DNA of 34,111 nt from a virus. Positions within the stretch are counted from its first letter, which is position 1; every line of letters begins with the position of its first letter. Shown one piece after another: positions 1 to 34,111 of this stretch. The notes beneath the pieces were generated by a model, which worked only from the letters and a program-made list of their open reading frames with translations, did not search any database and was not told the DNA's origin. Where the stretch lies: positions 1-34,111 of the IMG/VR virus record IMGVR_UViG_3300042090_003264; one strand, written 5' to 3'. The position numbers and the translations under genes are program-made.

Positions 1-1176
1 ATGAAAAGACTTCTAATTGTGTTTTTAGTCGCGGCTCTCGCTTCCGCGCAAGTCCCCGTCGTGCAAGCGGTGGCGAATGACAATCCGGCGGCCAGCCAAA
101 CCTCTATCAGTGTTTCGGTCAAGACGCAGGCGGGCGACCCGCTGATCGCTTGGTGCGGCGAAGGTCTCAGCACGTCCGACAATCTTCTCATGACCGACAG
201 TGCGAACAATGCATGGCAGCTCGTAGGCTACGCCTCACACGGAGTCAATCGGGATGGCCTGTTTTTTGTTCCGTCCGCTTCAGCGATCACTTCAGCCACG
301 TGCAAATATGCGACGCCCGAGACGCATCCCCGAATCGAGCTTTGGGAGATCACTGGAGCTATGGGCCCACTCGCCCTGGATAATTTCGCGGTAGGATCGA
401 GCGCGAGTCTGAGCACGGCATCGACCAGCTGCGCCAGCGGGCCACTCAGCACGGCCCACTCCGGCGATCTGTTCATCTTCGCCTGCGACATCAGCAACAG
501 CGAGCCGTCCTTTCAGACCCCCGCCGGGTTCACCATTCCGCCCGCGACGGGACCGGACACGCGGCTCGGAATGGCCTACTCGCTGGCATCCGTCATGCCG
601 AATGTTGTATCCATGAGTTACCCGGATGCGGGAGCGGCGGACTCGATCCTGGCGGCGTTCTACACCGCGGCAGTTACGCCGCCGCCTCCATCCTCGCTTG
701 TCATATGCCCAGGCCAAATCCCCGGCGCCAACGTTTCACCGATCTACAGCGCGGCGGACGGCTGCTTCAACTATGCCGTGATCGCGGGCGCTCCCGGGCC
801 AGCAGGACCGCAAGGGCCGCCGGGCGCGCCCGGACCTCCTGGGGCTCAAGGACCTCCTGGCCCACCTGGACCGGCTGGACCGGCCGGTAGCGGCTGGAAT
901 CCTGCCACCGTCGCTACCCGGCCGTCCGGCGCCTGTTCGGTTCCCGGCGCCGCCGAGTTCTACAGCGGCACATCGCCCGTCGAGCCCTGGATTTGCGGAT
1001 CGGACTTGCAGTGGCAAAAGCTGTTGTCGGTGGTCGATGTCGGCGGAATGCTCATTGTCGGCGCTAAAGGCTGTCCAAATACATTCCCGGCGCCGGGCAC
1101 CGGTGAGATCTGCATTGGAACCGATAACAAGGTGCATTACCGCGACGGCGACACGATGACCGACACGGCGCTCTAG
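1..1176 (+). CDS. Exported collagen-like repeat protein, probable fibre or surface protein
   Basis: The 391-residue product begins with a short Sec-type signal peptide (about residues 1-16, Lys-Arg then a hydrophobic core, ending ASA before QVPVV). A beta-rich N-terminal domain follows. A collagen-like Gly-X-Y tract spans about residues 263-296 with Pro-rich triplets (GPP, GAP, GPA). A C-terminal domain of about 95 residues has four Cys. Collagen-like tracts form trimeric stalks in many phage fibres and bacterial surface proteins, so a trimeric fibre is the likely form. The start is the first base of the window, so upstream signals cannot be judged. The 22-bp gap to the next exported protein suggests one transcript. 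The signal peptide is odd for a virion protein: it may instead be displayed by the infected host. The exact role is unknown. Confidence 0.8.
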   Translation: MKRLLIVFLVAALASAQVPVVQAVANDNPAASQTSISVSVKTQAGDPLIAWCGEGLSTSDNLLMTDSANNAWQLVGYASHGVNRDGLFFVPSASAITSATCKYATPETHPRIELWEITGAMGPLALDNFAVGSSASLSTASTSCASGPLSTAHSGDLFIFACDISNSEPSFQTPAGFTIPPATGPDTRLGMAYSLASVMPNVVSMSYPDAGAADSILAAFYTAAVTPPPPSSLVICPGQIPGANVSPIYSAADGCFNYAVIAGAPGPAGPQGPPGAPGPPGAQGPPGPPGPAGPAGSGWNPATVATRPSGACSVPGAAEFYSGTSPVEPWICGSDLQWQKLLSVVDVGGMLIVGAKGCPNTFPAPGTGEICIGTDNKVHYRDGDTMTDTAL

Positions 1177-1198
1177 AGAGAGTCTCGATATTTCCCAA

Positions 1199-4100
1199 AT
1201 GCGCAAGCTCACCCTAGCCCTGCTCTTGCTCGCGATTCCCGCTCTTTCTCTAGCCGGAACTTACACCGCCGCAACTTGCAACTACAGCGACGTGAACGCC
1301 CTGGTGAACGGTCCGGCTCACACCGCGGTGAACGGCGATGCGATCGTCATCCCGCCAGGTTCTTGCACCTGGACCAGCACGCTGAACGTCGCCACTGCGA
1401 TCACGATCACCGGAAGCGGAACAGCCAACACCGGTTCATCGACGTTCGGCGCGGGCAATTCGACCACGGTCATAATCGAAAATGTCGGCAGCAAGTACAC
1501 CCCTCTTATCTCTTCAACGGGGCTGACCTACGGACAGACCTTCGTTGTCGAACTGTTGGACATCGAACCCGCTTCGGGCAGCGCTCAGATCGGGCCGCCG
1601 ATCGAGGTGAACGCGACCTGCACCTCAAGCGGCTGCGGACAAGTCCGAATCGATAACATCTACTTCGGCAAAACCACCGCCTGGACTTCCGCGAATGGAA
1701 CCGGCTCGCTCATAATCGTTGACAATGCTTTCGGCGTCGCGGACCATAACTCGACGAATCCGGGCATGAACGGCATTTTGGAATTCATCAATCCGATGTT
1801 GACTTCCTACCTCGGAGTCGGGACTTACGGCGATAATTCCTGGGCTCAGCCGGACACCTTCGGAACCGGGAACGAGTTTTACATCGAGAACAACGTCATC
1901 TATACGGGCGCGACCGTCTCCGAGGGCGAGTTCTCCCTTCAATCGAACACGGCCGTCGGCGGCGGCCGAATCGTCGGCCGCTTCAATCAGGTAAATGGCA
2001 CGACGCCGCAGGATGGCGCATTCAGCTTTCACGGTCTCGATACAGCGTATCGATCGCGTGGCGGTCGAACGATCGAGGCGTACGGAAACACATTCAATTG
2101 CACGCTTTCGAATTGCGGTGAAGCGCCGGTTAATTTTCGCGCGGGGACTGGATTCTCGTTCGGCAACACGTTCACCAGCACGGGCGGCGGCGCGTGGAAT
2201 TCCAGCGTGAACGCCAATATCTACCGAACGGTATACGGCACGCAGGGAGGCTGGGGATATTGCGGCGGCAATGCGGGCGACAGCCCGACGAACAGCGTTT
2301 ACGACACGAACAGCTCTTCGACTTTTCCATCTGGAAGCGCGACATCGGTTTCGAACGGGGGCTTGACACTCACCGATACTTCGAAGACCTGGACCACGAA
2401 TCAGTGGCACCCCGGCGCCGGTACTGAATATTCCATCGAAGACATCACCCAGCATTTCTACTCTCAGATCACGGGCAACACTTCGAACGCCATAACGATC
2501 GCAGCGCCGATTTCAGAATCCGGTTGGACTGGATTCAACTCCGGCGATACTTACCAGATCTTCCTGCCGATCAACTGCGTCGATCAAGCCGGCCGTGGTC
2601 AAGGTGGCTATGTTTCTGGCGTGCCACCGTCTCCTGCTTCTTCCGTGGGTGAAGCGCTGGATCCGATCTACACATGGGACAACACTTCGACTACCAGTCC
2701 GAAATACGATTACGCGGAACTGACCTTTAACGGCCTGGTTACCTACAACCGCGACTATTATTCAGATCTGGCGAACGGAAGTCCCCACGCGCAAACGTCG
2801 GCAACTTCTCCTTTCACCGGGTCGGCGACCGTCGGCAGCACGGCCACGCCTGGCGTTGGATTCGGAACGCTCGCAAACCGTCCGGCCAGCTGCACGGCAG
2901 GCGTCGGTTACTTCGCTACCGATCAAGGCAATTGGAACAAGAGCGGTAATTCGTTTGGACAAGGCGTCCTCTATACGTGCGGCGCCAGCAACACATGGAC
3001 GGCCTATTACACGCCTTACACCTACCCCCATCCGCTCACGACGCCCGGTCCTGCGTGGCCGATCAAGATATCGTCCAATGGGCGATATTTTGAGGATGCG
3101 AATAGTAATCCTTGGATCATGAACTGCGATGCTGCGCACGCGATGATCGGCGGCGTCGCAACCAGCGGGTATCCCACGTATTTCAGTTCGCGCGAGTCCT
3201 ACGGTTTCAATTGCACGCAAGTCTTTGGGAGCACTCTCAGATTTAATACCGCCGGCTCGGCTTACGACGGTACACTGCCCTTTAACACCGGTTCCGGCCC
3301 ATCCAGTTATGATCTGAGCACGCCCAACACGACTTATTGGGGCTATGTTCATTCGTTTTGCTCCCAGGCCCAGAGCGCTGGAATGGCGTGCGCTTTAAAT
3401 CCCTTACCGGGGCAATATTACGACTGCAATGGCACCTGCAACGCCTCGGGAAGCGGACCAGCATTCGCCAATAACCAAACGGTCGTTTCGGGCCACACCA
3501 AAGTCTACAATTTCGCCGCCTGGCTGGCCGGGCAATTAAGCGATCTCAATAACGTGATCTGGTACGTCGGGGACGACTGCGGCCAGAGCAACAGCCCCTC
3601 GGGTGGCGGTTCTTTCCAGTGCAACGCTTCCTACGAATCGGATTTCGTGAACGGGCTGTTGAGCGCCTACCCCAACACCATCGTTATGTTCGAGGGCGCG
3701 TACTTCTATAGCTACTCGAATATGTATGCGTCGAGCTTCAGCGCGTCCTCGGGCTCGCATTGGTCGGATCTGCTCTATACCTATTACGAAACGTACGGCG
3801 CGGCCAAAGCCGCTTACGCCTCATCGCCCACCTCGCCCTGTTTCCTGGGGGAAGCGAATTACGAAGGCGGCAATAACACCAACGATCTCACGATGGCGGC
3901 AACCGCCTACATCCTCAGGATGCAGAACTGGTGGACCGTCACCTCGGGCTGCATCGGCGGTTGGGTGTGGGGCAATGCATCGGTCAATCACAACGATTCC
4001 GGTTATCCGGCTTCGCTCACCACGGCGGCGACCGGAGAAGTCGGATGGACGTCCTATCTGCTCAGCCAATACAATTGGTGGACTGTCGTCCCGGACTCAA

Positions 4101-4492
4101 CGAACTCGATTCTGACGGGTGGGTACGGGACTAGCGCAACCAACAATGAAAATCTATTCAACGCGACGTATGCGACGGGCACCTTCGACGCGGGCGGAAC
4201 CGTCGGTTTCGTCTACACGCCCGTCGCGAATTCTCCGGTGATAAATTTAGCCCATTTCTCCGGTCCGGTAACCGCGAAATGGTACGATCCGAGCGACGGC
4301 GCGACGACAGCGATCAGCGGTTCGCCATTCACAAACTCGGGTTCGCACACCTTCACCACTCCCGGAAACAACAACGACGGCAACCCAGATTGGGTTTTGG
4401 TTTTGACGGCCACGCATCCCGTCGTTTCGCCCGTGCCGTCGATCATCGTGCGCGGCGGCGCGACGATGGCTGGCGGATTGTCCCTGCATTGA
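1199..4492 (+). CDS. Exported beta-helix and apiosidase-like (DUF4038) glycosidase protein
   Basis: The 1097-residue product has a signal peptide (MRKLTLALLLLAIPALSLAG). Residues about 25-340 are Ser/Thr/Asn/Gly-rich repeats like a right-handed parallel beta-helix. From about residue 620 the pattern 'NGRYFEDANSNPWIM' followed by 'YFSSRESYGFNCTQVF' resembles the start of the DUF4038 apiosidase-like TIM barrel (PF13204, GH140-related). The segment from about 960 to 1080, with FDAGGTVGFVYTP, KWYDPSDG and DWVLVL, resembles the C-terminal domain usually paired with it (PF12904). A polysaccharide-degrading tail or surface enzyme is a reasonable inference, but I cannot confirm catalytic acids. No clear Shine-Dalgarno site precedes the ATG. 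It lies between two other exported proteins. Confidence 0.75.
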   Translation: MRKLTLALLLLAIPALSLAGTYTAATCNYSDVNALVNGPAHTAVNGDAIVIPPGSCTWTSTLNVATAITITGSGTANTGSSTFGAGNSTTVIIENVGSKYTPLISSTGLTYGQTFVVELLDIEPASGSAQIGPPIEVNATCTSSGCGQVRIDNIYFGKTTAWTSANGTGSLIIVDNAFGVADHNSTNPGMNGILEFINPMLTSYLGVGTYGDNSWAQPDTFGTGNEFYIENNVIYTGATVSEGEFSLQSNTAVGGGRIVGRFNQVNGTTPQDGAFSFHGLDTAYRSRGGRTIEAYGNTFNCTLSNCGEAPVNFRAGTGFSFGNTFTSTGGGAWNSSVNANIYRTVYGTQGGWGYCGGNAGDSPTNSVYDTNSSSTFPSGSATSVSNGGLTLTDTSKTWTTNQWHPGAGTEYSIEDITQHFYSQITGNTSNAITIAAPISESGWTGFNSGDTYQIFLPINCVDQAGRGQGGYVSGVPPSPASSVGEALDPIYTWDNTSTTSPKYDYAELTFNGLVTYNRDYYSDLANGSPHAQTSATSPFTGSATVGSTATPGVGFGTLANRPASCTAGVGYFATDQGNWNKSGNSFGQGVLYTCGASNTWTAYYTPYTYPHPLTTPGPAWPIKISSNGRYFEDANSNPWIMNCDAAHAMIGGVATSGYPTYFSSRESYGFNCTQVFGSTLRFNTAGSAYDGTLPFNTGSGPSSYDLSTPNTTYWGYVHSFCSQAQSAGMACALNPLPGQYYDCNGTCNASGSGPAFANNQTVVSGHTKVYNFAAWLAGQLSDLNNVIWYVGDDCGQSNSPSGGGSFQCNASYESDFVNGLLSAYPNTIVMFEGAYFYSYSNMYASSFSASSGSHWSDLLYTYYETYGAAKAAYASSPTSPCFLGEANYEGGNNTNDLTMAATAYILRMQNWWTVTSGCIGGWVWGNASVNHNDSGYPASLTTAATGEVGWTSYLLSQYNWWTVVPDSTNSILTGGYGTSATNNENLFNATYATGTFDAGGTVGFVYTPVANSPVINLAHFSGPVTAKWYDPSDGATTAISGSPFTNSGSHTFTTPGNNNDGNPDWVLVLTATHPVVSPVPSIIVRGGATMAGGLSLH

Positions 4493-4521
4493 AGTAATCC
4501 TTTTCCTGTCGTAAAGACCAA

Positions 4522-7500
4522 ATGAAGCCGGTGATCATCGCGCTCCTGTTGAGCGTTGCGAGTCTCTGCGGACAGACGTGCACCATCACCTCTCCGACTA
4601 GCGGTGCGTTCATCCAGACCGTTGGGCCGATGCAGTTATCCGCCACTGTTTCGTCGGCCCCATCGGCCTACAAGCTGATTTGGTCCGTGGACTATCAGCG
4701 CTGGGCCTCGGGCTACGTCAAGGATCAGCATCCGGCTGAAAACGCTTTTCGCGACGTCTGGCAAGGTCCCTGGACAGTGACCTGGTACAGCGGGCTCCAG
4801 GGCGATGGCCAGCACGTCGTCTCAGGCGCGCTCTTCGATATATTCGGGACCGAACTCGCGAGCTGCGCGGCGGTAACGTTCACGGTCCGGATCATGGGCA
4901 TGAGCAATCAGTCGGTGAATGCTTTTCCCACTTCCGGCCGCGGCGAGTGGGGGATGAAGACCTTTGACGGCAGCAATGCCCAAAGCAATGGAAACGCCTC
5001 GCAATCCATCGACGGCTATCCTCTCCCCTACGACAACTATTGCGGCGGCGCCGGGGCTTCGGCGCAAAGCGGAGGCTGGCAGGTTCCGAGCTTCAACACC
5101 GCGTGCTTTCCAAACGGACCACACCTGGCGCTCTCCAATTATTACGCCGGCAGCATTGCAGATCCCTATATGCTGCCACTGACCTTCACCAGCTCGAACG
5201 TGAGCGGGAACAACATCGGCATCTCGAACCACTACTCTTACCAGGGCAGCGTTGTCACTTTTTCAACGACTGGAACGCTCCCTTCGCCGCTGGTAGCCGG
5301 CTGTCAATACTCCTCGCAGACCTCGGCTACGAATTCGAACACCGCGTCCTATTCCATCGCCTCGGGAGTTATTAGCGTCACGCTCTCGGCCGGCTGCAAT
5401 CTTGCGCCCGGAACGCCAGTGCTGCTGCGCAACATCCACTCCAACGATCCGAACGATGGACAGCCGTTATGCGACGGCTTTTTCAGCATGGCGACGGGAT
5501 CGGGAACGGCGTTTACCGTTATGGCTCCGGCCGGATGCCCCAACATCGGAGCGGCGAATCCCTACACCTTTGAAGTGGACGTGAATCCGTACTTCGTCAA
5601 TTACATCGACGCGAATACGATCTCGGTGTCAGCGAGTCCGGGCGGCGCCACCGTAACGCTTACGGGCGGCGGCTCGGGCACTCACACCGTCCTGCAACGC
5701 ATCCGTTCGCCCTACTGGGGCTATAGCGATTTCGTCAACCAGAACGCCATCCAAAACACCAATGCGCCGGCTTATGTCCTGCAACAGGTGACGTTCAGCA
5801 ACGGCAATGCGCCGATGCGCCTGAATCCGCTTTATTGGGAAATGCATCTGATCGCAGGAGCGGGCGCGACGCCGCTGTGCAATTCCTCCAAGCTCATCGC
5901 GAATACGGACTTGAGCTTCTCGGCCTTGGCGTGTAACGCCACGGGCGTTTCCTGGTCGGTGGTCTCAGACGGAGGACTCAGCGGCGTCTGCTCGGTCGAT
6001 TCCTCGGGCAACGTCACCGGGATCATGGCCGGCTGGTGCCAGGTTCTTCTACAGTGCAGCTCGTGCGCGGCGGGAAGCGTGTCGCTGCCTCCGGTCACCA
6101 CTTATGTCCAGGTGCATTCCGGCTCCATCACTTTCCCGCATTTCACGCATAGTGGCGCCATCGCCAGCGCATTCACTCCGGGCAGCTCGTTTTTTCCACT
6201 CTCGACCTGGCATCTGAACGTGATTTACTCGACGCCTTATAACGGCGTGACTTCCTCCTGGCTCGGCCCGATGATGCAGGAGTCGAACTTGAATTCGTCG
6301 ATGATCACGGGCAATCTCAGCAATAATGCTTTCGGCGATGCGGCCAATACAGCCTGCTTCTCATCGTCCTGGCCGAGCAGCATCCATGGCTACGAATCCG
6401 CTTTCGCCGCCCAGTACGGGACTTACTTTGAAGCCGGGATCGAGACCACCCACTGGGGCTTCGCCGGAGCCGCCAATCTGGCGGCGCTTTTGAACAATGT
6501 CGAGTACAACCGGCAAACCTGTCTGACTGGTTTCTTGAGCCAGTTGGTGAGCGAAGGGCGCACCTGGCGGACTTACGGCTATGACGAGTTGAACGCCTAC
6601 ATGGCCGGGAGCTACCCGTTCCGAAACCCCAACTTGGGCTCCACCACGTTCCCTAGTATTGTGGTGAGCGCCGGGGTCGCGACATACAACGTCTCCGAGC
6701 AGTTCACCGGCACATGGAGTCAATCCGCGGGGACAGGCTCCTGGATCAAGATGGCGGGCGCGGTGACGAACACCTGTCTGAACGGATGGTTTCCCGTGAC
6801 TGGCGTCACAAATAACGGAGCCGGCTATCCGGTCAGCTTCACGACGCCGTCCGCGTGCGCCAATGGGAGCTACACGGAGTCCACGGCGCAGCTCTATCAC
6901 TATTGGGTTTCAAGCGCGAGTCCCGGCGGCGAAAACGCCTCGGCGCTCCCTTCGGTCTGGGGGACCTCGACGGCGGACAATACCTCGGGCAATGCTTGTT
7001 GCGTTCAAGGCTGGGGATCGCAACTTACGCAGATCGTAATCAACGGAAGTGGTGTCGCGACGGTCACGTACAACGGACACGCCATTCCCAATGGAACCGC
7101 AATTCGAATCCACGGCTCGATCCATAATCTCAATGTCGTCGCGGCGACCGCCTACATCGACGCCAACACATTCAGCATCGCTTACAGCAGTCTGAACGGC
7201 AGCGTGCCGGCTGCCGGCACTTACAATTCGAGCAACGACGCTGGCCTTTACGTCACAGTCGATGGCAATCTTCCACCCACGCCGTTTCTCGCCCTGCGGA
7301 ATATTCTTACCTCCGTCTCCGGGCATCCAGCCACCACCTGGCCGGTCATTGGGAGCAGTTTCGTGACAGGGAATCCCGCAGTCCAAAACTGGAGCGGAAA
7401 CACAATGGGCGCCGACGCCGCCAACGATTACATAGAACAGCCGCCTTATCCCGTTTTCGGAACCGATGCGAGCGTCTGGCAGTGGGCCAACTATTCGCAA

Positions 7501-8439
7501 AGCACCTCCGGGCTTGCGACGCGCGCTTATCAGCTTCCGGCGCGGGCCATGCTCTGGTCGGCCGGCCTGAACTTTAACCGCTACTGCAAGAGCTTCGTGT
7601 TCAATCCGGGCTGCGATCATCCGACACAATTGCTGTGGCGTCCCGAGACGATCGTCTCGCAGATGATCGCCATGCTGACGCTCAACATTGGCGCACTGCG
7701 GCTCTATAACTACAATCAGGACCCATCGCTCGACTATTTAGCATGCTGCGCTCTGAATTCGGGGTCCACGGGCGATCCCTACCCTTCGATCGGACCTTAC
7801 ACCGCACCCAAGCAATGGTCGGCGATGGCGCATACCGACGCGCTGATCAAGCTGCGGGAGGATACCGAGCTGCAGCCGCCGGCGAACAAGCCATATATGG
7901 GACCGTTCTTTCTCACGGACGCTCACCTGAGCCCCACTTACGGCAATGAATTGAAGATTCTCTGCGCCTCCGAGATGCCCTACGGGTCGCAAACCGTCAG
8001 TCTCCCCTCGATCTCGGGCGGCTCGATGATCAAATACGTCCTGGACGGATACTCACTGGCCGTCAAGGTGCTGACCGGCAATCCAAGCACGGATACCGAT
8101 GAATTTTGCGGACGGCAGGGGTACCCGGCGATCCCCTCCCCCGGCCGCGCGACCACGTACGTCGCGCTGCCGCCGGCGCCGGCTGTGCAGCCGATCGACA
8201 ACATCGCGTTCGCGCCTCCCTCAACGCTGCCCTTCGGCGCAACGAAGTTTCTGATCCAGGTGGGATATTATCCGCGCGCGATGCAGGACGATCCAGTTAC
8301 CGATTGCAGTTCCGGCTGCACGATCGCGGTCGATCACCATAATACGAACGCCTGGTACCGCGCGATCTACGCCAATTCCAACAGTATCCCGCTGAGCGTT
8401 TCCGATCCGATCAAGATCCCGAGCCAGGGCCTTAATTAA
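4522..8439 (+). CDS. Large exported Ig-like repeat protein, function unknown
   Basis: The 1305-residue product has an N-terminal signal peptide (MKPVIIALLLSVASLCGQ) followed by a beta-rich 'TCTITSPTSGAFI' opening typical of Ig-like/CBM domains. A Big_2-like segment lies at about residues 455-535 (SGVCSVDSSGNVTGIMAGWCQV). The phrase YIDANT plus I/F-S occurs at about residues 362 and 878, marking two related beta modules. The C-terminal third is rich in Trp and Tyr with paired Cys. It could be a host-surface adhesin, a fibre or a glycan-active protein; no catalytic motif was recognised. It is 29 bp after the glycosidase-like gene, and the ATG lacks an obvious Shine-Dalgarno sequence, as do its neighbours. 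Confidence 0.7.
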   Translation: MKPVIIALLLSVASLCGQTCTITSPTSGAFIQTVGPMQLSATVSSAPSAYKLIWSVDYQRWASGYVKDQHPAENAFRDVWQGPWTVTWYSGLQGDGQHVVSGALFDIFGTELASCAAVTFTVRIMGMSNQSVNAFPTSGRGEWGMKTFDGSNAQSNGNASQSIDGYPLPYDNYCGGAGASAQSGGWQVPSFNTACFPNGPHLALSNYYAGSIADPYMLPLTFTSSNVSGNNIGISNHYSYQGSVVTFSTTGTLPSPLVAGCQYSSQTSATNSNTASYSIASGVISVTLSAGCNLAPGTPVLLRNIHSNDPNDGQPLCDGFFSMATGSGTAFTVMAPAGCPNIGAANPYTFEVDVNPYFVNYIDANTISVSASPGGATVTLTGGGSGTHTVLQRIRSPYWGYSDFVNQNAIQNTNAPAYVLQQVTFSNGNAPMRLNPLYWEMHLIAGAGATPLCNSSKLIANTDLSFSALACNATGVSWSVVSDGGLSGVCSVDSSGNVTGIMAGWCQVLLQCSSCAAGSVSLPPVTTYVQVHSGSITFPHFTHSGAIASAFTPGSSFFPLSTWHLNVIYSTPYNGVTSSWLGPMMQESNLNSSMITGNLSNNAFGDAANTACFSSSWPSSIHGYESAFAAQYGTYFEAGIETTHWGFAGAANLAALLNNVEYNRQTCLTGFLSQLVSEGRTWRTYGYDELNAYMAGSYPFRNPNLGSTTFPSIVVSAGVATYNVSEQFTGTWSQSAGTGSWIKMAGAVTNTCLNGWFPVTGVTNNGAGYPVSFTTPSACANGSYTESTAQLYHYWVSSASPGGENASALPSVWGTSTADNTSGNACCVQGWGSQLTQIVINGSGVATVTYNGHAIPNGTAIRIHGSIHNLNVVAATAYIDANTFSIAYSSLNGSVPAAGTYNSSNDAGLYVTVDGNLPPTPFLALRNILTSVSGHPATTWPVIGSSFVTGNPAVQNWSGNTMGADAANDYIEQPPYPVFGTDASVWQWANYSQSTSGLATRAYQLPARAMLWSAGLNFNRYCKSFVFNPGCDHPTQLLWRPETIVSQMIAMLTLNIGALRLYNYNQDPSLDYLACCALNSGSTGDPYPSIGPYTAPKQWSAMAHTDALIKLREDTELQPPANKPYMGPFFLTDAHLSPTYGNELKILCASEMPYGSQTVSLPSISGGSMIKYVLDGYSLAVKVLTGNPSTDTDEFCGRQGYPAIPSPGRATTYVALPPAPAVQPIDNIAFAPPSTLPFGATKFLIQVGYYPRAMQDDPVTDCSSGCTIAVDHHNTNAWYRAIYANSNSIPLSVSDPIKIPSQGLN

Positions 8440-8459
8440 GTTTTTCCAGACTGAATGCG

Positions 8460-8933
8460 ATGCTCGACCCCACGCTCATCGGCCAGGCGCTCGTCTCGAC
8501 GCTGCAGAACATTCCCACGCTGGTAGCGGCGCTCGGTAATCAGCAATCGAACGTGGTCCTGCACCAGTTTGTATATGGCGTCGAGCTGCGTTTGGCCGAG
8601 ACGGTCTACAAGCTGGTGCCCCCCAAGCTGCTGATCGCTTGGGATGGAACCAAGGGCGGGAATTTCAGCGGGCAGCAAATCTGGAAACACAGCTTTCGCG
8701 GATTCGGAAGAGTCGCCAACCAGGCGGGAGCGTCCAGCCCGATTTCGCTCTCCGATCTCTGGCTACTCATCGTCAACGGAAAACTTACCGGGATGAATCT
8801 GAATATTCGCCAAGTGCAGATTTATTCCGGGGTAGATCTCATGGACACGCCAGCCTCGCAAATCCGCCAGGACGAAGACGGCATGGATTTTCTGGAATTT
8901 CAAATGGTGATACCCGAAATCGGCGACCACTAA
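8460..8933 (+). CDS. Tail terminator-like or connector protein (by position)
   Basis: This 157-residue protein has no signal peptide, unlike the three before it, and starts the true tail module. It is mixed alpha/beta, with a helical N-terminus (LIGQALVSTLQNIPTLVAALG) and alternating strands near the C-terminus (QVQIYSGVDLMDT, DFLEFQMVIPEI). Size and place just before the tail tube gene fit a tail terminator or tail-completion protein of the gpU kind, but no family signature was recognised with certainty. The assignment is mainly contextual. No strong ribosome binding site is visible before the ATG. Confidence 0.5.
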   Translation: MLDPTLIGQALVSTLQNIPTLVAALGNQQSNVVLHQFVYGVELRLAETVYKLVPPKLLIAWDGTKGGNFSGQQIWKHSFRGFGRVANQAGASSPISLSDLWLLIVNGKLTGMNLNIRQVQIYSGVDLMDTPASQIRQDEDGMDFLEFQMVIPEIGDH

Positions 8934-8955
8934 TCGCAAGCAAGGATTCCCTCTC

Positions 8956-9177
8956 ATGACAACCATCTGGTTACAACCTCCGGCGAATGGAAGCGCGCCC
9001 ATCGAAGTGGAGTATCTCAGAGAAAAGATCGTGCCGCTGATGACGCAGGGCTACCGCCAGGTTGCCCCACCGGTTGCGTCGCCAGTTGCCTCACCTCTCA
9101 CGCCTCCTGCCCCTTCCTCGAATGCCGAAGTCGAGGCGGCGCCCGGCACAGAGATCCCGACTCCGGGCAAACAGTAA
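8956..9177 (+). CDS. Small protein with Pro/Ala-rich tail, unknown function
   Basis: The 73-residue product has a compact N-terminal half (IWLQPPANGSAPIEVEYLRE) and a disordered Pro/Ala/Ser-rich C-terminal half. An AAGGA ribosome binding site lies about 10 bases before the ATG. The gene sits 22 bp after the terminator-like gene and 45 bp before the tail tube gene, so it is probably co-transcribed with the tail genes. No family was recognised. Confidence 0.55.
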   Translation: MTTIWLQPPANGSAPIEVEYLREKIVPLMTQGYRQVAPPVASPVASPLTPPAPSSNAEVEAAPGTEIPTPGKQ

Positions 9178-9192
9178 CTCCCGTTTTTATAA

Positions 9193-9206
9193 GCCCCGAG
9201 CGGGGC
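9193..9206 (+). promoter_or_regulatory. Small GC hairpin in the leader of the tail tube gene
   Basis: GCCCC and GGGGC pair around a GAGC loop, immediately before the A-rich ribosome binding site of the tail tube gene (AAAAAAGGT, then ATG at 9223). A 5-bp GC stem here could protect the mRNA 5' side or tune translation of a highly expressed virion gene. That role is inference. Confidence 0.4.
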
Positions 9207-9222
9207 GGAAAAAAGGTAATCA

Positions 9223-10227
9223 ATGCCTACTCGTATTCAGAATGCCTCTATCGGTTTGGGCATAACCGCGCAAACCAATATTTCGACGCCGGCCAGCTCG
9301 ACCACCTACATCGTCGTGCCCAAGCTCGACAACAATATCTACGTGGACGATTTCGGGACCGAGAACAACGCGGCGTGGATTGGCAAAGGAAATGAATTTG
9401 CGACGCAGGTCTTCCCGACCGCGTTCAACATGGCCGGCAGCATGGAAAAGTACGGCGGCATCGAATTCATGACCTGGGCCTGGGCCGGCGCGCTCGGCAA
9501 CATTGCGTATGCGAGCGGCAGCTATACCCTCGTGCCGATCAATCCCGCGACCACGCTCGAGATGCCCTACTTCCCGGTGGTTCTGCAGTTGCCGGAAGGC
9601 GGCGGAATGGCGATCGATGAGCTGTATGTCGGCTGTTCGATTGAGGAAGTGATGACGGCCTTTCAGTACGGTCCAGGACTCCAATCGGTCAAAACCACGG
9701 TTCAGTTCGCTGGATCCGGACTGCTCACCACTCCCTCCGGCGTCACGCTACCGGCGACGCTGACCGAACACAATGCCCTATCCTCGTCGATGACCCTGAC
9801 GATCAATGGAACCGACTACGTAGCCGGAAAGACGATTCTCTCCGGAGTCTTCGGCTGGAAGAATAATCTGCTGCTCAACGCCGGCTACTATCCGGGTTCA
9901 GGCCTGCAGGACGGCGCGGCGGTTCGCGGGCGCCAGGAGATCGGAGTGCGTGTCCCGACCTTCACCTTCGTCGCGCGGCTGCTGCACACTTCTCCTGAAT
10001 ATGCGGCTCTGATCGCACAGACGACCGGAACGGCGGCTTGCACGCTGACCTATGATTCGACGCACAATTTCACCTGGAACTGGGAGCAGATCTCCTACAA
10101 GATGGTTCACCGCGGGCAGGCGGATGGCATCGCGACCGTCGAGGTGACGGTGCAGCCGCAGTACTCAAGCAGCCTCGGGATCTTGAGTTGCACGGCCATG
10201 TGCGGGCTGACAGGCATTTCGGCTTAA
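9223..10227 (+). CDS. Major tail tube protein
   Basis: The 334-residue product has the organisation of phage tail tube proteins (Phage_tube_2-like): a short N-terminal arm, an insertion-rich centre and many beta strands. Examples are FATQVFPTAFNMAGSMEKYGG, MTLTINGTDYVAGK and FTFVARLLHTSPEYAAL. The end has GQADGIATVEVTVQPQYSS, the type of closing strand seen in tube proteins. Its position before the tail assembly chaperones and tape measure gene is the canonical siphophage order. The ATG follows an AAAGGT ribosome binding site at about 7 bases. It would polymerise in hexameric rings around the tape measure protein. Family assignment rests on fold pattern and context, not on a search. Confidence 0.78.
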   Translation: MPTRIQNASIGLGITAQTNISTPASSTTYIVVPKLDNNIYVDDFGTENNAAWIGKGNEFATQVFPTAFNMAGSMEKYGGIEFMTWAWAGALGNIAYASGSYTLVPINPATTLEMPYFPVVLQLPEGGGMAIDELYVGCSIEEVMTAFQYGPGLQSVKTTVQFAGSGLLTTPSGVTLPATLTEHNALSSSMTLTINGTDYVAGKTILSGVFGWKNNLLLNAGYYPGSGLQDGAAVRGRQEIGVRVPTFTFVARLLHTSPEYAALIAQTTGTAACTLTYDSTHNFTWNWEQISYKMVHRGQADGIATVEVTVQPQYSSSLGILSCTAMCGLTGISA

Positions 10228-10248
10228 AAGGGTTTGAAGGTCAAGGTC

Positions 10249-10521
10249 ATGGAAATCAGGTTGATCATCTCCGGGTTCGGACAATCCCAGCAGTTCGATT
10301 TAGCGAAATGGCTCTCGGCCGCTCTGCATGCCGCGTTATCAGGAATCGGATTGACGACCGCCGCGATCGCGGTTGATCCGGCGACGTTCAATCTTGCTCA
10401 GGCCAAACATCTGGCCGGCGCGGCGCTGCTCGGAGCGCTGCTGGGACTGTTCGGACTGCTGCGCCAGAGTCCTTTGACACCGAAAAGCTTAGTGTCTCCA
10501 CCGGACGTTCCACGGGTTTGA
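10249..10521 (+). CDS. Small two-helix membrane protein
   Basis: I choose ATG at 10249, preceded by GAAGG about 8 bases upstream; a TTG at 10234 would add five residues. The 90-residue product has two hydrophobic helices, about residues 21-41 (LSAALHAALSGIGLTTAAIAV) and 54-72 (LAGAALLGALLGLFGLL), then a short polar tail with RQSP. Small two-helix phage proteins are often holins, and that is one possibility, but the position between tail tube and chaperone is unusual for lysis genes. It may instead be an unrelated membrane protein. Confidence 0.6.
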   Translation: MEIRLIISGFGQSQQFDLAKWLSAALHAALSGIGLTTAAIAVDPATFNLAQAKHLAGAALLGALLGLFGLLRQSPLTPKSLVSPPDVPRV

Positions 10522-10536
10522 AGTTTTACGTGGAAC
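10507..10536 (+). repeat. Inverted repeat overlapping the end of the membrane protein gene
   Basis: GTTCCACG (10507-10514) and CGTGGAAC (10529-10536) are perfectly complementary with a 14-base loop that contains the stop codon. There is no T run after it, so it is not a standard intrinsic terminator. It may stabilise or pause the transcript. Confidence 0.4.
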
Positions 10537-10568
10537 GATCTGGAGTACGGGTGTTTTAAGCTGAGGTC

Positions 10569-10615
10569 GCGCCGACGAAACCTACGGTTTCTTCCGCGCC
10601 CGGCTTCTTCCCTTC
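10569..10615 (+). repeat. Dispersed palindromic element, copy A (forward)
   Basis: This 47-bp stretch is perfectly repeated in inverse orientation at 16279-16325. It contains a hairpin core (GAAACC, TAC, GGTTTC) followed by a pyrimidine-rich arm ending CTTCTTCCCTTC. Related copies lie at 25416, 27474, 27896 and 29441. It sits in the 281-bp gap before the tail assembly chaperone gene. Confidence 0.8.
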
Positions 10616-10691
10616 AACGCTAAAAGTCGAGTGGCGATAAGCCAGCGGCGGCTCCGAGGCCTCCTCCGGACCGTTGACGATCCGCCGCATT

Positions 10692-10709
10692 TGTCCAGGA
10701 TTCTGGACA
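10692..10709 (+). repeat. Short perfect hairpin TGTCCAG/CTGGACA
   Basis: A 7-bp perfect inverted repeat with a GATT loop lies about 95 bp before the chaperone start, in a gap that otherwise holds only palindromic copy A. It could be an operator or an RNA hairpin in the leader; nothing in the window shows which. Confidence 0.35.
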
Positions 10710-10802
10710 CACCCGAATATCCAGAGCGCGAACGCGGCATCTCGCAAGCAGAAGAGACAGCCGGGGCAGAGCGCCAAAACACCGAAAGAGGTAGTTGAAC
10801 CG

Positions 10803-11453
10803 ATGTACGGAGAATTGCAAACACTGAAAACCAAAGACGGACAGGAGATCCAGGGATTTCCCGTCCATATCCTGAGGCCGGAAAAGTTCGCGGTCCTGCG
10901 TCTTCCGCGCAACGATGAAATGATCGAGTATCTGGAGAAACAGCGCTCGCTCTACCGCGATTTGGGAGGACGCAAGGGCGAGCCGGAATCGGTCCCGAAC
11001 CCTCAAGCCGATCTGGCCCTGTTTCATAAGCTCCGGCTCGACAAACCGAGCGATGCCTCGCAAGAATTCGACGCAGCGGAAGCCGGCAAGGCGCTGGCGC
11101 TGATCACGCGCCAGAAGATCGACTCCTGCCAAAGAGAAGGCGACGGTTTCCGTATCACGCTCAAAACCATGTTCGGCCCCACCGTGCATGTGATCAAGAT
11201 CCCTTTTGAAAAAGACCTTTCGCTCTATCGTTCCACGGTCTACAAATCGCGCGATCTCCCGCACAATCTCGAGGAACGCCGCTTTCCCCCGGACGCTCCC
11301 GTCCGCCTCTACGACTCGGCGATTGAGTCCATCGCGGGATATACCCCGGATTTCAAACCCGCCGACGTTCCTCCCCATCACAAAGCCGCCGTTGTCTTCG
11401 AGCTGGTCAGCGCCATCAACGATCTCGATCCGGCGCTCGACCCAAACTTTTAG
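10803..11453 (+). CDS. Tail assembly chaperone, short form (gpG-like)
   Basis: The 216-residue product lies between tail tube and tape measure genes, the position of lambda G-type chaperones. It is a soluble, charged protein with no membrane segment. The open frame extends upstream to 10674, but ATG 10803 is preferred: it follows AAAGAGG about 11 bases upstream and begins a normal-looking sequence (MYGELQTLKTKDGQEIQGF). The gene ends at TAG 11451-11453, immediately after a canonical slippery heptamer. In this family the short form is made by most ribosomes and coats the tape measure protein before tail tube assembly. Function is assigned from position plus the frameshift architecture. Confidence 0.75.
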   Translation: MYGELQTLKTKDGQEIQGFPVHILRPEKFAVLRLPRNDEMIEYLEKQRSLYRDLGGRKGEPESVPNPQADLALFHKLRLDKPSDASQEFDAAEAGKALALITRQKIDSCQREGDGFRITLKTMFGPTVHVIKIPFEKDLSLYRSTVYKSRDLPHNLEERRFPPDAPVRLYDSAIESIAGYTPDFKPADVPPHHKAAVVFELVSAINDLDPALDPNF

Positions 11454-11923
11454 CGCCGGACGACTGGCCCGATCCGGTCCCGCTCCGGCTCCTCCTTTAC
11501 AGAATCCTGCGCGCTTCAGATCCCCTCGACAAGGGTGGGGTCTGTCTGGGGGGCGATAAAGGGCCACGCGGCTGCCCCGCATCTTCGAGCGCCCTGTGCG
11601 GAAGATGCGGGAATCTCTGGCCGCCCAGAGATTTTTACCGGCCTGGAGCGTGCCCGAACTGCATGAGCCAGTTGGTATCGATTGCGCGCTGCGAAAGTTG
11701 CCCGCTCGAGCAGTTGGATTATATGCGCGGACGCTCGGCGGCCGGACGCTCGCTCGAACGCATTTTGCAGCTCGATTTCATCTTTCCGCCCGGCGCCGCG
11801 CTGCCCTGGGGCGAACTGACGGCCGAAGAGATCTCAGGATTAAAGATTCTGCGCCAGGAGCGCGACCGCTACACGCGAGAAAGGATGCCGCAGACGAATG
11901 CCCCTGTTCCAGACCAGAATTAG
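10803..11923 (+). CDS. Tail assembly chaperone, long form by -1 frameshift (gpGT-like)
   Basis: Reading shifts by -1 at CCCAAAC (11441-11447) and continues from CTT at 11447 to TAA at 11921-11923, giving 215 + 158 = 373 residues. The -1 frame is open with no stop from 11327 to 11920; I checked it codon by codon. The added part begins LLAPDDWPDPVPLRLLLYRIL. It then holds C248, C258 and three CxxC pairs (C266/C269, C284/C287, C297/C300), then a helical end with SLERILQLDFIF and ISGLKILRQERDR. Long forms recruit the tail tube protein in lambda. The Cys cluster suggests a zinc ribbon, which is not a standard T-domain feature. The end overlaps the next gene by 26 bp. Confidence 0.8.
11441..11489 (+). 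promoter_or_regulatory. Programmed -1 ribosomal frameshift signal
   Basis: The heptamer C CCA AAC (11441-11447) fits X XXY YYZ in the zero frame: P-site CCA can re-pair on CCC and A-site AAC on AAA. A 7-base spacer follows that includes the zero-frame TAG. A two-tier stem-loop comes next: outer GCCGGA (11455-11460) with TCCGGC (11484-11489), inner GACTGG (11462-11467) with CCGGTC (11474-11479), containing one T:G pair and a six-base loop. Heptamer, spacer length and structured stimulator all match the known design. Confidence 0.85.
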
Positions 11924-12362
11924 CCGCGCCCGGCTCGTCTACAGTCCTTTTTCTTCCGAGCAGATGGCGCAACTGGGCGAAATTGTCGCGCGCAGCATTC
12001 GCGAGCGGATCGAGCGGGGTGAAAATGTCGAGGATGCGCAGGCGAAACCTCTCAAGCCAGGCCGGACAGTCAATGGGCATCAACTGCGCGGCTACCCGGA
12101 CTATAAGACTGCGCGCGGATTACAGCCCATCCGGGATTGGACCTGGACCGGACGGACGCTGCGGTCGCTGAAGGTTCTGAGCGCCAATGAGAATCGCGTT
12201 GTTATCGGATTCGCGGACCGGATCGCCGATCTGCGCGCGCATTTGAACAACCGGCGGGAGAAGGCCTTTGGAATTTCACCCAAAGATCGCCAGGCGTTGA
12301 ATGCGGCTGTGCTGGCGCTGCTGAAACAAGTACGAGTGGTTAGTTTTCGAAAAGCGGCTTAA
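11898..12362 (+). CDS. Tail completion / virion morphogenesis protein (GpS/gp10-like)
   Basis: The 154-residue basic protein contains a helix that is generally found in virion morphogenesis proteins (FSSEQMAQLGEIVARSIRERI). It has a central TGRTLRSLKVLSANENRVVIGFAD segment and the near-terminal signature NNRREKAFGISPKDRQAL. The last is close to the 'R-x-F-L-G-L-S-x-x-D' motif of GpS/gp10-type tail completion proteins. It is usually encoded near chaperone and tape measure genes and helps finish the head-tail interface. It overlaps the chaperone long form by 26 bp, implying translational coupling. Family assignment is from motif memory. Confidence 0.65.
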   Translation: MPLFQTRISRARLVYSPFSSEQMAQLGEIVARSIRERIERGENVEDAQAKPLKPGRTVNGHQLRGYPDYKTARGLQPIRDWTWTGRTLRSLKVLSANENRVVIGFADRIADLRAHLNNRREKAFGISPKDRQALNAAVLALLKQVRVVSFRKAA

Positions 12363-12434
12363 TACTCCGCTGGCCTTTTTTCTGGCGCTCCTCTCGGCTG
12401 TCTCGACGGGTTGATTCTAGCCGCGTTCGCGCAA

Positions 12435-12554
12435 ATGAAGCGCTCGTATGGTGCCTCAGCGCGCGCACGCCGTCAGCATGATCCGTATTCGAAAGCCCTG
12501 GAAAGCGCCAACGACAAAATGAAACACCTTCAATTAAACGCGGGCACTCACTAA
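12435..12554 (+). CDS. Small basic 39-residue protein
   Basis: ATG 12435 to TAA 12554 encodes a 39-residue basic peptide (MKRSYGASARARRQHDPYSK and so on). The stop lies one base before the tape measure ATG at 12556, which suggests coupling. The same frame is open back to the stop of the previous gene, so a TTG start at 12411 is possible. There is no clear ribosome binding site. It fills most of the gap between the completion gene and the tape measure gene. Confidence 0.4.
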   Translation: MKRSYGASARARRQHDPYSKALESANDKMKHLQLNAGTH

Positions 12555-12555
12555 T

Positions 12556-15500
12556 ATGGGAAGCTTCGGCGGAGGTCTGGAAACAGTAGGGATTGAATTC
12601 GATCCCAGAAGCATCTTGCAGGGGATCGAGCGCGTAAACCAGGATTTGCAGACGCTCGAAAGCGGGAGCGAGAAAGCCACCGGGCAATTGCAACGAGACT
12701 GGACCAGCGTGGTGAATGTGCTGACGCGCGTTTCGGACCGCTCGAAAAACGCGGCGGATTCCTACATCCGGTCGCTCGAAAAACAGGCTGCTGCGGTGGG
12801 GAAATCGGGGATCGATAAACTGAATGCCCAGATGGAGCAGGCCATCAAGAATTATGGGTATTCGGCGTCGGCGATTGAGAAAATCACGGCAGCCTACGAA
12901 AAGTTGCGGAAGGCGCAGGAGCCCGCCGAACATCCAGGCGAGAAATTCAAGGAATTCGGCGAAGGCATTAAAGAGTTTATCGAGTCACCCGCACAAGGAG
13001 CGCAGGGGGCCTTAGTCGGACTGTTTGAAAAGATCGGACCTGTGGGGGTTGCACTCGGGGCGACGGTCGGAGTGGCCGCCGCGCTGGGAGCTGGAATGTT
13101 TGAGATTGTCGAAGGCGCAGGGCGCGCCGCTCGCGAACTCGATAATCTCGCGAAGCGAACGGGATTGAGCACAGAAGAAGCCGAGAGGCTTTCCATCGCG
13201 GCGAATCTTAGCGGCGTGAATATCGGTTCGCTCGAAAAATCGGCCGTGGGCCTCTCCAAAGCCTTGGAGGATTCGACCGGCGCCGGCAAGGGGCAAGCCA
13301 AAGCGCTGGAGGAGCTTGGAATCGCAACCCACACGTTCAATGGCGCGCAAAAGGAGGAAGGCGAGATTCTTCTGGAGGTTCTCACCAAGCTCTCCGAAAT
13401 TCCCGAGACGGCCAAGCGCGTTTACGAAGCGCAATTGCTGCTCGGTAAAGGAGCTAAGGAATTGCAGCCGATGATCCAGGATCTACCTCGGCTCAGGGAG
13501 GAAGCAGAGAAACTCTCGGCCAGTCTGGGGACCGGAGTCAATGAACAATTGCTCAAAGCAGACTCTCAAATCAGATCTCTTGATACGGCCTGGGAGGTCT
13601 TCAAGAAGAATCTGGCAGCTAAGATCTCACCTATCGTGATTCCCGTCGTATATGCGCTCGGCAATGCCTTGGCTGGTCATCCCGATGCCCCGCAGCAGCA
13701 GCGCTGGATCGTTTCGCTCGGCAGGCATCGTACTGCGGAAGCGGCTCGCTATACGGCCCTTTTGGAAAGAGGGTTGCCGTTACCCGGCGGATATTTCGCC
13801 GCGGGCGCTTACACAAATCCAGCAGTAATCCAATCGCTGAGTAACTACACAGAGTCTATCCGCGCTGGGGACTCACTTGGCCAGCAGCTTAAAGCCCAGC
13901 ACGATTCCACGAAGTCCGGGTTAGAAGAGCTACTCTCCGAACAAAGCAAGATCGAAAAAGAGAACTACGCAATCACACAGCAGTCCGGCGTCGGGATCGA
14001 GGCCAAGACCGAGGCTCAGAAAAAGATGAATGCGGCCATCGCCCAGGAAGAACAGATCCGGCAGCGCATTAAGGATTTGGAGGATTCAGGGAAACAAGTG
14101 AAGCAGTACGTCGGCCCCGTGGAAGGCCAAGAAATCATTCAGTACCACCAGCTCCAGCAGCTCGCGACAGCCATCCCGAATCTTCGCAACCCCGGAAACA
14201 ACCTGGAAGACGTAAAGGACTGGTTCGAACAATATAAGGAACAACAGAAAGAGCAGGAGGCCGCGCAGAAGGCCACGCTGTCGTTTGAAGAGCAGATGAT
14301 CAAGCTACGCAACGGACCGGACGGCGAGCTCGCGACCGTCAAACAGATTTACGATCTGCGCATGTCCGCCGCGACTTCGGTACTGGAACAGTATCAGGCC
14401 GGGCTCGACTATCTGAAGCAAATGGCCGAGCTACAATCCAAAGCCGATCAGGAGCATCAGGCTGAATTGGATAAGCAGGCCAAAGAGCAGCAGAAGATGC
14501 TCGAAAAAGAGCACGATCAGATCGCCAAAACAGCCTCCGGGCTGTACGACACGCTTCTCACTCATCCATCCAACTTCGCCCATCAGCTCGGGGATACTTT
14601 GCGAAAGAAAGCCACCTCATCGGCCTCCGATCAGTTGGGCGAGATCACCGCGAATATTCTGGTACCAGGCGGGGTGAAGCACAAAGACCCCGTCCAGGCG
14701 ACCGATCTGAATACCCAGGCCACCATCCAGAATTCGCAAGCGGTGATGGCGATGACGGCGCATCTGGCCGCGCAGCTCGGTGTAAGCGCGCCCTCGATAC
14801 CGGGAGCAAGCGGACTCGCGGGCATTACGGTCCCGCCCGTCGCGCATTCGGGCACCACTTCGCTTCCTTACTTCGGCGCGAGTTCGCCCCTGTTCACGGG
14901 AAGCACCAGCACGGTTTCGCTGCCGCTGCCTGGGGGCGGAGTGGTTCCGGTTCCTTATTTTGGATCTTCTGCTGCTCCCTCAGGAACCGCGTCGCTCGGG
15001 AACGCGCCCGCTGTCGGCGGGGGAAGCGGACGCTACGGCAGCATTTCGAGTGGTGGGACGGGCTTTTCGCTCGGCTCAATCTTGGGCGGCGGGAATCCGG
15101 CTTCGATGATCGGACCAGGAGGCACCTCGGGATTCGCGGGACCTGTTGGCGGTTTGCTGCGGATCGGCGGCTCAGGGGGCGGCTTCAATCTGGGGAGTTT
15201 GTTCGGACACGGCCCTAATCCTGGGCCCGACGCTACTCTTCAGCCAGGCTGGACCGGAAACGTGGCGCCGCCGCCGGGCGATTATTCGGGCATAGGCTAT
15301 ACACCAACGCCCAACCCCGATGACATCACCGGGGGAGCTGCCAGCGGAGCTTCCACACTCAGCACCGTGGGCGGGAGCCTGGCCAACATGGGAGCGAGTG
15401 CCGGGATCGCATTCGGATCGCAGATTGCCATGCACGGACTGACAGGGCGCGATGAAGGAACCGCGCCTGGAATCGGATGGGGAGCTTTGGGCGGGGCCAT

Positions 15501-16176
15501 GACCGGGGCGGGAATCGGGTTTGAATTGGGTGGCCCGCTCGGCGCGGGCATCGGGGCCGGCATCGGCGCGGCCGCCGGAGCTCTCGCGGGCCTCGGAGAA
15601 CTTCTGGCCGGAGTCATGAGTCCGCAAGCCAAGGCCAAGATGTACGCCAAGCAGCTCTACGGCATCACGATCAATGACAATATGCAGAATCAGATCGTGA
15701 ACATCGCCAATCAATCTTACGGCGGAAACATCCAGCTCGCCGTCCGCTCTCCGCAAGTAAGACAGATGCTTGGTCTCTATGCCGCCGGCACTGGGCAGTC
15801 CAACGCGAAGGCGCTGATGAATAGCACGCCGCATTCGGCGGGCTTGTCGGAAATGAACGGGACTCTTTATCAGGATGCGTCTTATCTGTACGGGAATTCG
15901 TACAAGTATCAGTCGAATCTTCCGACGCTTGGCGGAAATAATTCCACGACGACCTACAACTCACCAAATGGTTACGCGGGATCGAGTTCGCCACAAACGA
16001 TTTCTCTCGGCGGGCTCTCCGTGAATATTGACGGCAAGGGCTCGGCGGACTTTCTCGCCGGCAACGTGGTTACCGATGATTTCGTGCAGCAGCAATGGAG
16101 TAGTTCGCAGATGTACTCGAACGGACGAGTTTCAAACAGCGCCTTGATTCAGGACCCTGGACTGATTACCGCCTAA
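12556..16176 (+). CDS. Tape measure protein
   Basis: The 1206-residue product is the longest helical protein in the tail module and sets tail length. Residues 1-130 are coiled-coil-like. A hydrophobic Ala/Gly segment lies at about 163-185 (GVALGATVGVAAALGAG). It is followed by the typical LAKRTGLSTEEAERLSIAANLSG region of TMPs, then ALEELGI and LPRLREEAEKLSASLG. A long Gln/Glu/Lys coiled coil runs from about 430 to 665. A Gly/Ser/Pro-rich linker covers about 770-960. A Gly-zipper hydrophobic stretch lies at about 973-1022 (GAGIGAGIGAAAGALAGLGE). No peptidoglycan hydrolase motif was seen. It directly follows the chaperone genes, as is usual. Confidence 0.9.
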   Translation: MGSFGGGLETVGIEFDPRSILQGIERVNQDLQTLESGSEKATGQLQRDWTSVVNVLTRVSDRSKNAADSYIRSLEKQAAAVGKSGIDKLNAQMEQAIKNYGYSASAIEKITAAYEKLRKAQEPAEHPGEKFKEFGEGIKEFIESPAQGAQGALVGLFEKIGPVGVALGATVGVAAALGAGMFEIVEGAGRAARELDNLAKRTGLSTEEAERLSIAANLSGVNIGSLEKSAVGLSKALEDSTGAGKGQAKALEELGIATHTFNGAQKEEGEILLEVLTKLSEIPETAKRVYEAQLLLGKGAKELQPMIQDLPRLREEAEKLSASLGTGVNEQLLKADSQIRSLDTAWEVFKKNLAAKISPIVIPVVYALGNALAGHPDAPQQQRWIVSLGRHRTAEAARYTALLERGLPLPGGYFAAGAYTNPAVIQSLSNYTESIRAGDSLGQQLKAQHDSTKSGLEELLSEQSKIEKENYAITQQSGVGIEAKTEAQKKMNAAIAQEEQIRQRIKDLEDSGKQVKQYVGPVEGQEIIQYHQLQQLATAIPNLRNPGNNLEDVKDWFEQYKEQQKEQEAAQKATLSFEEQMIKLRNGPDGELATVKQIYDLRMSAATSVLEQYQAGLDYLKQMAELQSKADQEHQAELDKQAKEQQKMLEKEHDQIAKTASGLYDTLLTHPSNFAHQLGDTLRKKATSSASDQLGEITANILVPGGVKHKDPVQATDLNTQATIQNSQAVMAMTAHLAAQLGVSAPSIPGASGLAGITVPPVAHSGTTSLPYFGASSPLFTGSTSTVSLPLPGGGVVPVPYFGSSAAPSGTASLGNAPAVGGGSGRYGSISSGGTGFSLGSILGGGNPASMIGPGGTSGFAGPVGGLLRIGGSGGGFNLGSLFGHGPNPGPDATLQPGWTGNVAPPPGDYSGIGYTPTPNPDDITGGAASGASTLSTVGGSLANMGASAGIAFGSQIAMHGLTGRDEGTAPGIGWGALGGAMTGAGIGFELGGPLGAGIGAGIGAAAGALAGLGELLAGVMSPQAKAKMYAKQLYGITINDNMQNQIVNIANQSYGGNIQLAVRSPQVRQMLGLYAAGTGQSNAKALMNSTPHSAGLSEMNGTLYQDASYLYGNSYKYQSNLPTLGGNNSTTTYNSPNGYAGSSSPQTISLGGLSVNIDGKGSADFLAGNVVTDDFVQQQWSSSQMYSNGRVSNSALIQDPGLITA

Positions 16177-16278
16177 CCCGTTTTTTGTTGTTGGCGCTTG
16201 TCTCGGCATCGGGCGTTGCTTGATTCTGTGTTTCGTGCGCGCGCTGAAGCTGTCCTTGCGTGGTCTTTGCGTGGGAGC

Positions 16279-16325
16279 GAAGGGAAGAAGCCGGGCGCGG
16301 AAGAAACCGTAGGTTTCGTCGGCGC
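16279..16325 (-). repeat. Dispersed palindromic element, copy B (inverted)
   Basis: This is a perfect 47-bp reverse complement of 10569-10615. It lies in the 188-bp gap between the tape measure gene and the next tail gene, about 40 bp before the latter's ATG. Together with copy A it brackets the chaperone, completion and tape measure genes in inverted orientation. Confidence 0.85.
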
Positions 16326-16364
16326 ATGACGGCAGCACAAACGATCAACACCTCCTTATAACCC

Positions 16365-16799
16365 ATGCCAGCCGGTAATCTAGCAGCCGCCTCTCCATCC
16401 AGTGTCTTTCCGCAGTTGCTCTACACGTCTTTCAGCGAAGGCCGCATCTATCCGGGATTATTTCAGACTTTGCATGACGGAACTCCGCTGGCTTCGCTCA
16501 TCACCGATGGCGTGAATAACCCGGAATCGATCCGCACTTACACGCTCACGGCGAAGCTCACCGCAAGCCAGGCCGCCACGTTCGTGAGCTTCTATGAAGG
16601 GCTGAACGGACCGCTGACGCCGTTCTTTTGGTACAACCCATTTGAGCCGGAAACCGGACAGCCCATCGGATCCAATTATGACTCGACCGGCGATTCGGTT
16701 TACGGGCGCCACACGGTGAAGTTCACCAACGCCGAGTGGTCTGAGATCACAAACATCCTGCTCTCCGGCGCGCCATTTTCATTTCTCGAAGTAGCCTGA
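16365..16799 (+). CDS. Distal tail-like protein (DUF2460/gpM-type)
   Basis: The 144-residue product sits right after the tape measure gene, where distal tail proteins are encoded. It contains YTLTAKLTASQAATFVSFYE followed by a segment with PLTPFFWYNPFEP and a closing GAPFSFLEVA. This is the general pattern of gpM/DUF2460-type minor tail proteins, which join the tube to the hub. The N-terminus of the next protein has the same arrangement (LENFFEGVQGAFQSFAY and NFLEVPS), so the two appear to be related modules. The ATG lacks a good ribosome binding site. Confidence 0.6.
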   Translation: MPAGNLAAASPSSVFPQLLYTSFSEGRIYPGLFQTLHDGTPLASLITDGVNNPESIRTYTLTAKLTASQAATFVSFYEGLNGPLTPFFWYNPFEPETGQPIGSNYDSTGDSVYGRHTVKFTNAEWSEITNILLSGAPFSFLEVA

Positions 16800-16845
16800 C
16801 CGGTCTCTTCTTCAAGGCCCTCTTTACTTCCAGCTCCGCAAACGA

Positions 16846-19800
16846 ATGCCCGATACTATCGGCAACATCTCGGTCCCGTCTTTTCCCGCCAGCGGGCTCA
16901 CCTTTCCACTGGTGAGCGAGTTCGGCTATGCGGCCTCGCGCCCCTTCCCGGTTGTGTCGCATCGCTTCGGAGGCCTCGCGACCAAAGGAACGCAGGTATT
17001 TCAGACCGGATTCGGGCCGCGCAAGTTCGCCTTCAAACGAACGAATCTTTCGATCACCGATACCAACACGCTGGAGAACTTCTTCGAAGGCGTGCAGGGC
17101 GCGTTTCAGTCTTTCGCGTACGACGCGCCGCAGCCAGCGAGCGCGAGCACCAGCGCCTATCAGGTGGTCTTTGAAAACACGCCCCTGACTTTCGAGCGGC
17201 TGATAACCGCCTGCCGGGTCGGGTTCAACTTTCTCGAAGTGCCGTCCGGTTCGGGATCGTCCTACACGGGCACTGCGGTTTGCACGCGCTTTCCGACTAC
17301 GTCGATGAATTCGGCGCTGCTCGGCCAGGTCCAGCAGATCGTTCCTCTCTTGCATATCAGGGTCAGAGATTCAACAGTCCCCGATATCTGGCTGTCGGAT
17401 CGAAGAACTACTTTATCGGGATCTTCGGGTATCCAATCCGCGATGGGCTGGGCTTCGACTTCCCAGCTTTACCTTCCACGCATTCTGGAGCTGGGCGAAA
17501 AAGGGACGGATTACATCATGTCCCAAACCATCTCGACCGCCGGGGGAAAAGCGGACGACGTATCCTTCGCGCTCGGCAACGGGGATCGCGTCATGACGCA
17601 GTTATCGAATAGCTGCGATCTGATGTACGCCTCGGTCGATCTGTGCCTCTATCACGTGCAGAGCGAGACGCTGTTGCAGCTCTGGAAAGGCTTCATTCAG
17701 AGCTATCAGAGCGACGGCACGGCGGTCTTTCGGATCAAATGCTCGGACGGGATGTATCCGGTCTATCAGCTCTATCCCAATCGCGTCGTCAGCCGCTTTT
17801 GCCAGAACACCTTTAACGACGGCATTACGTGCCCTTACTCCACAGTCACGCGCCCGACCGATATTCCGATGTCGGATGGAACACGGAAGACGACGTACAC
17901 GAGCACTGCGGGCACGACCACGGTGGGGACGGCCAATCCCGATTTGTGCAGCTATCTCTATGACGATCCCTACGACCCCGATAATCCGACCATTTCGCCG
18001 GGGGGCTGCTGTCAGCACGCGATGTATCAGTACTTCGGCGGGCATCCGCTCAATCCGCAGAGCGTTCAGATTCACGATTTCGGAAATCATCACGACCTGG
18101 TGACCTCGACCTCGATTGTGTCGGACACCGTGACCGGCCAGCCGCTACCCGAGATCTGGTGCAACCAGCAGGCCAGCGGACTGAACGCCTATGTGACGAA
18201 CGGCCTGATGTACGACATCCGGGATGAGTCCACATTCTTGGACGGAGGAGCGATTATCGGTGCCGGGCCACTTGGGGCATACACGATCGTCGATCGCGTC
18301 GGAACGCAGCCTAACGGCCCCTTTACGGCCGGAAATTCTGGAGAGGTTATCACGAATTCGGACGGGTTACAGATTCTGGTTGCACCGACACTCGATGGAT
18401 TTCCCGCGCAAGGTTTCAAGGAAAGCATCAGCGGATCGGGCAATATCACCTATAAATCGAACTCCAACGCGGGCTTGCGGCAGGTGTTCGGCTATACGCC
18501 CATCCCATCGACCGACGAGGGGTACAACCAGTTCGGCCTGACCCAAACGAACAATCCGGGGAGCTCGGGATCGACCGTCTACAACGCAACTTCCCCCTCC
18601 AACAATCCGACGCAGTTTGCGGCGGGCACTGCCTTTGTGGAGATCCGCATTCCTAAGAATCCCAATCCCGGCATTACCCCCTCGGTTCCTGAATCTCACT
18701 CCATCTCCGTCCAGATCGCGCAGGGCCTGGCTGGCTGGACCTGGGATTACACCGGGACGACGCGCACCTCCCAGATCGGGCTGACGAATCCCTTCTGGAT
18801 CGCCGTCAATTCCTACCTGCGTTGCCTGTCTCTGAATGGCGCAAGTTCTTCGGCGCAGCTGGCGATGATCAACCTCGCCTCCCTGGTTAATAACGAATCC
18901 TACACCGATCAGTACGGCAACTCGCACACTGGATCGGGCGCGGCGCAAATCGCCGACTTGAGCGTTCCGGCGCTGGTCGGATCGGGCGATGAAACGCAGT
19001 TTCAGTTCCAGGGCGTCATCGGGGCCGATACCCAGAAACCGCTGCGCGACTGGCTGACCGAGATTCTCAACTGCGCGCTCGGCTACTACACCTTTGAATT
19101 CGGACAGCTCACGCTCGGCATTCGAATCAACGCCAACGACACCACGGCTTTCACCGTCGGCAACATGCTGTACCAATCGCTGACGCTGACACCAATCCAG
19201 GCGGCGTTTGAGAAGCTCGTAATCAACTTCGCCGACGTTGAGTATCAATATCAGCAAAATCAGGGCTACTACTTCGACCGCGATCACGCGAATTTCTATG
19301 GGCGCGGCAACAATCCCTTGCAGGCCAAGATCAATTCGCTGGGCATTTCGACCATGTCGCAAGCCCTGCGCGTCGCGACCACGCGAGTAAGGGAAGAGAC
19401 CGGCGGAGTCGGCCAGCAGGAATGGGCGGCGGCCAGGGTGGCAACGTTTGAGACTACGATACTCGCGCTCGACACCGAAGTGGGCCAGGTCATCAGCATT
19501 ACGCACCCGGATTGCCCGGGCGGCTATAACCCCGACACCTGGGTACCGGGCACGGGAGGCACCTGGGTAAACGGAACCTCCTGGTTTCGCATCCAATCGT
19601 GGAGACTCAAGAAAGACTGGTCCATCGAGATCACCGCCAAGACGGTGACACCGTCCATGTACGACCTGGACTACGGCCCGCGGCCCAAGGACGTTCCGCC
19701 GCCGCCCTTGCGCGTGCTGTTTTACCCCCAGCCGCAGGGCCAGTGGGCGCCGGGCCAGATTCAGGCCGCCTCGAACGATGCGCTCTATCCAAGCGAATAC

Positions 19801-21264
19801 ACTTTCGACCTTCAGGAGAGCTATACCCCAAACGCAGATAACTCCGCCACCGCTACACTGCAGCTCACCGGCGCGCAGCCGGTCAACGTCGCGATCCCCA
19901 ACTGCGCCCCGCCCACCATCACCAGCGCGGCCATTGCCTACAGCAGCACCGGAGGCACAATTCCCGGCGGTATTCTGCTCAAAATATCGGTTTGCGGAGC
20001 GAATGCGCAAGGACAGTTAACGCCGCCTTCCAACATCGTTCTGGCCCAGATCCCCACGGGGAGTAACACTAATTCCTTTACGCTCAGCAATATCATCTGG
20101 CCCGGATTCGCCGGACTGACCGGGTATATTCTGTTCGCATCGACTGCCGACGATCTGATCTGCGAGCAGACTTATGGCGCGCTCACGCCCGGCACCCCCG
20201 ACACAACGTATACGCCCACGTCGATTTCATGCGGGAGCTATATCCGCACCGGTTATGCGCTGCCTGATCCCACTATCGCCGGGGTTCGTCCGAAAGGTTC
20301 CTATCTGTGGCACGGCGGCGTACTGGGAGCCGTTGTCTACTCGGTCTCAACTGACACCATCGTCTCGCCTGAGACTATCGATACTAGCGGGCACGACGAT
20401 TGGGCGGGAAGGGTGCTTGCAATTATCGGGCGCCCCAGCGCGAGCATTCCCTTCGCCAGTTTCAATATTACGGCCTTTGACGCGGCGACCGGCACCTACA
20501 CGCTTGATCGGGATCCGACCGGAATCGTCGACGAAGGCGACGTATTTGTCGTTTGCACTTTGGGCTATGACAACAGCTCAGCCCCCGCGGTCCTAACCGA
20601 TTCAGGCTGGTCCAACGCAACCAACGTCAGCGAAGGTTTCCCGAGCGGCGGCATGGTGCCGGGCCAGGAAGTTGGACGTGTGTGCCGTGTCATTAAGGGC
20701 ACAAACCGCGGGATGACGGCTAAAATCATCTCGAATACCCACACCTCGATTACGCTCGATTCGGCCTTCCCAATCGACGCTACCAGCGTTTACGTCATTC
20801 AGGACGCGAGCTGGGCTTACAGCGCGAACGCGCTCTCGATCAATAACGCCATTCAGACCACCGAGACCACGCTCACGCTTCCGGTCGCCAATGCAATTTA
20901 TGAATCCATGCTGGTGGGCGGATTCACGGTCTCGAATCAGGGCGTCGAAGTAAGCGACTTTGATACGCCGTTGCGCATGGTGTACGTTTTCGGAAACGGC
21001 GGGCTGATCCAGCGCACCATCGGCGCAAACGGTAGTCAGGAACTCGATGACGGTTTCATCCAGATCGACGCAAGCGCCGGAAACGTGTCGCTGCAATGCC
21101 TGTCGGCTAAGACCATTCCCGGCCGGCGCTTGATCGTGCAGAAGATCGATTCGACAACCAATCTCGGCAAGATTCTGCCCTTCGCGGGCGAAACCATCAA
21201 CGGGCAGACCGAAATCGATCTGAGCGCCCAGTGGGACACGGCGGAAATCTACTTCATCGGCTAG
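16846..21264 (+). CDS. Fused tail hub protein (gpM-, gpL- and gpJ-like parts)
   Basis: At 1472 residues this is the largest protein. Residues 1-135 resemble the preceding distal-tail protein. Residues about 165-335 look like a DUF2163/gpL-type module ending in VSRFCQNTFNDGITCPYS (C319, C329), a possible metal or Fe-S site as known for gpL. From about 335 to 940 there is a hub/baseplate domain, including WLTEILNCALGYYTFEFGQL (about 737-756) and SWRLKKDWSIEITAKTV then YDLDYGPRP. These resemble the closing part of hub proteins. Residues 960-1472 are beta-rich, fibronectin/Ig-like modules. In lambda these are separate polypeptides; here they appear to be joined. It would seal the tail tip and contact the host. 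Confidence 0.7.
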   Translation: MPDTIGNISVPSFPASGLTFPLVSEFGYAASRPFPVVSHRFGGLATKGTQVFQTGFGPRKFAFKRTNLSITDTNTLENFFEGVQGAFQSFAYDAPQPASASTSAYQVVFENTPLTFERLITACRVGFNFLEVPSGSGSSYTGTAVCTRFPTTSMNSALLGQVQQIVPLLHIRVRDSTVPDIWLSDRRTTLSGSSGIQSAMGWASTSQLYLPRILELGEKGTDYIMSQTISTAGGKADDVSFALGNGDRVMTQLSNSCDLMYASVDLCLYHVQSETLLQLWKGFIQSYQSDGTAVFRIKCSDGMYPVYQLYPNRVVSRFCQNTFNDGITCPYSTVTRPTDIPMSDGTRKTTYTSTAGTTTVGTANPDLCSYLYDDPYDPDNPTISPGGCCQHAMYQYFGGHPLNPQSVQIHDFGNHHDLVTSTSIVSDTVTGQPLPEIWCNQQASGLNAYVTNGLMYDIRDESTFLDGGAIIGAGPLGAYTIVDRVGTQPNGPFTAGNSGEVITNSDGLQILVAPTLDGFPAQGFKESISGSGNITYKSNSNAGLRQVFGYTPIPSTDEGYNQFGLTQTNNPGSSGSTVYNATSPSNNPTQFAAGTAFVEIRIPKNPNPGITPSVPESHSISVQIAQGLAGWTWDYTGTTRTSQIGLTNPFWIAVNSYLRCLSLNGASSSAQLAMINLASLVNNESYTDQYGNSHTGSGAAQIADLSVPALVGSGDETQFQFQGVIGADTQKPLRDWLTEILNCALGYYTFEFGQLTLGIRINANDTTAFTVGNMLYQSLTLTPIQAAFEKLVINFADVEYQYQQNQGYYFDRDHANFYGRGNNPLQAKINSLGISTMSQALRVATTRVREETGGVGQQEWAAARVATFETTILALDTEVGQVISITHPDCPGGYNPDTWVPGTGGTWVNGTSWFRIQSWRLKKDWSIEITAKTVTPSMYDLDYGPRPKDVPPPPLRVLFYPQPQGQWAPGQIQAASNDALYPSEYTFDLQESYTPNADNSATATLQLTGAQPVNVAIPNCAPPTITSAAIAYSSTGGTIPGGILLKISVCGANAQGQLTPPSNIVLAQIPTGSNTNSFTLSNIIWPGFAGLTGYILFASTADDLICEQTYGALTPGTPDTTYTPTSISCGSYIRTGYALPDPTIAGVRPKGSYLWHGGVLGAVVYSVSTDTIVSPETIDTSGHDDWAGRVLAIIGRPSASIPFASFNITAFDAATGTYTLDRDPTGIVDEGDVFVVCTLGYDNSSAPAVLTDSGWSNATNVSEGFPSGGMVPGQEVGRVCRVIKGTNRGMTAKIISNTHTSITLDSAFPIDATSVYVIQDASWAYSANALSINNAIQTTETTLTLPVANAIYESMLVGGFTVSNQGVEVSDFDTPLRMVYVFGNGGLIQRTIGANGSQELDDGFIQIDASAGNVSLQCLSAKTIPGRRLIVQKIDSTTNLGKILPFAGETINGQTEIDLSAQWDTAEIYFIG

Positions 21265-21265
21265 T

Positions 21266-23335
21266 ATGGGAACCAACGCCGTAGTCATCCGCGGAATCGG
21301 CAATCCGGCGCTGGGAAGTCTGCCGGGCGGAGGAGGATTATCCTCGACTCCGCCGGGCAATGTGTCTTCGATCACGGTGAGCGGATACATTGATCCGATT
21401 GCGCTTGAAATCTCGCTCCAGGTCACGTTCACTCCGCCCTCGGGGGGAACCTTCACCGGAGTCCATATCTGGCTCGATATTCCCGATCACGGCGATGGCA
21501 GCACCAACGTCACCGTCGGTTCAACGCCCTTAGGCAATGGCTCAACAGTCACCGGGCCATTCAACCCCATCGACCTGGGAGTCCAGACCAATCCGGCGCA
21601 GCCTTGGGACATTAACCTGGCTTTTCCTAGCTACCTGGGGCTCGATCCGACCAAGAATATTCCCTGCCGGCTTTACATCGCCTCCATCAGCGCTGTAGTT
21701 GACAACACGCTGGTGCAGGACGGCCTGACCAACGCCACGCCGAATGCTGCCTTTACGCTGGTCTCGCTCGCCTCGGGCACTCCAACGGCCGGAACCAACG
21801 TCACGGTCAATTGCGGAACGATCAACGTCCAGGTACTCGCCAACGACAAATCCACCGGCAAGCTGATGACGCCCTTCGTCGCTTTGATGGGCAGCGTCCC
21901 ATCGAATCCGCCCAAGGGCTGGGGATACCGTCTCTATATTACCTACGGCAACGCGGATCCCACCAATCCCGCAAATCTCACACCGGTCACAGACGTTCAA
22001 ACCGTCGCAGGGGTAGTGCCGGCTTCCAAAACCGACGCGGTCACGGACGTCTTGAATTCGTTTGCGCTCCAAACTCCCACCACAACCACGAACGCAACCA
22101 TCTGGGCGATAGCGGGCCTGACCGACGCTTCAGGAAAGTTCAATCCGAACAATGTGGTGATCGGAATTACCAACGCCTGTCCGGTTACCTTTGGCTCGAA
22201 TACCGGAACGATCGATGCCTCGCAGGCGATTCAAAGCTCAATCAGCGCGCAGCTGACCGCCGCCGAAGGGCAGTTGGGAATCACCCCGAACTCGCTCAGC
22301 GCATTTTTCCTCGCGGAGAACGCCGCGCTCGCCAACATCGGATTGGGCGGGATATTGGCTGAGTATTTGGGATCCGGAGCGTCCCTTAGCAATTTAGGCG
22401 CTCCACTTTCGGCGTCGGTTCTCATCTCAAACGCCTCAATCACCGGCGTCCTGATCGCAAGTGAGACCATCACCGGAACTTTGCTTGCGACCTCGGGAAT
22501 CATTACCACTTCGGCGCAAATCGGTTTTGAGGTGGTCGGCGACAGCAATATCGGATCGCTAAACGTTTCCAAACTCCAGGCCGGCACCGCGACTTTTACC
22601 GGCACTGCAATTTTCGAGAACGCGAGCGGCCCGGCGGTTACCATCACGTCGAGCGAAGTAGAGGTGACATCGAGCGAAGGAACTCTCGCGGCCACATCCA
22701 CCGGCGTACTCATTGGATCGAGCGGCGCAAACGCGGCGCTCACCAGCACAGGATTGACGCTCACCAGCGGGTCGAACACGCTGACGGTGACGGCCACCAA
22801 CATCGAGATCAGCGCCGGCTCGAACTCGATGACCGCGTCCAGCTCCGAGATCACGCTTGGCTCTTCCTCGCAGTACATCCAGATCAGCTCTTCCGGCATC
22901 ACGATGATCACCGGGTCATCGCTCGCCGGCGTCTCGATATCCACCAGCGGGGCGGCCACGTTTGAAGATACGCTCGGCACCAGCACTTCCATCAACGGAA
23001 ACAGCATAGCGACCGGCAGCATCTCGGCAGCCTCGCTGGCCGTCACTCCGGGCGAGATCACCGTCACCGTTGAAACTACCCAGTCCAGCCTTGCTTACAA
23101 TTCGCTCCAGGTCGCGAATGTGGCAGTCATCAACGGTTACGGACAATTCATTGGAAATGGGGTCAACTGCCCAACTTCGGGCGTCGGAGCGTCCGGCTTC
23201 AACGTGTATTACACCTCGTCAAGCTATTATTCTGGACTGTCCTATGCACCCTACTTCGCCAGTGGTTTTACCATTGGCGGCACGACCTATCACTATCTTA
23301 ATTTCTACGGTGGAATTTTCGTCGGTTATGACTAA
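21266..23335 (+). CDS. Tail fibre / hub-extension protein with Ser/Thr beta repeats
   Basis: The 689-residue product starts one base after the hub stop codon. Residues 1-310 are beta-rich Ig/FN3-like. A helical neck follows (SQAIQSSISAQLTAAEGQL, LSAFFLAENAALANIGLGG). From about 365 to 600 there is a low-complexity series of short Ser/Thr/Ile repeats (SASVLISNASITGVLIASE, ITSSEVEVTSSEGTL, ITLGSSSQYIQISSSG), expected to form a trimeric beta fibre. The C-terminal 75 residues (YYTSSSYYSGLSYAPYFASG) look like a compact tip. The neck-plus-fibre pattern resembles C-terminal parts of gpJ-type proteins, so it may be a split-off receptor-binding section. Confidence 0.7.
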   Translation: MGTNAVVIRGIGNPALGSLPGGGGLSSTPPGNVSSITVSGYIDPIALEISLQVTFTPPSGGTFTGVHIWLDIPDHGDGSTNVTVGSTPLGNGSTVTGPFNPIDLGVQTNPAQPWDINLAFPSYLGLDPTKNIPCRLYIASISAVVDNTLVQDGLTNATPNAAFTLVSLASGTPTAGTNVTVNCGTINVQVLANDKSTGKLMTPFVALMGSVPSNPPKGWGYRLYITYGNADPTNPANLTPVTDVQTVAGVVPASKTDAVTDVLNSFALQTPTTTTNATIWAIAGLTDASGKFNPNNVVIGITNACPVTFGSNTGTIDASQAIQSSISAQLTAAEGQLGITPNSLSAFFLAENAALANIGLGGILAEYLGSGASLSNLGAPLSASVLISNASITGVLIASETITGTLLATSGIITTSAQIGFEVVGDSNIGSLNVSKLQAGTATFTGTAIFENASGPAVTITSSEVEVTSSEGTLAATSTGVLIGSSGANAALTSTGLTLTSGSNTLTVTATNIEISAGSNSMTASSSEITLGSSSQYIQISSSGITMITGSSLAGVSISTSGAATFEDTLGTSTSINGNSIATGSISAASLAVTPGEITVTVETTQSSLAYNSLQVANVAVINGYGQFIGNGVNCPTSGVGASGFNVYYTSSSYYSGLSYAPYFASGFTIGGTTYHYLNFYGGIFVGYD

Positions 23336-23933
23336 ATGCATCGCGTGTTTCTTTCTTGCGGTGAGCGTGTTCGCGCAGTGTCCGAGCGGTCCCTCCACCA
23401 GTTGCGTGGCTTTTACGCTTTCGCCGCTGCGCTATCACATCCTGTCGCCGCTTGAAAACTGTAGGGCATCCTCCTGTCTTGCGACCGTGAATGTTCCGTT
23501 TGACAGCCAGGGCACGGCCTGCCCCGCTGGAACCTGGGGAATATGCGATTCCAGAACGGTCCCGATTCAATTCGAAGCCGTGCCGCAAGGATACGCCGTC
23601 GAAATTGAAGAGCTTTATGGCGACGTGATCGCCTGGGTTCATGGGATGGTCCCTTCGGGAATGCATTCCGGGGTCCTATGGGGCCTGACCAATAGCGCCG
23701 AAGGCTTGAGCCCCAATGTGCAATACGGCGCCCAGGGATGTCTTATTTATCTGCAGGGAGCGGTGGGACAGGGCGATCTGACTCGGCCCTTCGATCAGAT
23801 TATTCTAGCCGGTGGACTGCTGCCGGCCGACAACATACTCACCAGTCAAGAGGCCGTTTTCTTAAACGATACCGGCGCGAGCGTGCATATGGAGGCCACG
23901 TTCGCGATCGCTTACCGATTCATCAGATTATGA
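23328..23933 (+). CDS. Cys-rich exported protein of the tail-tip cluster
   Basis: ATG 23328 is chosen because it overlaps the previous stop by 8 bp and begins a clear signal peptide (MTKCIACFFLAVSVFAQ); the open frame upstream is only a shadow of the fibre gene. The mature part of the 201-residue product begins CPSGPSTSC and has at least seven Cys in its first half, suggesting disulfides outside the cytoplasm. The rest is beta-rich (YAVEIEELYGDVIAWVHGM, ASVHMEATFAIAYRF). No family was recognised. Tight overlaps on both sides (ATGA at 23930) place it firmly in the tail operon. Confidence 0.7.
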   Translation: MTKCIACFFLAVSVFAQCPSGPSTSCVAFTLSPLRYHILSPLENCRASSCLATVNVPFDSQGTACPAGTWGICDSRTVPIQFEAVPQGYAVEIEELYGDVIAWVHGMVPSGMHSGVLWGLTNSAEGLSPNVQYGAQGCLIYLQGAVGQGDLTRPFDQIILAGGLLPADNILTSQEAVFLNDTGASVHMEATFAIAYRFIRL

Positions 23934-24340
23934 ACAACATCACCATCGGACAACTGGTTGCCGCGCAGCCAGCCTTTCGAAAACTGCTAAATGCCGATCT
24001 GAAGCTCTCGCTCGCGCTTTCTTTGCGCCGCCTGGCCAGAGAGATCATCTCCGAGCTGGGGGTGTATGAAGCCGAACGGCTGAAGCTGCTCTCCAAATGG
24101 GCTAAAACCGAAAAAGGCAAGGTCGTCGAGGATGACAAGGGCGAAGCGTCCTTTGAGGGCGACCGCCGCGAGAAGTTTCAGTCCGCGCTCATGGAGCTGC
24201 TCGCCTCGCCGGCTTCATTGGGCGCCGATCCGATAGACCTCGCAGCATTCGCGAGCGAAAACATTAAGCTCAGCCCGGTCGAAGCGGCCGCCCTCGATCC
24301 GTTTCTCGCCGAAATCCAGCACAAGGAGACAAAACAATGA
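23930..24340 (+). CDS. Helical small protein, unknown function
   Basis: ATG 23930 overlaps the previous TGA (ATGA). The 136-residue product is strongly helical and charged (LKLSLALSLRRLAREIISEL, WAKTEKGKVVEDDKGEAS). It ends in a segment that overlaps the next start by another ATGA. No family was recognised. Such small coupled proteins after fibre genes may be fibre chaperones, but nothing here shows that. Confidence 0.65.
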   Translation: MNNITIGQLVAAQPAFRKLLNADLKLSLALSLRRLAREIISELGVYEAERLKLLSKWAKTEKGKVVEDDKGEASFEGDRREKFQSALMELLASPASLGADPIDLAAFASENIKLSPVEAAALDPFLAEIQHKETKQ

Positions 24341-24519
24341 CCAAGGTTTATCGCATCTGGTTCGCCGATAGCAAAGGTGCAATGACAGCCAGCACGGTAT
24401 CGGTTCCCGAGTCCAAATCCTTAAACGACGCGATCGCGGCTGTCCAGAAAGCCAAAGGCGTCACCGGCGATCCGGCGCGGACCGAACTGATCACCACCGT
24501 CGAGATTGAGGCCGAGTAA
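24337..24519 (+). CDS. Small 60-residue protein, unknown
   Basis: The ATG overlaps the previous stop (ATGA). The product has a beta-alpha-beta look (KVYRIWFADSKGAM, SLNDAIAAVQKAKG, TELITTVEIEAE) with a plausible compact fold. Translational coupling on its 5' side and a 2-bp gap to the next gene support that it is real. No family recognised. Confidence 0.6.
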   Translation: MTKVYRIWFADSKGAMTASTVSVPESKSLNDAIAAVQKAKGVTGDPARTELITTVEIEAE

Positions 24520-24521
24520 AG

Positions 24522-25400
24522 ATGTGGCAGTTTAATCCATCCAGTTGGGTGGACGGGCCGCCCGGCACTGGAACGGTTCCGCACGCTCAGGACTTCAAAA
24601 ATATCGCGACCGATGTCGCTACGCTGGGCGGCTCGCTCGATGGCGCCGCTTACCCGGTCACCAATCTGGGGTATCTGCTGCTTAATCGCGGCGCGCTGCC
24701 AGGCTCGACCTACACCGTCACCGCGGCTTCCTGGAGTTCGAGCGGGGGAGGCGTCGCGACGTTCACCATCGGGTCTCACTTCCTGCTTGTAGGGCAGTTG
24801 ATCAGCCTTGCCGGAGCGACGCCCACGGGCTTCAACTTTACGCTGGTCCCAGTGACAGCGATCACTTCGACCACGGTATCGGTGGCTATGTCCGCCAATC
24901 CCGGCACATGGACTTCAGGCGGGAGCATAGAGGCCGATGGCGTGGCCGCCTCGACCGGGATCGTCAAGTTCGACAGCAATCAAAACCTGCGGATGTACGG
25001 AACTGCCGGGCTCGCCGGCTGGGGACGGGTCATATTCGCCGTGGGAACAGTCAGCCTCACGGGCCAAGGGGCCAGTATTGGGGCCACGGCCATCCTGAAC
25101 GCCGCGCTGAGCGGTCTTTACCGCATCAGTATCGCGATCAGCGTCACAACCGCGGCGACAACTTCTTCGACGCTTCCCTCGGTCACGATTGGATACTCCC
25201 AGCAGGAATCGGGAGCCGCTATTTCTGTGACGCCGATCGCCAGTTCGAGCTCCAATTCAACGTCGAACGTCCAGCAGGCTACGCTTGTCTGTCCGGTCCA
25301 GGCGGGAGCCAATATTACTTACGCAACATCCGGCTACGCATCGTCGGGAGCGACAAGCATGCAATATTCGCTGCATATTGACGTTGAATTCTTGGGATAA
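24522..25400 (+). CDS. Tail tip / fibre protein with beta C-terminal domain
   Basis: The 292-residue product opens MWQFNPSSWVDGPPGTGTVPHAQDFKNIATDV, a form common in phage tail-tip proteins that attach short fibres. It continues with a Ser/Thr/Gly beta region (YTVTAASWSSSGGGVATFTIG) and a middle 'GWGRVIFAVGTVSLTGQ'. The last 120 residues are jelly-roll-like (LYRISIAISVTTAATTSST, MQYSLHIDVEF), like C1q/TNF-type receptor-binding heads. It is the last gene of the forward tail operon; a palindromic element follows and then a convergent gene. Confidence 0.6.
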   Translation: MWQFNPSSWVDGPPGTGTVPHAQDFKNIATDVATLGGSLDGAAYPVTNLGYLLLNRGALPGSTYTVTAASWSSSGGGVATFTIGSHFLLVGQLISLAGATPTGFNFTLVPVTAITSTTVSVAMSANPGTWTSGGSIEADGVAASTGIVKFDSNQNLRMYGTAGLAGWGRVIFAVGTVSLTGQGASIGATAILNAALSGLYRISIAISVTTAATTSSTLPSVTIGYSQQESGAAISVTPIASSSSNSTSNVQQATLVCPVQAGANITYATSGYASSGATSMQYSLHIDVEFLG

Positions 25401-25415
25401 GAGGATGCTGAAGGT

Positions 25416-25463
25416 GAAAGAGAAACCAAACGGTTTCTCTCTCACGCTCACTCTTCCCTTTTT
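25416..25463 (+). repeat. Dispersed palindromic element, copy C; possible bidirectional terminator
   Basis: A 9-bp perfect hairpin (AGAGAAACC, loop AAAC, GGTTTCTCT) is followed by a pyrimidine arm ending CTCTTCCCTTTTT. It lies between the 3' ends of the tail operon and the convergent reverse-strand gene, where a terminator is expected. Confidence 0.7.
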
Positions 25464-25490
25464 CGGCTTGGTTAACGGACCCGCTCGTCG

Positions 25491-26159
25491 CTACTTCAGC
25501 GCGCTCAGCAATTGGCTCGCGAGAGAAACCCTTTGCTGGAGCTTGTTCATCCGGCCTGGAAGTTTTTCGCTGAGCGTTTTCAGAGACGCGGAAAGCTCCT
25601 TGATGATGCCGTCGAGTGGGTATTCGCGCTCTACTTCGGCGTCGCTCAAAATGCGAATACTGCCCGATGAACGCGCGGCATCACGATAACCCTCGCTCGC
25701 AGCGGCTTCTCGAGCCAGATAGGGATCGTTGTCTCCGGCAATGATGTCGTCGCCACAAGCCCAGTAGTTGGTCGATCCTTGCCACTGTGACCAGCGGCCA
25801 TTACGTTCGATACGCAGCCACTCGCCCGATTCGAGCAGGTAGAGGCGGTCGCCAACATTGTCTCCGGAATTCTGATTGGTGTTGGGCTGCTCGAAATTGT
25901 CGAATGCCTTTAGGGCCTTGACGCGCTTGCCGTCGCGCTCGTAATAGTAATCTCGCTCGTCGGACCAGTTCGAGCCGTCTCCGCGCCGAATCCACGCGAT
26001 TTTCACGTAGCCGTTTTGACGCGCGAGGACAGCATACTTCTCGCGAATAGCCTTCAGCGCCTCCACTTCTGTGGCGCTGGCTTGAGTTGTAAGGGTGTCA
26101 AGATTTGCGACGACCGATTCGTCAATCGCGGGGAGGGTGATCGTGATCTGTTCGGACAT
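25491..26159 (-). CDS. Hypothetical protein, moron-like, own promoter
   Basis: The reverse-strand start ATG at 26159 is chosen (MSEQITITLPAIDESV). It follows GGAG at about 7 bases and lies about 50 bases after a strong promoter; the frame extends upstream only through promoter DNA. The 222-residue product is acidic at the start, helical at 20-50 (TLTTQASATEVEALKAIREKY), then rich in Trp/Tyr/Asp (VKIAWIRRGDGSNWSDERDYYYE). It ends with a helical region (LSASLKTLSEKLPGRMNKL). No family was recognised. Opposite orientation to the tail operon and its own promoter fit a lysogenic-conversion type insert. Confidence 0.65.
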   Translation of the reverse strand: MSEQITITLPAIDESVVANLDTLTTQASATEVEALKAIREKYAVLARQNGYVKIAWIRRGDGSNWSDERDYYYERDGKRVKALKAFDNFEQPNTNQNSGDNVGDRLYLLESGEWLRIERNGRWSQWQGSTNYWACGDDIIAGDNDPYLAREAAASEGYRDAARSSGSIRILSDAEVEREYPLDGIIKELSASLKTLSEKLPGRMNKLQQRVSLASQLLSALK

Positions 26160-26217
26160 TTTGCACTCCGTGGAGTTGAGATACCCGGCGTACCGGGGGA
26201 TATTTGCTGACAAAACG

Positions 26218-26246
26218 AGTATCTCACACCATGGTGTTTCTGTCAA
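26218..26246 (-). promoter_or_regulatory. Promoter with palindromic operator in the spacer (for 26159 gene)
   Basis: On the reverse strand a perfect TTGACA (-35, 26246-26241) is separated by 17 bases from GATACT (-10, 26223-26218). The spacer contains the perfect 12-bp palindrome ACACCATGGTGT. A 22-bp core including -35 part and palindrome is identical at 29336-29357, in front of another reverse-strand gene. A dimeric repressor bound here would block RNA polymerase. Confidence 0.75.
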
Positions 26247-26396
26247 GAGAAGACTTAGTTTTATTTTGCGAAAGTTTTTCACTAACCTGGGCCACACCGA
26301 ATCAAGGACATACCCAACAGTCCTGAAACTCCAGTCCGGCGCAAACCAACGACCCTTTCAGCAGCGCCTTTTTAACCGATTCGCAGTTCTGACTTT

Positions 26397-27455
26397 ATGA
26401 AATATATTCTCCCCGCCGATCAATTAGCGGCCGCGCGCGAAGTGCACCCTTCCCAGCGGCAGCATCACATCCAACCCGTCAACGCGCCGCTTTATGTCGT
26501 CACCAGCTATTCCAATATCTTCCGCTTCTATTCGCGGCAGAAGCTCTATCAGCGTTTCGAAAAGATGTGCGAGGACGCGGGCGCCATTCTGTACACCGTG
26601 GAGCTGGCGTTGCGCGATCGCCATTTCGAAATCACGTCGCCCTTTAATCCGCGCCATATCCAGCTCCGCTCTCCGGCCGAGCTGTGGCACAAAGAGAATC
26701 TGATTAACGTCGGCGTCTCGCGGCTGCCCGCCGACTGGGAGTATGTGGCCTGGATCGACGCCGATGTGGAGTTCGCGCGGCCGGACTGGGCGGTCGAAAC
26801 AATTCATCAGTTGCAGCACTACAAGCTGATCCAGATGTTCAGCCACGCGATGGATCTGATCCCCGATCCGCAATCGCCCGGCCATGCTTATGCCCCGGCG
26901 TCCTATCAGTTCCGCAGTTTTATGTATTCCTATCTCACCAACGGGACGCACGCCTGGTTTCCGTCGTTGAATACGCCGGCCAAAGCCTTCCAGGGCGCAA
27001 GCGGAGCGGGCGCTTACTGGCATCCGGGTTTCGCGTGGGCTGCTCGGCGCAGCGCATTGAGCGATCTGGGCGGGTTGGGAGACCGGGCGGTTCTAGGAGC
27101 CGCCGACTACTACATGGCGGCTGCTCTAGTCGGGGCCGTGGATCGCGTGATGCTGAGATCCTACACCGCGGATTATCGCGCTTACTGGGAGAACTGGCAG
27201 AGGCGCGCGCAACGCTCGCTGACCGTGAGCGATATCGGCTACATGCCGGGATTCCTGATGCATCATTACCATGGGCCGAAGGCCAAACGCAGATACGAGA
27301 CGCGCGAACAGATTCTCGCCGATGAAAAGTACGAACCGTCGCGGGATCTGAAATACGATCCGCAAGGTGTGCTGGATTTCGAGGGCAACAAACCGAGACT
27401 GGAAGTCAAGATCCGGGAATACTTCCGGGCGCGGGACGAAGACGCGGTCTCCTGA
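26397..27455 (+). CDS. GT-A-type glycosyltransferase
   Basis: The 352-residue product resembles a GT-A glycosyltransferase. A first beta strand and loop at about residues 32-44 (YVVTSYSNIFRF) is of the nucleotide-sugar binding type. WIDADVEF at about 120-127 supplies the Asp-x-Asp (D121, D123) metal motif. Later GASGAGAYWHPGFAWAARRSAL and GAADYYMAAALVGA resemble the acceptor-side region, and LMHHYHG follows. It may glycosylate host surface polymers or phage proteins and so affect superinfection or recognition; that is inference. The ATG lacks a good ribosome binding site. It is flanked by reverse-strand genes and palindromic elements. Confidence 0.75.
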   Translation: MKYILPADQLAAAREVHPSQRQHHIQPVNAPLYVVTSYSNIFRFYSRQKLYQRFEKMCEDAGAILYTVELALRDRHFEITSPFNPRHIQLRSPAELWHKENLINVGVSRLPADWEYVAWIDADVEFARPDWAVETIHQLQHYKLIQMFSHAMDLIPDPQSPGHAYAPASYQFRSFMYSYLTNGTHAWFPSLNTPAKAFQGASGAGAYWHPGFAWAARRSALSDLGGLGDRAVLGAADYYMAAALVGAVDRVMLRSYTADYRAYWENWQRRAQRSLTVSDIGYMPGFLMHHYHGPKAKRRYETREQILADEKYEPSRDLKYDPQGVLDFEGNKPRLEVKIREYFRARDEDAVS

Positions 27456-27473
27456 AGATTCGCCGGCCCTCGC

Positions 27474-27521
27474 GAAAGAGACACCTTACGGTTTCTCTCT
27501 CGCCCTCACTCTTCCCTTGTT
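27474..27521 (+). repeat. Dispersed palindromic element, copy D
   Basis: This is the same element as copy C with a slightly diverged stem (AGAGACACC, TTA, CGGTTTCTCTCT) and the arm CCTCACTCTTCCCTTG. It lies between the convergent 3' ends of the glycosyltransferase gene and the reverse-strand gene ending at 27558. Confidence 0.7.
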
Positions 27522-27557
27522 AGCGCACGCAGGAGTTCCCAACGAACCAACGTACCC

Positions 27558-27821
27558 TCAGCTCTGATCGCCCCGGTAAAGAGGAACTCGATGTAGTTGC
27601 TCCTCCAGGGTAACGATCAGATCGCACACTTGATTTTTCGACAGGTAGATATTGGCCCACCCTCCCCCAGGGGCCGTGATCGCCAATTTTACACTTCCGA
27701 GACATTCACGCTGGGTATATAGCAAATCGCAGAAGTCCCTAAAGTGATCTCTTGGCCGCCCAACGATGGTAACGGCGCGCAATTGTTCCCCGTGAAAGTC
27801 GTCGTCTACGTTGCAATCCAT
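27558..27821 (-). CDS. Small hypothetical protein
   Basis: The 87-residue reverse-strand product has a hydrophobic core pattern of a folded protein (VTIVGRPRDHFRDFCDLLY, SVKLAITAPGGGWANIYLS). It has three Cys and a final helix (VCDLIVTLEEQLHRV). An AGGAAA site lies about 9-14 bases before the ATG, and TAGAAT about 20 bases further upstream could be a -10. No family was recognised. Confidence 0.5.
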   Translation of the reverse strand: MDCNVDDDFHGEQLRAVTIVGRPRDHFRDFCDLLYTQRECLGSVKLAITAPGGGWANIYLSKNQVCDLIVTLEEQLHRVPLYRGDQS

Positions 27822-27895
27822 TCCAGGCTTTTCCTGTTTTTTAATTCTAGCCCGCCTTAGAGCTTAATTAAATACCATCTGGGCAGGCCTCCCCG

Positions 27896-27942
27896 CGGGA
27901 GGGAAGGATGAGTCTGAGAAGGAAACCGCAGGTTGCCTTTTC
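27896..27942 (-). repeat. Dispersed palindromic element, copy E (inverted)
   Basis: Read on the reverse strand this resembles copy F (29441-29488): a stem around CCTGCGG with GGTTTCCTTCTC, then an arm with CTCATCCTTCCCTCCC. It lies between divergent genes (27821 reverse, 28002 forward), so here it is not at a 3' end. Confidence 0.7.
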
Positions 27943-28001
27943 AGCTACAGCACCCACCACATCCCGAAATCTTAATTTTCGCAAAAGGAGCACTTTTATC
28001 A

Positions 28002-28787
28002 ATGAATATCTCACATCTGAAATTAGGCAAGCACCAGGCATCCGATGATCCGCGCACGCTGTTGCTTGAAAAGTACACAGCCGCGCTTCCCACGCCATCA
28101 GCCAACTGCGGCTGGATCAGCCGGGTCAGAAACTATCCGATGTTTTCCAACAACACCTTAGGCGATTGCGTCGAAGCGGCCATGGCGCACATGGAGCAGC
28201 GCTGGACAGCATACGCGGGCAAGCCCTGGACCCCAACGGATGCCCAGGTAGTCTCTGAATACAGCAAACTGACCGGCTACATTCCGGGAGATCCTTCAAC
28301 CGATCAGGGCACGAACATGCTGCAGGCCCTGCGCGGCTGGCGCAAGAACGGGTTCGCCGGACACAAGATCTTTGCGTTCCTTAGGATCGATCCAACCAAA
28401 CCGCTGAATGTCATGCAGTCGGTCGCGCTATTTGGCGGATGTATTACCGGACTGAATCTTCCGCTCGCCGCGCAGACGCCGGTTACCGGGGCGAATGGAC
28501 TGCCCTGCTGGGCGCTGCCGGCGAGTGTAACGAGCGCCCAAGGAGCGCCGGGAGGCTGGGGCGGCCACTGCGTGGATCTGGGAGGCTATGGGGTCGATGC
28601 GAAGGGTAACAAGGGAACCGAAATCATAACGTGGGGCCAGGTCTATGACATGACGTGGGACTTCATCGCCGAATACTCGGATGAAATGTACGCCATCGTC
28701 ACCGAAGACTGGATCGAAAAGGACGGCAAATCGCCTTCCGGGTTCGACGTAAAAACGTTACTGGCCGATCTGAGAGCGATCGGCTGA
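28002..28787 (+). CDS. Papain-like/C39-like fold protein, putative cysteine peptidase
   Basis: ATG 28002 follows AAGGAG by 11 bases, better than the upstream in-frame ATG at 27933. The 261-residue product has NNTLGDCVEAAMAHM (Cys56 at a helix start) and, much later, GGWGGHCVDLGGYG (His189), then WGQVYDMTWDFIAEYSDEMYAIVTEDW. This Cys...His order with the closing beta strands is typical of papain-fold proteins, including uncharacterised phage and bacterial members. Whether it cleaves peptides, cell wall or anything is unknown. It has no signal peptide. It ends 2 bp before a convergent reverse-strand gene. Confidence 0.6.
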   Translation: MNISHLKLGKHQASDDPRTLLLEKYTAALPTPSANCGWISRVRNYPMFSNNTLGDCVEAAMAHMEQRWTAYAGKPWTPTDAQVVSEYSKLTGYIPGDPSTDQGTNMLQALRGWRKNGFAGHKIFAFLRIDPTKPLNVMQSVALFGGCITGLNLPLAAQTPVTGANGLPCWALPASVTSAQGAPGGWGGHCVDLGGYGVDAKGNKGTEIITWGQVYDMTWDFIAEYSDEMYAIVTEDWIEKDGKSPSGFDVKTLLADLRAIG

Positions 28788-28789
28788 TT

Positions 28790-28993
28790 TCAACTGGCCT
28801 GGCACACGTGTTTGCGGGCCGCCGCGCGCTTCGCCGTCATTTCGCCGCAGGGGCAGCGCGGCGCGTTGGATCGGGGGCGTCCCGTTCCGGCGCCGTAGGT
28901 TTTGCGCTTCAGGCTATTGCGCCTGGCCCATTCCCGCTTTAAGACTTCGTCGGGGATAGTGGCCGGGTCGATGTTGTCTGTCCAGGATCGCAT
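28790..28993 (-). CDS. Small zinc-ribbon-like protein
   Basis: The 67-residue basic product starts MRSWTDNIDPATIPDEVLKREWARRNS and ends with CPCGEMTAKRAAARKHVC. That spacing of two Cys then His and Cys would bind one zinc ion. I associate small proteins with this IPDEVLxxEWARRN start with Acidobacteriota genomes and phages, from memory. Function unknown, possibly nucleic acid binding. It is convergent with the papain-like gene, with only 2 bp between them. Confidence 0.6.
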   Translation of the reverse strand: MRSWTDNIDPATIPDEVLKREWARRNSLKRKTYGAGTGRPRSNAPRCPCGEMTAKRAAARKHVCQAS

Positions 28994-29037
28994 GGGCTAG
29001 TTCTGCTCAGAGTAAGTGAAAATTGGTGGGGCGGCCC

Positions 29038-29307
29038 TCAGGCCGCCACCTCCTCTTCTTCTTCCTCCCTTACCTCGCTCGTCTCGATTACAGCCGCGTA
29101 TTCCACCGGCTGGGGGAGCGGGATTTCAACCGTAACCCAGCACTCCCGAATCAGGCCGAAGCTCATGTCGCCGTTCATGTCCTGGGCGGCTTCGATGGTC
29201 TCGCTCTTGGTCAAGCCGTTCGATCCAGCCGCGCCGTAGTTTCCGTCCTTGTCGATCACTACCGCGATTCTCACTCTCACCGTTTTCGTCTTTTCTGTCT
29301 GGGTCAT
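29038..29307 (-). CDS. Small acidic protein with shared palindromic promoter
   Basis: The start is the reverse-strand ATG at 29307, with GGAGAGAGAAGGA just upstream; the ORF is open further upstream only through promoter DNA. The 89-residue product has a strand-rich core (KTVRVRIAVVIDKDGNYGAA, SFGLIRECWVTVEIPL) and an acidic Glu tail. The upstream promoter has the same palindrome and 22-bp core as that of the 26159 gene, so they are probably co-regulated. Function unknown. Confidence 0.6.
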   Translation of the reverse strand: MTQTEKTKTVRVRIAVVIDKDGNYGAAGSNGLTKSETIEAAQDMNGDMSFGLIRECWVTVEIPLPQPVEYAAVIETSEVREEEEEEVAA

Positions 29308-29329
29308 TTTCCTTCTCTCTCCTGATTTA

Positions 29330-29358
29330 ATATTATCACACCATGGTGTTTCTGTCAC
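29330..29358 (-). promoter_or_regulatory. Second promoter with the ACACCATGGTGT operator (for 29307 gene)
   Basis: On the reverse strand GTGACA (29358-29353) and TAATAT (29335-29330) lie 17 bases apart with the perfect palindrome between them. An alternative extended -10 reading is TGTGATAAT. The core is identical with 26224-26245, and AT-rich sequence also matches further upstream. Confidence 0.7.
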
Positions 29359-29440
29359 GAGAGAGTTGAATTATTTTGCAATTTTTTTCGGGGGGGCCGG
29401 TGAGCAAGGGAAATCCCAGGGAATCCCGAGGCGCGATTGC

Positions 29441-29488
29441 GAAAAGGACACCTGGCGGTTTCCTTCTCGCCTCATCCTTCCCTCCCGA
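29441..29488 (+). repeat. Dispersed palindromic element, copy F
   Basis: This is the same family as copy E: AAAAGGACACC, TGG, CGGTTTCCTTCTC, then CCTCATCCTTCCCTCCC. It is in the 239-bp gap between the divergent starts at 29307 (reverse) and 29547 (forward). The gap otherwise holds the reverse-strand promoter and an AT-rich upstream part. Confidence 0.7.
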
Positions 29489-29546
29489 AGGCGTGGCAAC
29501 TGTCCGACCCTGGACTCAAGGAAAAGCGTTGGTGTATATTTGCCTC

Positions 29547-29744
29547 ATGAGTCCGGTGGAAGAACGCATCGCGGCATTAGAGCAACGGGTCCAAGCGCTG
29601 GAATTACGAAGCGCCGAAAACACCGCCCGAGCGAAGGCTACATTGTCGGACCTGGATCGTCATCTCCGGTCTCTTCAAACGACCTCCGAATTTCCTCTTC
29701 ACGCCGCAGGCGATCCTCGTTCTCCCGTTGCCGCGTCTCGATAA
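29547..29744 (+). CDS. Short coiled-coil protein, possible
   Basis: ATG 29547 gives 65 residues beginning MSPVEERIAALEQRVQALEL, a clear heptad coiled coil to about residue 43, then a non-helical tail. The last 107 bp overlap the reverse-strand gene 29638-29883 antisense. TATATT 7-12 bases before the ATG might be a -10 of a near-leaderless transcript. The tail may be chance coding over the antisense gene. Confidence 0.35.
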   Translation: MSPVEERIAALEQRVQALELRSAENTARAKATLSDLDRHLRSLQTTSEFPLHAAGDPRSPVAASR

Positions 29745-29883
29745 CTCCAAGCCGTTCGACAAACTGTTCCCGGCTGAACAGGCCGGCTTCGACCAATAAT
29801 TCGATGAGGGTTTCAATTTGAAGCCCACGCCCCTTGAGCAGAAATTGAAGACGCGCGATGTACTCCTCTAGCTGCTCATCCAT
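29638..29883 (-). CDS. Small helical protein, second gene of reverse pair
   Basis: The 81-residue product (MDEQLEEYIARLQFLLKGRG, then LIELLVEAGLFSREQF) is helical with a charged coiled-coil end (ENEDRLRREEEIRRSFEE). The ATG is 3 bases after the stop of the upstream reverse-strand gene, suggesting coupling. No family recognised. Confidence 0.55.
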   Translation of the reverse strand: MDEQLEEYIARLQFLLKGRGLQIETLIELLVEAGLFSREQFVERLGVIETRQRENEDRLRREEEIRRSFEETGDDDPGPTM

Positions 29884-29886
29884 GAA

Positions 29887-30366
29887 TCACCACTCAAACC
29901 CCAGTACCTCGCCGGCCGTGATGCCGCGATGCAACTTGGATCGTTTGCGCACACGATCCCGAAGCTTTCTTCCCTCCTTCAGGGCCAGGTCGTTCTTCTT
30001 CCGGCTGCCGTGCTGTCGGCTACGAATGCTGCAAAACTGACCGAGTTGCTTTGCATTCGCCTTGTACCAGAGAACTTTCTTCCCGCCATAAATTGGGATT
30101 CGTAGCGGCAAATGCTCGAAGCCCTTGGGCCGCGCTTGCGCTTCCTTTACGGCTTTCGCGGCGCGCGCTGCCCGGATCTTCTTGGTCCACTGTCCGACGA
30201 TCAGGCTTCTCCCCAGCTCGGCGATGAACGCGGGCTCCGCCTCGTCGATGAGTTTATCTGCGAGGATTTCAGCGGGCAAATCCGGCTCTAAAACTATTCC
30301 ATTCTCGATCAGTTCGGCCGCCGTTCTGTCCAGCTCTAGCACGCTCGTTGTGGGGACGAAAACCAT
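29887..30366 (-). CDS. Hypothetical basic protein, first gene of reverse pair
   Basis: ATG 30366 is chosen: AGGAG lies 7 bases upstream on the reverse strand; the frame is open to 30453 but that part has no signal. The 159-residue product begins MVFVPTTSVLELDRTAAELI and has an acidic helical first half. A very basic C-terminal half follows (RKKNDLALKEGRKLRDRVRK) that could bind nucleic acid. No family recognised. It is coupled to the downstream 81-residue gene. Confidence 0.6.
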   Translation of the reverse strand: MVFVPTTSVLELDRTAAELIENGIVLEPDLPAEILADKLIDEAEPAFIAELGRSLIVGQWTKKIRAARAAKAVKEAQARPKGFEHLPLRIPIYGGKKVLWYKANAKQLGQFCSIRSRQHGSRKKNDLALKEGRKLRDRVRKRSKLHRGITAGEVLGFEW

Positions 30367-30524
30367 GGCACACTCCTGTGGAAAACCGCCCTCTCTGAAG
30401 GAAAGCGCTATTTTGCGCTTTTGCTCAGCAAATTTGCACTCGACGCCTCCCAACTTACTGATCCCGCTAAGGAAGGCCTGCTTTTCTTCGTGCCGTCAAA
30501 AACACCACACTTTGCAATACCTGA

Positions 30525-30734
30525 CTATTTGTCAGGTTTCTGACTCTTGCCGCGCCGTTTAGCGCTGGCTTTGGCGCTGCGGACCTTGGCGCTTGCCGCC
30601 GCCGCCTTCTTCGCAACGGCGCTGCGCTGCTCTGGCGTCATCTTCACCATTCGCGCCTTCCCACTCAGCTTCCCTCCACGCGTCCCTTCATTACGAAAGA
30701 ATTCCCGCGCATCCTCCGGTAGTTTCTTCTTCAT
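30525..30734 (-). CDS. Small basic Ala/Lys-rich protein
   Basis: The 69-residue product starts MKKKLPEDAREFFRNEGTRG and contains GGKLSGKARMVKMTPEQRSA followed by Lys/Ala-rich helix. The 'GGK-xx-A-x-x-TPEQR-x-x-AKKAA' pattern is common in small proteins of Acidobacteriota and mobile elements, of unknown role. It is transcribed away from the early operon out of a shared divergent promoter region. Confidence 0.6.
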   Translation of the reverse strand: MKKKLPEDAREFFRNEGTRGGKLSGKARMVKMTPEQRSAVAKKAAAASAKVRSAKASAKRRGKSQKPDK

Positions 30735-30745
30735 CCTCTCAGAAG

Positions 30746-30831
30746 CTTAACCCCCTCCAGTTCACCAAGTCAAAATAATTCGCCTTCTATTCGCTTTTGT
30801 GTTGACTAGCTGAACCCCCTTCAGTGATAAT
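30746..30831 (+). promoter_or_regulatory. Divergent promoter region with two near-identical operator sites
   Basis: Forward promoter: TTGACT (30802-30807), 18-base spacer, GATAAT (30826-30831), 29 bases before the early operon ATG. The spacer holds CTGAACCCCCTTCAG (30810-30824), with CTGAA/TTCAG inverted arms. A copy with two mismatches, CTTAACCCCCTCCAG, lies at 30746-30760 next to the reverse gene start. The reverse strand has TTGACT (30773-30768) as a possible -35. Site spacing is 64 bp, about six helical turns. Confidence 0.7.
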
Positions 30832-30860
30832 GAGTCAGAGATCACAGAAGGACAGTCAAA

Positions 30861-31224
30861 ATGAACCCAACTTCCCAACAACATCAGCCTATTCGCAAGC
30901 CCGTCGCAATCGCGACCTCGGCCGCCACCAACGACTTACTCGCCGCATACTCCCGCACGGTTGAAATCGACTGTGAAGACTGCGGCGGATCGGGCCGCGA
31001 TCCTGGAGCGCTCGACGCCTACCTCGAAAGCACGGAGCCCGTCTGCCCATCCTGCAAAGGACTCGGCGTCGAAACCGTCACCCGCAACTTCCTGTCGGAG
31101 GCCTTCGCCATTCGCATCGAACCCGGACAGCACGCGCCCGGTCGAGCGGGAGCATCTGGTCGCCATTGTCCGCTACGCGCGCGAGCACGTCAGCGCGCTG
31201 TTTCAGTTGCCGGAGGTGGCGTGA
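30861..31224 (+). pseudogene. Zinc-finger early protein with an apparent frameshift
   Basis: The frame from ATG 30861 (AAGGAC 8 bases upstream) encodes CEDCGGSG and CPSCKGLG, a DnaJ-type CxxCxGxG zinc pair, then TVTRNFLSEAFAI. At about 31112 the sense shifts to the +1 frame, where SNPDSTRPVEREHLVAIVRY and AREHVSALFQLPEVA then TGA 31222-31224 follow. The zero frame instead reads a Gly/Arg/Ala-rich stretch and runs into the next gene. One extra base near 31113 would explain it. It could be a real inactivation, a sequencing error or a +1 recoding site. Intact length would be about 120 residues. Confidence 0.55.
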
Positions 31225-31826
31225 TGGCGATTCTGCAATGGCAGCCCAATCAACCCGAAGAGCTTCAACTGAAGTATGCCTCGGGCAAGCACGTCACCAA
31301 TAACTATGGACGCGAAGAGGTGATGTTCTCGCTCCAGGATGGACGCCTCATGTACGTCCCGCTGATCGTTGAGAAACAGATACAGGCCCTGCAGGTCCGG
31401 CCTGGGCAAACGATCGAAGTCTGCAAGCATCAATCCGATGGCCGGACCGAATGGAAAGTCCGGCGCATCGAAGCCGCGCAGCCAGCTCCTCAGCCCAAGC
31501 CGGCCGCGCGCGCCGCAGCGAACGGCGCATCCTCGAAAGCCGTCTCATCCAACCACTCTTCATCCAGTCAATCCAGATCCAGCCAATCCAACGGCCACGC
31601 CCAGCCGGCCGCCGAGCTGATCGATCAGACCGAGAACCTGGACGGACCGGATCTGGAATCGTTTGCCGAACGGCATCTGGAGCAGGCGCTACGAATCTCG
31701 CTGATGGCGGCCAAGAAAGCCGAAGAATACGGCCAAAAGATCGGCAAGCCGATCCAGTTTGACAAAAACGATGTAAGAGCCATGGCTGCAACCCTGCTTA
31801 TCAATGGCAGAGGACGGGCCGCATGA
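31224..31826 (+). CDS. OB-like early protein with Ser-rich linker
   Basis: ATG 31224 overlaps the TGA of the preceding reading frame (TGATG), which is why the start is placed here and not at 30861. The 200-residue product has a beta-rich N-terminal domain (MFSLQDGRLMYVPLIVEKQI, LQVRPGQTIEVCK, EWKVRRIEA) compatible with an OB fold. A Pro/Ala/Ser linker (SNHSSSSQSRSSQSN) follows, then a helical C-terminal domain (LEQALRISLMAAKKAEEYGQ, VRAMAATLLING). An ssDNA-binding role is a guess. Confidence 0.6.
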   Translation: MAILQWQPNQPEELQLKYASGKHVTNNYGREEVMFSLQDGRLMYVPLIVEKQIQALQVRPGQTIEVCKHQSDGRTEWKVRRIEAAQPAPQPKPAARAAANGASSKAVSSNHSSSSQSRSSQSNGHAQPAAELIDQTENLDGPDLESFAERHLEQALRISLMAAKKAEEYGQKIGKPIQFDKNDVRAMAATLLINGRGRAA

Positions 31827-31903
31827 TGGCTTTGATTGTTTTGGCGGGGAACTGGGGTTTCCCCGCCCCGCCTTTGGAAACTGCCCGGAGGGTCCTGTCA
31901 TGA
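31823..31903 (+). CDS. Micro-ORF of 26 residues, coupled at both ends
   Basis: ATG 31823 overlaps the previous stop (ATGA) and its own TGA 31901-31903 overlaps the next ATG at 31900 (ATGA). The peptide begins MMALIVLAGNWGFPAPP. A 9-bp perfect hairpin lies within it (31843-31867). Overlaps at both ends suggest translation, perhaps as a relay to the next gene. Confidence 0.45.
   Translation: MMALIVLAGNWGFPAPPLETARRVLS
31843..31867 (+). repeat. Perfect 9-bp hairpin inside the micro-ORF
   Basis: GGCGGGGAA (31843-31851) pairs fully with TTCCCCGCC (31859-31867) around a 7-base loop. It lacks a T run, so a terminator is unlikely. It may control ribosome access to the following gene. Confidence 0.5.
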
Positions 31904-32190
31904 ACACGGCCGGGCAATCGCATGCACCTGGACCCTGGCGAATCGAGGGCCAGTTTGACGCCGAAGTCTCCATCGAAATCCTGGATGCGGATGGAAACGT
32001 CGTATTCGATCTGGAGCCGCAATCCCCCGACGGCTGGGATGAGCAGTCCATCCGAAACGCCAAGCTTGCAGTGACCGCGCCGGAGCTGCTGGAGGCGCTG
32101 AAGCGGGCCAGGGACGGCTTATCCTTCGACGGCCAGCGATATCTAGCGGCGATCGACGCCGCCATCGCCAAAGCGGACGGCCGGTCATGA
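31900..32190 (+). CDS. Small phage protein of the 'NAKLxxxAPELLEAL' type
   Basis: ATG 31900 follows GGAGGG about 10 bases upstream. The 96-residue product has an N-terminal beta part (HAPGPWRIEGQFDAEVSIEI) and the phrase IRNAKLAVTAPELLEALKRA, a frequent signature in small phage early proteins of unknown function. It ends in a helix (LAAIDAAIAKADG). It is coupled by ATGA on both sides. Confidence 0.65.
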   Translation: MNTAGQSHAPGPWRIEGQFDAEVSIEILDADGNVVFDLEPQSPDGWDEQSIRNAKLAVTAPELLEALKRARDGLSFDGQRYLAAIDAAIAKADGRS

Positions 32191-32276
32191 GTCGCATCGC
32201 GGAACGAAAAACCAACGAGCTCGCGGCGCAAGAGCGACGGCGATTGAAAGCCGAACGGAAGAAAGGCCGGTTATGA
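32187..32276 (+). CDS. Micro-ORF of 29 residues, charged
   Basis: ATG 32187 overlaps the previous TGA and its TGA (32274-32276) overlaps the next ATG at 32273. The peptide (MSRIAERKTNELAAQERRRL plus nine residues) is a highly charged single helix. Overlap on both sides and matching codon style support it as a real gene. Confidence 0.5.
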   Translation: MSRIAERKTNELAAQERRRLKAERKKGRL

Positions 32277-32560
32277 CCGAATTCGAGCGGCAGGAACGGC
32301 TGGCCATCAAACGGGACAGGCGGCGCGAACTGCTGCGCTTCGAGGGCGGCGGAGACAATATCCGCTACTGCGTCTGCCGAAGCTGCGATCTTGCGACAGA
32401 TATTGTCGTAATCGAGGGCCGGCCGACCTGCCGCTGGTGCGGCCGCGAAGTGGATCCCGAATACCATGGGAACCTCACGGCGAAACCGGCGCCGGTTATT
32501 TCGGATCGACGGGCACAAAAGGCAGCCACTCGATGCTGCAAGCAGAGGATCGCGTCATGA
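32273..32560 (+). CDS. Zinc-ribbon protein
   Basis: The 95-residue product starts with a charged helix (TEFERQERLAIKRDRRREL) and then CVCRSC...CRWC, a zinc-ribbon spacing with two Cys pairs about 20 residues apart. A basic tail follows. It may bind nucleic acid or partner proteins. Coupled by ATGA overlaps with the genes before and after. Confidence 0.6.
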   Translation: MTEFERQERLAIKRDRRRELLRFEGGGDNIRYCVCRSCDLATDIVVIEGRPTCRWCGREVDPEYHGNLTAKPAPVISDRRAQKAATRCCKQRIAS

Positions 32561-33120
32561 GCAGCGCCGTGGCGCCGCGCGCGATCTACGATCCCGAGCT
32601 ATCCAGACCCGTCGCCGACCCGCTGTACCGCGCCTGGATCAGAAGGCTGCCCTGCGCGGTCTGCAGCCGCATGCGGGGCGTCGAATGCGCCCATACGGGC
32701 GACCGCGGATTGAGCCAGAAGGCGAGCGACCGGCGCTCCATCCCGCTCTGTTCTCCGCACCACAAGGAATACCACCGCATCGGACGACGGAAATTCGAGG
32801 CCAGCTACAAGCTGGACATCGAAGCGCTGATCGGCAAGCTCAACGAGAAGCCGCTGGTGAGGATTTTGGGGGGCCGCTTCGTCGCCACACTCGGCGGGGA
32901 GGAATACGCCTTGTGTCCGGTCACGCACGGCGTCGCCGCCATGACGCGCCAGGCGATTCGCCATCTCGCGGGAGCGCCCGCTGATCGTCCGGCTATAGTG
33001 CGCTCCCCGACCGGGTATAGTTCGATCCCAGTTCGATCCCGGTCGGCTATAGTTCGATCCCCGGCTTGTTCTCCGAAGCTATTCGCCAAGCAGAGCGTGC
33101 GCGAATTACTGAAGCCGTGA
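32557..33120 (+). CDS. DUF968/HNH-type phage nuclease-like protein
   Basis: ATG 32557 overlaps the previous stop. The 187-residue product has LPCAVCSRMRGVECAHTGDR then GLSQKASDRRSIPLCSPHHKEYH. This Cys-x2-Cys...His...Asp...Leu-Cys-x2-His-His pattern belongs to DUF968/HNH-superfamily phage proteins, often near recombination genes. Metal ligands and the His/Asp core are present. The last 45 residues (after about 145) are encoded by short DNA repeats and may be dispensable. It ends the coupled operon. Confidence 0.75.
   Translation: MSSAVAPRAIYDPELSRPVADPLYRAWIRRLPCAVCSRMRGVECAHTGDRGLSQKASDRRSIPLCSPHHKEYHRIGRRKFEASYKLDIEALIGKLNEKPLVRILGGRFVATLGGEEYALCPVTHGVAAMTRQAIRHLAGAPADRPAIVRSPTGYSSIPVRSRSAIVRSPACSPKLFAKQSVRELLKP
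32991..33062 (+). repeat. Short tandem repeats with 9-bp inverted repeat at 3' end of the HNH gene
   Basis: GGSTATAGTKCGMTCCC occurs at 32991, 33013 and 33045, with an extra GTTCGATCCC at 33031. CCGACCGGG (33007-33015) and CCCGGTCGG (33038-33046) form a perfect 9-bp stem around the central copies. Confidence 0.65.
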
Positions 33121-33130
33121 GAGAGTGAAG

Positions 33131-33165
33131 GGGCCTGGTAGCCGCCCAGGCCCGCTGACATTTTT
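33131..33165 (+). terminator. Putative terminator of the early operon
   Basis: GGGCCTGG (33131-33138) and CCAGGCCC (33146-33153) make a perfect 8-bp stem with a 7-base loop, followed seven bases later by TTTTT. It lies 10 bp after the operon's last stop and before the next gene's ribosome binding site. The gap to the T run makes it imperfect. Confidence 0.5.
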
Positions 33166-33205
33166 CTGAAGGGACACCTAAATGCTCACATAGAGGTGTG
33201 CCCAG

Positions 33206-34111
33206 ATGCAATTCAAGGCTGAGGGTGAAGAACCGTTCGTCCCGTACATTGATGACAACTCCGAGGGGCCTATACTGCTGGGGGGAATTGTTTGCATACC
33301 GATGGCTACAGCTCTGGCACACATTCACAGCGACGAGGGTTTCGCTATCTCCGCTGACGGCATGATGACCAGAAGGCGTGCTGACGGGGGCCTGGAGATT
33401 GCGTCCGAAATCGAACAAAAAATATTCCACCTCCCCGGCTCAGATCGCGTGGCAGCCTGCTCGTTCGCCGGCACAGTGACGCTGGACAGCGATGACAGCA
33501 CCCGCGTTGCGTTCGACTTTATTGCTGAGACGCTGAAGGCCGCGCAGAACCTTGAGAGCAAGCCGATGAAAGACGCTAACGATTTCGCCGGCCAAATCGG
33601 CGATCTGGTTCAGAAGCGCCTGGAGACTGCGAGACGGAGTGAAGACTTCCGCCGTCCGCTCGGCTGGAAACAGGGATTGCGAATATGCATCGACGGGTAT
33701 TTCAACGCCCAACCAAGCCGTGCGGTGGTGGAGTTCCATCACATTAAACAAGAGTCGGCTCACAAAGTGCATCTGCACCATTTGCTGTGGCACCCCGCTT
33801 GGTTGAGCGGATCAATTGAAGTGACCCGGCTGCTATTCGACTCAGACGATCCCCGATTCAGCCAATACAGGACCCACGCTTGTAAGCGAGTCGCGGCTAG
33901 GGACGCGCACCCCGAGATCCGCGTCACGCTCAGCGACGCCATTGAAGCCGGGCGGAAGTTCATCGAGGCGTGCTCTTCTGCTATAGCCCGAGAGATTGAT
34001 GACGAAAACTGCCGGGGGATCGGCGGCCATATTCACATCGCAACCATAACGCCCAAAGCCGGATTTGACTGGGCTGTTCCTCCGTCACAATCGCCTGTGG
34101 TCAAGATGTAG
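33206..34111 (+). CDS. Possible proteasome-fold (Ntn-hydrolase-like) protein
   Basis: ATG 33206 has GAGGTG about 7 bases upstream; an internal ATG at 33302 (MATALAHIHS) has no such site. The 301-residue product carries ATALAHIHSDEGFAISADGM at about residues 34-53. This resembles the first strands of proteasome beta/HslV-like proteins (TTTVA...DGVVLAAD), with the Asp of ADG matching the family's conserved Asp. EQKIFHL and ACSFAGT follow, as in that fold. The 32 residues before it could be a propeptide. The first residue after Met is Ala rather than Thr, so an N-terminal nucleophile is uncertain. The end, GGHIHIATITPKAGFDWAVP, is strand-rich. Inference from pattern only. Confidence 0.45.
   Translation: MQFKAEGEEPFVPYIDDNSEGPILLGGIVCIPMATALAHIHSDEGFAISADGMMTRRRADGGLEIASEIEQKIFHLPGSDRVAACSFAGTVTLDSDDSTRVAFDFIAETLKAAQNLESKPMKDANDFAGQIGDLVQKRLETARRSEDFRRPLGWKQGLRICIDGYFNAQPSRAVVEFHHIKQESAHKVHLHHLLWHPAWLSGSIEVTRLLFDSDDPRFSQYRTHACKRVAARDAHPEIRVTLSDAIEAGRKFIEACSSAIAREIDDENCRGIGGHIHIATITPKAGFDWAVPPSQSPVVKM

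Follow-up and report, generated by a model that had tools for sequence, protein, structure and literature searches.

A predicted programmed -1 ribosomal frameshift in tail genes of Acidobacteriota phages, with a predicted zinc-ribbon extension and exchanged slip sites

The viral DNA analysed here, a stretch of 34,111 nucleotides that we call the window, is an IMG/VR virus record of an Acidobacteria-type soil phage. It very probably employs a programmed -1 ribosomal frameshift to produce a G protein and a G-T fusion, which by gene order are putative tail assembly chaperones like G and GT of lambda. This reading is built on the arrangement of the sequence, its conservation, and the selection acting on the -1 frame and on an RNA hairpin, from which slippage itself, at whatever efficiency, is predicted. 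The G/GT mechanism is known; a family whose extension carries a zinc ribbon, and the exchange of slip sites within that family, CCCGGAA among them, are apparently undescribed.

Frameshifting of the G/GT kind is widespread in long-tailed phages, despite little sequence similarity among the proteins concerned (PMC5009743). As would be the case in the window, lambda shifts by -1 on an X XXY YYZ heptamer (G GGA AAG) close to the end of the gene that precedes the tape measure gene, giving a short product and a fused long one. The window departs from lambda in its heptamer, CCCAAAC, in a G without detectable similarity to known chaperones, in the zinc ribbon of the extension, and in an extra conserved gene between GT and the tape measure gene. 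Three features of G/GT systems are found here: an in-phase X XXY YYZ heptamer lies near the end of the first open reading frame (ORF) and the -1 frame beyond it is open; the shift site and the -1 protein are conserved in relatives; and a downstream RNA structure at suitable spacing is present, conserved and selected.

The G-like ORF (10803-11453, plus strand, 216 residues) begins with an ATG preceded by GAGG, and its MYGEL start is common to relatives. Read directly in the frame of ATG 10803, positions 11439-11453 are GAC CCA AAC TTT TAG. The slippery heptamer C CCA AAC occupies 11441-11447 (plus strand; CCC AAA in the -1 frame), and is followed after three bases, TTT, by the TAG at 11451-11453 that ends the short product. 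A spacer of 7 nt (11448-11454, TTTTAGC), which includes this stop, leads to a nested hairpin at 11455-11489 with 13 pairs (6+1+6) and -18.3 kcal/mol, the presumed stimulator. The T-like extension runs in the -1 frame from 11447 to 11923, 158 residues and then a TAG (11921-11923), so that the fusion would read ...DPN-LLAPDD across the junction. Direct reading bears out the initial annotation on the heptamer, the TAG three bases after it, the 158-codon -1 frame and the 7-nt spacer; its placing of the heptamer 'four codons upstream' of the disruption conflicts with its own, correct, three bases, and its two-tier hairpin is present but has 13 pairs rather than 12.

Most ribosomes would terminate at TAG 11451 and release the 216-residue G protein. 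In a minority, the hairpin that begins 7 nt further on would cause a delay with tRNA-Pro and tRNA-Asn paired to CCA AAC; both tRNAs would move one base back to CCC AAA, and these ribosomes would then translate 158 more codons to give the G-T fusion with its zinc-ribbon extension. Upstream of the slip site the -1 frame is open only back to a TGA at 11324, and direct reading finds no ATG, GTG or TTG in that frame between this stop and ATG 11663; ordinary initiation therefore cannot yield the whole extension. The heptamer by itself proves little, since among 8,229 codon pairs the window has CCCAAAC in frame twice (the second at 19827, within a gene), although the copy at 11441 is the only in-frame one no further than 12 nt from where a gene ends. 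It is the invariance of the heptamer among relatives that carries the slip site beyond chance. No RNA family matches were found within the window.

The surrounding genes follow the order of a tail module: tube gene, G/GT, small gene, tape measure gene, with G lying between the tube and tape measure genes. The probable tail tube gene (9223-10227, plus strand) keeps its place in relatives, its match to Pfam Phage_tube_2 (E 0.075) lying below the cut-off, and the tape measure protein (12556-16176, plus strand) is matched by PHROG 2276, tail length tape measure, at E 2.8e-18. The gene between extension and tape measure (11898-12362, plus strand, 154 residues) is conserved, and served as an anchor for finding relatives; in Pfam it showed no likeness to HK97 gp10. 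Neither G nor the extension of the window matches a known family above cut-off in Pfam or PHROGs, and G found no convincing match in sequence or fold in Pfam, PHROGs, PDB or BFVD. AlphaFold models (pLDDT 85 for G, 83 for the extension) likewise gave no convincing fold match for either, the top structural match in BFVD being the unnamed A0A6M2VCE7 (E 0.003, TM 0.51/0.60). Since known tail assembly chaperones are themselves very diverged, this result neither places nor excludes G. The chaperone role proposed at the outset is thus a putative one, read from gene order and the frameshift arrangement, with no convincing family or fold match for G in these databases.

Searches with G, the extension and the tail hub against viral contigs and phages returned nothing, and relatives were reached first through the tube protein and then through the neighbour gene at 11898. 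The tube protein led to eight relatives, and in each of them an ORF in the -1 frame comes after a G-like gene. The neighbour gene led to 80 viral loci and to 8 bacterial loci from assemblies of Acidobacteriota, most of them of Bryobacterales and Solibacteraceae. Later searches, with G alignments and through 257 genomes of one order (46 matched), brought the collection to 196 distinct junctions, which include two or three broken or doubtful G matches (for example L278 and L339). The phase is identical in nearly all 196, drawn from many contigs and bacterial assemblies. That the frame change might come from an indel introduced in sequencing or assembly, or from decay of the gene, is suggested by the single virus contig and by the C3A3C tract that the change adjoins; given so many distinct junctions in nearly always equal phase, and purifying selection on both frames, we regard an error or decay as almost certainly not the explanation. 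The initial annotation had named an unconserved -1 frame and a sequencing indel as outcomes that would count against it; the frame proves conserved and the indel is ruled out by the junctions.

A tree of G (77 rows, with the last three codons excluded) separates three clades: A, which holds the window, B and C. Clade A junctions all carry CCCAAAC, in nearly all cases followed by one codon and the stop; in viral contigs there are 40 distinct ones, and their G proteins share 25-62% identity. Clade B carries CCCGGAA with the stop directly after, and is joined, with support of 97/96, by L145, which has GGGTTTT. Clade C consists mostly of Bryobacterales prophages with mixed slip sites. The viral contigs alone contribute 40 type A junctions, 84 with CCCGGAA, 6 altered and 1 with GGGTTTT, while among all 196 junctions CCCAAAC occurs 75 times, AAATTTT 11, GGGAAAC 4 and GGGTTTT twice, with GGGAAAA, GGGTTTC, AAAAAAC and AAACCCT once each. 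The heptamer with its nested structure had been called specific to this element; both are family traits, the heptamer being that of 75 of the 196 junctions and the nested hairpin recurring in the clade.

Within clade A, CCA and AAC are unchanged in all 26 dereplicated junctions while the flanking codons vary. The proline codon is CCA in 26/26, as against 7% of proline codons in the same genes, and across the 40 junctions there is free variation in the type of stop and in the codon that follows the heptamer. The sequences share ancestry, and we therefore withhold multiplied probabilities as a measure of significance and use the varying neighbour codons as the control. The same codons bear on whether a single P-site tRNA slips on the TTT beside TAG (C TTT TAG) rather than two tRNAs on CCA AAC. 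The window does read TTTTAG, and clade C has a few junctions (AGT TTT TAG, ACT TTT TAG, GAT TTT TAA) that resemble P-site slip sites and would fit single-tRNA slippage on U UUU. The TTT codon is not conserved, however: most clade A junctions have TCC or TCT ahead of the stop (31/40), and CCAAAC never changes. Slippage on TTT in the window is accordingly rejected, with scarcely any probability left to it, in favour of a tandem slip on CCA AAC.

Other lineages retain the junction, the phase and the extension with different textbook heptamers, and the type of slip site changes state 17 times on the G tree. In L284 and L297 a site of the AAATTTT type lies eight codons upstream of the stop. This history also speaks to transcriptional slippage, which could in principle give an equal product. 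CCCAAAC contains no long homopolymer, and what is kept is an invariant unit in codon phase, swapped for other in-phase heptamers and followed by a selected hairpin; we consider it most improbable that the fusion arises at transcription instead of by ribosomal frameshifting.

The -1 frame itself bears the mark of selection as protein. From the slip site on, pN/pS over its first 24 codons is 0.47-0.50, compared with 0.8-3.0 in shifted frames; counted after the stop and with codon alignment, the first 24 codons give 0.49 in clade A and 0.34 in clade B, and other frames 1.1-1.9. Both frames of the arrangement are under purifying selection. These low values indicate selection for the protein sequence even in the part that precedes every possible start codon. 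An ATG within three codons is absent from all 40 clade A junctions, and ATG, GTG and TTG are all absent within ten codons in 39 of these 40 and in 78 of the 90 of clade B. A separate gene for the extension, begun by re-initiation or at a start codon of its own close to the end of G, finds some encouragement in clade B, where some relatives have an ATG across or after the stop (ATGA in L009, L055, L058 and L070; TAGCGATG in L003-L006 and L010). The general lack of nearby starts tells against it, as does the first -1-frame start in the window, 11663, from which most of the conserved domain would be lost, and it leaves the codon choice in the heptamer unexplained. We judge a separate gene to be very unlikely, and frameshifting remains the reading that we adopt.

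Selection on the RNA is seen in the same region. Synonymous diversity falls to 0.34 in the first 12 extension codons, where the hairpin lies, as compared with about 0.6 further on. Taken by itself, the window's hairpin does not stand out from dinucleotide shuffles (z = -1.8 only), and reaches z = -2.38 against shuffles that preserve the -1-frame protein. Against synonymous shuffles the mean z is -2.64 in clade A (control stretch -0.84), weaker at -1.19 in clade B (control 0.29), and -1.92 in clade C. In clade A, 88% of the cells of a 14-pair family stem are paired, falling to 39-55% when the stem is slid, and a 9-pair stem in clade B is 96% paired with no double changes. Double changes being few, covariation adds little, and we take the support for the hairpin from the synonymous shuffles instead. 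In L114 (about 3613-3670), 17 extra codons stand directly after the G stop with the -1 frame still open, and this insert folds into a separate, very stable hairpin (-39 kcal/mol) near the heptamer. The -1 frameshift and its likeness to lambda G/GT, as first proposed, are corroborated by relatives that conserve heptamer, phase, extension protein and hairpin; the alignment of related phages that had been suggested as a check finds both heptamer and hairpin conserved in clade A.

The extension carries a predicted zinc ribbon at 11543-11701 (plus strand), whose seven cysteines do not change in any of 47 clade A and B sequences. The paired CxxC knuckles and the profile matches are those of a rubredoxin-like zinc ribbon, the best in relatives being Pfam RUBY_RBDX (E 3.8e-6) and Zn_ribbon_LapB (7.2e-5); the window's own extension gives a weak best match (HypA, 0.021), and zinc binding itself is presumed from these patterns. 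Clade C extensions are about 110 residues long, with one four-cysteine group. Gene finders would call an 86-residue ORF at 11663-11923 (plus strand), an internal piece of the extension that starts inside the zinc ribbon. Its product would drop six of the seven invariant cysteines, which agrees with the warning of a false gene at ATG 11663, and the evidence supports reading this ORF as a fragment of the extension and not as a gene in its own right.

Clade B presents the clade A arrangement and a similar hairpin with a different heptamer. Its G genes (L003-L010, L043-L097) end in GAC CCG GAA and a stop, as at L044:2793-2802; there are 84 distinct CCCGGAA junctions and 6 with one or two changed bases (TCCGGAA, CTCGGAA, ATCGGAA). 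GGAA and the adjoining stop are retained in 90/90. Among 49 of these junctions GAA is never GAG, though GAA makes up 22% of glutamate codons there, and CCG is retained in 48. Five clade B junctions have TCG for CCG and one has GAT CCG, variants that a tandem slip would tolerate badly. CCCGGAA breaks the X XXY YYZ rule, and a shift on it needs G·U re-pairing. Followed by an open -1 frame, it matches in clade B, not in the window, the hypothetical 'threetwotwo' motif of PRFect (PMC10885494), drawn from actinobacteriophage annotations, of which CCCGGAA is the commonest form and in which G:U pairing mimics a textbook heptamer. The sequence is exactly that of clade B, and differs from the window's. 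Unlike the PRFect cases, clade B belongs to Acidobacteriota phages, holds the motif nearly invariant across a clade and directly before the stop, and has it in a position homologous to the textbook heptamers of sister lineages, such as the GGGTTTT of L145.

The invariance of GGAA and of the adjacent stop, while CCG is sometimes TCG, suggests a slip by a single tRNA-Glu. Peptidyl-tRNA-Glu alone would slip from GAA to GGA with a G·U pair at the middle position while the stop codon waits in the A site. We lean slightly towards the view that Acidobacteriota phages have often exchanged heptamers and that CCCGGAA in clade B works by this lone slip, breaking the tandem-slip rule. Re-initiation at an overlapping ATA or ATG is unlikely in clade B, for the frame would begin at ATA in most members and ATGA is rare (5 of 90 stops being TGA). 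As a separate observation, where the fourth codon before the clade B stop encodes glutamate it is always GAA (36/36), though GAG makes up 78% of glutamate codons.

Among described systems, Acinetobacter phage Loki gp12/gp13 (PMC5313236) has a predicted frameshift beside the stop and shares a gene order of frameshift, small gene (HK97 gp10-like in Loki) and tape measure, and differs in its heptamer, AAAAAAC. C_CCA_AAG is highly shift-prone in E. coli, and known cases of AAC as the second codon come from haloarchaeal viruses, whose g-t sites (G_GGA_AAC in HCTV-1, A_AAA_AAC in HCTV-2) have AAC as here but belong to archaeal hosts and other proteins (PMC5009743). In the openly readable papers searched, we found neither a frameshift on CCCAAAC nor a tail-chaperone frameshift in Acidobacteriota phages. 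The present results add a large frameshifting tail-gene family for these phages, and the 196 homologous junctions offer a set of naturally varied slip sites within a single gene, through which one can ask what heptamers function in these hosts. Clade B provides comparative support for the CCCGGAA slip site outside actinobacteriophages, whereby a hypothesis so far based on annotation can now be tested directly. In practice, gene callers truncate such genes at the stop and lose the zinc-ribbon half.

Several further observations concern the collection and the window. Of the sites whose shifted codon is AAA, 80/81 end in C (AAC) and hardly ever in AAG or AAA. The usual preference in E. coli differs, and host tRNAs may be responsible for the bias. 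In clade B the T extension is often separated from the tail gene that follows by 1-3 kb of unrelated genes (for example L003:9079-12062); in clade A there is mostly no or little insertion before the neighbour gene. Single Bryobacterales genomes (G003, G457, G463) hold up to six G-like genes, from different clades in G003, and several related prophages thus seem to coexist in one genome. Elsewhere in the window, an element of roughly 48 nt, with an inner stem GAGAAACC...GGTTTCTC, occurs in four copies (25416-25463, 27474-27521 and 29441-29487 on the plus strand, 27896-27942 on the minus strand), and a 27-nt repeat pair lies at 26224 and 29336 (96%); both are possibly terminators or regulatory repeats. 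Positions 28829-28864 on the minus strand are 89% identical over 36 bp to 11793-11828 (plus strand) in the extension gene, a likeness that may be due to chance.
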